This document shows positions 1 to 64,000 of a stretch of 64,000 nucleotides of DNA, in pieces. A program made the position numbers and the translations under genes. Numbering within the stretch: the first letter of the stretch is position 1; each line of letters begins with the position of its first letter. Source of the DNA: Rhyzopertha dominica (Eukaryota; Arthropoda; Insecta; Coleoptera; Bostrichidae). Under the pieces are notes generated by a model, which saw only the letters and a program-made list of their open reading frames with translations, searched no databases and had not been told where the DNA came from. Location of the stretch: contig QCXZ01000053.1 of assembly GCA_025024175.1 (NCBI GenBank), forward strand, positions 6,386,001-6,450,000, read 5' to 3'.

Positions 1-200
1 CTAAAAATCCATCCGAACTAACGTTTATGAAAGTCAGTTTATTTAATATAAGTTTTAGGAATCCAGTAAAAGCATTATCAGTACGAATTAAAACCCGGTG
101 TGTTGATAAAAATCCAATTAAATATATTTCAGTTTATTTAAATGAAACTCAATATTTTAAAATATTAGTAGTCTGTTTATTTTTGACTATTTTTCATCTG
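1..200 (+). repeat. Dispersed repeat family R1, copy C (cut by window start)
   Basis: The first ~200 bases are closely similar to 62360-62550 and 28170-28290, in the same orientation. Shared landmarks are an opening block beginning ctaaaaatccatccgaac, then aggaatccagtaaaagcat, then attaaaacccggtgtgttg. A 115-codon open frame runs through this copy, but it is not maintained in the other two copies, so I do not treat it as a gene. The element class is unknown. Confidence 0.75.
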
Positions 201-1690
201 CGTAATCAGAACCCGAATTGTAATAACTCTAAATGTGCTAATGTGAAGCCTAATCCTTTATGTATTAATTTGACTCAAATAACCCGAAACGATAACACGA
301 AAGCAATTATAAAGTTAAAAAACAAATCAACTGCAGGAGTACAGGGTGTCCCATTTTCCATAGCCAACTTTTGAAAAATGTAACATTTCTTCAGTTCTCA
401 ATATCTCGACTGGTTATGTAGACACAAAAAACTGTAAAGATATTTTTAATAGATATTTTTATTCTGAATCCAGTGGCGTATTCAGAATTTTTATAGGGGG
501 TCACATTTTTGAGATATAACACAAACTTGCATTTTTTTAATGGAAACCATAGTTGGCTTTGCTAAGTAAGTCTGTAAGTCTCATAGAGCGTTGCTTGATA
601 CTTAACCTTGACCTAAAAGAAATTATGCGGTTGATTACCAGAAAGTTACAGATTTAACTAACGGCATTATCTACCTCAACAACAAAGCTTTTCCGGCTAT
701 TTCTTAAGATTCCAATTCCAGCAGGTCATACCGGAATTTGGCAACAGAGCTCGGAAACACCACCGGAAAGCGAGATCGCGGCTGCCCATTGTGTGATCTA
801 TGTCATAAATTCCATCCGCACTATTCCCGTACAGATAACACTGTAAATTTGCTCGGTGAGTTAATAACAGGGGGTGGTGGGCTCACCCTGCGGTTTATGT
901 GCCGTCGCTAAAACATTCCGGGCCGATGAAAGGGGCCGTAAATCTCGATACCGCGAAATAAATAAAAATAATAAATCTCGGAGGAACCCACGTTGTCATA
1001 TGCTGTTTCAATAATTTATACTTAGGAACCGGGAATTGGGGTGAGGAAAACTTGGCCATGGAAAGATCGTTTTTTCTTTAGAGGGAGAAATGAGTTGTAA
1101 TATACGAAAGCACAATCTCTTACTATTCGTTGTTGAGTACGAAAGGTATAATTTCTAGATAGACTGGAAAGTTGAATTTTATTAAAAAGGTTAATATTTT
1201 GCAAGATAAACCAAATGCCAAGGATGGACACTTCTATGGATGATCCAGCCTATAAAAGTACATCATGACGGACAAGCAAAATAAAATCTTTCTAGTACAT
1301 TATAAACGTCCTTTAACCGCTCACGTAATGCGCCTGGCGAATGTGTCATTGGTTGGGAGCCATAGACAGGAGAGACATTCATTCGTAATCACCTAGCGAT
1401 TAGAGTACACAAATTAATAAATCGTTCATCAATGAGTGTGGTGTACCATTTCAGGTATACATATATTCTTATGAAAATCATTAAAACATTCTACAGTACT
1501 GTTAATTTCATGCGACTACGGTCGACTTTTATAAAAGCGTTGAAAGAAAAAAAAATATTTTCATTCAACGTTTAAGAGATCTCGCATTTGCGCTTTATCC
1601 ATAATAGATACATAAATGTATGTATTTATTCTGGATAGAGTATTGAAGAAAACCGCAGAAAACTCTATTGTCTTAAGTCAGTCTTTAACA
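201..1690. other. Intergenic, no supported gene
   Basis: No recognisable coding region. A gggtgtccc block near 340-356 resembles the ends of other repeats here (32811). The stretch 567-601 shares agtctcataga and cgttgcttgatactt with 24620-24652. About 700-960 is GC- and CpG-rich compared with its surroundings but has no convincing reading frame. Confidence 0.5.
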
Positions 1691-1693
1691 CCT

Positions 1694-2970
1694 TCATCTA
1701 TGGATAGACGCAAAACCACCAGGCCATGCTGTACGGGGGCATCTGTTGACCATATGTCCAATTGTTTGGAGGGGATCTCCACATTCACAAGAAGGGTTGA
1801 TAGATGAATCCCGTCTATTAAGAAAAAACTTGCATTTCCCATGACCAGTGCGAAGGCGATTCAGAGTGACCCAAGACCTTCTTGGGAGGTCAGTTCCTGC
1901 TATCTCTTCCGTAGGATCGTCTATAAGCTGCTGATTGAATATATCACGTTTCTTAAGTTGCCAAACAGAACACCGTCCATCTTCAATGGTATAAGGAGCA
2001 CGAAGGAAATCTTCTGTCCGCAGTGGTTTTCTAGAAGTTAGCCGAGTTGTAGGTAGCTCTTGCAGATATCGGGAAATCAGAAACTCAGTAGGAGCTGATT
2101 GATATTTTTGCCAAGCTTTATATGTAGCAAACTGTCTACGAATCTCCGGAAAAGCAATGCTTGAAAGAATCGGAAGCCAAGGTAATGGAGTTGACTTAAT
2201 TGTTCCAGTGATCAGTCGCATTGCAGTATTTAACTGAGTGTCAATTTTTCCTGTGTGATGACTGTTTTTCGAAACAGGACAGCAGTACACAGCAGTGCTA
2301 TAAAGCAAGGCAGTTGCAAAAGTACGGAGTACATTTGCATTTGCACCCCAACTTGTACCAACAAGCTTATGCGGAATGTTAGTTCTAGTCTGTAATTTTT
2401 TACTGACGTTCTCTAGATGTTTCTTGTACGTTAGGGTCACTCCAAGGTATTTTGGTGTTAGTTATGTTTAAGAAGTATGTTATTTGACATAACTTGAAGC
2501 TGTTTCCTCTTTTGGTGATTGTTGAGATGAAAGCAAAAAACTTCTGTCTTCAATGGATTAGGGCACAAGCGCCAGGTTTTAAAATAGCAATTCATAATCT
2601 CGATGTCACTTGAACGGTTTTGTTCAAGTACAGAAAAGTCTTTACTTTGCAAAGCCAATGCCATGTCGTCTGCATACACAAATTATCTCGATTGAGTTAC
2701 TGGAAGGTCACTTATGTAAAGGTTGAGAAGAATAGGCGACAGAACCGATCTTTGTGGAAGACCATTATTCAAAATCCCGAATTTGCTACTTTTCTCTCCC
2801 AAAAACACTCTGAATCCACGTTGGGATAGCATTCGTTCGATGAGCTTCACAGTCTTTCCACATTTCAGAGTATTAAATAGTATGAGGATTAATCCATCTT
2901 TCCACACAGTATCGTAGGTCGCCGATAAGTCTATGAACACACCTCCAGTTTTCAATAGTTTCTGGAAACC
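1694..2970 (-). pseudogene. Jockey-type non-LTR reverse transcriptase, 5'-truncated and broken
   Basis: This is the C-terminal part of a jockey-clade reverse transcriptase, which would copy its own RNA at a nicked target. In minus-strand order it shows motif A (FIDLSATYDTVW), motif B (GLPQRSVLSPILLNLYISD, with Arg where PQGS is usual), the catalytic YADDMAL, a thumb region and a C-terminal Cys/His knuckle (RTGHGKC, then CECGDP and GHMVNRCP). An in-frame TAA just precedes the YADD motif. A frameshift near 2450 separates the catalytic domain from the C-terminal part and seems to coincide with a small loss of sequence. The upstream end stops abruptly against an unrelated gypsy fragment near 2975. 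The element cannot be active. Confidence 0.85.
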
Positions 2971-2975
2971 AACTT

Positions 2976-3203
2976 AGAGCCAAGACTTGGTAGGTAGCTG
3001 ACATCAAAAACGGTCGTAAATGTACCCATAGCAATCCACAAGAGCTCAAAGGATTGGTAGTTTTTCCAATGCCGTTGTTAGTTTGCGGAAATATGCAACA
3101 TAATTTTCGCCATCGTTAATGATTTGCATCAGAATGCCTTTCGGTCCACTTTTACTTGTATCTGTATAAACTATTGTTGGTAACCGAGGATTGTTAAACC
3201 AGA
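2976..3203 (-). pseudogene. Ty3/gypsy-type pol fragment (RNase H domain)
   Basis: The minus strand reads an RNase H start typical of gypsy pol: VYTDTSKSG, then GILMQ, then YVAYFRKLTTA. Two in-frame stops follow. This layout (TDAS-x-x-G, I/VLxQ, VAYxSRxLT) is that of the LTR-retrotransposon RNase H, not of the jockey element next to it. Only ~76 codons remain, with no integrase, protease or LTR nearby. It is a remnant that abuts the jockey fragment on one side and a hAT copy on the other. Confidence 0.65.
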
Positions 3204-3443
3204 ATAGGTCTTGTATTACCTAATATCGTTTCTACAATTTCTGCGTCCTTTTGTGATAATTTTGTTGCAGGTGCAGTCTTCGAAATATATGCTTTGTCTT
3301 TTGTGTCCCAAAGAAGTAACAAAACCATTTGGTTGATGTGTGTAATATAAATATTAAAAAGCCTGTACTAAATTTTACAAATTTTAAGGAATTCGACACA
3401 TGTAGAAGCCAACAAAACAGGGAAATTAGAAATAAAATAAGAT

Positions 3444-3571
3444 AATATTTTCTCGGAAAGATCGATGTCTCTTGAAAACATTGACAAAAAGTTATTAGTC
3501 TGACGTTTCGCTTGCACCTGTAATCTTTGTCAAAGACGAAGAACCTCAAAATTTGCCTGACACAAGTCCAA
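3444..3571 (-). repeat. Inverted arm (left) of Penelope-like element 1
   Basis: The reverse complement is nearly identical to 4857-4985. Both begin gtgtcaggcaaattttgagg and end ttccgagaaaatattatc. Inverted or direct terminal repeats of this kind (pLTRs) are known for Penelope elements. On the minus strand it carries a hammerhead-like block (gcgaaacgtcag at 3500-3511). Confidence 0.8.
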
Positions 3572-4990
3572 ACAAAATTTTTAAAGTAAATAAACAAATC
3601 ACCAAGGAAGCGAGACGTCACAGAAACAACATGCCAACCTGATAAAAAAAGAACCTAATGACAAAAAAAGAACTACCTAACTACTAGATATACACGAACT
3701 ACTTGATAAAAGATAACTACAAAATAGCCTTCCAAATGTCACCTAACTAATAATTTCCACAATCTCTATTAAAATTGTTAGTATTCCTACAGATTTCTAT
3801 AGCTTCTTTTATTAGACGTTTGTGATAATATTTTTCTCTATGTCAAATTTTTGTTTTATCAAAGTCAATCATGTGTTTAGTTAAATAGTATTATTCAGCT
3901 ACGGAAGATTTATCTATCTGTTGTAGCCTAGTAGCATGTATCTGTTCTTTCAAATGCGTACCTACTTTTCTTTTAGTTTAACCTATGTAAAACTTCCCGC
4001 AAGAACAAATAATTTTGTAAACACCTTCACCCTCTAAATGTACTTTATCTTAAAATTTAAAATTTAAAAAAAAAATTAAAACTTAAAATTTTATCTAAAT
4101 TATTATATGTACTATCAACAACTAAAATATCCTGTTTTCTAAGCATCCTCTTTAATTTTTCTGAAAGGCCTTGTACATAAGGCAAACTCAACTTCAATTT
4201 ACTTAGTCGTGGCTGAGAATTTACTTGATTTGGATGAGCACTTTTATTAAAAACTGACCAAATATTCTTACTGCTATAACCATTTCTCACTAGCGCTGAT
4301 TTAAGATGATATATTTCTTTTGGTAAAGAAATTTCGTCTGAGATCCTTTGTGCTCTAACAATAAATAACGTCCTTATAAGACTATTGTTTTGAGAGGGAG
4401 GGTGGTGAGATGTGGCATGTAAATATCTGTCTGTATGTGTTGGTTTTATGTAAACCTTGTGTCCTAATTGTCCAGTGTCTATTCTGTAAATAAATTCAGT
4501 AAATTCAGAGAAGGTAAATTAGCATTGCTTTCTAATTCCATAGTAAATTTTATGTCGGAATTTTGACTGTTCAAATGATTTAGAAACCTACCCAACTCTT
4601 CTATACCATGGGGCCAAATAACAAGAGTGTCATCTACGTACCTATACCAATATTTTGGCTTAAACTGAAAACTGTTTATCGTTACTTGGTTAAAATTTTC
4701 CATAAACAAATTGCCTGCTACAGGACTTAGAGGTGAACCCATTGCAGAACCTGGTTTTTGCACATAAAAATTATCGTTCCATAAGAAATAAGTCGATTTT
4801 TAACAATGCTCAGATAATAATAATCTTTTATCAAGTAGTTCGTGTATATCTATTTGAACTTGTGTCAGGCAAATTTTGAGGTTCTTCGTCTTTGACAAAG
4901 ATTACAGGTGCAATCGAAATATCAGACTAATCTCCTTTTGTCAGTGTTATCAAGAGACAGCGATCTTTCCGAGAAAATATTATCTTATAT
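3445..4990 (-). pseudogene. Penelope-like element 1: RT plus GIY-YIG remnants
   Basis: Penelope-like elements couple a telomerase-like reverse transcriptase to a GIY-YIG endonuclease. The minus strand shows RT motifs GSPLSPVAGNLFME and YRYVDDTLVIW, followed by FTMELESNANLPSL (4763-4479). It continues with the connector LPYVQGLSEKLKRMLRK (~4190-4140). A truncated GIY-YIG start near 4025-3960 reads GVYKIICSCGKFYIG, then a stop. The N-terminal RT and most of the nuclease are missing, and several frameshifts and stops occur. It is inserted inside a hAT copy. Confidence 0.85.
4857..4985 (+). repeat. Inverted arm (right) of Penelope-like element 1
   Basis: Partner of the arm at 3444-3571 in opposite orientation. 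It contains ttgacaaag, then gatt/aatc pairing around a short loop, then cgaaatatc (4892-4923). This is a decayed hammerhead-like arrangement in which the CUGANGA and GAAAC/GUC boxes are mutated. Confidence 0.75.
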
Positions 4991-5185
4991 TATGGACGCT
5001 GAAAGCATTCACCTGCGTATACAAATCAAATAATTTCCGTTTAGAGTTTGCGTGTACATAATACACTTTAGCCATAATATATTCGTCCTATATTTTCTAC
5101 TCAAATTCTACGCTAAAGTGCTTTATCTACATTTATACGCGTATAACGTAGAAAATTATAGTTTACGCCTAGACGCCCATCACTG

Positions 5186-6346
5186 TTGTGTTCGTTGTCG
5201 GGGACATTACTTTTGATTGTTCATTTGCGTATTTCTTTAGTTATCGCAGCTGTCAGCCAATTGATTTTTCCCCGTTTAATGTTACGTTTGACGCGTAAAT
5301 TTGTCAAAATTAGCCACAGGACAGTATAACTTTGCAGTACAAAATTAATATCTTGTAGATATCATCTAAATATGGCAGTTAACTAACTGTCGAAAACATG
5401 AATCAAGCAACCACTTTGAAATAGGGAATGTAGGGTTCCACCCTCGTATACTAATGCAGGTACACTGATCCAGTCTTTCGATACAACTCCTTTATTTCAT
5501 TCCATATTAAATATCGGCACTTCTGGTCCGATTCTAAACATTTCCGGTGCAAGTATTTCATGTGCACCCCTTCATATATTCTCAGCAAAGTGTCTGAAGT
5601 TCCGGCCGTTTCCTTCCTCACATTACCAGCTCATAAATTTTTAAATTCATCTTAACACCCTAAGAACAATGCCAACTTGTTTATCCGGTAAGAAGTTGTA
5701 AAACATAGGGTTTACGCCTCTGCATCTTGCCGAGAACTGTGCAAAGCCGGGCGTACATCCTCTGCTTTGTTTATTTTTACGACGCTCTGCGTATAATTCG
5801 GCTAGTCCACCCGTCTTTATGCCCAACAGCGAACGCCATCAGGTTGGGAGAGGCCCGCGACGTAATGCGTCTCGGAATTTGAANGCCGGCCCGGGTAAAT
5901 TGTGGAAGCTCCATGTCCATGAATAATTTAATCTCCTTTTTCGCCATAGTGGGTCCCCATTCGCACCCCCGAGGATAATGATTTTCAAATTTTAATGAAA
6001 CGGCCGTTAAATTTTTCGCGTTCTACGTATAACGGGCGACAGTCACGTCCGTGCTTTATCCTCATGTCTGACGGGACCTGAGTTTTAAGTGCAGGGTCTC
6101 TATACACTAAACATCTGCAGAGAAGAGGCAATAATAGCTATCGGTTAGAAGCAAACTTGTTCTAAGAACATTTACAAGACACATGTGTATGGAAACAGGC
6201 ATACCTTGTCTAAATAATGCTCTTGTGAATACCAGAAGTACCATAGAATGGGGTGAATAATTAGATCGCAGCCGCTATGGCCAATAGGATCAAAATGGCA
6301 CAGTTTATAATAATAATCGCAAAACACAGGTGTATCATCTTATATT
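5186..6346. other. Intergenic, no supported gene
   Basis: No coding region recognised. About 5730-6080 is GC- and CpG-rich relative to the flanks, with one ambiguous base at 5884. It could be a conserved non-coding element or an old GC-rich repeat. I cannot tell which from this sequence alone. Confidence 0.5.
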
Positions 6347-6525
6347 GTCTCGTCTCGTCACGCTTCGTCTCGTCCCGCCCCATCCCGTTTCGTTGCGTCC
6401 TGACCTGACCTGACTTTACCTTATCTTATATGGTCTTATCTTATCTTATCTTATCTTATCTTATCTTATCTCATGTCATCTCATCTCATCTTATCTTATC
6501 TTATCTTATTTTATATTATCTCTTC
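6347..6525. repeat. Pentanucleotide microsatellite with changing motif
   Basis: About 34 pentamers run almost without losing register. The motif drifts along the tract: tctcg-like units, then cctga three times (6399-6413), then tctta/atctt units, with tctca variants near the end. The cctga units are the complement of TCAGG, the telomere motif of several beetles. Confidence 0.85.
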
Positions 6526-6600
6526 TCCGGATGTACACATTTTCTCTATATATTTTCTTTCTTGCACTTTTCTGCGTTATTCGGTTCATTACAACGTTTA

Positions 6601-8806
6601 TAGTAATACAACTCTCTTACCGTTATTACAACCCTGCAATAAAATTTATCTTTTATCTCGAACAGCAGGCGGCCCCTCACAAGTTACCGCAAATAATCGG
6701 ATTACCATAAATTTGGGTCCGATTTTTTGAAAATGGTTAAGCAGGGTCGGATTATTTAAAGTTCACTACCGGTCAAACCAAAACTAGCATTCAGTCTTAG
6801 TATTTCTGTGCGCGAGACAAGAGAAGCGAAAAATGTCCCGTCCTTGGGAAAAAGCTGCTCCAAGTACCGCTCAGAATGAAGTTGCTGACGCTGACATGGA
6901 AGTGCAAATTGAAGAAAACAAGAGGAATCGTCGTTACCTTTCCCAAGATGCCAAAGAAATCGTAAAAAATGTATACAATTTTTTGATAAAAAAAAAGAGT
7001 GCAGTGCTCCGTTAAAAGTGACAAGTGAAATGGTTGGTGTCCCCTACACGACTGTGAGAGATATCATTGAAAATAAAGGCAATTCAAGAACATCACGCAA
7101 TTGGGAGAAATTTCTAAATATATCAAAAGAGCTTGGGATAGAAATTAAAAAAGTGATTCACCAAATGTATAAGGAAAATGAAGTTCCAACTACGGCAAGT
7201 CTGAAATTAAAACTTTTGGAATTAGGATATGACATAAGTTATTGCGAAGAGTGGTTCAGAAAATACTTGAGGAGCATCGGTTTTAATTACAGTACATTAA
7301 ACCAACGTTTGTCCATACTGGAATCAACCCGACTAAAAAGAATGAGATGGGATAATATATAAACGAAATCAGAAGGTACCGCCAAGAAAATCGTAATATC
7401 GTATATTTGGATGAAACGTGGTACGACACCCACGACTTGATAAAAAAAGGTCTGACAGATGGGACAAATAACTGCGTTCTGCAAGCACCACCTTCGAGAG
7501 GAAAAAGAATGATAATTCTTCATGCGGAAGGAAGTGATGGATGGGTGGAAAATGGCTTATTACTGTCAGCGAAACAGATCCAAAATTGTTCTGCTGACTG
7601 CCATTGCGACATGGACTCTGCACTTTTTGAAACTTGGTTTCAGCAGCAGTTACTGCCAGAGCTGCCACCAGGATCTGTTATAGTCATGGATAACGCGAGT
7701 TATCATTCAAAATTAATGAACAGGGCACCAACATTAGCTACAAAAAAAAGAAATAATTGATTACAAGAAAAAAAATAAAATTACAATTCCGGATGGAAAA
7801 GTTACCAAAAAAGATCTGTTGACAATAATAAAAAATCTCAACATACCTAAACAATATCGAGTTGATGAACTAGCGAAAGGACATGGACATATAGTTATGC
7901 GTCTGCCACCGGATTATTGCGTCCTAAACCCAATTGAATTAGTGTAGAGAACGCTTAAAAAAGGAATACGAAGAAACAATACATGTCCGCGTTTAAGTTC
8001 AGGAGTTGTAGATTTAGTGCGTAGAGAGGTAAGTAGTATAACGAAAGAACTGTGGAAAAGCTGTATTAAGCATGTTATTGAAATTGAAAATAGCTATGTA
8101 TCCCCAAATTTTCAAAATTTGATAATACATGTTAATGATGATGCTAGCAGTGATTCAGAATTTGACAGTAGTGATGATGATAATAATTAATATATTTGTT
8201 ATGTCGGTGTAAACTTGTTAGACTTTGTTGTAAAAATGTAATAGTTGTATGGAATTTTTTTGTATTTAGAGCTTTAGATAAAAAAATATGTATTCTTATT
8301 ATTTTCTTTTAAAATACTTGTCTTTTATTTACATATTTGGTTATGTTAACCGTTAACCGCATGTTTTCAATAGTTAAAAGATTGTAAAAATATTAAAATG
8401 TATTGTTTATAATTTTCGGCTAGCACAGCATTCAACATATTCACAGGATATAAATATTACAGGAATGTTAAGAATCAATATAAAAATATTTAGGAATGCG
8501 AGATTTTTCTTTTTATATTAAAAAATGCTCAGATGTGCATGTTGTCTAGTTAGATTACAAATTTCATTATAACTAGATATACTTTACCTGTGCAAAATAA
8601 TGTTGCTACTACTACGTACAATTCATTTTGAGACGTAATTAAAAACGATCGATGTAAAACCTCTTATTAACCGAATGATTAAAAATTCGCAAAATCACAG
8701 AGGGTTTGATTTATGAGGGGTCGCGTATCGTTGCAACTGTGCCTGTAAATGAAAGGTAAATAGTATTGCAGGGTTGTAAAAACGGTATAAGAGAGTTACA
8801 TTACTA
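6601..8806 (+). mobile_element. 2.2 kb TIR transposon with IS630/Tc1-like DDE transposase
   Basis: The terminal inverted repeats begin tagtaat and continue for roughly 90 bp (left 6601-6690, complement of right ~8715-8806), sharing aactctctta, acaaccctgcaata and cccctca blocks. Each end is flanked by TA (6599-6600 and 8807-8808), the target duplication expected for this superfamily. The single gene inside is broken. Confidence 0.85.
6833..8190 (+). pseudogene. IS630/Tc1-like DDE_3 transposase, broken
   Basis: The transposase that would cut and paste the surrounding element. It starts MSRPWEKAAPST and has an N-terminal helix-turn-helix region (residues about 30-150, including VPYTTVRDIIE). 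The catalytic acids are recognisable: YLDETW (~7405), VIVMDNASYHS (~7680) and LPPDYCVLNPIEL (~7905-7945). About 80 residues separate the second Asp from the Glu, far more than the 34-41 of classical mariner. The protein ends in an acidic tail (DSEFDSSDDDNN). It is inactivated by frameshifts near 7010, 7362 and 7745, and by a TAG replacing the Trp that usually follows NPIELV. Confidence 0.85.
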
Positions 8807-8808
8807 TA

Positions 8809-10020
8809 CCCTAAATATTTTCATTCACTCTAGTTCGAGAAAAAAGAGGGTAATTAGTGTAAAAACTACATTTGTTTAAAGGTATTTTGCAAAAAATCGA
8901 TATGCTAGAGTGAAAAATTGATTAAAGTGAAAATTAGGATGGTTATTGCTCTAAAATTTTTGCTCTATCATGTTTCCTCCGCGTTAGAGCAGCGTTACTC
9001 GGACAATATTGTATGCCGATCTTATTTTGATATTACAGATTGTTCTAAACGCAACTAATTTTATATTTGCTCGTAACGCCAATAATCTCGAAACGTATGG
9101 AGCAATTCGATATTTTTTTCCGCGAATGATCGGCAAGGAACGTTTTGCATACTCGAGGATATCGGTAAGTGGTGTGCTTTTTCACAACGCCGACCCGCAC
9201 GGGAAAAAATCTAAATGCAAAGGAGCCTCGAGTGGCAGCAAGCGTAAAATGGATCGCGCCAATTTAGGAGCATCCCTCAAATTCGTTCCAATAAATCTGC
9301 ATTGCTTTTTATACAGTCGGGCCACCGGCATTAGGCGAATGTGCGGAAATATCCCGGAGACGATCGCGCCTGGGTGCACTAGATTCCGCATCGTTCGCTA
9401 TGCGGGGGGCGGAATATCTATTCGGGACGTATAAATGCATATGATATCGTGATATGCTAAGCAGGGTGGCCTTTGTGGGCAAACTCATGCAAATTAAAAC
9501 TTTCCGTTAAGGGTCCGCGCCAGATGAGTTTACTTGGACTTGTTGTGTTATTTGAGGAGACCAGTTACTTTGCTTGTTCAGATATACTGGAGCTCCGAAC
9601 TAATGCAAGTATTCGTAGATTGGATTTCATCCAGCAACATTTACTTTTTATTCAAGTTTTGTGGAAAAAGAAGCCGTGACCTTTTTATTTACTTATCTTG
9701 ATTTTTATTGTACAATTTGTTCATTTAACAATAATATTTGTTCTATAGATCAAAAGGTCAAAGACACACCAAGAATGTTTAGACGCAAGAGCGAAGCTCG
9801 AGCGTTTAATTTTCTTAAGTGTATAAAATTCGACTGAAACACTAATGCAATACAACGTTTAATCCATAATCACAGGCATTTAGAACCAAAATCGCTGAAA
9901 TTTTATCGGATTTCATCAAGAATTAATTTAACATTTCACTGTGACAGCGGCTGCCACCCCAAGAATCCTAGAAATTAACTAAAGAAGTATCGAGTGTTGA
10001 ATTGCCGCGATTTATTTTNA
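8809..10020. other. Intergenic, no supported gene
   Basis: Holds a 141-codon open frame (9009-9434) with no recognisable domain, no signal peptide and a composition that follows a local GC-rich patch (9120-9430). I do not call it a gene. The rest is AT-rich and featureless. Confidence 0.5.
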
Positions 10021-10024
10021 ATAT

Positions 10025-10853
10025 TACTGGGATAATTCTGAAGGAGGCTGCAGAAGCAACTCTACAATTATTGCTTGCGAAATCCAAGGAACATTATGAA
10101 AAGGTATTTTCTGAATTTAACGAATGGAATGAAAAACGGGGTGTATCTACCACAAATGAGAAAGTACTGTCATCTTAAATTTGAAGTAGTATGCAATTTC
10201 ATTCATGTGGTCGAAGTACTCGATGCTGAGGGCTGCAATAAAGGTTTATTATATATATTGGAAAATATAGTAACCTCACTGCCTACCTGAAGAGTGTGTT
10301 GAAAGGATTCAAAGCGAAGAAAGCTGCAGTATTGGAAAAAGCGCATGTAAAAGAATTTTTGCAAAATGCTTGCGATAAAGAATATTTGATGATCAAGGTA
10401 ACATCTCATACTTTCTAGACGTGCATGGCGTTACTGCAAATTAACGAATTTGAAAATCAATAATGTAGAAGACCGGGGCGAAACCAGATACCAAGTCGGG
10501 TATTCCACGAAAATTCACAATAATAGAAGGGCTCTGTATTAATGCTGTGGAAACTTGTAGAATGTATATGTGCTTATGTCCACAGGAATAGTGGGTGGAG
10601 AAGCTCCGCTGTACTAGAAAGCTCTATCGAGAATTCCGTTTCTAATAAGCTGGACATTGCAAGGAAAATCCAAGGCTCTGCTAGTAGTAGTTACTCCTTG
10701 CAAGAAGAGACATCTGTAGATTTAACGAGAACTTCGACAGGCATACGTTCTGAAACCAATGACAGCTACAAACTTAGTGTTAATGGCAAAAAAGTAAAAA
10801 TTGATAGCAGAAATAACGAAATGTTTATAAATATAAATGTTAATAATAAATAA
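10025..10853 (+). pseudogene. Crypton-like tyrosine recombinase, internally deleted
   Basis: Fragments in several frames match the order of insect Crypton-type tyrosine recombinases, which integrate circular DNA. They are a lead-in (EAAEATLQLLLAKSKEHYEK), then AYLKSVLKGFKAKKAAVLE with EFLQNACDKEYLMIKV, then ELTNLKINNVEDRGE, then a tail NSGWRSSAVLESSIENSVSNK. Between YMCLCPQ (~10580) and the GWRSS tail, the large middle part carrying the other catalytic residues is absent. In the tail the position where I expect the nucleophilic Tyr (GW-x-S-S-x-V-x-E-x-Y) is Ser. Frames change at least twice, so it is dead. The family call rests on my recognition of motif order, not on a search. Confidence 0.6.
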
Positions 10854-10859
10854 ATAAAA

Positions 10860-12410
10860 TGTGATTGGTTTAAAATTGAATTTTTCTTTTTCTCGTTAGT
10901 AGAAAATTGTAAATTTATTTCAGTGGAATAATATAATTTCATTATTCCACTAGTGGAAAAAGTGGTACTTTATACGGTTCTTAAGTGTGGATAAAACGTA
11001 AATTATAAAGTGATTACGGAAAAAGTAATTTCTTTGTTTTATTGCAATTTTGATCATGACTGATTTAAAACAACATCAATTGTACAAGTCGGTAATTTCC
11101 AATTTTTCGAAAAACGTTAAAAACGTGAACTTAATTATGCAAATTAACTGAAAAACCTTGTGTTGTTTTAGTTTTATAGCGCATATCTCAGAAATAAAGT
11201 AATTACTACAAAAGAACTAATCCAAACGCTAGCAGCGGCGCTCACCTTATTCACGCTCGTCTTTGACGTCACTACTTTGATAGTTCGTACGCCACCGTTT
11301 TAATTTCCTAAAATACACTGTTTCTGCCAACTATCGTACTAAGTGGTTATAAAAATTATAAAAAAATAATCCTTTTTTTACGCCTTGTCTGTCATAACAA
11401 GTAATTAATTATGACTTAAAATTTGACCGTTGTTAATTATTATACTTGTAAATTCTTTATATTATCAGGGCATCGGTCGCAATAAATTACAAATCCTTTT
11501 AACTATACGCCAATCTTTCGAAGGTATTTGCCACCTTCGTCAGGGCCTAAAATCTTTTATTTACTTTATATACAAAACTACATGTAACACTTACTTCTAG
11601 TGATGGATTAATAAAGGGGGCTTAACAGTAAAAAAAAAGCATGCAAGTAGGCGCAACGACGGTGATTATGAAACACGAAAATTCTTAAAATTGAGTAAAT
11701 TGGTGTAAATTTTTGACAAGCTGTTTATATGACTTCTTTTATTTATGCTATTTGTTTGTTTATTAATATGTACCATTTTCAGAAACAGTCGTCTTTTTCA
11801 AATTTATATTTCTTTATGTAAAGCTCTGGGATCTTCAAAATTGAATGTATGGTTATAAAACATTACTAATAATTTATTTAATTTATTAAGTGTCAGCATT
11901 AAAATCTCTGAATGTGATGAGTGCTTTTATTAATTAGCTACTTTTAACTCTTTGGTCGCTACTGATTTATAAAAGATATTTCTTTAAAAATTATTTGTGA
12001 CATATTATATTAATAAGTATTAGTCCTTGAAATTATTACATTGCAATGGAACATTCAGTTGTCTTAATTGTTACCTATGAAAGCAATAAAGGCAATAGAG
12101 CCCCTTAATTATTATTCTTGTTTATTTTTGTAGGTTTGTATGTGTTTAAATGANAGGTATTACTCAGTCCTTGTCTCTCCTGTTGTTTACACATTTATTT
12201 GTTTTTTTTTGTATATTATGACATTTCCAAAATTGTCTCTTACATTTATGTCGTTCTATAGCAATAATTTTTGTGTTATTGAAATCAAAAGTATTATTAG
12301 TTGGCTCTTTATATTTTTTCAAAGCAATGTAGTTGTTCTTACTTTTAACAACAATAATTATAATAATCTTTATTGTGCCCAAACAAATACACAAGTTACA
12401 AACTGTTACT
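10860..12410. other. Intergenic AT-rich, no supported gene
   Basis: No coding region. Around 11515-11560 the minus strand reads cctgacgaag, then ggt...acc, then cgaaag, a weak echo of the PLE/hammerhead signature with no element attached. 12140-12412 carries overlapping open frames on both strands that look like chance in AT-rich DNA. Confidence 0.5.
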
Positions 12411-12573
12411 AATGAACATTATGCATTATGTGGGCAACCTCTCAGAATCTGAAAACTGGCGCAAAAATAACACTATTTTACAGTATAAGTTTTTTTGAAA
12501 TTACGCCCGCCTACTGAGATATTCACTCTTAAACATGGGGGAAGAGAAACTGTTTTTCAGAAATATCTCTTAG
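12411..12573 (+). repeat. Dispersed repeat family R2, copy 1
   Basis: About 160 bp match 32811-32970 in the same orientation: gcattatgtg, gcaacctctc, gaatctgaaaactgg, aaaataacactatttta, ctgagatatt and aaatatctcttaga. Both copies stop at the same point (atctcttaga). Here a Penelope-like element follows directly. Confidence 0.8.
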
Positions 12574-12575
12574 AC

Positions 12576-12884
12576 CAGTCGTCGAACGATATTTCGGAAA
12601 GGCGTTAGCTATCTTTCTCGGGACGGTGAAGATGGTGTTTATATGATGTCTTCTCAGCAGCCGTCCGATCTTATCTGTACATCCATTGACGAAGGGCAGG
12701 TATGCCGCAGCGATGTGCTCCTCTGGTTCCTTCCTCCGTGGATAATTGTTTATAGCATACCTGCCCTACGTCAATGGATGTACAGATAAGATCGGACGGC
12801 TGCTGAGAAGACATCATATAAACACCATCTTCACCGCCCCGAGAAAGATAGCTAACGCCTTTCCGAAATACCGTTCGACGACTG
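12576..12884. repeat. Long hairpin at the head of Penelope-like element 2
   Basis: 12576-12705 is the near-perfect reverse complement of 12755-12884 (130 bp arms, ~49 bp spacer), with few mismatches. The right arm is the start of the PLE reading frame, and the left arm is an inverted copy of it. A snap-back product during reverse transcription or a head-to-head insertion would give this. Transcripts would fold into one long hairpin. Confidence 0.9.
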
Positions 12885-13249
12885 AGGAGCTACAAGCACA
12901 AGGTGTGTACAGCATCCCATGCAGCTGTGGGAAGGTTTACATCGGACAAACCGAAAGGCACATCAGCACGAGAATCAATGAGCACATGAGGCACACCAGA
13001 GACCGGCAAGGTGTAGCAGAACATCGAATGGAGACTGGTCACATCATCAAATTCGAGGAAGCACAAATGCTGTCGAGAGAAGCGAGATTCTGGCCGAGAC
13101 TGTACAAGGAAGCCATCGAAATCCAGAAGAACCCGCACAATTACAACCGAGACCGGGGCATCGACCTACCTGGAATCTGGAAACCGGTCATGCGTAACAA
13201 CGCCCACGCGTCAGTGACCCGGACGAGCATAAATACCCGAACAGGCTAG
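12746..13249 (+). pseudogene. Penelope-like element 2: C-terminal RT tail plus GIY-YIG endonuclease
   Basis: A 167-codon open frame. It opens with the PLE connector (LPYVNGCTDKIGRLLRRHHI) and runs into an intact-looking GIY-YIG nuclease: GVYSIPCSCGKVYIGQ, then TERHISTRINEH, then GVAEHRMETGH and KEAIEIQKNPHNYNRD. In the family, this nuclease nicks the target for priming. The catalytic RT is missing, so the copy is 5'-truncated even though this part is uninterrupted. No upstream promoter for it is visible. A hammerhead motif follows 25 bp after the stop. Confidence 0.85.
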
Positions 13250-13273
13250 GACACTTCAGTTTCAGAGCTACTT

Positions 13274-13307
13274 CTGAGGAAGACACCGACATGAGTGTCG
13301 AAACGTC
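13274..13307 (+). ncRNA. Hammerhead ribozyme core in Penelope-like element 2
   Basis: CTGAGGA (13274-13280) is followed by one A, stem II GACAC (13282-13286) pairing with GTGTC (13295-13299), then GAAAC (13300-13304) and GTC (13305-13307). This is the CUGANGA / stem II / GAAA / short stem III / GUC order of minimal type I hammerheads described in Penelope elements. Only about 3 bp of stem I (CTT/AAG) are evident, so activity may need dimers or may be weak. Confidence 0.75.
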
Positions 13308-13319
13308 AAGGTCTAATAA

Positions 13320-14172
13320 CCAACGTGGGAACCAGCTCGGAAAACAACATGTCATCGACAACAACCACGGAANCCTTCGAACCGTATTTCATCATTTTAC
13401 GTCCATTTGACTTGATAATTTTTGTCAGTATGACATAATGAGTAATTAAAATAACAGACGTTGCCCTGCTGGCTGTGAATGCGGCAAGATTTTTGATATA
13501 AATCTAAAACTACACATGCATGTCGTATCGTACATTAAAACTTCCTTCGACAATATCCCGGAATTGGCCCAGAATTCAATAACTCCAATTTTATCGCCAT
13601 TAAATTCGATAACGGCCGATAAATCCCGCCAGTCTCCCGAGCATCAAGCATGCGGGGGGACGTATTAGTTAATATGGATATATGCCTGAAAGTTTTCATA
13701 ACCTTGTTGTAAATTCGCAACGACCGAATCCGCGTATAAACTTTGTTAAAACTAACTTTAAATTATCTCCGGGACGCGCTCTGATGCAGAGGGAAGCTTT
13801 ATTAAAATGGGGGTGTAATCAATGTATGGCTGCGGAGTTTCGGCTGTTTCTTCGTTATGGCTACGGCAAAAGTTGGCTTACTTTGACTTGGGTGACGTCT
13901 TAAACTTGCACTGATGTTTATTCAGCGTCCGCAACTTTATAAAGGTCGTGGAATAAGCCCTAGTTCGCGAGATTTGACTAAATCCGAAAGTCGGTCAGTT
14001 ACGTCATTGGTTGTCCTGCAATCCTACTTCAATCTGCTTTTACACTTCTGTATTATTCATTAAGACCTTGGCACCAGAAAGAAAAACATACTCCAAAATA
14101 GTGACTAACCATTGTTCTTACTTAATTTTAATAAATCATTCAGTGATTCATAATTTACAGCATGTAGGGAAC
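13320..14172. other. Intergenic, no supported gene
   Basis: No gene recognised. 13545-13680 is a GC-rich patch. One ambiguous base at 13372. Confidence 0.5.
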
Positions 14173-14174
14173 TA

Positions 14175-15502
14175 CGAGGCATGTTTTTTAAGTAAGTACC
14201 GTTTTGCGATTCCGCCGGCGCAGCGCTACAGTCTGCGTTCCGCGCATGCGCGCTGGTTACCTACATCTCTTGTCTACGCACTGACGCCATTACAGTTTGA
14301 TTCTTCATTGTATACGTTGTTTACTGAGTGTTTAAGATGCCTCCGACAATCGTGAGTCCCGCCGATTGTGAAATACGAGCTGTTATACGATTTCTAGTGC
14401 TAAAGGCGTAAAACCGATCGATATTCATCGTGAGATCTGTGAAGTTTACGGACAAACCATTATGAGTGATGGAATGGTATTTTGGGTGAGAGCATTTAAA
14501 GATGGCCGCACAAATGTGTATGATGAAGAACGGAGTGGGTGTCCTTCGGTCGTTAATGAAGATTTGTGCAGAAAGTGAACGAAAAGGTGAGAGAAAACAG
14601 ACGCTTTACAATTTCATCATTGTGCGACTGCTTTCCTCAATATTCTCGTAGTGTTTTGTATCGCATTGTGACCTAGAACTTTAATTACCGGAAATTGTGT
14701 TCACGTTGGGTTCCGAAAATGTTGACGGATTTGCACAAAACCCAAAGTTTAGGCAGTGCATTGACTTTCCTTGAGCGGTACCACAATGAAGGTGAAGATT
14801 TTTTAGACCAAATAATGTTACTGGAGACGAAACATGAGTGGCCTACGTCACACCCGAATCGAAACAACAATCCATGAAATGGCGACATTCATCATCACCC
14901 AAAAAAGTAAAGTTTAAGCAAACAATTTCTGACCGGAAAATCATGTGCACAGTTTTTTGGGACAGAAAAGGAGTATTGCTAGTGGAGTTTCTGCCTCGTA
15001 ATGAGACAATCAATGCAGCGTCTTATTGTAAGACATTGAATAATCTGCGTCGTGCAATCCAGAACAAAAGACGTGGCAAGTTGAGTAAGGGTATCGTTTT
15101 GCTGCATGACAATGCCCGTCCACATGTGGCTAATCGGACCAAAGATCTCATCAAATCTTTTAAATGGGAAACTATAGATCATCCTCCATACAGCCCTGAT
15201 CTGGCGCCCAGCGACTACCATTTGTTCCTGCACTTGAAGAAACACCTGGGTGGTCACCGTCTTCAATACGATAACGAAGTCGAAACATTTGTGATACAGT
15301 GGTTAACAAGTCAGGCGGCAGAATTTTATGAGGATGGTATTCAAAAACTGGTGCCACGTTATGACAAGTGCCTCAATATTCACGGAAATTATGTAGAAAA
15401 GTAGATTATGGTACAGGCTTTCATGTAAGATAAAATTATTGCGATATCTTTGGACGTCTTTTTTTAATTCCAAAACGGTACTTACTTAAAAAACATGCCT
15501 TG
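14175..15502 (+). mobile_element. Complete mariner transposon (1,328 bp)
   Basis: TIRs are ~31 bp: cgaggcatgttttttaagta at the left, and a right end whose complement differs at one or two positions. Both are flanked by TA (14173-14174 and 15503-15504). Length and structure are those of a full-length mariner. The internal gene is dead. Confidence 0.92.
14337..15404 (+). pseudogene. Mariner transposase (D,D34D), inactivated
   Basis: The catalytic domain is well preserved. It has GDET for the first Asp (Asp codon 14826-14828), HDNARPH for the second and YSPDLAPSDYHLF for the third. Counting residues gives exactly 34 between the last two, the mariner signature. The N-terminal DNA-binding half starts MPPTIVSPAD but meets stops within ~25 codons. 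A one-base frameshift occurs just before VTGDET, and the Trp codon after GDET is now TGA (14835-14837). No active enzyme can be made, but the TIRs could still respond to a related transposase. Confidence 0.92.
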
Positions 15503-15659
15503 TACATACATACAATAGGCAGATTTTCACCTTAATTGAAGCTTACTGTATCAAAAATAACTCAATTTTGAATGTGCCTTTCCCAAGTTATTTAAATAGA
15601 AACAATTTTTTATATATTTTATTTTAATTTTTGCAGACAAAATTATAATAATAGGACTT

Positions 15660-16535
15660 TATTTAACCACACTATTAGGCGAAGTCTAGCGTAGCTTTTT
15701 TATTATTGATTGATAAATGATGGACATATCTATGAGATAAATCAGTGCAATGCAAGCTGCGACGACTATGAAACTTATCACGCAAGTATTTTGGCGAAGA
15801 GGATCGAAAGTCACGAAACAAGAAAGTTGCAAGGTGGTAATGAAAAAATTGATCAAATTTTAACCATTTAAGTTGCTGTGCGCACTTACTGATTTGAGCA
15901 TACTTTTTTAGTCCAAATATGAATCTGCAGCAGTTATTCTGCACCTTCTGAAGCCTGTATTTATTAACGGCATCAAGACAAGGAAAATATACCGTAAAAC
16001 AATAAAGTAAGTGAAGGATTACCAGAGATTCGCACAATTTTTTCTAAGTTTAAAGTTGAGAATAAGATGATTAAACTACAAGAGCTTTAAAGCAACAAAA
16101 CATGTTTTAATAAAAGAAGACACGTGATTTTTAAAACGATGGTCATTATCTATACTTAAACCAAGACTTTTGATGCTTTCATATACAGGCAGTTGATTAT
16201 GATCCGCTTGTACAATAATATCATCCTTCAGAAAATATTTTTGTGACGACTTTGACGCGAAATATACTACAGAACACTATTTGCTGTTCAACTTTAAGTT
16301 AATATTACTATAATATTCACTAATGTTGCCTAGGTCCTCATTCATTTCTAAGCATGCCCTCTCGCATGTTCTGTGGGTTGAAATGGTGTAAAAGGTAAAT
16401 ATCGTCAGCGTATGCCACGCAAGTTGAAAATTTGGACTTCGGGAGTAACTTAGCGGTGTAAATTAAAAACAATATTGGTCCCAGGATAGATCCTTGAGGG
16501 ACTCCCGATGTCATATGAATTCTGATCTGCAGAAG
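15660..16535 (-). pseudogene. CR1/jockey-type non-LTR reverse transcriptase fragment
   Basis: Minus-strand frames give motif B ([19 protein letters not shown]), the catalytic YADDIYLLHH, and after a stop a thumb region (SIKSLGLSIDNDHRF). A 120-codon C-terminal stretch follows, with LQKVQNNCCRFIFGLKK, the usual CR1/jockey connection. The upstream RT and endonuclease parts are missing. The broken frames show it is old. Confidence 0.85.
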
Positions 16536-16599
16536 GTTTGTAACTTTGCAAAAGTAAATTAAATCTATTGTTTAATTATCGGCACATGTTTGATATAAA

Positions 16600-17800
16600 A
16601 ACTAAAAGTTTGTTGTGTGAATCGCTGGTCCTTTCACATTTTAATTATTCTGATTATGTCTATGGGCCATGCTTGACGGTTGCGGATGCTAGGCAGTGAT
16701 GGGCGCGTAGAATACTCCATGTAGATTACGCCATTATCTACGCGTAAACTATGTAATATTCTACTTTAAAAGTCTACTGTAGAAAATAACTTTATGTAGA
16801 TAAACAGCAAACTAGTAATATTTAGTACTTTTAACAGCTCTAAATGCCTCAAATGACAGTATTATTTTATATATTATTATTTTCGTTCTCCCATCGATCG
16901 TACCGCGAGGTACCTGAAAAAGAGAAATATATATATCACTAAATGGAATGGAAGTTGATCCGATCATAACCAAACTTGGTATGGTAATAGCCCATGACCT
17001 TCTGAGCTCCAATCCGGAGCCCTATGCTGTAGACTCTCACCGTTCAAAAGTTACAGGACATCAAAGTTGCTGCAGATCGCCGTGCACTAACGTCAATAGG
17101 TTGGAACTACGCGTGGACCACGATCAGAACTACCTGGAGTCGATCATAGGAGAACGTTTTTTTCGTTTTGGACGATTCCACTGGTTGTTGCTTCCTAACT
17201 AAACAAAATACTACTTCGTTGTAATTAAAATAACTAGAGCCACGTTAAACAACAATAACTCGTTTCGACATACATTTGTTAGGGTCAGAAGGCACAAGCG
17301 TGCTTTGGAGCCCTCAATCGGTCAATGGGTTCTTAAATGACTGTAAACTATGATTTTATTATCTTTCTTGTCTATAAACGGAAGAAGACTGGCTATTTCA
17401 TATGCTACCTATTATACCTAATATACTCGTAGAAGAAAAGACTTCGAAACGCATGTTTTGTACGAAAGAAGTAAGAAAACCGTTTGGGTATTCTGATGAC
17501 TTACTAAAATAAGTTATTCAAATTTGTAATATAAATATTAAAAAACTGCAGTGCTTTAAAAAATTTTTAAGAATTGACCCATAAAACAGGGAAATTAGAA
17601 CAAAATAATTTGCGCAATACACTTAATATACAATAGCCATAATATACTCGTCTCATATTTTCTACTCAAAATCTACGCCAAAATGCTTTATCTACATTTT
17701 CTACGCGGGTAATGTAGAAAATTATAATTTAATCGTAAACGCCCATCACTGATGCTAGGAGAATATAGAAAGTGCAGAATTCTTGTCTGCGATATATAAT
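16600..17800 (+). pseudogene. CR1/jockey-type C-terminal fragment, split by a hAT
   Basis: 16615-16693 reads CESLVLSHFNYSDYVYGPC then TVADAR. After the hAT the frame resumes with DARR, KVQNSCLRYI (17752-17800). It resembles the C-terminus of the minus-strand fragment at 15675-16037 (CESLVILHLLYC, LQKVQNNCCR), so the two come from related elements in opposite orientation. Confidence 0.7.
16694..17751. mobile_element. Complete non-autonomous hAT element (1,058 bp)
   Basis: Starts cagtgatgggcg and ends cgcccatcactg, a 12 bp TIR of hAT type. It is flanked on both sides by the same 8 bp, atgctagg (16686-16693 and 17752-17759), the hAT target duplication. Subterminal tctac/gtaga words repeat near both ends. 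No transposase is present. The internal open frame at 16948-17202 has no recognisable domain. Confidence 0.93.
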
Positions 17801-18120
17801 AATAACTAATAATAACTAAATTTAAATACATAAATAATTACAACAAAATACAAATAAATATATGACATCCTGCAAGAAAAGGATCATGGTCAGATTTTAA
17901 GGATCACTATAGACCTCAGATTCTGATCTTCCCCATAATCCTAAGTACATAATAAAATAAATATTCTAAGAGCGTACAATAAATCGCATATCCTAAATAA
18001 AAATTTGTTTTGTTTGGTGGCTTGAATCATAAAAACTAAATGTATCATTGTTGAGTATACAAAATTATACTTTAAAGTTAAATTTTAGTGTCCCTTTAAG
18101 TAACATATCTTTAATAATAG

Positions 18121-20953
18121 TTAACCTAGCATTCCGTAAGTTATTTGCAAAAGTAAATTAATAACTTTTGCCGCAATATATGAGTATGAACCACAGAACT
18201 GAGCTGTATAATGTCTGGGAATTGAAAGGAGGTAAATATCTCTAACATTAAGACAATGAACATTTTTTCTGGGAACTAATTTAGTTTTTAAGTAAGAAGA
18301 ATTGCCCTTCTTTACTATGTGGATACACAATTTACTATAGTGAAGGAAAGTTTGTTCGAAGACCTTTAACCAGCCGAGATCATGAATAGCGCCACTTATA
18401 TGATCCCTCCTTCGCAACCCGCAAATAAAACGGGCACAGGAATTTTGTATCCGTTAGAGCCTTCTATAATTATATTTTGTAATACAGGGGCTATATACTA
18501 AATTGCAGTACTTTATATGAGACATTACAAGTGCTTCCGATATGATGCGCTTACATCTGAAGTTTAGTATTGCTCTGCTTTGATACAGAAGTTTCAGACT
18601 GGAATAAGATTTTTTTTAAATATGATTGATGTGAGTATTAAATTTCATGTCAGTGTCTATATAAANCNCTAAATTTTTTGAAGATTNTATAATAGGAAGT
18701 GTTTCATTGTCAATGTTAATACTNANCTGATTCATATATTGCATGCGGCTCTTTCTACCAAATACCATTACTTTAGATTTATTAGGATTAAGAGATAAGC
18801 AATACTTTTTTGATACATTGAAGAGCGTTGCTAAGTCTTTATTTATGTACATATTGCTCTGCAAAATATCATTGGCTTAGCATGAGTAGTACAACTGAGT
18901 GTCGTCCGCATAGAAGTGAAACTTACAATATCTGAAACATTCCTCAAAACGGGAAGTGTACAAAGCAAAAAGTATCGGGCCTAAAATTGAACCTTGAGGA
19001 ACACCGCTAATGCATACTGCAGGTGCTGATATAAATGTTGTTATAAATGACTGATTGTTGGCGATTGCACAAATAATTTTGAAGAAGTTTTACTGACAAA
19101 TTTAAAAATCCTGGGAATTGTAACATCGACGACATCAATTTGTGATTAATTCTGTCGAACGCTTTAGTAAAATCAAGCAATACCAAAATTGTAAGCAAGT
19201 TTTTGTCAGTCGCAGCAATAATGTCATCGGTCACAGTTAATAAGGCAGTGGTGCAACTATGTTGGGATCTGAAACTAGACTGCAGGTTAGGAAGCAATTT
19301 ATACTGTTCCAGATGCACTTGAATTTGTTTATACAAAATCTTCTCCATTACCTTCGAGAGTGTTGGCAGAATACACACCGGCCGCAGGTCTCAAAGGTGT
19401 TCTGGAGAATTTATTTTAGGCAATGGTTTAACATGGGCTATCTTCCAGCACTCTGGAAATTGACCTTTCTCTATACAGCAATTTACTATGTGCACTATAT
19501 ACTTCAATATGTATGGACAAAACAGGAGCAACATTGACTTACTAATGTTATCAGAACCTATAGCACAAGACTTAATACTAAACAAGGTTTCGCGGATGGT
19601 TTCTTCATCTACCATGGTAAAATCAAGCAAACTACCAACACTACGATGCTTATTAATAGGTAAAAAATCCAATAATTCTTGATCAGGGTTAACTTGTGAT
19701 TGAGACGAGTTTTTAAAATATCTGTTTATATTTTCTACATTTTGAAGATGTTCTCGAATATTAGATTTATTATTTTTAGAATAAATATTTAAATTACGCA
19801 ATTCATAGAACAACCTCTTATTACTCCTGTCACTGTCCACTACATAATTAATATATGCTTTTTTCTCAAGTTTTATTGTTTTGTTAGTTAAGTTTCTCAA
19901 CAATTTGTAATATTGCCAGTGGATGGGATTACCACTCCTTTTAAATCTTTGAAATGCTTTGTTACGAAGTAACATGAGGAACTTTAAATTGTCAGTCAAC
20001 CATGGCTTGCAACGTGCATTTCTTGCAACTATTGATTTTAAAGGAGCATGTTTATCAAAAAGTTCCAATAAGTAATTATTAAATATAAGTAATTTGTAGT
20101 CAACGTTGTCATTATATAAAATATTATCAAAAGGTATCTCGACTAAATCAGTGTGAAATTTTTGTTTGTCAATATCAAGCAAATTATGTCGCTTAATTTT
20201 GTCAGGTTCATTTTTTTGTTTTGTGCCTAAGTTTAACGTTAATACAACTAGGGAATGATCCGACCCAATGTCGGTATGTTCTATTACCTCACAACTGACT
20301 ATATTATTATTGTTACTACACAAGAACAAGTCCAATAAAGAACAGGATGTACGCGAAACTCTGGTTGGCTCATCCACCAGCTGATAAAGTGAAAGTTGTT
20401 CTAAAAAGTCATTCAGGTAAGTATATGCAGCAGAGTTTGGTTGCAAACAATTAATATTGAAGTCTCCACAGCAAACTATTTCCTCCCTGGAAGCTCTAAC
20501 AGAAATCATGGACGTCTCCAACTGTTCGAAGAAGTTCACTATAGACATCGATGGTGGTCGATAAACAACTATAACAGATATCAGAGATAACCTGCATGGT
20601 TTAAATTTTATCCATAATTGTTCAATACTTTGTGAATTTGAAACGGACAATACAGATGACTGAAAAGCACTTTTAATATAAATGGCAACACCTCCTCCCC
20701 GACTACCTCTATCTCTTCTATACAGCTTATAATTAGTAAGTTGGATATTATCATCGATATTACGAGCATCGAGCCAAGTTTCTGTCAAGCATACTACATC
20801 ATAATCGTGGGCATTTAAGAAATCTTTTAATTGTAGAAAACGCGCACTCAGCGAGCGAATATTTAAATTAACTATTCTTAAAAATCTACCCATATTCACA
20901 AAAGAAAAATAATATATACAGCTATGAAAATTAACCAATATATAATTAAACAA
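18121..20953 (-). pseudogene. CR1-like ORF2: endonuclease plus reverse transcriptase, lightly damaged
   Basis: The first 520 codons hold an APE-type endonuclease, which nicks the target. It is read from LRIVNLNIRSLS through DVVCLTETWLD, GGGVAIYIKS and CCGDFNINC to GSDHSLVVLTL. The RT follows: LDFTKAFDRINH (motif A), [19 protein letters not shown] (motif B) and [10 protein letters not shown] (catalytic). The thumb and C-terminal region (RIQNSCARFICGLRRRDH) end near 18121. Damage is modest: an in-frame TGA near 19389 (SPEHL-stop-DLRPV), a frameshift just before motif B near 19010, a TAA after the YADD box, and further stops in the thumb. The element was probably active fairly recently. Confidence 0.9.
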
Positions 20954-20956
20954 GAA

Positions 20957-21778
20957 TTAATGGNCATCATTCAAACACTGCTGGTTAAAAATTACAAAGA
21001 TTTGACTGTCTTCCGATTTGCGCATATAAATACGACCGTTTTTCACCCATAAGTACTTAATATTGGCATTTTTCTTAAACTCTCTACACTTGTTGAGCAG
21101 AAGTTTATTCTGCACTGTAAGATGTTCGTTGACATACACAGGGTTACGTGACATTACTGTTTGTTTCCACTCATCTTGTATATCACGAACACAGAGGTTA
21201 CGACGTACTTTTCTAGCCTTCACGAACTCCTGTTTTTTAATATGTGAGATGAACTTTACAATGATTGGTCTTGATTCATTGACATTCCGCTTCTTTCCCA
21301 CCCTATGGCAATTGTCAATGTCCGTCACGTTCATTTCGACCCCCATCACCATTCCGATTTTAGTGACTAGCTGAAGGACATTTTCTCCTGCTACTTTTGG
21401 CACTCCTTCGATTTCTATATTATTTCTGCGAGTATATTGTTGCAATTCATTCAGTTCTGATTTCAGCTTCTCATTTGAAGTCTCTAAGTTAGTGCATTTG
21501 CATGTCAGTCGCGCAATCTCTTCACGGGAAGCAACTAGGATATTTTCCATGCTTTTTATGGTCTTTGAATTCTCCTCTATTTTTTCATGACATGTGTCGC
21601 TTGATTTGATTAACTGTTTGTTGACAAGAGTTAATTCCGCTAGTTGCTTCAATATGTCACGTGACGAAGGCCCAGCACAGTCCTTGCAACGCCAAGTTTC
21701 CGATGACTTGTCCGCCAGGCATGAATTGTGGCAAAAATTGCCACAGTCTCCATTATCACATTTTAAACCTTTTCGCTG
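20957..21778 (-). CDS. CR1-like ORF1: PHD-type zinc knuckle, coiled coil and Baculo_FP/L1-like domain (5' truncated)
   Basis: ORF1 proteins bind the element RNA and act as chaperones. The open frame begins immediately after a TAA at 21779-21781 with no ATG, so the true start was probably lost by 5' truncation. The first ~30 residues contain FCHNSC and WRCKDC, the second half of a PHD finger. A coiled coil follows (KTIKSMENILVASREEIARL, then NEKLKSELNELQQ), and then a globular domain with RRNNIEIEGVP, NCHRVGKK, RPIIVKFISH and the C-terminal NKCREFKKNA. This order is typical of Baculo_FP/Transposase_22-like ORF1 proteins. The frame ends 4 bp before ORF2 opens. Confidence 0.75.
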   Translation of the reverse strand, partial: QRKGLKCDNGDCGNFCHNSCLADKSSETWRCKDCAGPSSRDILKQLAELTLVNKQLIKSSDTCHEKIEENSKTIKSMENILVASREEIARLTCKCTNLETSNEKLKSELNELQQYTRRNNIEIEGVPKVAGENVLQLVTKIGMVMGVEMNVTDIDNCHRVGKKRNVNESRPIIVKFISHIKKQEFVKARKVRRNLCVRDIQDEWKQTVMSRNPVYVNEHLTVQNKLLLNKCREFKKNANIKYLWVKNGRIYMRKSEDSQIFVIFNQQCLNDXH

Positions 21779-21791
21779 TTAAGTGATTTTA

Positions 21792-22994
21792 GCACTGCAC
21801 ACAAAACACGCATATACACGGCATTAGAAAATTTGAAAGAATTTCGTACACTTTGCCAATAACTGAATGGTAAAATATGTTGCGTCGTAGATAAATACAT
21901 AGCACCGCGTTTTATTATCGTGTTGCTGTTTCTTGCAATCCACCTTATTTATACAATGAAAGCACATTCAGAACGAACGTCCATAATGTTAATATACGAC
22001 GCAAGGATGCTCTTAGTACTTCGCGTCACAGTACTAGTCTCTATTGGCGATCCTCCTCATTTAATGTTGTGTCTGTCCATTCCTGGTCTTCGTAGAATGC
22101 TACGAGAACACTCAAAGAAGAACTACAGATAGTAGTCTCCCCCGATTAGCAGCTATCTCTCGACATATACTTTTGCAATATGTGTTCACTTTCTTTTGTA
22201 TTCTTTTTACTACTAATTTGTTTATTTTTTTACATGTACGTGCGTTGATATGTTAAAGCTGATTTTTTGTTCTTTTATGTAACGAGGTATTACTTACATA
22301 CATTTATTCATACTAGAGTGCTAATTACNATTGTGATTGTTTGTTGCATAATAAAGGTGCGAGTGGAAGATCATACTGCATACTTGTACAGATTTTTTAC
22401 GTGNGCTGACGCTCGCACACATGTGGAAGTGTATAAAACTTATGAGTCCAGCTTAAGTACCGCATAATAGATGGGCGGTTTTTGAAAAACTCCCCGAGAG
22501 CCCTTCCGGGTCTATTCTACATCGGTTCTATAGCCTATTCAACGAGCCGGTTGCTCTTGCCAACGCTTCACAGACCGTTTCGTTTCGACGGATACCGTAA
22601 ATCACTATCATCCCTTTATGTACTTTTTTGCAAACGTTACGTCGTTTGGTCTAATGCAAAATATATGTTTCCGACCTCTTGTCGTTAGTTTAATCTTTGT
22701 AACTAGGCGAAATAAAGTATCAACCGCGAAAGCGACACGGATGGGGCTTCGCCGTGCCACTAATTAAAAAGTGCAAGCTTGAGGAGCTTCCGATCCAAAT
22801 TTAAATTGGGGCATAAATTTTGGTGGAGGCGTTCGAAGATTACACAAAAGCTGTATTTGAAATATAGGCTAAATGTCATAATAACACTATAATTAATGAC
22901 AAATTTTTGACTATATATAAAATGTTTATGTTTGCGTTTTTTACGGAATATTTAATATCATATACCAGCTGTCACTATAAACTCATATTCAGGG
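21792..22994. other. Intergenic, no supported gene
   Basis: No recognisable coding sequence or complete repeat. The patch at 22480-22760 is less AT-rich but its short frames match nothing I know. Confidence 0.5.
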
Positions 22995-24790
22995 TGATCT
23001 GTAAACTCAATGCCAAACGTCAATAGATGAATAATAATGATATTCTAAGTCAAAAATGTTTTATGAACATATGCCCGTTTTCTTTAGTTTAGATGTTATA
23101 AGCATTTTAATTATGTACATTTATATAATTTGACTAAAATATTTTTAGTGAAAATCTAAATATAAATTATAAGACCTGCTCAAAATAACCACCTGCCGCT
23201 TCACATCTTCGAACCAAAGACCGTGTTATGCGCTGTACAAATTTTGAAACATCTCTTGTTACACGGCTTGCATTTATTATTCTTTGTATTAATTGCTCGC
23301 GATTGGTAGTCTAATACCTAATAAACCAGTTGCTTCATATGACCCCACAGATAAAAAAAAATCTATGAGACAATGGTTTACAAGTATTACCTGAAGCCTG
23401 AAGCTGTCGTAAATAACAGACGGGTTCGGCACGTTCCACTGTTTTGCAGCGGAGTATGGACCGTATCCAAAAATTGTGTTTAGGTTTTTTTAGAATTTTT
23501 TCCGTACACATAAATCAATGAGCATTATTTGGTATTATTATTTGAACTACAAATATTTCTCATCTAATAGCTTTTAATGTATGACTAAATCGTATTCTTT
23601 CCTAATTTAATGAGTAGTATCTATTTTTATAATCATGAATGCTAAACATTCCAATTTCAGTGCGGCAGCCCATACTTTCTAATTTTTGATCGCGGTGTGC
23701 AATCGTCCTCTGCCCTGCTTCTTCACAGGTTAAAATTTTCTTTTAATCCGGAGGGTCATAAACGTAGTTTCTACCTGTATGTATTTTTGGAAATAAGAAG
23801 AAATCGGAACTATTCTACTCCTAGTATAAACGGTATTTAAAGCATATGTGTTTACTAATATTTTAAAGTTTTACAGCATATAAGCGTACCAAGTGAAATA
23901 TTTTTTACTTATTCAGTCATACCTACATATATGCTTACATTTAGCCACTTATTAAGAGGCGTTTTGTGACAAATACATTTCATAGGTCAACTGGTCAAAC
24001 AGATTATTGCTGAGTACCTCCGAAACAATTAAATATGTATATTCTTATTACTAGGATCTGTCGCGGCATATACCCGAGTGCTTAATATCCTAATTGTGAC
24101 TCTTGTAATTTGCTTATTAAAAGCTGTAATGAACATAATCGATACCGTATATAAATTTTACTGTGCACTATTGTAAATTTTTTCTAACAAATGTAAATAA
24201 TTTTCTACCTACTAATTTGTATGTTTTTATATTAAATTTGTATAAATTTGTTATGACATGCAAAGGCTTTTATTTTATACATCGGAAAATTTAAAGCCAA
24301 TAAAGTATCACACAAAATTAGATCGCGGGTCGGGCCAGTTAGCATCAGGTCTGCATTAAATAAAATTTGTCATATTGCAAAAGCTTCTAGGTTTTATTGA
24401 TTGCTAAATTATCATAACCAACAAATTTCAAAAATTTATAGTGGAAAAGTTAAAATTTTATCCAACAAGATTTTTTTGAATACCACCCANTTAGGAACTT
24501 TGAAGCGTGCCACTAATCCCAATAGTTTAGGACGGCCGACCATAAGGTTGTAAAATCCCGCATTTACAATACAATGGTTTACGACGGCCGACCATCAATT
24601 TGTAAAACCCTCTGCATAAGTCAGTCTCATAGATCGTTGCTTGATACTTTAATTAATTGCATAAAATTTTTAACATAAATAATGTAAATGCTTATAACTT
24701 CTAAACTAAAAAAAATGACATGCTCATATAACATTTTTTACTTAGAATATCATCATTATTCATCTTTTCAAAATAGCAAAATAGCATTTC
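22995..24790. mobile_element. Inverted-repeat element with remnant mariner-like transposase
   Basis: 23025-23115 and 24665-24775 are imperfect inverted copies (gatgaataat, gatattctaag, tttagtttaga and gttataagcattt are shared). The left outer end begins near agggtgatctg (~22993), and the matching outer right end is missing. A decayed transposase C-terminus lies inside. A small duplicated block (acggccgaccat) occurs at 24530 and 24582. Confidence 0.6.
23165..23480 (-). pseudogene. Mariner-like transposase C-terminal remnant
   Basis: Minus-strand frames read DFFFYLWGHMKQLV, then QLIQRIINASRVTRDVSKFV and RRCEAAGGYFEQ. This is the order of the last ~80 residues of the same transposase family found at 46067 (LDFFLWEMVKEQVYQ, then NKIRDACRSITPEML). 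Frames are broken and everything upstream is lost. Confidence 0.65.
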
Positions 24791-27080
24791 CTATTCGAGA
24801 GGAAATACGTTTTAATCATCAGGTAGGTATTACTTTATCGTAGTCGGAACAAAAAGTTTAAAGAGTGGTACTAAAAACTATTGGTAATATCTAATGGTTA
24901 AGTGTTTTCAGTTTGTATTGCGAAAAATTTTAAATAATAGAAGCTTATAACTTGAGATTTATTAATTGGGTAAGAAGTAATTACTGATAAAAACAGGAAT
25001 ATTAATTTTATAAGTATACCTAAATGTTTTAATAGGCGCTTCTTCTGGCATCCTTATTGTAATTAAAATTTAGGTCAAAGAAAAACTAAAACACTTAACA
25101 CTAAAGCTTGATGAAAAATAACGAAATTAAACAATTTATATATAAGCAGATTTGCCATATTACTGAACGTCAAGAGCAAATAATAATTTACCGTGCCATA
25201 AAATCATTCTATTTTGGTTTAGTAATTATTTCGCTAAACAGAATGTTTAATTAACTGACAAATCGGCGTTAAAACCTGCATGCCCTTTTAAGTACGCGAA
25301 TTATCGGCTTTTCATTAGTTTTACAAACGTTGTTTGTTATAACACGTAGACACAATTAGTTAAAATAATAATGAAACAAAGCAAACGCTTCGAAAACAAC
25401 ATAGTCAAGTTACATAGCATGTACTCGTAAATCAATTATACATTTTATTCATATACGTATACTCATATATATAGGCAATATAATAACGATATGAACTTCG
25501 ACTAATAAATCAGCGAGTCTTCCTCTAGAAAAAACCGTTTTGAGATTTGAGAAATGGGAAAGCTGAAAGCGTTCTCTAACTATTTAGGATTCGTTTCAAT
25601 AACAAAAATAGATGATATAGTCAAAAAATCCTTACACGAGTATGACAAACAATAAAGGCAGCTTATAAAAATAAATAAAATACAAAATGACTATTACAAA
25701 ATTAAGACAAGAATGTACAACTGGAGTTTGCTACTGGCAGAGTTTCTTGGCGCCTGATTTTTCTCCTTTGTCGCAACATTTAAAAGAACTCCCTTTATTT
25801 ACTGTTAGGGTATCTCTTCCTTGATGATGAGCGGGGGAGTCATTCTCATTTGCAACCCTTGAAACTGATTCGATTCATATTTTGTTTTTTTTACTTCTTA
25901 CAGTAGTAGTTAGTAGGGTAGTGATTTATTTTAAATTTTACATAAGTATTACCCAACTTTTAATTTGTAAGTTAGTAATAAGATGTAAATATTTTCCATT
26001 TTCATAAATTTTTTCTAATTAACCACTAACATACTGCTATAGGAGGGACCTACACCGCATAAAACGATGTATTTAACCCACAGCGCTCGCCGCATTTCTT
26101 GTGTCAATCTCTAACTATAAACGAACAAAAACAAAGTCACTAAAATTTCATAATACAAAAAATAAAGTACCATAAAGAGTTACAAATACAAAAACAAATA
26201 GTCAATATTCGTTTGGTTGGTTGTATGTAAATGCAACAGACACAAGTAACTAAATTCGGGCCCATACAGTACAAAATATGAATCATATTTAATGTTAATA
26301 TGAAAAAATATGTGCAGTGTAATGCAAAATATACAATACAAGCAACAACTGCTGTTTCACACCACAACAACAATTAAAGAAGCCCTGACACCGCAACCAG
26401 GGGAATTACAACGTCAGCTTTTGTTCTCGGAAGCCCCAACTTTATTTTTCGTATTCTAGTGGCATACAAGTGAGGCAGGCAATAATTGCAGTGTAGATGA
26501 CGCTACGAGCGGAATGAGAATGACACTGATTTCCAAACTGCGAAATTATCTCGTTTCTCTTGGAAATTAGGCTTTGTCCTTCTAAGCCGACACTTTGGGA
26601 GTAGATAACCTTGATGGCGCAATTACCTGACTTAACTAAAAGCAAAATACGAGGCATATTCGTAAAGTAAGAGCCGTTTGTGTATATTTAAATATTGAAG
26701 GGTCAAAACAATTGATTATCTGCGAAGTTTTGATTCAGTTGTCGTTTGCTAGTTAGCGAATACTGTCAACAATGTCCGCGATAACCGTTTATCACGCCAG
26801 TTGCGAATTGCGACCAGTAATTCGTTTTTTTTTTTGTGTTTAAAAGGTTCCTCAGTTGCCTTGTTTATAGACCAGCTGTAATAAGCTGTAAGAACGGACT
26901 GGGTCAAAAGCTTCGATCTAATCGACGATTCACGGTTAGTGTTACTTGTTGAACGCACCACCATTTATTCAAAAGTATCACAGAAAAGCTTGGGTATCAC
27001 AATCAAAAAAGCTTGCGTACCGGCACAGAGCAAAGAATGTTAAGTGAACGGGCGTTTTCGACAAGATAACACTGAGCATC
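24791..27080. other. Intergenic AT-rich, no supported gene
   Basis: Long AT-rich stretch. The short minus frames at 26140-26964 show no domain, no consistent splice sites and no repeat match elsewhere in the window. Confidence 0.5.
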
Positions 27081-27084
27081 AGAT

Positions 27085-27330
27085 AATTCAATGGAACACC
27101 ATACTTATGATGTTATAATCTGCATTTTTAATGAATGTATCCCAAAAACCTTTGCTATTAAAAAAAGAAAGTTTCATTTCTGGGTTAACAGAGACGTAAT
27201 ACGCGACCTTAGATATAAACCACTTCTTTGGAAAGAAAATTTCGTAACGCTGGAACCTATAATACTTTTAAGTCTTTGAGGTTTTTGAAGTTTAAAAATA
27301 ATATTGGCTTTTTCACTCGAGCTACATTAC
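27085..27330 (+). pseudogene. Non-LTR retroelement fragment (linker between endonuclease and RT)
   Basis: The frame reads IICIFNECIPKTFAIKKRKF and then FWVNRDVIRDLRYKPLLWKE. The pattern of a P-K core, then W-x-N/T-x-x-x-I-x-x-L-R-x-K-x-x-L-x-K, is the usual connector downstream of the endonuclease in CR1/jockey-type elements (compare PWLTDNLKFLMLLRNKAF in the CR1-like ORF2 here). Nothing else of the element is recognisable. Confidence 0.5.
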
Positions 27331-27717
27331 GCGTGTGCAATATAATATAAATGCAGACCTTAAGATGTTTGATATCACTATATGAAACGCCTCTACGGGA
27401 AGGAGACGTACAACCCCATGGAGAAGGTCTTTCTGAGGAAGCGGGTCCATTTTACCCGCTGCAAAAGTTCCAACACGAATTGTGCTATTATACTAAATAG
27501 CGGGGAGCCCATCGCGCAGCCATATATTAACTTNTATAGTATGTGTCTTTATATTGGAAATTATGTATTTGTGNCNTCTTTAAACTTTGTTCATGTTAGG
27601 TTAGTGCAGAAAGATACAGAATCCCATTTTGATTCTGTAATTTCAATGGACTGTTAGTGTATAATGGACGTACCTACTACGTCGAGTTATACAATTTGTT
27701 ATTTTCCGGAAAGTTGT

Positions 27718-28390
27718 TTTCATGAGCGTACTCTGGACCCTTAAAGTTTCCCATATATTTAGCTGGTTCATTATGTCTGTACACCTAAAAATTGTCTTAT
27801 TTACAAAATATTTCACAATTTTCATCCAGAACTCATATTTGACACTTGCAAATGACCTCTAACAAGTCAAATAGTTTCCAAGCTTAATCGATGCCATGCG
27901 TGTTTTGAAGCTGTAACTGCAACATTCTTATTGTTACGAATCGTTGTCTTAGGGCGGATATAGCTTTAAAAGACTATCTTGGTCAGGATGAGTCATAACA
28001 CGATTTCTGCTTAGTTCAGCTCTTCTACCTTTTCTTACAAAGATTGTTCAACTAACTACTGTTATATAGAATCACATCAGAATCTGTCATATATTCGGTG
28101 ATAAATCTAACTTTTGTACCAAATTTCTAAATTCACGTTATATTTTAATAATTAATAAAAAAAACAAAAAGAACTAAAAATGTATCCGAAGTCACGTTTA
28201 TGTAAGTCAGTTTATTTAATATAAATTTTAGGAATCCAGTAAAAGCATTATCAGCACGAATTAAAACCTGGTGTGTTGTTAAAAATGCAATTAAAGTAGT
28301 CGGTTAATATTTGAGAGCAATGCACTGGCGATCTAAGAAGGTTGGCTTGACGCATAATGCTGAGGCATTTGTCATTCTGAGTTCTAATAA
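27718..28390 (+). repeat. Dispersed repeat family R1, copy A
   Basis: Opens catgagcgtac, then tttagctggttcatta, cacaattttcatccagaac and aggaatccagtaaaagcat, and ends agcaatgcactggcgatcta and gctgaggcatttgtcattct. All of these occur in the same order at 62126-62620. About 320 bp between 27845 and 28165 are unique to this copy, either an insertion here or a deletion in the other. Confidence 0.8.
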
Positions 28391-28394
28391 TGTT

Positions 28395-31300
28395 AGTTAT
28401 CCATCGAATCTCTTTCCCTGGGGAGTAAAAATTACTACATTTGTATCTTTAGCACCTATACATATGAACTCCCAGCTTAAATTTCTAAAGCTTCTGGTGT
28501 GACAAGTTGAAACTGTACTAAAAGCGCATCGGTTAATGCATTTGTCTTTGATATGTGTTAATTCTGAATCAGAAATCGTGCTCCTATTAGTAAAAAGTGA
28601 ATTTTATGTTCCTTTGGTACTTCTTATATCATTATACATTATGTGGATCACGGATCTTTATTCTCCCAAATAAAATGTATCAACTCATTTTGTGTTAAAC
28701 GCGAGAGCGATGCAACTGAATGCGCCTCACCTAAATGAGTTCATCAATAACGGAATTAGTAATAAAGGGGCGTTGTATGAGCAGTATACATAGTAAACAT
28801 ATAAATAATTTGGGTCTTTATTTCACAGAAGATGTTTTAAGTCGCCTTGCAGAAAATCCACGATGATTATTCATGGAATAAATACTACCTATATCTTATA
28901 AACATTTATTATTTCTATTTATGTTGAATTATACTCTACAGGACGATCCTGCTTTGCCCCTCCTTAGACCAAAAGTTGGGTACGCCCTTGGATGTTTTAA
29001 AAGAAAAATTTTTTTTTCTGTAAGTTCTGAACGCTTTATTTTTAAAGTATATACTAAATATTTTGTCATCTTATATGCAACTATAGGTAAAAAATATAAT
29101 TTTTGAGTGTTCCTTAATATTTTCTCTGTTTTTTTATAAACTTTAATGTTTGATGAAAGGTTTTATGTGGAAGTCTCTTATTATAATTGTCGAAAATCTT
29201 ACATAAAAACTGGTGTTTCGCTCGGTCTTTGGTTATTTGTAACTTGAAAATAAGAAGCTTCCGCTTCCAGAATGTCGTCCATTAAACAGTAAAATGCAAA
29301 ATTCCCTACAATAATTGCATTTTACATCTCAACGACATAACATAACGCAAACAAAAATAAAAGCTTTTTTTACCCCTTTTCAATTGCGAACCATTTCATA
29401 ACACACTTTTCCACTTCTCAGGGAATGAAAAGATTCGTAAACTAATTTATCCCGGACAAAAACGCGGACAGCTGCAAATGCCACGTCGCCGTGTGGTTTT
29501 TTGAGGTACTTACAACGGCAAGAAAGTCAAAAGCACTGCTGAGTGGAATGGACTAAAGCAATAAATTTCACGTACCATTGAGGTCACTTCCGTCGTACAC
29601 ATTTACTGCTAGAGGGTGCAAAAAGGGCCACACTACTAGGAGGCATGCACGTGAGTGGGAAACAAACAAAGGCCCGAATAATATTAACGTAAATAGGTGG
29701 AAAATTATGGAACTATGTGATATAAAAATGACGAACACATCTATATAATTTCAAAAAAATAGCTAAATTTATGCATATATGTAAAATTATACGCCTGATT
29801 TAAATTTTTTAATTATTACGCGTAGCTACTGCCACAGATGTATTTGTTGGGTTGTTTTATATGGAGTCGTTAATTTCGTCAAAATGGGTTCAAAAACACT
29901 TTATATTAAAAGTTTATATTAAATACCGTTCCTATCACATAATCAACCTTTTATATATTTCACCACAAAATGACAAAATGAAATTAGTGTTTATATTATT
30001 ACAGTGGCAAAGAATACCGTTTTTTCTTTATTCCTTTTTAACCACACAAATAACTGCAATTTTTTGAATACCAGAATAGTATCTAAATCCTTTTAAATTA
30101 AAAAGTAATTAATTATTAAGCAAAATTTCCCAAAAGAAGCAGTGTATAAATTATAGACCTGTATATAGTATAGGAGATGACAAAGATCGTTATCCTTAGT
30201 AGAGTTACCCGTAGACCCAATCAAATGGTTGACGATTCGATGAGTAAATAACTAAATATGTCTCTTCTAATGGTAATATTTCACAGGAAACAAATACTAG
30301 AAATATTCAAAAGAGTATTGACAACATAAAATATGAATATCTAATTTCATATTTTTTTTAATTTTTAATTTTATTAAATTGCGATCAAGCCTTATATGGT
30401 TCAAGTGGTTAAGCAGTATTGAAGAAAATTGCTGAAAGGTCGAGTTTAGCTCTAGATTGTAAAGTCAAATATTACAAAAATGCCACCTTTCACAGAATAA
30501 CAAAACTATTTACTAAAAAAAGACACTGACAAGGACATTATATTGATGAATTCGAGTATTTCTATAAAAAAATTACTAAACAGAGTAATATTGTACTTTT
30601 CAACGATGTTGATTGTTATTATACAAATTATTTAAATTAATGCAAGAAAAACCAAGTTCAAGTTATTTTAAAGCTACAAACACACAGTTCCTTAATTGTA
30701 TACAAGTTTCTTTTTGAAATGTGTTTACGTCCCTTAGGAGCAATTTAATTTAATATTTAAGCGTGAATTACAAAAATAAAACTTAAAAATAAGCACCATC
30801 TATGGGGAGCAGCATAAACTGGCACCAAAGACCACTTTTAAGACAAAATGCAGCCAATGCCAATGGTTATTATCACTTTTTCAGGACCAGTAAGATATTT
30901 CAAAATAAATCTTTGCATTTTGATATGTATCCCACAATCAAGATATTTACTTTCAGAATTATTAAAATGAGAAATGTATCTGAACAAAAAATGATTAATA
31001 TTACTATTATTTTATTCATAATACTTCTTGAGTCCTCATTCCAAAGAATATCTTATAAATAAATTACTATAATGTAAAACATGTTGCGAACAGTATTTTT
31101 GATATTTAACTGTAACTAAGTAAGTTCCAATATTCAAATTTTGTACATTTTAAAATGAAATTCCGTAAATATTAGCATTATTTTATATTTATTTTGCCAA
31201 ATTAGGTTAATAAAAAAATGCTATACGTTTACCCATAAATTATGACTGCCAAAAAAATTAAATAGGTATCAAAGAGTAGCCTCCTTTACCATGTTGTGTG

Positions 31301-31800
31301 CAGAGTAATTTAAAACTTAAAAAAATCTCACCAAGTGATGGTCCTACTTTTGTATATGTAATAAAATATATTTACTTTGTAATCAAAAATAAGCTTTGAA
31401 ATGTTTCTTAGCCTAGTATTTTTGTTGGATTGTAAGCAAGTTAAAAGCTCTACCTTACATAATATACATATATATTATTTGAGCAATATTTACCCACAAT
31501 TTTATTAGACACTTACTTGCTAAATACTGTATTATAGAGTGTAAGCAAAAAAAACTTACACTTTTATGCAAACTGAATGTGTTAAATCATTATCTATCAT
31601 TATTTCATTTCATATAAAAATAATAAAAAATGAATCTAATTTATAACAAAATCTTGAAAGCTAACCCACCTCCATAGTAAGAAAAGGAAATTGTGATTGG
31701 GATTATACTCACAGGTATTTAGGTAAACAAACTAGTTGTTTTACAACACGGGACGAAAGACTAAAGCACAATAACAATAAATACATAAAAATAACTTACA
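28395..31800. other. Intergenic AT-rich, no supported gene
   Basis: 3.4 kb of AT-rich sequence with only short chance frames. I see no repeat copy, RNA gene or coding signal in it. Confidence 0.55.
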
Positions 31801-31806
31801 AAAACA

Positions 31807-31812
31807 TTTATT
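31807..31812 (-). terminator. PolyA signal of RpL37A
   Basis: AATAAA on the minus strand, 18 bp after the stop codon. Confidence 0.75.
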
Positions 31813-31830
31813 ATCTTAAATACAAGATAT

Positions 31831-32431
<601 letters not shown>

Positions 32432-32810
32432 TTTAAGCTTTGTTGGTTCACGTTATCAACGGAGCAAGGAGCAAAAGAACTGTCGAATAAATGTGCGCGC
32501 TACATTACCGACATTCCGACATTGCCGAATACCGGCTTCACGCCAAAAGTGTGCACATGTGAGCACGATAGATGGCACATAAATCAATATATTAACTTGT
32601 CTGCAATAATAATGCCTATTTCTAACAAAGTATTTGCACTGAATGAGACAAATACTTGTTTGTTACAAACAAAATTAATTTTTCCATTATTCAAAAATTA
32701 AATAGTGAACAGGATCACTACACTTTTGTTTGTTTTTCGATACCCGCTAAGAGACGGTTAATCTTTTTTATTAGAAATATACGTATTTATAATCTAAGAA
32801 TATTTATACA

Positions 32811-32970
32811 GGGTGTCCCGCATTATGTGAGCAACCTCTCGGAATCTGAAAACTGGTGTAAAAATAACACTATTTTAGTGTAAAACTTTTTTTTAAATAA
32901 TGCCCGCCTGCTGAGATATTTACTCTTAAACATGCGGGAAAAGAAACACTTTTTCAAAAATATCTCTTAG
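32811..32970 (+). repeat. Dispersed repeat family R2, copy 2
   Basis: Starts acagggtgtcccgcattatg and ends aaatatctcttaga; matches 12411-12573. The cagggtgtccc start is a frequent terminal motif of insect DNA transposons, so this may be one end of a larger element. Confidence 0.8.
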
Positions 32971-33147
32971 ATATAATAATATAAAGACCGTCATAGTCTC
33001 CAGCTTATAATAATATAATATAATATAATTTCATTGATATGATTGATATAATTTCATTTAATTTTGGCTATTATTATTTGAAGTGAAAGCCGTTAAAATG
33101 ATGCGCACCTTTTTTAATAAATTTGGGGGGGAACCCCACATTTTTAC

Positions 33148-33200
33148 CCTTAACTTTAAAACGGTGAAGTAGTTGTTCCAAATATATGTTTTTTTTAATC
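33148..33200. repeat. Inverted arm outside the satellite (left)
   Basis: Contains ttaactttaaaa and aatatatg, then ttttttttaatctt. The reverse complement of 36921-36972 has the same order. Together the two arms enclose the fold-back element and the whole satellite array. Confidence 0.65.
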
Positions 33201-33204
33201 TTTG

Positions 33205-33609
33205 GGCCTTGTAAGCAAAAAAAGATACTCTTTGTTCGTGCGGCTAAAATTGACCTGTTTTTGATGTTACTGTCACAGCTGTCACATTCAAAATTTAACG
33301 ATATTTTACATTATTTGTAACAAAAATTATGAAATAATAATAATGGAATATTCATATAAATGACGCATACTCAATTATATAAATATTCCATTACTATTAT
33401 ATCAAAATTTTTACAAATTTTTGTCAAAGTGTCAATATAACAAGTGACATCTAACACAGTATTAATATTTATCGGGGCCAATTTGATAAGAACAATTGAT
33501 TTAGTTAAGCAGTGAAAGTGTGAATCCTAATATTCAACTGCTATTTTCTCGGAAAGGATCAATTTTAGCCGCATGAACAAGGAGTACCTTTTTTGTTTAC
33601 AAGGCCTTG
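33205..33609. mobile_element. Fold-back (long palindromic) element
   Basis: Left gggccttgtaagcaaaaaaa matches the complement of the right end (ggccttgtaaacaaaaaagg). Both arms continue with cggctaaaattga. The centre is near 33366, where taatggaatatt(c/t)atataa faces its complement. The right arm carries ~80 bp extra. It has the structure of a fold-back MITE. The satellite array begins at its right edge. Confidence 0.75.
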
Positions 33610-36600
33610 TATACTTGTATTCAGCGAATCGGAGACGAAAAAATTTTAAGGTCAAAAAGAACAAAGAGATGTTTTGTGATTTTCGACAAAAAATAGATTT
33701 AGCTCAAAATCGACGTACAGATGTATTTTGAACTGCAGAATTCAAAAATGTGCTCTAAAATGAGCTAGGACTGCGGGCGGCCTAAATAAGGACACTTTCC
33801 GAGCGAACCGTTGTAGCTAGCGACCAACTGAGGCCATTCCGAAATTCAGGAGGTCCAAATCAGTAAGTATACTTGTATTCATCTGAATCGGAGACGAAAA
33901 AATTTTAAGGTCAAAAAAGAACAGCCTTGGACGTTTTGTGATTTTTGACAAAAAATAGATTTAGCTCAAAATCGACGTACAGATGTATTTTGAACTGCAG
34001 ATTTCAAAAATGTGCTCTAAAATGAGCTAGGACTGCGGGCGGCCTAAATAAGGACACTTTCCGAGCGAACCGTTGTAGCTAGCGACCAACTGAGACCATT
34101 CCGAAATTCAGGAGGTCCAAATCAGTAAGTATACTTATATTCAGCAGAATCGGAGACGCAAAAATTTTAAGGTCAAAAAACAAAGGGGTTAGCCNCGGAC
34201 GTTTTGTGATTTTTTAACAAAAAAAATAGATTTAGCTCAAAATCGACGTGCATATGTATTTTGAACTGCAGAATTCAAAAAATGTGCTCTAAAATGAGCT
34301 AGGATGTAGGGCGGCCTAAATAAGGACACTTTCCGAGCGAACCGTTGTAGCAAGCGACCAACTGAGGCCATTCCGAAATTCAGGAGGTCCAAATCAGTAA
34401 GTATACTTGTATTCATCTGAATCGGAGACGAAAAAATTTTAAGGTCAAAAAAGAACAGCCTTGGACGTTTTGTGATTTTTGACAAAAAATAGATTTAGCT
34501 CAAAATCGACGTACAGATGTATTTTGAACTGCAGATTTCAAAAATGTGCTCTAAAATGAGCTAGGACTGCGGGCGGCCTAAATAAGGACACTTTCCGAGC
34601 GAACCGTTGTAGCTAGCGACCAACTGAGACCATTCCGAAATTCAGGAGGTCCAAATCAGTAAGTATACTTATATTCAGCTGAATCGGAGACGGAAAAATT
34701 TTAAGGTCAAAAAACAAAGGGGTTAGCCTCGGACGTTTTGTGATTTTTTAACAAAAAAATAGATTTAGCTCAAAATCGACGTGCATATGTATTTTGAACT
34801 GCAGAATTAAAAAAATGTGCTCTAAAATGAGCTAGGATGTAGGGCGGCCTAAATAAGGACACTTTCCGAGCGAACCGTTGTAGCAAGCGACCAACTGAGG
34901 TCATTCCGAAATTCAGGAGGTCCAAATCAGTAAGTATACTTGTATTTATCTGAATCGGAGACGAAAAAATATTAAGGTCAAAAAAGAACAAAGGGGTTAG
35001 CCTTGGACGTTTTGTGATTTTTGACAAAAAATAGATTTAGCTCAAAATCGACTTACAGATGTATTTTGAACTGTAGATTTCAAAAATGTGCTCTAAAATG
35101 AGCTAGAACTGCGGGCGGCCTAAATAAGGACACTTTCCGAGCGAACCGTTGTAGCTAGCGACCAACTGAGGCCATTCCGAAATTCAGGAGGTCCAAATCA
35201 GTAAGTATACTTGTATTCAGCTGAATCGGAGACGAAAAAATTTTAAGGTCAAAAAAGAACAAAGGGGTTGTTAGCCTCGGACGTTTTGTGATTTTTGACA
35301 AAAAATAGATTTAGTTCAAAATCGACGTACAGATGTATTTTGAACTGCAGATTTCAAAAGTTTGCTCTATAATGAGCTAGAACTGCGGGCGGCCTAAATA
35401 AGGACACTTTCCGAGCGAACCGTTGTAGCTAGCGACCAAATGAGGCCATTCCGAAATTCAGGAGGTCCAAATCAGTAAGTATACTCGTATTCAGCTGAAT
35501 CGGAGACGAAAAAATTTTAAGGTCAAAAAAGAACAAAGGGGTTGTTAGCCTCGGACGTTTTGTGATTTTTGACAAAAAATAGATTTAGTTCAAAATCGAC
35601 GTACAGATGTATTTTGAACTGCAGATTTCAAAAGTTTGCTCTATAATGAGCTAGAACTGCGGGNGGCCTAAATAAGNACACTTNCCGAGCGAACCGTTGT
35701 AGCTAGCGACCAACTGAAACCATTCCGAAATTCAGGAGGACCAAATCAGTAAGTATACTTGTATTCAGCTGAATTAGAGACGAAAAAATTTTAAGGTCAA
35801 AAAAGATCAAAGAGACGTTTTGTGATTTTTGACAAAAATAAATTTAGCTCAAAATCGAAGTACAGATGTATTTTGAACCGCAGATTTCAAAAATTTGCTC
35901 TATAATGGGCTAGGACTGCGGGCGGCCTAAATAAGGACACTTTCCGAGCGAACCGTTGTAGCTAGAGACCAACTGAGGCCATTCCGAAATTCAGGAGGTC
36001 CAAATCAGTAAGCATACTTGTATTCAGCTGAATCGGAGACGAAAAAATTTTAAGGTCAAAAAACAACAAAGGGCCTTGGATGTTTTGTGATTTTTGACAA
36101 AAAATAGATTTAGCTCAAAATCGACGTACATATGTATTTTGAACTGCAGAATTCAAAAATGTGCTCTAAAATGAGCTAGGACTGCGGGCGGCCTAAATAA
36201 AGACACTTTTCGAGCGAACCGTTGTAGCTAGAGACCAACTGAGGCCATTCCGAAATTCAGGAGGTCCAAATCAGTAGGTATACTTGTATTCAGCTAAATC
36301 GGAGACGAAAAAATTTTAAGGTCAAAAAAGAACAAAGGGGTTAGCCTCGGATGTTTTGTGATTTTTGACAAAAAATAGATTTAGTTCAAAATCGACGTAC
36401 AGATGTATTTTGAACTGCAGATTTCAAAAGTTTGCTCTATAATGAGCTAGGACTGCGGGCGGCCTAAATAAGGACACTTTCTGAGCGAACCGTTGTAGCT
36501 AGCGACCAACTGAAACCATTCCGAAATTCAGGAGGACCAAATCAGTAAGTATACTTGTATTCAGCTGAATTAGAGACGAAACAATTTTAAGGTCAAAAAA

Positions 36601-36910
36601 GATCAAAGAGACGTTTTGTGATTTTTGACAAAAAATAGATTTAGCTCAAAATCGACGTACAGATGTATTTTGAACCGCAGATTTCAAAAATTTGCTCTAT
36701 AATGGGCTAGGACTGCGGGCGGCCTAAATAAGGACACTTTCCGAGCGAACCGTTGTAGCTAGCGACCAACTGAGGCCATTCCGAAATTCAGGAGGTCCAA
36801 ATCAGTAAGTATACTTGTATTCATCTGAATCGGAGACGAAAAAGGTCAGGTCAGGTTAGGTCAGGTCAAAAAAGAACAAAGAGGTTAGCCTTGGACGTTT
36901 TGTGATCTTT
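33609..36910. repeat. Satellite array, ~12 monomers of 259-274 bp
   Basis: Using aaataaggacac as landmark, monomers recur at 33784, 34046, 34318, 34580, 34851, 35122, 35396, 35670, 35929, 36195, 36466 and 36726. The first and last are partial or disturbed. Two monomer types (one with gaacagcc, one with caaaggggttag) alternate at the left, so 33850-34380 and 34384-34916 form a duplicated dimer. Further right, another block recurs at an offset of ~797 bp. Short minus-strand frames inside monomers have no coding support. Confidence 0.95.
36842..36866 (+). repeat. TCAGG pentamer block inside the last satellite monomer
   Basis: Five consecutive pentamers ggtca, ggtca, ggtta, ggtca, ggtca interrupt the monomer where aaaattttaaggtcaaaa is expected. 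In TCAGG register this is the beetle telomere motif with one TTAGG unit. It could also be local slippage from the aggtca already present in every monomer. Confidence 0.6.
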
Positions 36911-36920
36911 GACAAAAAAT

Positions 36921-36972
36921 TTTAAGATTAAAAAAACATATTTTTAACAATCATACTTTAAAGTTAAGGTAT
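36921..36972. repeat. Inverted arm outside the satellite (right)
   Basis: Reverse-complement partner of 33148-33200. Confidence 0.65.
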
Positions 36973-37079
36973 AAAACGTGCTCCAGAAGATTATTCGATA
37001 GTTCCCCTACGAACAATCCATTGGTAAGCAAATATCATGTTGATTTCCCTAAAACACCGCAAGTGTATAGGATCTAAAT

Positions 37080-37321
37080 TGTCTTTAATTTAAGGTATCT
37101 TTCCTAAGTGTGTCTGCGAAGAGAACTGGACCCAAGATACAGGTTACCTGTACAACACCACCCCAAACGTTAACGTTTTGTGAGAAATTTTTATGAGTTT
37201 CGATTTTCCAGTGTGGATTTTCAGGAAACTAATATCTACAGTTTTGCCGGTTTACTATGTCGTTGGGATAAAAGGTAACCTCGCCGGGAAAGACAATATT
37301 GCATAAAAAGGTTTCCTCATC
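37080..37321 (-). pseudogene. Mariner-like transposase catalytic-core remnant
   Basis: The minus strand reads DEETFLCNIVFPGE, NDIVNRQNCRY, a stop, then NPHWKIETHKNFSQNVNVWG and VTCILGPVLFADTLRK. This is the first catalytic block (DEATF), the NPHW motif and the VWGG segment of the D41D/DUF4817-type mariner-like transposases. One in-frame stop separates the two halves. The HTH, the remaining catalytic residues and the TIRs are missing. Confidence 0.75.
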
Positions 37322-37349
37322 ATGAGCCGTTGGAACAAGGTTTTACAAA

Positions 37350-38500
37350 ACGTGCAGTCAGGGTAATCCTTTTTTAGTTAATGGACCAAAGCCGCTAACG
37401 TGTAGTATTTTTTCAAATTCAAATATTTCAGGACATAATTTTAGATTAGTTTGTCGTCTACCGCCACTTGGCAGGTGGATAGAATAAAATTTTCATGAAC
37501 TGAAGTCGTAGTAGATTTAATTCAACAACTTCGTACAATGATGGAAGACCCCTCTAGAGGTATCTCTCAGATAACCTGCTCCCAAAAATATTAACTCACT
37601 CTTCCTAACAATAATGCAAATATTCTAACTAGAACATTTGTTGTAAAGTATTAAATAAACGGCAAACTTCCGCTTGTGTGAGAAGTGCATAATTGTTAAA
37701 ATTTCGAACCGGAAATATCGAAACTTTCAGCTTCCAGATCACATTTCATTCACATTTTCGTACTCTAAGAAGTGGAGTACATAGAAATCGCTTGAAAAGT
37801 GGGGGGCGCCATTAACAAGAATGCGATTGATGTTATGGCTCAAAAACNAACACAAACAAAAGATTTATATCCCAAAAAAATCAAACATCACTTGGACAAA
37901 AAAAAAACATAGGTTTAGGTATACTAAGCCAACGAAGTAACAAATAAGTTGAAAATGAACAAAGCAGCAGGTTTTACGGAAACTTCTGGTTTTCCAACGG
38001 TTACGTTTTTCATATTCTGATTTAACAATTCAGTAAATGTGCACTGTATTTTACTTTCGGATATGCGCCGTATTATAGTTGATTCGCATTTCGAAATTGA
38101 ATATTTTTATAACAATATGATGATTATGGAGAAAAGAAACCATCATAAATATTTACAGCAGAATCCAGTGCGCACTTTATTCGATTATTTGATATTAACC
38201 TGTTCTTAGTCATCTTGTATGGCATGTCTTTCAAAATTACATTCTATATCTACTTGATTTTTTATGTTTTCGCAGTAGTAGGTATTTCATTACCACTATT
38301 ATTTAAACGACCGTTTAAGCAACATCCAACTTAAGCTACTAATCTAATTAAAGCATATAGGGAACCCCACACTAGCGTATACATCGTTTTTACTTTTTTC
38401 CAAATCTCTTGCAAACACGAGTATAAAAAGACATTCCGTACTAAACATATTTATTTTATAAACAATTTACAAAGAAAACAACATACCGCGCATAGTGTGA
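37350..38500. other. Intergenic, no supported gene
   Basis: No gene or clear repeat recognised. The leftmost part may be more of the decayed transposon next to it. Confidence 0.45.
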
Positions 38501-39240
38501 CAAGAGCTATACTACTATTTGTAGAGAAACACAGTCAGGAATGGAGCATCTTGAAAAACATATATACATCGGTAATCCTGCCCACCATGACCTAAAGAGT
38601 CAAAAGTATCGCTACTAACGAAGCTAACGGAATAATTTTGAGAAACACAGAAAGAGATATGCTGCAATTGTCGGCCAAAGCTGCCATAGAAACAGAAAAT
38701 CGAGGAACAACAGAACTCCTAGAGGGAAAGCCAATCACAAAAAGAATAGAAACATATGTGATGAAATAGAGAAGAAGACCATATACTACAACAAGTGTGT
38801 AAAATGAACAGCAACAAGCTCAAAGTAGGACGACCGTGCTACACGTGGAGAACAGCGGTGGAGGGAATCATAGCAAAATCAAACATAATTGAGAAACAGT
38901 CGTCAGAAATCGCTAAAGACAACAAAACAATAAATAAGGAAGTCCTAAAGCTGTATACAATATCAGACAGCAGCTCGTCCGAGGAAGAACAAGAATAATG
39001 CCGGCGAAATAAGCTACCACCCAACTCGAAGAAGAATAAAAAAGTATCCGTTAGTTGGATGCACCTTGAAAACTTCCCTATTCCAATCCCCATACTCCTG
39101 TAGCGTGCGCTACGTGGAAGCCCACTAGCAACAAGCGTGTCACCCTTCCAACCCAGCGAAGCCGTAGCAGGTCCGATGGTATATCCGGGAGCTGCAAAAA
39201 TGCCTAACGTACACTGGTTCGATCAATCAATCAATTATAC
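38500..39240 (+). other. Possible retroelement 3' end with atcaatcaatcaa tail
   Basis: A series of broken plus-strand frames (for example LRNTERDMLQLSAKAAIE near 38640) is followed by a GC-richer stretch ending in gatcaatcaatcaatt at 39220-39235. A short tandem tail of this kind is common at the 3' ends of RTE/CR1-like elements. No catalytic motif is visible, so this is a suggestion only. Confidence 0.3.
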
Positions 39241-39667
39241 AAAGGAAACGATCTACTTCCTCCTTTGTTTGGTAAAGAACTGTAGTGAAGGATAAGGCTG
39301 CAACTGTTTCGCTTCTTTAAATGACAGAAAACAAAATCACAGCTCAAACTTATTTTTGTCTTTTACTAAAAGGAGTTGAATTTTTGTTTTTAAAACAGTA
39401 ATAAACTACGGCTCAATCAGTCGGCGCCATAACAAAAATACTCATATTTAGTTATACCTATCAAATACGATAAACCCAGATTTAGATGTATCTCCTTTAA
39501 ATTAAAAACTACAAGTAGGTACTCAGCTACTTTCAGTGATTAGGCCTGGGCTGACGCAAAACGGTGGCAGCCATACCAAACTGTAAAGAAAATGTTATCG
39601 TAGTTGATAAAAAAACTTAATTCTGCGATAATATTGCAACATTAGCCCATTATCTCTAAGAATTGTC

Positions 39668-39674
39668 TATAAAA
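39668..39674 (+). promoter_or_regulatory. TATA box of the serine protease gene
   Basis: tataaaa, 46 bp upstream of the ATG, leaving room for a start site near 39698 and a very short leader, as is usual for insect digestive protease genes. Confidence 0.75.
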
Positions 39675-39713
39675 GCACTAGTAAATCTTGTAATCTGGCC
39701 AAATTGGTAGAAA

Positions 39714-42700
39714 ATGAAGGTAACGGTGTTGTTGCTCCTACTGGTTGCGTTGGCATACGGTAAGTAAATCAAGCTTTAGTCAACAGGAGTATATGTAGCT
39801 GAGTGTCAAATTACATGTGTCCAAGCTTACCTGCAAACATATTAAAAAGTAATTAGTTCTGCAAAGATGTTAATATTACTTGTAACCCAAAAACAGCGCC
39901 GAAACTTCATTTACCTTTAGTAGGTATTTAAAAAATGCTGCCATCATATGACCATAGGTGTAGAAGACTTAGTAAAAAGAGCTATTTATTTAGGTAACTG
40001 ACTTTTTATTATAAATACTTTGTCTATAATTCAAACTCTGTACCACTTATTACACAAAGAAGCCCATCACCAAACACAAGTTCAATATCTACCACGTGTT
40101 TGTATTAAAGCTTGTCTAATGGGTAGTCTTGTAGACTAAATGGCATGCCTTCTTAGTTGATGTATTATTTTTTCGTTTGGATATTATCATCATATAACAT
40201 GCTAACTAGATTCGTCTGGAACATCGACAACATAATTCTTGGAACAATATGATACAACTAGATTATATATCTCACATACAAGCCTCGAGAATACAGAATT
40301 CAACTGTAATCATTCCACTTCCTACAGTGCTTTTTGCGTCCGTCTATTGCCTTTACAAAAGGGATCTATCAAAAGCACTCAATTTTGCAANGTCATCANT
40401 CACGACATTGTATATCATTGACTTAGTTCTGATTAATTTTTAATACTGTAGCAAGATAAAACACTTGGCTTTTGAGAGCGTACATTGACTAAAATAAATA
40501 TGATTAGATAGAAAATAAAGGTTCAAGTAGTAAATTACCAAATCCTCAATATTCCAATCTTCCGAGTTAAAGTTAGAATTTTAGATGTTTACATTATAAC
40601 TCTAAACTTGTATCCAATTTATTATGTCTATAGGGAAGACCAATGTCGTGTCCCAATTTCAATATATATTTCTACATAGAAAATAGGTCACTTTAAATTA
40701 ATAATTTTCGAGGTGGCCTTTCCCTTAATATTGCATACCGCTTAACAATTTCATTTTAAGAGCTTCCATGCATTTACAAATATGAAGCAATCTTTTCTTA
40801 TTTCGTTTTTCACTTAAGAACAAAGGATTTTTGTTTAGATGTGAAAAATGGAAGAAAGCCAAATCAAAGTGCATACAACGACGTCTTTCAGTTAGTGGAA
40901 ATATGACGTCCCTTTTACCAAAATGTTCAGTAGTTTCATACAATAGCAACCAGCATCATGCTACACTTCTTATAAAAGTCACTTTGGTTCTCTCTACATC
41001 TTCGCTATTAGAAAATCGAATGCTCGCAAATCGTTCTAAAATTTCGGTTATTACAACCTGAAAAAAATTGTAAAATTCCTGAAAATATATTGCTTAAAAA
41101 TTATAGGTGTCGCAACTGTGTATTTCGATTACACACACATCCTAGAAAGCACACTTTGCTATATTTACGTAAACTCCCTGCGGACCTTATATTAAAGTAC
41201 TCTTCAGTTTTTCTTTGATAACTCAAAAACGATACGAGGTGCTCAAGGCTCAGTTTTCATTTAAGGTGTTTTATATACATTTCTTGAACAGGAAAGAGAT
41301 GTAGTTTCAGCACAATGCGTACCAAACACATTATTTATAAAACTGGAACTTTTTTCTAAATGAACTAAGATTTTCTAAACAAATGGATAGGTCCAGGCAG
41401 TGTACTTCCGTGATCTCCGAGCTATCCAGATCCCCAATTATGCTGAACAACAAGATTCAAGGAATAGGTAAACGACACAATTAAGGACATTTCCGAAGAC
41501 GAAATGCAAGTTGCTGTTTGTTGAGAAAAGGGCAAATACGTTCATTAATAGTGGTGGTTTNATAGAATAGCATTTCTTTTTATTAATTAGTTTGTCAGAA
41601 AAGTAGCTTTCTTCGAATAAGTAACTATAATAACTGCAGAGCTCTATATTGTATTTTAAAATGTCAAAGCTTTGTTGGTTGTTTATTTGCTGCTTACTTT
41701 GCATGACTGGGCAAAATCTATTTACTCTCTTTTTGAAAAGCTATTATTATAATTCCGGAACGTATCTTCACAGTTTTCTCTCGTATTCCTAAGTTTTTGC
41801 ACGAATTGTCTTTAGCTGATTGTTACAATTGTCACACTTCGCTGCTGATGGCAAATCATTTCCTTTGTTTCTGTTTCTTGCACAACTTTATTATATTAAA
41901 GAACATACATTTTGTAAGTCATACCAATGATTTCGTGTATAGTCCAGATATTACACTTTTGCAGATATGCAATAGTTTTTAAAGCTAAAGACAAATGAGA
42001 GACCGGAACATAACTCTCTTCATAAAAAGGAACGAATGGTCCTTTTTAATTTGCGAACACTAATAATATTTTTTAATTGCCTTCTGTGATTAGATCTTTA
42101 ACCAAACGAATTTTTCTTCTTCAGCCGCGCCTCCTACCATTAGACTGGACAACAAGAGCACCAGGATCGTAGGTGGTCAAAGCGCAACTCGCAACCAGTT
42201 TCCGTATCAGGTGTCTTTCCAATGGGGCCTACTAGGAATCTTCCAGCACGTATGCGGTGGTTCCATAGTTACAAGAAATCGCGTAATCACCGCGGGTCAC
42301 TGCATAACAGAGCTGCCAGGATTGGGAACCCTGAGGATCAGGGCTGGATTGCTTAATTTGGGAGACACTTCGGACGTCCAGACGATCACGGTGACTAGTT
42401 CCGTGGTACATCCCAATTATGGAGGGTAAGGACTTTATACACTCCCACACTGTTCATAAAAATCTCTTAATGGTGCTCGATGGGTTTTGGAATTCGCTAT
42501 CCAAGCATTCGAGTCAATAAGACTGACATAGTAGCAGTTGGGGACTTAAACTACTGTATACAATTGTGGTGAGACGTCTTATCACATACGCCACCATACC
42601 AGGGTGGCGTATCCAACGGCTGGGCTGGTCTGTCTTAAGATAACCGGTGTTATGCGAACGACACCTACTGCATCTATGGAGATGCTTCTGGGACTGAAAC

Positions 42701-44671
42701 CTCTACACGTAGGAGTAGAGCTTGAAGCCAGAAAAGGGGCCTTTAGATTGCAGGGGTTAGGTACCTGGAAATCTGGAGGAGGAAGGCACCGTGTGGCGCT
42801 CTCTGTACCAAACAGAGATCAAGAACTCTCTCAATGATGAGAGATAGGATTAAAACGACTATATGTTTTGAATTCTAAATGGTGAAAATATGTTTGTACC
42901 ACAAGGACTCATCTGGTACACGTATGGGTCTAAATCGGATACATATCCAAGGCTACAACTCAATTTGCCACTTGCCTACCGTATTATGCAATCCTGGCAT
43001 GTGCTCATGAAAACTTCAGTAGAGGGTACTCCAGATTGAATATATACATTTGCTGCGATAGCCAGGTGACACTTCGGCCTACCACTGGACTGTTGAAATA
43101 CATTAATAAGAGTGGCCTAACATAATCGGGTCAATTTGATTTGGGTGCTTGTTCACGCAGGCATTGAAGTCAATGAAAGGACCGATAGGTTAGCGGCGTC
43201 AGCACCTTATCTCGGACAGCAACTTTCCATTGCTATCCCAGAAAGCAAAATGAGGGCTGAGATCATAAAGTGACTCGGTCGTGCGCTTTGGTTGTATTGG
43301 GACCAAGCGCCGGAACTGAGGCAATCTAGGGCCATTCATCATTGGACCTACGCCTTCTCAGGAATACAAATGGCTTTTAAGCCTGAGTCGTTCTCAATTG
43401 CGATTAATGGTGGGTGTCCTTACAGGACACTGCCGGCTCAATAAGGACCTATATAATATGGGTGTAGTGGAAAGTAGTACCTGCAGGGTCTGCTCAGAAG
43501 AGGAGAAAATTCAGCTTCACCTCCTTATCAACTGCGGCCCACTGGGAGGCAAGATTTATTGAGACTGACGATCTTTACTGGTTACCTTGGAAAGAGACAC
43601 TGCACTTCTTTCAGAAGGCAGGACTTTTCAGCAAATTGCGCAAATTAGAGGAAAATATTTCCACTTCTGTTTTATATTGCTGATACTGCTGATACAAAGG
43701 CTCTTAGATGAAATTTTGTAATTGCAGGTTTATTTAACCGTTTTTTAGATTTCAATACTTTGTAATATATAAAAATTGGTTTATAAAGNTACAAGTTAAG
43801 TATGTATATAAATAGAAAACAATAGGAATATTAAATCACTGAACTTGTTGAAAAGACACAAAGACATTTGATAACTTGTATTTTCATTCTGCTAGCTTCT
43901 GTTAGGCTAGCAAAAATCATCATTATACTTTTAAAAATGTTACATTAATTAATATCAATTTTATAAATTTTAGTGGTGTTGGACCAAACGACATAGCAGT
44001 ACTGTTCCTGCTGTCTTCATTGACGTTTAACTCAGCAGTTCAACCCATATCACTCCCAGCGGCCGGTTCCGTGGCTACGGGAACTGCCGTACTTTCAGGA
44101 TGGGGCTCCACATCCTCAACTATCATTCCAAGCATGCCAGAGACTCTACAGTTCGTCAACATACCACTGCTGACACTACAACGTGAGTTGACAAATACAC
44201 AGGTTGATTCATTACGAATCAGAATTCCATGAACTAGAAAAAATAGACTGCAGTTTGACTAGACTTATCTTACTACTTAGATAAACCTTTTTTGGCACGT
44301 TGCATAGCACTTTTAACCGACAATATGCTTCCATTACATTTTGAATAATGATAATCTCCAATTCAAGGATTTCCCATTCGTAATGAACCACCAATTGACA
44401 AAAATTTAATTCTTTTGTATCCTTAGAATGTGCTAATGCCCTGATCAATTTATTCGGCACCTCGTCACCTTTGGCCGACAACAACGTATGCACTGGTCCA
44501 CTTACTGGCGGAGTGAGTGCGTGCTCTGGTGATAGTGGCGGTCCATTAGCTCAAAATAATGAGCTAGTAGGGGTTGTATCTTGGGGCGTCAGTCCTTGTG
44601 GTACTACGGGAGCACCATCGGTTTACGTCCAAGTGAGCAACTACACCAGCTGGCTGGCGCAATATTTGTAA
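39714..44671 (+). CDS. Secreted chymotrypsin-like serine protease, four exons
   Basis: Exons 39714-39759, 42125-42425, 43974-44182 and 44427-44671 join in frame to 267 codons (266 residues). All introns are GT-AG. The signal peptide is MKVTVLLLLLVALAYA, and a short propeptide ends at Arg29 before IVGGQ. The catalytic triad is His74 (TAGHC, where TAAHC is usual), Asp122 (NDIAVL) and Ser222 (GDSGGP). The residue at chymotrypsin position 189 is Ser (SACSGDSGGP), which suggests chymotrypsin- rather than trypsin-like specificity. Position 226 appears to be Ser, not Gly, which may narrow the pocket. The length and compact propeptide fit gut digestive enzymes. An AATAAA follows 12 bp after the stop. 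Introns 1 and 2 are large, and intron 2 carries a retroelement. The exons show no damage. Confidence 0.93.
42595..43570 (+). pseudogene. Non-LTR retroelement with RNase H domain (I/R1-like), inside the protease intron 2
   Basis: Plus-strand frames give the RT-RNase H linker GVMRTTPTASMEMLLGLKPL (42604-42837). After several stops the RNase H end follows (LIWVLVHAGIEVNERTDRLA, near 43130-43200). The C-terminal knuckle reads QLRLMVGVLTGHCRL, then CRVCSEEE and LHLLINC (43390-43550). This arrangement is typical of I-clade and R1-like elements that carry their own RNase H. The RT itself is absent (5' truncated) and the frames are broken. It lies in the same orientation as the host gene. Confidence 0.8.
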
Positions 44672-44683
44672 ATTTGTTAAGAA

Positions 44684-44689
44684 AATAAA
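44684..44689 (+). terminator. PolyA signal of the serine protease gene
   Basis: aataaa shortly after the TAA. Confidence 0.75.
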
Positions 44690-44889
44690 CATTTTTAAAG
44701 AAGCTGTATCATTCTCATNATCAGTTATAGTTCGNGACATAGGTATACTTAAGGATAACGATCTTTGCCATGTGCCAATGTACAAAAATGGCCATATTTT
44801 AGAAGTGTAATCTCGAAATATCAAAAGGGCATATTTCCTAAACTGCGACAAATTTATGTACTTATGTTTATAAAATAACTAAAGCCTTT

Positions 44890-45480
44890 AATAGAGGATT
44901 CGAAGACCACTCTATTTGTACAGCTTAGCACGGCGTTCGACAAGGTTAGCCACTCCCTTCTGATATAAAAACTGAGAGCGTTCGGTGTTTTCGGAAGCAT
45001 GTTGTGGTGGTTTTAGAGATTTCTGACAGGAAGAAGCAGGAGCCTTTACTGGGCCCGCTGGCTTTTTTTTTAATGTTCATCAATGATCTATATAACTGCT
45101 AATTTTGGCTGAAACTATTCTGTATTTGTAGATGATTTAAAATTGTTTTGTATAGTCTAACACCCTAACGACATTGTAAAATTCAAGTTAAATCTAACAG
45201 TATTGAGCGAATGTATTAAACCTTAGTAAATAGCAGAACCCATGTCTTCCAGTGTGCGTAATGGATGGAGTTCTTTTATCCAGTAAAATACTAAGGTATA
45301 CTCCTGGGCAGCAAGCTTTCTTTCGTGCCTCATTGAGAATACATCGTCAACAAAGACAATAAAGCTTTATTAAGAGATAGCTACTCGTATTGGAGAAACT
45401 TCTGTAGTCTATGCATTTTTGCAGACTTGTTTAGGTTCATATCAGACCTGTGTTGGAACGCAAATATGTAAGCTTTTTAA
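44890..45480 (+). pseudogene. CR1/jockey-type reverse transcriptase remnant
   Basis: Broken frames show motif A and the following helix (LSTAFDKVSHSLL, then KLRAFGVFGS and RFLTGR), then MFINDLYN and a catalytic-box relic FVDDLKLF near 45130. A degraded C-terminal region follows. It has many stops and frameshifts and is older than the CR1-like copy at 18-22 kb. Confidence 0.7.
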
Positions 45481-45584
45481 AATATAAACTACCCATAAAA
45501 TGTTAAAGATAATTAAATAAACAATCTAAATTACTTAGACTTGTACATGATGTATTGATAAATAGATGGTTTACAGGTAAAAGC

Positions 45585-45705
45585 AGTTCTATGCCGTGCT
45601 GTCTGCACTAGACCTAAACTGCACTGATGAGCTATAATGATAGCGCAATAGATCTATCTACAGTTGGTTGCGGTACAGACAGCACAGCATAGACGTGCAT
45701 TCTAA
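45585..45705 (+). repeat. Solitary diverged copy of the 352 bp hammerhead repeat (partial)
   Basis: ttctatgccgtgctgtct, ctagacctaaactgcactg and gacagcacagcatagac match the reverse complement of 63500-63625. Only the ribozyme-bearing ~120 bp are present. Confidence 0.85.
45617..45665 (+). ncRNA. Hammerhead ribozyme motif, decayed copy
   Basis: The order is AACTGCA, CTGATGA (45624-45630), stem II GCTAT/ATAGC around AATG, GCAA (45645-45648), stem III ATAG/CTAT and TACAGTT. Stem II differs from the other copies at both partners of one pair (GCTGT/ACAGC there), so pairing is kept. The invariant GAAA is changed to GCAA, which should abolish cleavage. Confidence 0.8.
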
Positions 45706-45911
45706 GTAAGCAACTGCTATAATAACAATTTTTACACACCTATAAAGATCAAAAAATAATAACAGATGTAATCCACCTAAATGTAAAGAAGTTCTTGATA
45801 GAAAATAATAATATATTTGTTTTAAAAAGTGATAAAGAGGGGGCCACTGTAGCCCTGGCTAAGGAGCAATATCAAACAAGAATGCTACAAATATTAAAAG
45901 ATATCACATGC

Positions 45912-47284
45912 TATACAGGATGTTTCTCGAATGATAATGACCCTGACGAAATACATTCTCATAATCAATGTGGTTATTTTACATAATGGTATTATTGTAA
46001 AAATAAATTGAGAATCCATGACGGCTATACGCTATAATTCCTGTACTGTATTTATTAAACGTCAAAATGTATTCAAATGATGAAAAAACAGATATGATTT
46101 TGATTTATGGTGAATGCAAGAAAAACGCTTCCGCTGCTGCCCGTTTATACAGACAACGTTTTTCAAATAGAAGAGCTCCTGCCGACACAATTTTCAAAAG
46201 ACTTGAATTAACTTTAAGGACAAACTGGCCACCACTAAAAAAGTAAAGAGAAATAACAGCAACAGCAGGCCCTGACAATGAAATTAGAGTATTGGAAATG
46301 ATTGACGAAAATCCTCATATTAGTCAAAGGGTAGTCTCAAGAGCAATCAGTATTGTCTGTCTTCAGTACACCGAATAATTAAAGGCAATCAATTTCATCC
46401 GCATCACTTGCAATTGGTTCAGGCCTTAAAGGAGACAGATTGTCCTAAAAGATTGGTTTTTTGTAACTTTTTTCGGGAAAATCAAGATTTTATGACATTT
46501 GCTTCTCACATGAAGCAAGAAGAGTTAACAAACATAACATGCATTATTATGCGCAAGAAAATCCACGTTGGATTCGAGAAGGACATTTTCAAACTCGACG
46601 AATGTCTGGTGCGGAATATTATTATTTTCGCGAGTTTAAACGGCAATACTTGTCTAAATTTTTTAAGAAACATTTAACGGTACTTCTACAAAATGTAAAT
46701 TTACAAGTAAGACAAGATCTTTGGTTCCAATAAGACGGGGCACCTGCGCGTTATCATAGAATAGTGCGAAATCATCTTGATTTGGTTTTGCCTAACCGAT
46801 GGATAGGAAGAGGTTCAATTAATCCTTGGCCACCGAGAAGCCCGGACCTTACCCCTTTGGATTTTTTTCTGTGGGAAATGGTAAAAGAGCAAGTATACCA
46901 AACACCAATTGAAAGTGAAGAACACTTACAGAATAAAATACGTGATGCATGTAGATCCATCACTCCAGAAATGTTAATGCATGTTAAAAGATCGTTTTGG
47001 GCACTATTCAAGCTTGTGCAAACAGCGGAGGGCGACATTTTGAGCATTTATTGCATTAATGTTATTAAATAAAAATTTTTCAAAACTAAAATTTGTTTTA
47101 CAATACAAAATTTAGTTAAGCAAATGATTGAAGTTTATGTCAAAATTTACGAATTTATACAACCCTCTACGTTTTATATTTTTTAAGACGATGAACAATT
47201 ATCAATTGTACCTCTGTAAATTTATTTTGGGTTGCATTTTTAATTTCGTCAGGGTCATTATCATTCGTGAAACATCCTGTATAG
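45912..47284 (+). mobile_element. D41D mariner-like transposon with ~40 bp TIRs
   Basis: The left end, tatacaggatgtttc then gaatgataatgaccctgacg, is the complement of the right end at 47245-47284. The ends coincide with the point where the PLE reading is interrupted, and TA occurs at both junctions. Length is ~1.37 kb. Confidence 0.85.
46067..47072 (+). pseudogene. Mariner-like transposase (DUF4817-type HTH, D41D), broken
   Basis: Starts MYSNDEKTDMILIYGECKKN with the HTH segment ARLYRQRFSNRRAP. After a stop and frameshifts it shows NPRWIREGHFQTR (46560-46600), a stretch with ~20 residues missing, then LWFQ, a TAA in place of Gln, DGAPARYHR, PPRSPDLTPLDFFLWEM and the C-terminal RDACRSITPEMLMHV. 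The two visible acidic residues are separated by exactly 41 residues. Related remnants of the family lie at 23165, 37080 and 61700, and possibly at 53242. Confidence 0.85.
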
Positions 47285-47450
47285 TTCTCTAAACAAAGAT
47301 TTAACTGAAGTTATAAAAACTAAAGCAAACAACTTTGTTAGTACCTACTTAACAAAAAGTAAAAAAAAAATCACAGAAGCTAATAGTAAAAAAGACTAAA
47401 GATTTATAATTCTATATGTCCTAAAACTGATGATAACCTCAAGATACACA

Positions 47451-48230
47451 AAATGGACATCGATTAAGATTTTGGATTTTTTTAAATCTTACTTTTATTC
47501 AAGCAATTAAAGGTGTGCTGTTTAAAAAAAAGTACCTGTATATCTTATAATCACATTTACAATTTCACTCTCTTACAAATTATAAATTAGGATTTACTTT
47601 ACCCACTTTTATTATTATACAACATTATTCACAAAACACGGTTCAGGTTTTATATTTTAAATTTTTCGATACGGAAAAAATAACATTTTTCCCTAAATTT
47701 TACAACTTGTTCTAAAAATAGCACTAAATGTGAAGCTGGCCCATATATTGTAAATTATATGAAATTTACGTCAATGGGCTGCAAAATAGGACGCCTACGT
47801 CCATTCAGTGAAGTGCGTATTGATCGCCTAACAAGAACACATGTGACAAAATCGAATCGTTATTCAATAAACCCGGTAGCTTATCTCCAAAGCCACACTT
47901 GGACATTGTGCTGAAAAGTACCTCTCCTTCTACACTGTAAAAAGGAAGGGGATATTCCATCGACGCTAAAATTTGGACAAACGAAATTAATTATATTTCA
48001 AAAACTATTAAACAATGCTCTTATGAGAAGGAACAAGCATTTTAGATGCGAGATTGATAGATAACTAGTGAGAACTGTTGAAAGGGTGGAAGGTGGAAAT
48101 CTCTTTTAGCAGTGTATCCCATCCCTTAGTGCATCCAGGACAAATGACTTAAAATTGAGTTACGGCCTAACCAGCAAATTGAAAACCAAATGAACGGAAG
48201 CGACCAAGCATGAAATGGAACCCCGGGGGA
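47451..48230. other. Intergenic, upstream region of the Arg-rich gene
   Basis: No coding region recognised. Its right end should contain the promoter of the downstream gene. Confidence 0.5.
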
Positions 48231-48231
48231 C

Positions 48232-48238
48232 TATAAAA
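48232..48238 (+). promoter_or_regulatory. TATA box of the Arg-rich gene
   Basis: tataaaa with a GC-rich left flank, 122 bp upstream of the ATG. A start site near 48262-48270 would leave a leader of about 90 bp. Confidence 0.65.
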
Positions 48239-48359
48239 GCAACAATTGCAGGCTCGACTCCCCAGAAAGTCACCAGCGTCTCTTCCAGTAAGCCAAGAAA
48301 TCCACACAAGGCACGAATTGCATCGAAGCTAAACTTTTCCGTTCGCCAATCCACCAACC

Positions 48360-49700
48360 ATGCAGCAAATAACTAAAACGAAAATCTTCGCAGGAACTCT
48401 ACTCATCTTTTTGTTTTGTTTGACACAAAGCGACGGCTTTCTCCAATGCGAGGGACCCGACAACATCTGCAACCGCTACTCACGACACCACGACAACAAG
48501 AGGACCCTGCAGGATACAAGAATTAATAGAGAGAGGTCCATGGATCGTCGCTCTGTCGAAGTCGATCAAGATCGCCGGCAATCCTCCGTTAGACGGNAGG
48601 AAGCTGTTACCAGGACGATCCCGGAACTCCGTAGCCGAAGGGCCAACAACGAACGCTTTAGAGACACGGAAAGGCGTCACTTAGACAAAAATATTCGCAC
48701 CACAGCTCGAGGAGGGGATGTTACGCGTCGTTTGAGCAGCGTTCGATATGAGAACACAAGAAGCAGAGATACAGCGTCACAACTCCGAGATCTATCTCTT
48801 GGAGAATCTAGGAGACGCCAAACTGGAAACCGTCAGGCAGATATTGATGGTATATCTTCGAGGAGGATCGGAGAAAGGACCGTCGAATCACGCATTCGAT
48901 CGTTCGAAGACAACCGGCGAAACACTCTGAGCAGGGATGCCGAAGAACGACGTCGAAATGTCGAATACGACCGAAGTCGAAGGAATACCAACGAAGCTAC
49001 CTCCAGACGAATCCGGGAAGCTGAAGACCGAGTTTCACGCCAAACCAGAGACTCAAGAGTGCGAAATATTCCAGAAAGGGACACGAGTCGACGAAGTCTT
49101 GGCTCTGCCGACTCCAGGATCAGAAACGTAGAAGAAAGACGCCACGCCATGGAAAGGCGAAGCACTGAAAGACAGGAACGGATGGACACTACAAGGGAGC
49201 GTAGAACTCGTGAAAGGGAAACACGAGGCACTCGCTTAAATGAGAGACAAAGATCCTTGGATAGACGCACACGGGATACCCTTGAAAGGCAATCGCTAGA
49301 ACGACGAGCCTTACCAAGTCGAGAAAGAAACATACAACAACGCGAAAGGTCTTCCAATCAACGAAACTCCTACACTGACGAAAACAATAATGAACGACGT
49401 GATCTTCAAGAACGGTCTCGTGACGGTGAGTCTGAAAGGAGGATGGCCACTCCCTTCGATTCGTCCAAGACAGGAGACGTTCCTGAGTACCTACCAAAGG
49501 AAACCAGCGAGTTCTGGATGAACATAGCCAAAACTCTGCTTACCACCTTCCTAATAATGCAGATAGTTGCTAATTCCAAGATGAAGAAGTACGGGTAAGT
49601 TAAAGGATTTACATTACTGACATGAGGTTTTAATAGTGTCGTTTCTAGGTTGTACAACTTCAACAACTTGGTGAATTATGCCAAACAGAAAGTTCTGTAA
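48360..49700 (+). CDS. Arginine-rich secreted or membrane-tethered protein, function unknown
   Basis: Two exons, 48360-49594 and 49649-49700, join in frame (donor gtaagt, acceptor ctag) to 428 residues. Residues 1-26 are a signal peptide (core AGTLLIFLFCLTQSDG). Cys occurs only near the N-terminus (LQCEGPDNICN). Residues ~40-365 are extremely rich in Arg with Glu, Asp, Ser, Thr and Asn, in loose repeats such as RRSLGSADSRIRNVEERR and DRRTRDTLERQSLERR, and should be disordered or long charged helix. Residues ~385-403 form a hydrophobic helix (FWMNIAKTLLTTFLIMQIVA) before a short basic tail and the exon 2 peptide LYNFNNLVNYAKQKVL. I do not recognise the family. Extracellular matrix, cuticle or secretory-granule roles are possible guesses. 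One ambiguous base falls in codon 80. Confidence 0.88.
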
Positions 49701-49869
49701 TATGTATGATTTAATGGGTGACCTAAATAAGACGACCGCGATACCAATGCAACACGACACGTACAAGTTTTCTTTATTGTTATTGTAGTGGGTAGTAGAA
49801 ATGTAATGAACTGTTATGTTTAAAAAGATATTTATCTTATATAATCATATATCTATCGTGTAATCCACT

Positions 49870-49875
49870 AATAAA
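49870..49875 (+). terminator. PolyA signal of the Arg-rich gene
   Basis: aataaa, 170 bp after the stop codon. Confidence 0.7.
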
Positions 49876-49974
49876 GCAATGAAAAATCATTGGTGTTTAC
49901 CTTTATCCATACTAAGACCTACCCCATTCAACATTCATCAGCAAGACAATATTATATTTTCAGCTAGAAAAGTA

Positions 49975-50051
49975 GCATGACTATCAGTCACAGTTTAATT
50001 GTAGGTAATACAGCACTAATAAATGTTCTTTAGATCATTTGTGAGTTCAAC
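49975..50051 (+). repeat. Direct repeat flanking Penelope-like element 4 (left)
   Basis: gcatgact, gtttaattgtag and cactaataaatgttct, then catttgtgagttcaac; matches 51161-51239 in the same orientation. Confidence 0.8.
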
Positions 50052-50960
50052 TATTTTGATATATGTAAACCATTTCAAGTATTAATCTCTTGTTTGTATT
50101 GCTTTCTTTATCCAAAACTTTGACATTATTCTAGTTAATATGATGTCCATTGTTGATTACTATTATGTGTTCTGTAAGTGGGCTTCTATCCCTTAGTTTA
50201 GTTATATCACTTTTGTGGAGGGCCAATCTATTGCTATTAACCTTCCATTGTGAAGTCTGTCCTATGTATACCTACCTTCACAATCCCCACATGCCCAACA
50301 ATATAAAACATTTGCTTGATATTTTGTAGGTATTTTTGGTTTTAGTGTTGTGAGTAGGGTTGAGCAATTCTTTTTGTTCTTAATGGCAATGTTTATGTTT
50401 TCATTTTTAAACGTTCTGATTAATTTTGTTGTCAATCCAGTAATGTTTCGTAGGGATCCATATCTTCCATGTTCTACTGTTTGTAGGTTATTGTCAACCA
50501 TATGATCATGATTTTTCCTCTGCCCCACGTCACCCTGCATACCACCATTATTCGCCGTTAGCGTGTTTGTGTTTGTGTTACATAAAGTGTTGATAAATCA
50601 GTAGTAGAATACAAAACTACTATCATCCTTTTCGGGTATGAATTGTGTGTTAATAAATATTTTAAAATTTTTCTCATCAAATTGTGAATGTGATAATTAA
50701 TAATTTTTTTTATATTTCATCTGTTTTACAAAGTTTATTTTAATTCGTGTCGAATGATCTAATAAGCAGTTTATATACCTCCTCGATGAGGTTGGTTTCC
50801 GGTACCAATCCAGTATTATTTTATTGTTTTTTCGTATGACTTTGGTGTCCAAAAGAGTACTCCACATTCTACCTCTCGTTCTGTAGTGAATTTTAGATAC
50901 TGATCATAGGCGTTGAACACAGTTCATAAAAAGGTTTGTTGATGACTTAATAATGCTCGT
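50045..50960 (-). pseudogene. Penelope-like element 4: RT end and GIY-YIG endonuclease remnants
   Basis: Minus-strand pieces in order: EREVECGVLF with LDTKVIRKNNKIILDWYRKP then TSSRRYINCLL (~50955-50765), the RT thumb of Penelope elements; LIRTFKNENINIAIK (~50420); the GIY-YIG start (ANVLYCWACGDCEGRYT); and IGQTSQWKVNSNRLALHKSD, DRSPLTEHIIVI and LDKESNTNKRLILE (50245-50055). Stops and frameshifts occur, including one inside the nuclease start. The core RT is missing. Direct repeats at 49975 and 51161 flank it. Confidence 0.78.
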
Positions 50961-51160
50961 ACCAACAAAGGCGCTAAAACAAATCTAGCATTTTGTACTT
51001 ATCTCTTTTTTCCCTCTTATGTATCTTTCTATTTATATCACACATATTTCTGTCCTATTGCATATGTACCTATTGAGTTCTATTGAACGGATTCATAGAT
51101 ACGGTTTTCACGATTATGTTAGCATGAGCACCCACAGGGTTTTCTAAAAGCCGGCGCTCC

Positions 51161-51239
51161 TGGCATGACTCTCAGTTAGTTTAATTGTAGATAATACATC
51201 ACTAATAAATGTTCTCGAGAACATTTGTGAGTTCAACTG
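51161..51239 (+). repeat. Direct repeat flanking Penelope-like element 4 (right)
   Basis: Partner of 49975-50051. Could be the direct terminal repeat of the element or a tandem partial copy. Confidence 0.8.
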
Positions 51240-53240
51240 GACCTCTACCATAATCATGCAACAATTAGTGTCCCTAACATAGTTGACGTTGAATGACAAA
51301 AATGAAAACATGTGTCAATTGGCAATAGAATATACAAATTAGCATGTTCTATTTTCTGTTGATCTGGATACCTTTTGGAAATTTCGCAGTTTACTCCTAA
51401 AAATAAATTCATGTTTCTTCCATAATTTATGATATGGTGCATAGATTATTTCTGATTTTAAAGGTGCTTTTATCGGTATATCGTTTTTGGCGTGCCTTTC
51501 TGGAGCCTGGGAAAAAGGATTTTCGAGAAATGGCTTCGGCTCGATTTTCGTGGGTCCTTTGCCAGGTGATTAATAGCGAAGTGTTTGGAGTCTACTTTTG
51601 ATCTATCCTTACCTCGACTCCACCCTTTTTCGATATTAACCGAATTAAAGCCAGTTTCGTCGCCACGAGCAATTGACCATCCTCTAGATAATACCAACAA
51701 GGTAAGTCTGATAACAGGCAGTATCTAACTTCTTTGGACTATTTAAATGTTGTTATAGGGTTGTATTTGCCAGGGATAAGTGTGGATGATTTCCATTTGC
51801 TAATGGTTCGTAGCCGCTTTACTTTTGCGTACCACCAGAACATTCTATTGGCTAGCTTCTTGTATTCCTGTACGGCGATTCAAGAGGTCTGCTTCTTGGG
51901 ACCAAGGGTTCCACTGCATCGACGAGATAAGGTCAGAACTGTCCATATATTTACCACATTTTCGAATACAGGCGGATCAATGCCACCCGGTCTGCTTTTC
52001 TGCGAGAAACCAGTGCGCGTTGCCGTGTCGGTTTTGTGCTGCAGAAACAGATATAGAACTTCGTAACTTGCTTTTACTAAGGATCCTTCTCTGCTAATTA
52101 ACGTTTATTTCTTTGTTAATTCGCATTTTAGTGGTAAACTATATCTTATTTGTATTCGTGAATTTGCTTGTTACGCTTGTTACAAAGTCAAATTTAGGTT
52201 TTGGGTTGCCCAAGATAATTTTTACGAAATTTATTTTACGGTCGCGTTTAGATGTATATTTTTTGGGACTCACTGAAAGAGATCGAAGTAGTGATACTGT
52301 GTCCCATAATCTTATTTTGGGTAATCGAAAACGAATAATACTTTCATAAGGTACTTATGAATAAAAGCACCAGCGATATGTTGTGGCTGTTTATGTTATG
52401 TTTATGCTTTCGTGTGATTACTTACCCCTAACTTATCGATTGCAATTCATGTATCTCGCATATCTCATATATATCACTAGCGTTATAGTCTATATTTATC
52501 ATGGAGTTTGCTCTTATTAGTGAATTCTACCATTTCGTTTAAATTTTCCTATAAGTTTCGAGTGATTAATATTATTCTTAAACTTTTAAACAGTAGCAGC
52601 CGGATTTCTGTCTTTCCTTCTTGCTATTTCTACTCTATCGATCTACAGGAACGCATCGAGGTGAGTTTAGTATCCATTCCTGGATTCTAGCGCCCTCAGC
52701 ATATCTTNTATTTCGATTGACTTTTGCTTAAGCCCACGACCCAGACTGCATTTATAAAATTAAATATAGTTTATAGTAAGTTATATGAACAAAAATTACA
52801 CATAAGAAATCTTGACACTGAATAGTTTTAGCTATGCATTGTTTCGATACTGGACACTTTTTACGATTCAACTTAAAAAATAATAATAATATCTATAATC
52901 TAAATAAACGAGTAAGCCATTTACATGAAAAGAACAAAGCTAAGCTATTATAAATAAATTGGTCGCTGACTTGCTGGTTTTAATGTATTATTTATTGTAG
53001 CGCGCATGAAGTTCCTTGATATGTGCCCGTATGGGTTTTTGTCGTTTGCATTTATCATAAAACACACCTGTACGTTTCAATATTACCGCTGCAAATGATC
53101 TGTGTAGGACCCAAATGTATACCTACATTAGCTTTTTAGATAAAACCTGTTGCGTTAGCGTTTAGTTGTTCATTTTTATTGTTATAATATCCATAATATA
53201 TTGATCAAAGGGCTGTTCTTTAATTTTTTCTAGTCGTTGC
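51240..53240. other. Intergenic, no supported gene
   Basis: Several isolated splice-donor-like sites (aacaaggtaagt near 51695, gaggtgagt near 52660) and modest open frames, but no domain and no consistent exon chain. An unrecognised gene or long non-coding RNA cannot be excluded. Confidence 0.4.
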
Positions 53241-53241
53241 T

Positions 53242-53442
53242 ATGAACAGCTGGCGATATCAAGCCATACCTTTTAAAATCCATAAGGATCGATTAGGGTT
53301 GATAATTACTTTACAGGGAAACTATATCAGAAGCCCACCCCGGTCGCCGGATTTAACAGCCCCAAATGTTTGTGCGAATATGAAGAGATTAAATTTTATG
53401 AACAGACTTCAAATGATTGAAGAATTTTGGGAGATCATATAA
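53242..53442 (+). pseudogene. Possible mariner-like transposase scrap
   Basis: A short frame contains NYIRSPPRSPDLTAPN, resembling the PPRSPDLTPLD block of the D41D family (compare 46835-46865). Nothing else of the transposase is legible. Confidence 0.4.
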
Positions 53443-53444
53443 AG

Positions 53445-55320
53445 TGTGTACGTCGAATAAGGTTTACAACTAATGTTTCGTCGGCGCACGTATCCTGCAT
53501 CCTCAGAGGTTTATTTTCTTTCTTTGATCAGTTTCTATACGTAATATTGGTCCAGTGTTCCGGTCCTACAGGGTTAACATAATTGTCATGGTCTTGCTGA
53601 ATTCGAGTTATGGCAATCTTGGTGTCTTTTAGAGGGTACTTATGTTCTCTACATTCTTTAATAATTTTTTACTTAGGTGCTATTTAAATTGTCTTGTTTT
53701 CTTCCATTCCAATGGTTTGCCGGACCATTTGACAGCGATAACCGGCGGTTGTACATAGCAAGTATAGCATGTCCATCTTTGAACAACATTTTGTGATGTC
53801 CAATGCCAACGCATGCCCTGCTACTGGCGATTTCTGAATATACCCGAATCTGAGTTATCTATTATTTGGAGTTACTAGAAATGACATTGCTAAATACAAT
53901 TAGCATTCAAACACTATCATGTCGGGAACAGATGCTGCTTGAGTGACATAATTTAGGTAATAGCTCATAATCTTGTAGTAGGGCTACCGTTAGTCATCGG
54001 TCGGTATATTTTGTTAGAGTTTAAACAAAGGGAAATTAAGTGATGTCTGCTGTACCACAAGGCTCTAATCAGGGTCCTTTACTAATTTTTGTCAGCTTGA
54101 TTCATGGTTAAATTGACCCTCAGTGCCCACTTTTAAAAATGCCTTAAAATCGACCATATATACTTACTTTGAAAAATACTTTTTAATGTATCTCGCATTT
54201 GTTTTAGAGCTGAGAACCATTTTTTATTGGTACCTATAGCGGCACCGCGTGGTTAGGGCGACCATGTTTTGTTTTGATAACCGCTGTCACGCTGTCTTTC
54301 GTTTCTTTCTTGCTGCTTATTCATTCAATCTTTCATTTTGTATAGGTAGGTCAACTTATGGACCACGTTATTTCAACTGTCTTATATTTCGAGCTTTGGT
54401 GTTTGCCACGTTCTACCAGTTTCGCTCTCGGTATTGTTTTCCTCCTCCCCTGGGCCTAAGCTTTTCCTGTTTTGGGGTTCGACTTTGTTGGGAACTCTAC
54501 CATGCTTCTGGACATCATTACTTGTAATCCCTACTTCTTCGAGACCTCTGTCATTGCCTCTGTCTACTTTAGTGTGAGCTTTTTGCTGGTAGGTAAGCCT
54601 TCTTTCCTGATAGTTTTGGTTACTTTTTACATGTAGGATAGGTACACCATCTTCTAGATGCGCCACTCTCTCTGATGGGACCTAACACATTTCTTATAAT
54701 CTTCCTTTCTTTGATGCCTCAATTTGTTCGAGGTCGTTTTTATTCATTGTGAACTATTCCGAAGCGTAAAAAAACCTCAAGGCTGATAACATTCCACTAA
54801 TACCTTAAATTTGCATTGAACGATATTGAAATTTTGTTGTAAACACTTAATTAAATGGCACACCACTTCCATATTGTTAGTGCGTGATACGAAGGCTACT
54901 GTCTTCGATGCATTGATTCTAATCAATCCTCTGAGGTATTTAAAAACAAATTAGCTTTGACATTCTACTCCTTGTACTTATTAAATTTATATAAACAAAT
55001 TGTACCTATGTATCGTGTTATAGAAACTACTTCTAGTAAAAAAAACAATCACTGTACTTTCAATTTAAAATAAAGGTGAGTGCCATAAATTAAAAATCCC
55101 TTCCACCCCACAGGTAGAGAAAACCTTCTACTAACTAGAAACACGTGTCATACATTGATCCAAAAAAAAACGGTATCAAATTAACCCAAGGTGAACACAC
55201 AACTGTGCGCGATTATACTAAACAGTGCTGAACAAAATGTAATATAATCCTTATTAAAAACGACCTGCAATAACATTAAAAGTTGATTAAATGCACAGTA
55301 AATAATAACTCCAGTCTATA
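53445..55320. other. Intergenic, no supported gene
   Basis: Minus strand at ~53515-53465 reads cctctgaggatgc, then gacgaaaca, a weak hammerhead/PLE-like signature without a convincing stem II. A 95-codon hydrophilic minus frame at 54382-54666 has no recognisable domain. Confidence 0.4.
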
Positions 55321-55327
55321 TACACTG

Positions 55328-55333
55328 TTTATT
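55328..55333 (-). terminator. Possible polyA signal of the CEP162-like gene
   Basis: AATAAA on the minus strand, about 210 bp after the stop codon. No closer canonical signal is visible. Confidence 0.45.
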
Positions 55334-55539
55334 AAATAGATCACAAAAACATGCACTAATGGCTCGAACATTTCCTGTACTTCTTTATATACGAAAATAT
55401 ACTTTAAAAAATGACTAGAACAACTATTGGAAGTTCTGGAACTGCGGATCCTTTACTATTACCTACAACCGCATATTGGACGAACTAACATACATGGAGG
55501 GACGCCACAGCCTAAAACAAATAAAAGAAAAACATTATT

Positions 55540-57540
55540 TTACTGCAGAGACCGCAGCGTTGCTATCAGCTGATCAAGTTCCGCCTTGTAGCCAATCAGC
55601 TGTTGCTGTCTGGCGGCACACTGCTCGCAGCTTCTATTTGTAATGTTCTTTTGGGCCAAGCCATGTACTATAGCTCTTATCCTGTTCTCTCTTTCTTCAT
55701 ATCTCTTCTCTAAATGTACTATCTAAAACAGAAAGACAAAGATGAATAGAAGCTGCATTAAGAAGGCATGTGAGTTATGCCTGCCAAAAAAGCATATTTC
55801 GTATATTTCGGACACAGTTGATAATAATTGCTTTTTCTGATTACCACGAAACGACGTAAATCTAGTAGGCAAGTTCATTGTAAGGGTTAAGTGGAATGTC
55901 TGACATTTTGAGAATTTTCGGGGTGGTGAACTCGAAAATGGATCCAAAAATCGTCCAAGTTTATGCCTTACGTGAAAAACCCGAAAATAATGTACTCCTA
56001 CCTTTCGTTGTAATAAAACTACGTCACTTTCGGGAGTGCCACTACCATTGAGAGGTACTTCAAAACCCTTTAGAGACTCTAAAGAGTTGAGCCTGTTGTT
56101 TAAGTGATCCCTTTCCACAGTAACAACGGCAAGCTCTTCCTTGGCAGTACTGAGTTGATTTTGCAAACTGCTGATAGACACCTGGTGGACCTCTAACTGT
56201 TCCCTGAGAGGAGTTATGTTAGATAAGTATGTGGCTATCTCCCTTTCGTGGGCTTCTTGCAAGGCGCTCAGCTAAAAGCAAATGGTGTGCTAAAAAGCTC
56301 TAAAGGCGGAAGCGCAAGCCGGACTTACATCTTGTAACCGTTTCGCCTTTAAGCTTTGATAATCCCCTTCGATTCGACACAACTGTAGCTTCATTTTGTC
56401 TCTCTCCGCTCTGACTGCTCTGAGCTCGTCCTCCAAGGACCGATCGCTTAAATCGGCTGTGCTATCTTGTCGAGACTGTAAAGCAAGTCGTTCGGGATAA
56501 TTACTGATCTGTCTGTCAGTTACGCTCCTCAAAGTGCCCTCTCTCTCCTTCTGAAGCTTTCTATTGGTGTTTCTCAACTCCTCAATTTCTTTGCGCAACT
56601 TTGCCATGGTTTTGTCTTTGTTTGTCACATCCGCTTGCAATCCGCGTATGGTAGCTAAAAGGTGGGTTTCTTCCCTAGGTTCAACGACCTTATCGGGCTT
56701 TTTCGATGTAACAAGTTGCTTGTTCTGGTTTAATTTTCCATCAGTTTGCACCGCTTTGCTGGTCTGCTCCTTCTGCGGAATCTTTTGTTCATCAAAGCTG
56801 GTTTGAGTGTAGACATCGTAACTATCCGATTTTCGCTTCAGCTGGTTTTTTAGATCAGCCACGTGGAGCTCTAGGTCTTCTATGTGATTTTCATACTTCA
56901 GCTTCATTTGGTTAAACTTGTCTTGTACTTCGAGGAATATTTTAGACGACTGGGAATCTCGGGTGGCGGCCCCGGCTTCTAATGTTTTGATTCGCTCCTC
57001 TAAAACTTTTCTAGCGGTCAAATTCGAATCTGCAGCGTCGTTTTTAGCAGCTACTATCAAGGCGGAAACTGAATCTGGATGTTTCCTTGTTATGATCCTT
57101 TCCATTTCTTTTATTTGTCTGTTCAGGTCTTGAATACACTTCGCATCTTTCTCGTGCTGGATTTTTAGCTGCTTAGATTGCAGCTTTTCCGTTTCCAGGA
57201 GCTTGCCGAGGTTGTGTTCGCTTTCTTGGAGGGCCTCTCTATTTTTCTGAACAGCGGCTAATTGCGTTTTGTATTTAGATAACGTAATATCTATTTCAGC
57301 AACTTGTCTTTCTAGGATCTTATTGGACGATAATAGTTCCTCGTATGATATTTTAAGCATTTGATACGATTTATTTAAACTATCTAATTGGAGTTGTAGG
57401 GCAGTGTTAATTTCTTTGGTATCTTTTAGTTCTTCTAAGGTCTTGTCTAGCTCCAAGTTAATTTCGGGTGATTGCATGCTCTTTGCATTTAGAGCCTGTC
57501 TTGTTTGTTCCAACATCGTGTTAGTATCCCTGAGAAGTAT
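55540..57540 (-). CDS. Coiled-coil centrosomal-type protein, CEP162-like (last three exons)
   Basis: Three exons on the minus strand, 56329-57540, 56002-56271 and 55540-55722. All are in phase 0 with GT-AG borders (donors gtaagt and gtagga), giving 554 residues to a TAA. Almost the whole length is predicted coiled coil by heptad pattern (for example LDKTLEELKDTKEINTALQL and LEDELRAVRAERDKMKLQL), broken by a basic Ser/Thr/Gln-rich linker (TQTSFDEQKIPQKEQ). The block RITRKHPDSVSALIVAA style segment (RKHPDSVSALIVAAKND) followed by LEERIKTLE is what makes me think of CEP162, an axoneme-binding transition-zone protein. The last exon ends KAELDQLIATLRSLQ. No ATG is assigned because the first exon shown starts at a splice acceptor. 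I could not find upstream exons in the window. Confidence 0.6.
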
Positions 57541-57559
57541 CTGCAAACAAAACGTGAAT

Positions 57560-58150
57560 GTAATTATAATATTGTACAGGCAATTGAAAAATAATTTTTT
57601 TCTTTCGCGAGGTTTCGAATTTAAATAAATTGCAGTGTTGGTGAAATAGAAATATATTTGTTTTTTTTTTCAAATATTGCTCCAGTTTCTCTTAATTTCT
57701 ATGAGCGTGGATGACACATCTGAAATAGTTTTGTTTACAGTCTCTTCACAGCTGTTTCATGTACAGTACCACATCAAAAGGCTTCTAATTTCCTTAAACT
57801 TACTATTATACCACACAACGCCGTACTTCTATAATTTGAAAACTGTTGATACATACAGTGTGTCCCACCCCATGTGCCTGTGCATGGGTATCTTTGTGAA
57901 AAGCTACAAAGTAGGTTATATTCTGCGCTCAACAATAATCCGTCTTCGAATTTAAGTTACCTGCTACAGATTTTGAGATGAAAATGAAAGGTCGATTTTT
58001 TATAGCGCTTATAACTTTTTTGTAGAAATTCCAAAAAAACACTTGAGCACATTTTGTAAAGTTGTTTTGAATCCATTTGCGTTTTAAATCCACAAAAAAC
58101 AGCTTTTTATTGCCAGTTGTTTATTTAGAATAGTTGGTATTGCCGAAGTT
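57560..58150. other. Intron or intergenic sequence, no supported exon
   Basis: AT-rich. A cagtgtgtcccaccccatgtg block near 57858 resembles a transposon end. No further exons of the coiled-coil gene are recognisable. Confidence 0.45.
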
Positions 58151-58151
58151 G

Positions 58152-58230
58152 GTTATGGTTAAACCAGAATTTGAACCCGGGACCTTTTGATTACTAGTCA
58201 AATGTGCTAAATACTTAGCTACAAAATTCA
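58152..58230 (-). repeat. tRNA-like sequence or SINE head (minus)
   Basis: Minus strand has tagctaagtatttagcac (A-box-like), tgactagtaatcaaaagg (anticodon-arm region) and gtcccgggttcaaattc (B box). The stems are imperfect, so this is tRNA-derived and not a working tRNA gene. Confidence 0.6.
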
Positions 58231-58300
58231 GATGGCATTCAGTAGCATTACATTTCGTAAACTTTGATGTATACATGCCACTCTGATCTGAAATGTGTAT

Positions 58301-58380
58301 AGGGCCCTGATGGTGCAGTAATTAGCGCATGTGACTAGTAATCAAAAGGTCCCAAGTTCAAATCCTGATCAGACCTGGCA
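58301..58380 (+). repeat. tRNA-like sequence or SINE head (plus)
   Basis: Plus strand has tggtgcagtaattagcgc (A-box-like), tgactagtaatcaaaagg and gtcccaagttcaaatcc (B box). The shared anticodon region and B box show it is the same family as the minus copy 70 bp away, in inverted orientation. The loop ctagtaa would place AGT at the anticodon, but the stem is poor. Confidence 0.6.
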
Positions 58381-58384
58381 ATCT

Positions 58385-61190
58385 TTTTCATAAATACAGG
58401 GGTTCTATAAATGATTCATGCATCCAGGGCGCTTATGGAAATTATTGATTAAATCAATTTGCCGCCACTCAAGAAAGTTAACACAACAATTGCTTTGACC
58501 TATACTTATCATCTGTCGATTGTTGAATTATTTGATTTATTTTGATATGAGAAAACGCTAGGGGGTGTGTATTTGCAACATATTCTGTAGTGTTTTGTGG
58601 GATAATTAACTTTGTAGAAAGCTCACATTTCGGAGCTGTGGGGTGACACTGATCTGCAACCTTCACTACTATCGCCGTGCAAATTGTAGCTTGGTAGCGG
58701 TTACGAAAAGGCGGCACAGAGAATTCAGAAAGCCCGTGCTGCATGAACCATTTACAGAAGCCCTGTATATCTACCCGCAAAAATAATTTTGTCTCTGCAG
58801 ATATTTATATTCGAAGATGCCTTCCTCAATTGGTTTATTTTATTCGAAAGCATCATAAGATAATATGTTTTGGTCGGATCTGACATCCTACTATTATATG
58901 AGAGAAATATCCAAGATATCCAAGCAACATAATTTTCCATGTGTATTTAGATAGTTGTAACTCCCCGCCCAATGATGCACAGGTGCGTCCTTTTAAAGAG
59001 CTTCGAGTTTTACTCGGTAGAAAACTTTACGACGGTGGGTGGGAAACCCAAAATAAAGAAGAACTGTGACTAATAACAATAGATTCGAGATTTTAGCTCA
59101 CGAAAGGGTGACATTCAATATTATGATGAAGTACGTCACAATCTTCATTATTAGGAAAATGGCATCCAACGCTGACGCTATGTCCAAAAGCAGGCAATCT
59201 AAATAATATCAGGTTTCCTTCGAAAAAACAAAGCCCTACAATTCCCACCCATACATTTAATATGCCCTAGCGTTGAATAAAACATTCTCGTGGCCAATAG
59301 GGACTGTAAATTTTGGTCAAAGCGTAAGACTACTAACTCTTCACAAGGCTGCAAACGACAAAAGTTTATTTGCTCTTCGAAAGCAAAACATATCGATATT
59401 TTGGAAACTGTCAAACTGCAGCTAGTAACTCATAATTGTTTTACATTAGCAATCGTGGCTTTTTTATTTACTACGGCTCGTGAAACATTAAAAAATACAG
59501 CTTTTTGTATAAAAAAAAACTGATGTCCACGTCGCCGATGGACATTTTTTCTGTATGCACGTTGACAAGAAAATCTAATTAATTTCTACTGGTTGCAATA
59601 AAAAAAGTTACTAGATATCTACCAGATTTCAATGGCAACAGACTTGTTTGCTCCTAAAGGCACTTTTAACAAAGCAATAAAAATGTGAATATGGGGATGT
59701 GTACGTATCTAAATCAATTATTTGCAGTGCATATGTATTTAACAACAGTCGTATTCTAAATTGTTGCAATTTTTTTCAGCCACGTCTAGACTTCTGATAT
59801 TACTACTTTATACAGTTTATTTTTTAATTTTTACTCTTATTTGTGCAAAAACGACTAAGTGTGCTATTCGCGATTCGAATTTAAATTTGGCGGGTGTGAT
59901 CAGCTGATCGTTAGTGAGTCATATCGCCTTGACGGTGTGGTACACACGCGGATATTTTCGTCACAATTCAAACGAAATTGCAATGTATTTGAATTCCCGG
60001 TCACAGGTACTCTAAAATATGCACTTGCAAGGAAGGATTTGAAGGAAAATTACATTACGCCTGCCCTGATGTTTTGCAGGGTTTGTATATTAAATAGTGC
60101 CAATTAAAATTTACAATTACTGCTGCAATACCAAGAGCAAAACATCTTTGACCTGCTCTTTTTTTACTATCTTTTTGGAGGGAATTCTGTTATATTAGTA
60201 CGACTCGCGAAGTTAACTATAACTCATGAAAAGTAGAAGGTATTATTTCCAAAAGCGACATGACCAAAGACGCTCATTTAGAATAGTTGTTTAAAACGAA
60301 CACCAGGGTCCGTGTTGCTTAGCTGGAATCGCGAATATCACTAAACAGAAAAAAAATGTAACGGTGCAGTTTTCTAATGTCGTGTCCATACGAAAAAACA
60401 AAAGTTGATGTTGATAGGTAGAGGCCGAAACATCAGATTTTTTGCTGATACCAACACTTAGATCGTTATTATCCCCAATTTTAATGTTTTTTTTTAATAT
60501 CTAAAAACCTAGATTAGCTAGCTTAAATTCTTTTCAGTTTTAGAAGCAACACAGAAGTACAAAGTTTAACCCCATTTAATCCTTTTTCTATCTTTTAGTG
60601 TTTACGAGATACTAATGTATAGCCCGGAAATTTGACACTCCTTGTATGTACAGAAGTCTCGAAACAAATGAGACGACTCGGTAACACTAGTTGCGCAATG
60701 TAATTTTTTTTACATAATTTAGGAAATAGAAAAAATGTCAAAAACAAAAAATAAAACATGGTTTTGCCATTACGAAAATGATATTGACAGCTTACTTGGA
60801 AACCAATGATGTCTCAATAATTTTTTGAACATCAAATTTGACATTTTAAGAAACAAAATTGACCTGTCAGAAGACTACCTGAAAAACATAAAAAAGCACT
60901 TGTGAATATTTTGTTTTAAACTTCTACACCACGCTGTATCTAACTGAATGATTCATATTCAAGTTCATCAACCCCAGCCAAGACTGTAAACACAGATACA
61001 TCCTATCGACTTCTGGCCATTTCACCACGAAGAGCGATTAATGCAAATCACACCAGCCCGCCGTTTCCATTTGGTCGTTTACTCGTTATCCAGTCGAAAG
61101 AAAAAAATCGAACACAATTTATTTTTTCGGCCGCCCGCAGACTAACCCAGAAACGGGTGATACCGTTGGTACGAAACCGGGTTAGGCCAG
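58385..61190. other. Intergenic, no supported gene
   Basis: Short frames only. The small palindrome tgatcagctgatca-like block near 59897 and a GC-richer patch at 59870-60010 are the only features. No exon of either neighbour could be identified. Confidence 0.45.
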
Positions 61191-61194
61191 TACC

Positions 61195-61201
61195 TATAAA
61201 G
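61195..61201 (+). promoter_or_regulatory. TATA box of the carboxypeptidase-like gene
   Basis: tataaag 43 bp upstream of the chosen ATG, predicting a start near 61225 and a ~13 bp leader. Confidence 0.65.
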
Positions 61202-61237
61202 GCGCCAAGGATCAACCTTCATTACGCATTCAAAGCG

Positions 61238-61591
61238 ATGAAGAGCGTGTTACTGTGTCTCCTGCTGGTGATAACTCACGCCTCGGCAGCCCACGTACGT
61301 TCCAACGATGAGAAGCAAGAGGAGGAATACGTGATAGAGGAAATATCCGATGGCGTGCACCAGCAACAGGTTCCATCGGAGGAAGAAGATGACACGGCTG
61401 CTGCAGGTCTGGCGAGCTTGAGGATCGGAGCCAACGAATCTGAAGCGTTGGGGAGAGTTTTCTACAATGGGAGTCAGCTGTGGAAGGTGCCCTTGGAGAG
61501 CGGCAAGCAGCTGCGGATTCTTAGCGAACTTAAAAAGGCCAAAGGTTCGAGAAAACTTTTGACAAAACAAATTAACATTGATCGATTTTAA
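61238..61591 (+). CDS. Probable M14 metallocarboxypeptidase, first exon (signal peptide and propeptide)
   Basis: I start at the internal Met at 61238 and not at the upstream in-frame ATG (61157), because the TATA box lies between them and because MKSVLLCLLLVITHASA is a clean signal peptide. An acidic stretch follows (EKQEEEYVIEEISDG, EEEDD), then RVFYNGSQLWKVPLESGKQL and RILSELKKAKG, which fits the activation peptide of M14 carboxypeptidases (Y-x-G-x-Q-L-W, then L-x-x-L). The exon probably ends near 61543-61546 (AAAG before gttcga). The donor is weak, and reading on gives only 14 more codons to a stop. No catalytic exons (HxxE, RNPR-like) are visible up to 64000, so the gene continues beyond the window or is incomplete. 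Confidence 0.6.
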   Translation: MKSVLLCLLLVITHASAAHVRSNDEKQEEEYVIEEISDGVHQQQVPSEEEDDTAAAGLASLRIGANESEALGRVFYNGSQLWKVPLESGKQLRILSELKKAKGSRKLLTKQINIDRF

Positions 61592-61689
61592 TTAAACTAT
61601 AGAGGGTGAGTTTTTTTCATGTTCACTATGGGCATCTCAGTAACTAGCGCAGCTAGAGTAAATTTTACTTAGATAATAATTACAGTCTT

Positions 61690-62115
61690 ATGAAGACAGT
61701 TTTATGCAACTTCTTTTGGATAAATGTCGAAAAACTGCTCTTAATTTCATTATTATTAGTCGTACAAAAAGGTGCACAAGTTTGCCTTTCTAACATGCTT
61801 CTCGCATTGCTATTCGAAGTTCTATTGTACAATATGTCCTTTTATAAACCATATTCTTCCATGTTTCCCACAAAAAGAAACATAATACGGATAAATCTGG
61901 GGAACGAGATGGTCAAGCGAATGCGATTATTTGCAGCTGCTCCATCATGTTGAAACCACTGATGCATAGCACCTATTTCTAAATTTAATTAGGTAGTCCA
62001 ACATTTCCGCAAATTCGTTTTGAAGGAAATTAAGATAATTGGCACTGGTTAAATTTTCATCAAAAATGCATGGACCCACGATTGTAGAGCCAATTACGAG
62101 ACCAGTCGCATATGT
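61690..62115 (-). pseudogene. Mariner-like (D41D family) transposase remnant
   Basis: Minus-strand pieces: VIGSTIVGPCIFDENLTSAN then YLNFLQNEFAEMLDYL (62090-62000), WFQHDGAAANNRIRL (~61955-61915), and, after a loss, PSRSPDLSVLCFFLWETWKN then MVYKRTYCTIELRIAMREAC (61910-61795). This is the second half of the same transposase family as at 46067. The LD before FF is changed to LC, so the last catalytic Asp is lost. Frames are broken. Confidence 0.75.
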
Positions 62116-62125
62116 ATTGGACCAT

Positions 62126-62620
62126 GGGCGTACCGAAGGGCGGGCAAGGGGGGGGGGCAGCTGCTCCCCCGCTGGACCTGGATTTACAACTCTGGGACCT
62201 TCCAATTTCCTATACATTTAGCTGGTTAATTATGTGTGTACACCTAAAAATTGTTTCTACAAAAGTGTAAATATAGTAAAATTTATCGGCAACTCTATTT
62301 CACAATTTTCATCCAGAACTCATATTTGACCCAGATTACATTTTAACAATTAATACAAAAAAAAACTAAAAATCCATCCGAACTCACGTTTATGAAAGTC
62401 AATTTATTTAATATAAGTTTCAGGAATCCAGTAAAAGCATTATCAGCACGAATTAAAACCCGGTGTGTTGTTAAAAATGCAATTAAATGTATTTCAGTTT
62501 ATTTAAATGAAACTTAATTTGGTTAAAATATTAAGTAGTCGGTTAATTTTTGAGAGCAATGCACTGGCGATCTAAGAAGGCTGGCTTAACGCATAATGCT
62601 GAGGCATTTGTCATTCTGGG
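62126..62620 (+). repeat. Dispersed repeat family R1, copy B (most complete)
   Basis: Begins catgggcgtaccgaagggcg with a run of nine or more G and a cccccgctgg complement, then continues with the blocks shared with 27718-28390 and 1-200. A G-rich catgggcgtacc start is a frequent transposon end in animals. Copy A has the same end with the G run deleted. Confidence 0.8.
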
Positions 62621-62624
62621 CATT

Positions 62625-63498
62625 CAGTAAATACGTTAAGTGTTTTTCAAATTTAAAAAAAAAAGAAGAAACATGCAGTATTTTGTTCGGCTTTTTATTC
62701 ATACAACAACAGTTATAGAAATGAATAATAAGCTTTAATATTTTTTCATAACTGCAATGTATAAACATTTTAAAACAACAAATAAAAATCTTAACATTAA
62801 CATAACACAAAAATTTGTAGATATTTCTGGTCCAACGACGGTGACAACCAAAATTGCACACAAAATATTGTTCTATGGCTTTGGCATCATCCTTGCGACA
62901 AAGTATATAATATTCGATCGTATATCAGCTTTTCCTGATTTGAAAAATTTATTTTGTTTGCTTTTTTAATGAAGTTATCGATACTTTAGGCATCAAATCA
63001 TTTATAAGCGTCCCACTGGCCTGTCAAGTAACAATATTTCCTCAATTGTTCTCAGAGGCTTACTATGTGATTTAAAAAATGGTATAGCTGGTTTGTTTTT
63101 GAAAAAAAAAATTGATATATAATTTTAAAAAGAAAACAACCTTTTCAATAAAATTATGGCCAAATATAACTTCCATAGAAAAAAAGCAAGGTTGTTGTAA
63201 CTCTAAAACGACACATAGTGCTTTTATAAGTTATCTATTCTAATTTTTTATATAAATTAGCAGGGCAAAAAGATTCTGATTGCCTTTTTTTTACTTTTTA
63301 AGTTATTGATTATTTCCGTAGCGCCCGGGGTTTTTATATTATTGTATTATCGCGAAAACTTCGTCCCTCTAGCTTTGATACTAACTGAGTTACCTTATAA
63401 AAACATTGAAAATGAGACACCCTGTACATAAAAACAAATGACATCTTTTTGTCCCAATCATTATTGCCTACAACTAAAATCAGTAATAGCTACCTAAT
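62625..63498. other. Intergenic AT-rich, no supported gene
   Basis: No gene. gacaccctgtaca at 63417-63429 resembles the complement of the gggtgtc end motif of family R2. Confidence 0.5.
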
Positions 63499-63537
63499 TA
63501 AAATGCATGTCTATGCTGTGCTGTCTACACCTCAACT

Positions 63538-63586
63538 AACTGCAGATAGTACTATTTCGCTGTCATTACAGCTCATCAGTGCAGTT
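63538..63586 (-). ncRNA. Type I hammerhead ribozyme, unit 1
   Basis: Read on the minus strand: stem I AACTGCA (63586-63580); core CTGATGA (63579-63573); stem II GCTGT (63572-63568), loop AATG, ACAGC (63563-63559); core GAAA (63558-63555); stem III ATAG (63555-63552), loop TA, CTAT (63549-63546); cleavage nucleotide C (63545); stem I return TGCAGTT (63544-63538). Every invariant core base is present and all three stems are perfectly paired. Beyond an internal loop, 63595-63612 pairs with 63513-63530 with one mismatch, extending stem I by 18 bp. Confidence 0.93.
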
Positions 63587-63889
63587 TAGGTCTAGTGTAG
63601 ACAGCACGGCATAGAACTGGTTTTGCTTATATACCAAGGCAATGGTATGATGAAAGTAAGAATTTAGGATGGCAATTCCATCTGTCAGCATTACACTTAC
63701 ATGATGACAAAGCCACCTAGCTGCCTTAACGGGTACTACTTCCTAAAGGAAGTGACCTGTAGCCTGACAAATTGACATGCAACTGCATACTTCAATTTGA
63801 CAGCAGGCCCCCACGGCACTTTTTGCTGACGGGCAAGAACCAACATACATTAAAATGCATGTCTATGCTGTGCTGTCTACACCTCAACC

Positions 63890-63938
63890 AACTGCAGATA
63901 GTACTATTTCGCTGTCATTACAGCTCATCAGTGCAGTT
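63890..63938 (-). ncRNA. Type I hammerhead ribozyme, unit 2
   Basis: Identical in core and stems to unit 1, displaced by exactly 352 bp. Cleavage of a multimeric transcript at both sites would release a 352-nt monomer. Confidence 0.92.
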
Positions 63939-64000
63939 TAGGTCTAGTGTAGACAACACGGCATAGAACTGGTTTTGCTTATATACCAAAGCAATGGTAT

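Follow-up and report, generated by a model that had tools for sequence, protein, structure and literature searches.

A non-LTR hammerhead retrozyme whose head-to-head insertions resemble those of Penelope-like elements

The window, by which we mean the whole stretch of 64,000 nucleotides of DNA analysed here, ends inside a tandem repeat that most likely belongs to a single insertion of a beetle retrozyme, non-autonomous and of the non-LTR kind. Its copier is most likely Penelope-type machinery, with a circular RNA as the probable template. The family carries type I hammerhead sequences and is present in thousands of copies. Most of the insertions that we sampled consist of two halves joined head-to-head; their outer ends fall at two preferred sites of the monomer, as a rule with one end of each kind, target duplications flank half of all insertions sampled, and the inner junctions are scattered. 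These insertions resemble the published insertion signature of Penelope-like elements, and taken as a pattern, by analogy with the elements in which that signature was described, the link appears strong.

The repeat unit and its hammerheads

The 352-bp direct repeat is represented in the window by one complete unit and the beginning of a second, which are identical at 149 of 152 positions (3 differences). On the minus strand of both units there is a type I hammerhead in which CTGATGA, GAAA and C17 are all intact, with a stem I of 7 bp, a stem II of 5 bp and a stem III of 4 bp closed by a 2-nt loop. The features are located as follows.

63497..63848, minus strand: unit 1 of the repeat, 352 bp
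63849..64000, minus strand: unit 2, first 152 bp, then the end of the window
63538..63586, minus strand: hammerhead 1, type I (stems I, II and III and core)
63890..63938, minus strand: hammerhead 2, type I
63545 (C17) / 63544, minus strand: predicted cut of hammerhead 1
63897 (C17) / 63896, minus strand: predicted cut of hammerhead 2
63545..63896, minus strand: 352-nt monomer expected from the two cuts
63595..63615, minus strand: 5' strand of the outer arm extending stem I (hammerhead 1)
63510..63530, minus strand: 3' strand of the outer arm extending stem I (hammerhead 1)

The monomer is numbered 1-352 on the reference 63545-63896, position p corresponding to window position 63897 - p; position 1 is the first base past the cut and position 352 is C17.

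A descriptor scan for type I hammerheads on both strands of the 64 kb matched at these two hammerheads and nowhere else, and gave 0 matches in 50 first-order Markov windows. The core and all three stems were found in each unit, in agreement with the preliminary description, which had read two intact minus-strand hammerheads here and had placed a cut between 63545 and 63544, the same site as predicted in our analysis. Its outer arm of 18 bp had to be revised; in unit 1 the arm consists of 13 bp, one C.A mismatch and a further 7 bp. Loops 1 and 2 of both hammerheads are of a size that would suit the predicted tertiary contact. In a covariance-model search of 701 nt, Rfam Hammerhead_HH9 (RF02275) matched at both hammerheads, with 28.0 bits (E 8.8e-5) at one and 25.7 bits (E 4.9e-4) at the other, but these scores lie well under the gathering cut-off of 52 bits, which is why a gathering-level Rfam scan of the window reported no hammerhead. 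Weak microRNA matches in the Rfam searches with the hammerheads and with the solo copy (below) were set aside as reflecting mere hairpin shape.

The sequences of the hammerhead hairpins fold far better than shuffled sequences (z -7.1 and -7.2). In the minimum-energy fold of the linear hairpins stems I and II are kept and stem III is swapped for another pairing. The circular monomer is predicted to fold at -128.0 kcal/mol (none of 200 Markov shuffles folds as low; z about -4.1), and forcing the hammerhead costs 3.7 kcal/mol relative to this best fold, which again swaps stem III. Whether linear or circular, the best predicted fold is different from the active hammerhead fold.

The window also contains a diverged solo copy of the family.

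45567..45705, plus strand: single diverged copy with 87% over 139 nt, whose end lies near the same 3' site

Its core is broken (GAAA to GCAA) and two stem I pairs are lost; two other pairs show compensatory changes, and it scores 18.2 bits against HH9 (E 0.085). Among the three copies in the window two pairs have changed on both sides, a covariation that is weak when taken alone because 46 of 500 shuffles reach the same level.

Copies across the genome and the anatomy of insertions

We scanned the genome (479,159,283 bases in 138 contigs) for hammerhead cores with at most 2 mismatches and found 2,472 on the forward and 2,346 on the reverse strand, whereas the core pattern read backwards gave 0 and 0 in the same scan. 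Further copies with a conserved core, on which the preliminary description had made its reading depend, are therefore present in large number, with 4,818 cores in the whole genome. A stem II variant, in which a G-C pair is replaced by an A-U pair and the core remains intact, was found at 271 and 277 places.

Three samples of insertions of the family were drawn. Sample 1 comprises 38 clusters from 135 matches (40 of 2,408 candidates scored) and is biased to close, long copies. Sample 2 was taken from the first 30 exact-core places on contig C1, two of which (L058 and L067) were repeat views, leaving 28 insertions. For sample 3 we took the first 20 places at which the stem II variant, a diverged subfamily, occurs. 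Samples 2 and 3 favour insertions that hold the core, and hence one of the two end classes described below (T48).

The core was intact in 100 of the 102 hammerheads of sample 1, a figure to be read with the bias of that sample to close copies. In the same sample the hammerhead has a variability of 0.0056, the outer arm one of 0.0096 and positions 38-274 one of 0.0148; 12 of 352 windows of 55 nt vary as little as the hammerhead, and the five lowest all overlap it. Changes on both sides of a pair were also seen. At pair 25-96, 95 of the 96 hairpins in sample 1 have A-U, and G-C is seen in 6 of 28 hairpins in sample 2 and in 22 of 23 in sample 3; pair 54-61 likewise changes together, sample 3 having been chosen by that very change. 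The changes at these two pairs probably reflect two old events rather than many.

Outside its own genome no member of the sequence family turned up in the sequence collections scanned. Exact-core scans of the viral and genome contig collections gave one match in each, and neither was accepted as a relative. The viral match (L001, an IMG/VR contig) has at L001:11780-11840 what can be read by eye as a hammerhead of type I, independent of ours, with the same stem II and nearly the same loop; Rfam reported no hammerhead on this contig at gathering score, and the likeness is probably convergent. The bacterial contig (L002) has no other hammerhead parts visible by eye. A scan of the viral contig collection for the outer arm gave no match.

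Two-ended insertions were resolved with a tandem reference. In each of them an antisense half comes first and a sense half second; the 5' ends of the RNA meet inside and the 3' ends lie outside. This head-to-head arrangement with two outer ends was found in 57 of the 86 insertions of the three samples, and 48 of the 57 combine an end close to position 48 with one around 243-247. For counting, ends at 42-57 were classed as T48 and ends at 236-258 as T247. Sample 1 (n = 38) holds 24 mixed T48/T247 insertions, 11 one-sided ones, 1 T247/T247 pair and 2 with one end elsewhere; sample 2 (n = 28) holds 15 mixed, 12 one-sided (3 of them off both sites) and 1 T247/T247; sample 3 (n = 20) holds 9 mixed, 6 one-sided (1 off the sites), 5 with one end elsewhere and no T247/T247 pair. 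T48/T48 pairs did not occur (0 of 86). Where both ends fall at the sites in samples 1 and 2, 39 of 41 insertions are mixed (P 4e-10 for independent ends at one half). A 3' end was present on one side at most in 29 of 86 insertions (11/38, 12/28 and 6/20), and 11 of 86 have an end off both sites (2, 3 and 6 in samples 1, 2 and 3). The T48 class is sharp, with 32 of 56 ends at 47-48, and the T247 class is broader, at 238-256. On the monomer the two sites are 199 nt apart, or 153 nt the other way round. T48 adjoins the loop of a predicted hairpin (36-53), T243-247 is a predicted unpaired stretch directly before another (249-266), and by eye the two have the string A(U/C)UUU(A/C)AU in common just ahead of the end.

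The insertion at the end of the window (L011) has this form. It is a head-to-head insertion of 719 bp that extends beyond the window, with an antisense half of 546 bp starting from T48 and then a sense half of 180 bp (67 to 246), the two overlapping by 7 bp.

63497..64000, minus strand: visible part of the antisense half, which continues for about 42 bp beyond the end of the window
63491..63500, no strand: left target duplication TACCTAATTA, 10 nt, its last bases overlapping the end of the element
63497, minus strand: site T48 in this insertion, the 3' end of the copied RNA (position 48)
63650..63654, minus strand: site T243-247, the family's second end site, which lies within the monomer

The right copy of TACCTAATTA lies beyond the window, after G000:C53:6450215. 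CTGATGA occurs twice in the insertion, both times within the antisense half, and there is therefore only one monomer that could be cut out. The preliminary description had expected a transcript through the array to fall into 352-nt monomers; the unit length of 352 stands, but this locus could free a single complete one, 63545-63896.

Target duplications of at least 9 nt were found at 43 of 86 insertions (26/38, 11/28 and 6/20), the remaining 43 being without one, whereas the same procedure applied to mismatched flank pairs gave such a repeat in only 4 of 2,542 (2/1,406, 2/756 and 0/380). The 37 duplications of samples 1 and 2 are 81% A+T and measure 9-15 nt, a length in which some bases are shared with the end of the element. 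When the 37 joined flank pairs were compared among the collected loci, uninterrupted relatives appeared for one, L015, whose joined flanks match L053 and L072 as the sole matches (identity 74-75% across 104 nt, including a single gap base). That stretch of L053 and L072 also matches the beetle GIY-YIG relatives treated in the last section.

The inner 5' ends are spread across the monomer. That they might lie at the hammerhead cut was an idea that arose from fragmented matches, before the tandem reference was used, and it was rejected, since with that reference only 2 of 50 and 0 of 32 fall within 3 nt of the cut. As the inner ends lie away from the cut, the insertions themselves do not display cleaved RNA. 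In a strict exact-match walk at least 3 nt are shared at 13 of 39 junctions, against 2.0 expected by chance (one shares 86 nt), and a gap is left at 17 of 39.

Mode of insertion and nature of the template

The preliminary description had called the repeat retrozyme-like, a reading borne out by the type I hammerhead, the 352-nt unit, the monomer GC content of 43%, the tandem units, the target duplications and the thousands of dispersed copies. Metazoan non-LTR retrozymes, for which insects are named in passing as hosts in the accessible text of the paper describing them (Cervera & de la Pena 2020, PMC7229834), share the type I hammerhead, a unit of about 170-400 nt, a GC content below 50%, tandem units, many dispersed copies and, where duplications are present, a length of more than 4 bp for these. 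Such retrozymes are further marked by a tertiary contact between loops 1 and 2, by self-cleavage with abundant linear and circular RNA, and by having neither a protein-coding gene nor LTRs, a primer binding site or a polypurine tract. Their helper is left open there, whereas most two-ended copies here are head-to-head with two end sites. The word "inverted" is absent from the main text of that paper, and a description of head-to-head retrozyme insertions was not found in the freely accessible literature searched; within the retrozyme literature so covered, the head-to-head form with two sites is one that we have not seen before. Two other hammerhead systems are more distant, as far as the accessible accounts of them go. 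Plant LTR retrozymes are likewise non-autonomous retroelements with a hammerhead, but theirs is of type III, with LTRs and 4-bp duplications, as opposed to type I and duplications of about 10 bp here, and the circular RNA found there would be a putative one here. The pDo500 repeat of Dolichopoda cave crickets (PMC2837043) is an insect repeat with a hammerhead and compensatory stem changes too, but it is a satellite of about 500 bp for which we found no two-ended insertion form described in the accessible part of that source.

As to the helper of animal retrozymes, a 2020 review describes their repeats as without a motif that would betray it (PMC7761336), and a 2024 review still names both LINEs and Penelope-like elements (PMC11722881), as far as the accessible text of each goes. 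The signature at the 86 sampled insertions points to Penelope-type copying. In the available descriptions, rotifer Penelope inserts have an inverted pLTR and are mostly head-to-head; one of their ends may carry a 31-bp tail, and several cases have duplications of 8-10 bp while others have none (PMC3846280); the Penelope enzyme of Anolis both cuts the two strands and extends them, starting at two internal RNA sites that are not homologous to the target (PMC11167929). The retrozyme thus shares with Penelope-like elements the head-to-head inverted insertions and, in the cases described, the 8-10 bp duplications (PMC3846280), along with differing 3' ends, starts on RNA unrelated to the target, and a hammerhead (PMC3846280, PMC11167929). 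It differs from them in three respects. Penelope-like elements encode a reverse transcriptase, usually together with GIY-YIG, and the retrozyme encodes neither, the longest stop-free run in the 719-bp insertion being 67 codons; the Penelope hammerhead, in the accounts available, is minimal and that of the retrozyme complete; and the alternative 3' ends described for Penelope differ by a tail of 30-40 bp, as against end sites 199 or 153 nt apart.

We suggest that a transcript of the antisense half would carry the two hammerheads, from which a 352-nt RNA would be cut out. This RNA would probably be circularised, and the circle could then serve as template for a Penelope enzyme acting as the copier of retrozyme RNA. 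Both strands of the target would be cut about 10 bp apart, and each free DNA end would prime copying at one RNA site (48 or about 243-247), the copying travelling partway, once or several times round the RNA. The two cDNAs would be joined 5' to 5', often via microhomology, and the outcome would be an insertion of head-to-head form that has both kinds of end, one of each, and a target duplication around it.

A more specific proposal, which we advance tentatively and with somewhat less than even confidence, is that a two-headed Penelope-type enzyme holds one RNA circle at 48 and about 243-247, one site for each cut strand, in a single event. The head-to-head form in rotifers was attributed, in the available text, to self-priming (PMC3846280). 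If the two-headed arrangement is true, priming on two strands would be favoured over that earlier proposal of self-priming on antisense RNA, and the retrozyme would then be a natural and very sensitive record of Penelope insertion. The one-of-each rule and the scattered junctions agree better with priming on two strands than with self-priming. The two RNA sites (48 and 243-247) are now directly testable with purified enzyme.

The nature of the template is a separate step, and a linear multimer transcribed from an array, instead of a circle, would be compatible with the rest of this scheme. Pieces longer than 352 nt make up 48 of 70 in sample 1 and 7 of 49 in sample 2, with lengths up to 1,747 nt, and a cut linear monomer could not yield such pieces spanning the cut junction. 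Unit pieces differ by 0.0118 within one insertion and by 0.0102 between its opposite halves, against 0.0233 between different insertions (0 of 1,000 label shuffles as low); unfiltered and with gaps, the values are 0.0197 for the same half, 0.0158 for the other half and 0.0295 for different insertions. Units of one insertion, both halves included, are thus closer overall than units across insertions, and in 28 of 35 insertions the likeness inside exceeds that to other insertions. Private variants are shared by all units of a locus in 13 cases and confined to one unit in 138, and L033 and L045 each have one private variant in all 6 covering unit pieces, in both halves. This likeness fits one RNA copied repeatedly from both ends, for which a circle would serve best; a uniform source array could account for it as well. 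The multimer has further points in its favour, namely the inner ends away from the cut site, the 7 of 35 insertions that are not more alike inside (L011, at 0.0270 vs 0.0242, is among them), and the finding, in the available account, that the main substrate of the Anolis Penelope enzyme is unprocessed RNA and that hammerhead mutants insert normally in vitro (PMC11167929). On balance we regard a linear template as rather unlikely, though it is the strongest of the alternatives.

Mobilisation by a LINE would be a different mode of insertion, with target-primed copying in which twin priming gives the inverted halves. Twin priming by LINEs yields inverted insertions with duplications, duplications of 9-15 nt also fall in the LINE range, and LINE-like remains lie within the window itself. 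In twin priming, however, the second start is at varied places, whereas both starts cluster here at two sites, with one of each in 48 of the 57 two-ended insertions. Nor was a common poly-A or simple-repeat tail present at the displayed ends of sample 1, where L027 adjoins a TTA/TTG repeat. We consider this explanation improbable.

Spread as satellite DNA by recombination, with the hammerhead as a passenger, is far less probable still: the tandem units would suit it, and hammerhead satellites are described from crickets and newts in the sources available, but the copies are dispersed short insertions with two end sites, one of them at a site with uninterrupted relatives, and the target duplications make this an unlikely main mode. 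Movement of the whole head-to-head unit as a DNA transposon, or as a foldback element bounded by terminal inverted repeats, would account for the inverted structure and the duplications but can be dismissed almost entirely, for the two ends differ (48 vs 243-247) and are not mirror images, and both the inner junctions and the lengths change from one insertion to the next.

Penelope-like fragments and other features of the window

Two fragments within the window, which we take to be Penelope-like from their joined GIY-YIG and polymerase-like sequence, are related to the same beetle proteins.

12576..13249, plus strand: fragment I, read as Penelope-like; its frame 12746-13249 is related to beetle GIY-YIG proteins
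3801..4682, minus strand: second fragment, decayed, related to the same beetle proteins as fragment I

Fragment I is itself head-to-head, with arms at 12576-12705 and 12755-12884 that are 98% complementary and 49 nt between them. Among its named relatives, those nearest to it are uncharacterized proteins from the longhorn beetle Anoplophora glabripennis. Among five beetle relatives of the fragments, Pfam GIY-YIG was above the cut-off in two and just below it in one; Pfam found no GIY-YIG in the window frames of either fragment, and searches of NCBIfam and of solved structures with the beetle relatives returned nothing that names them. In our reading, fragment I is a putative example of the proposed kind of helper. 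Just past its frame, at 13274-13303, a hammerhead-like string CTGAGGA...GTGTCGAAACGTC is visible by eye; it may represent a minimal Penelope hammerhead that contains one additional base. Elsewhere in the genome, at L063:1019-1686, a GIY-YIG-related coding piece (1019-1144) abuts a retrozyme array that begins at 1145 and has its outer end at the unusual position 12; two RNAs may have been joined into a chimera here, or the locus may have been rearranged later.

The window contains further repeats. To the left of the retrozyme lies one at 62336-62618 with relatives at 1-186 (93%) and 28138-28379 (76%), and a satellite array at 33671-36920 has a period of 271 bp, 12.1 copies and 90% matches. The LINE-like remains (19007-21778, minus strand) include an endonuclease domain at 19391-20956 and, by eye, a reverse-transcriptase-like frame at 19007-19390. 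Transposase frames were found at 14838-15404, with Transposase_1, and at 7356-7760, with DDE_3 just under the Pfam cut-off. A tRNA-like sequence at 58304-58376 scores 32.9 bits against a gathering score of 29. Finally, the host shows itself as a beetle in a frame of 459 amino acids (56290-57669, minus strand), which matches beetle CEP162, with unnamed matches of up to 76% and named matches of 61-64%, including those of Trypoxylus, Rhamnusium, Holotrichia, Tribolium and Tenebrio.
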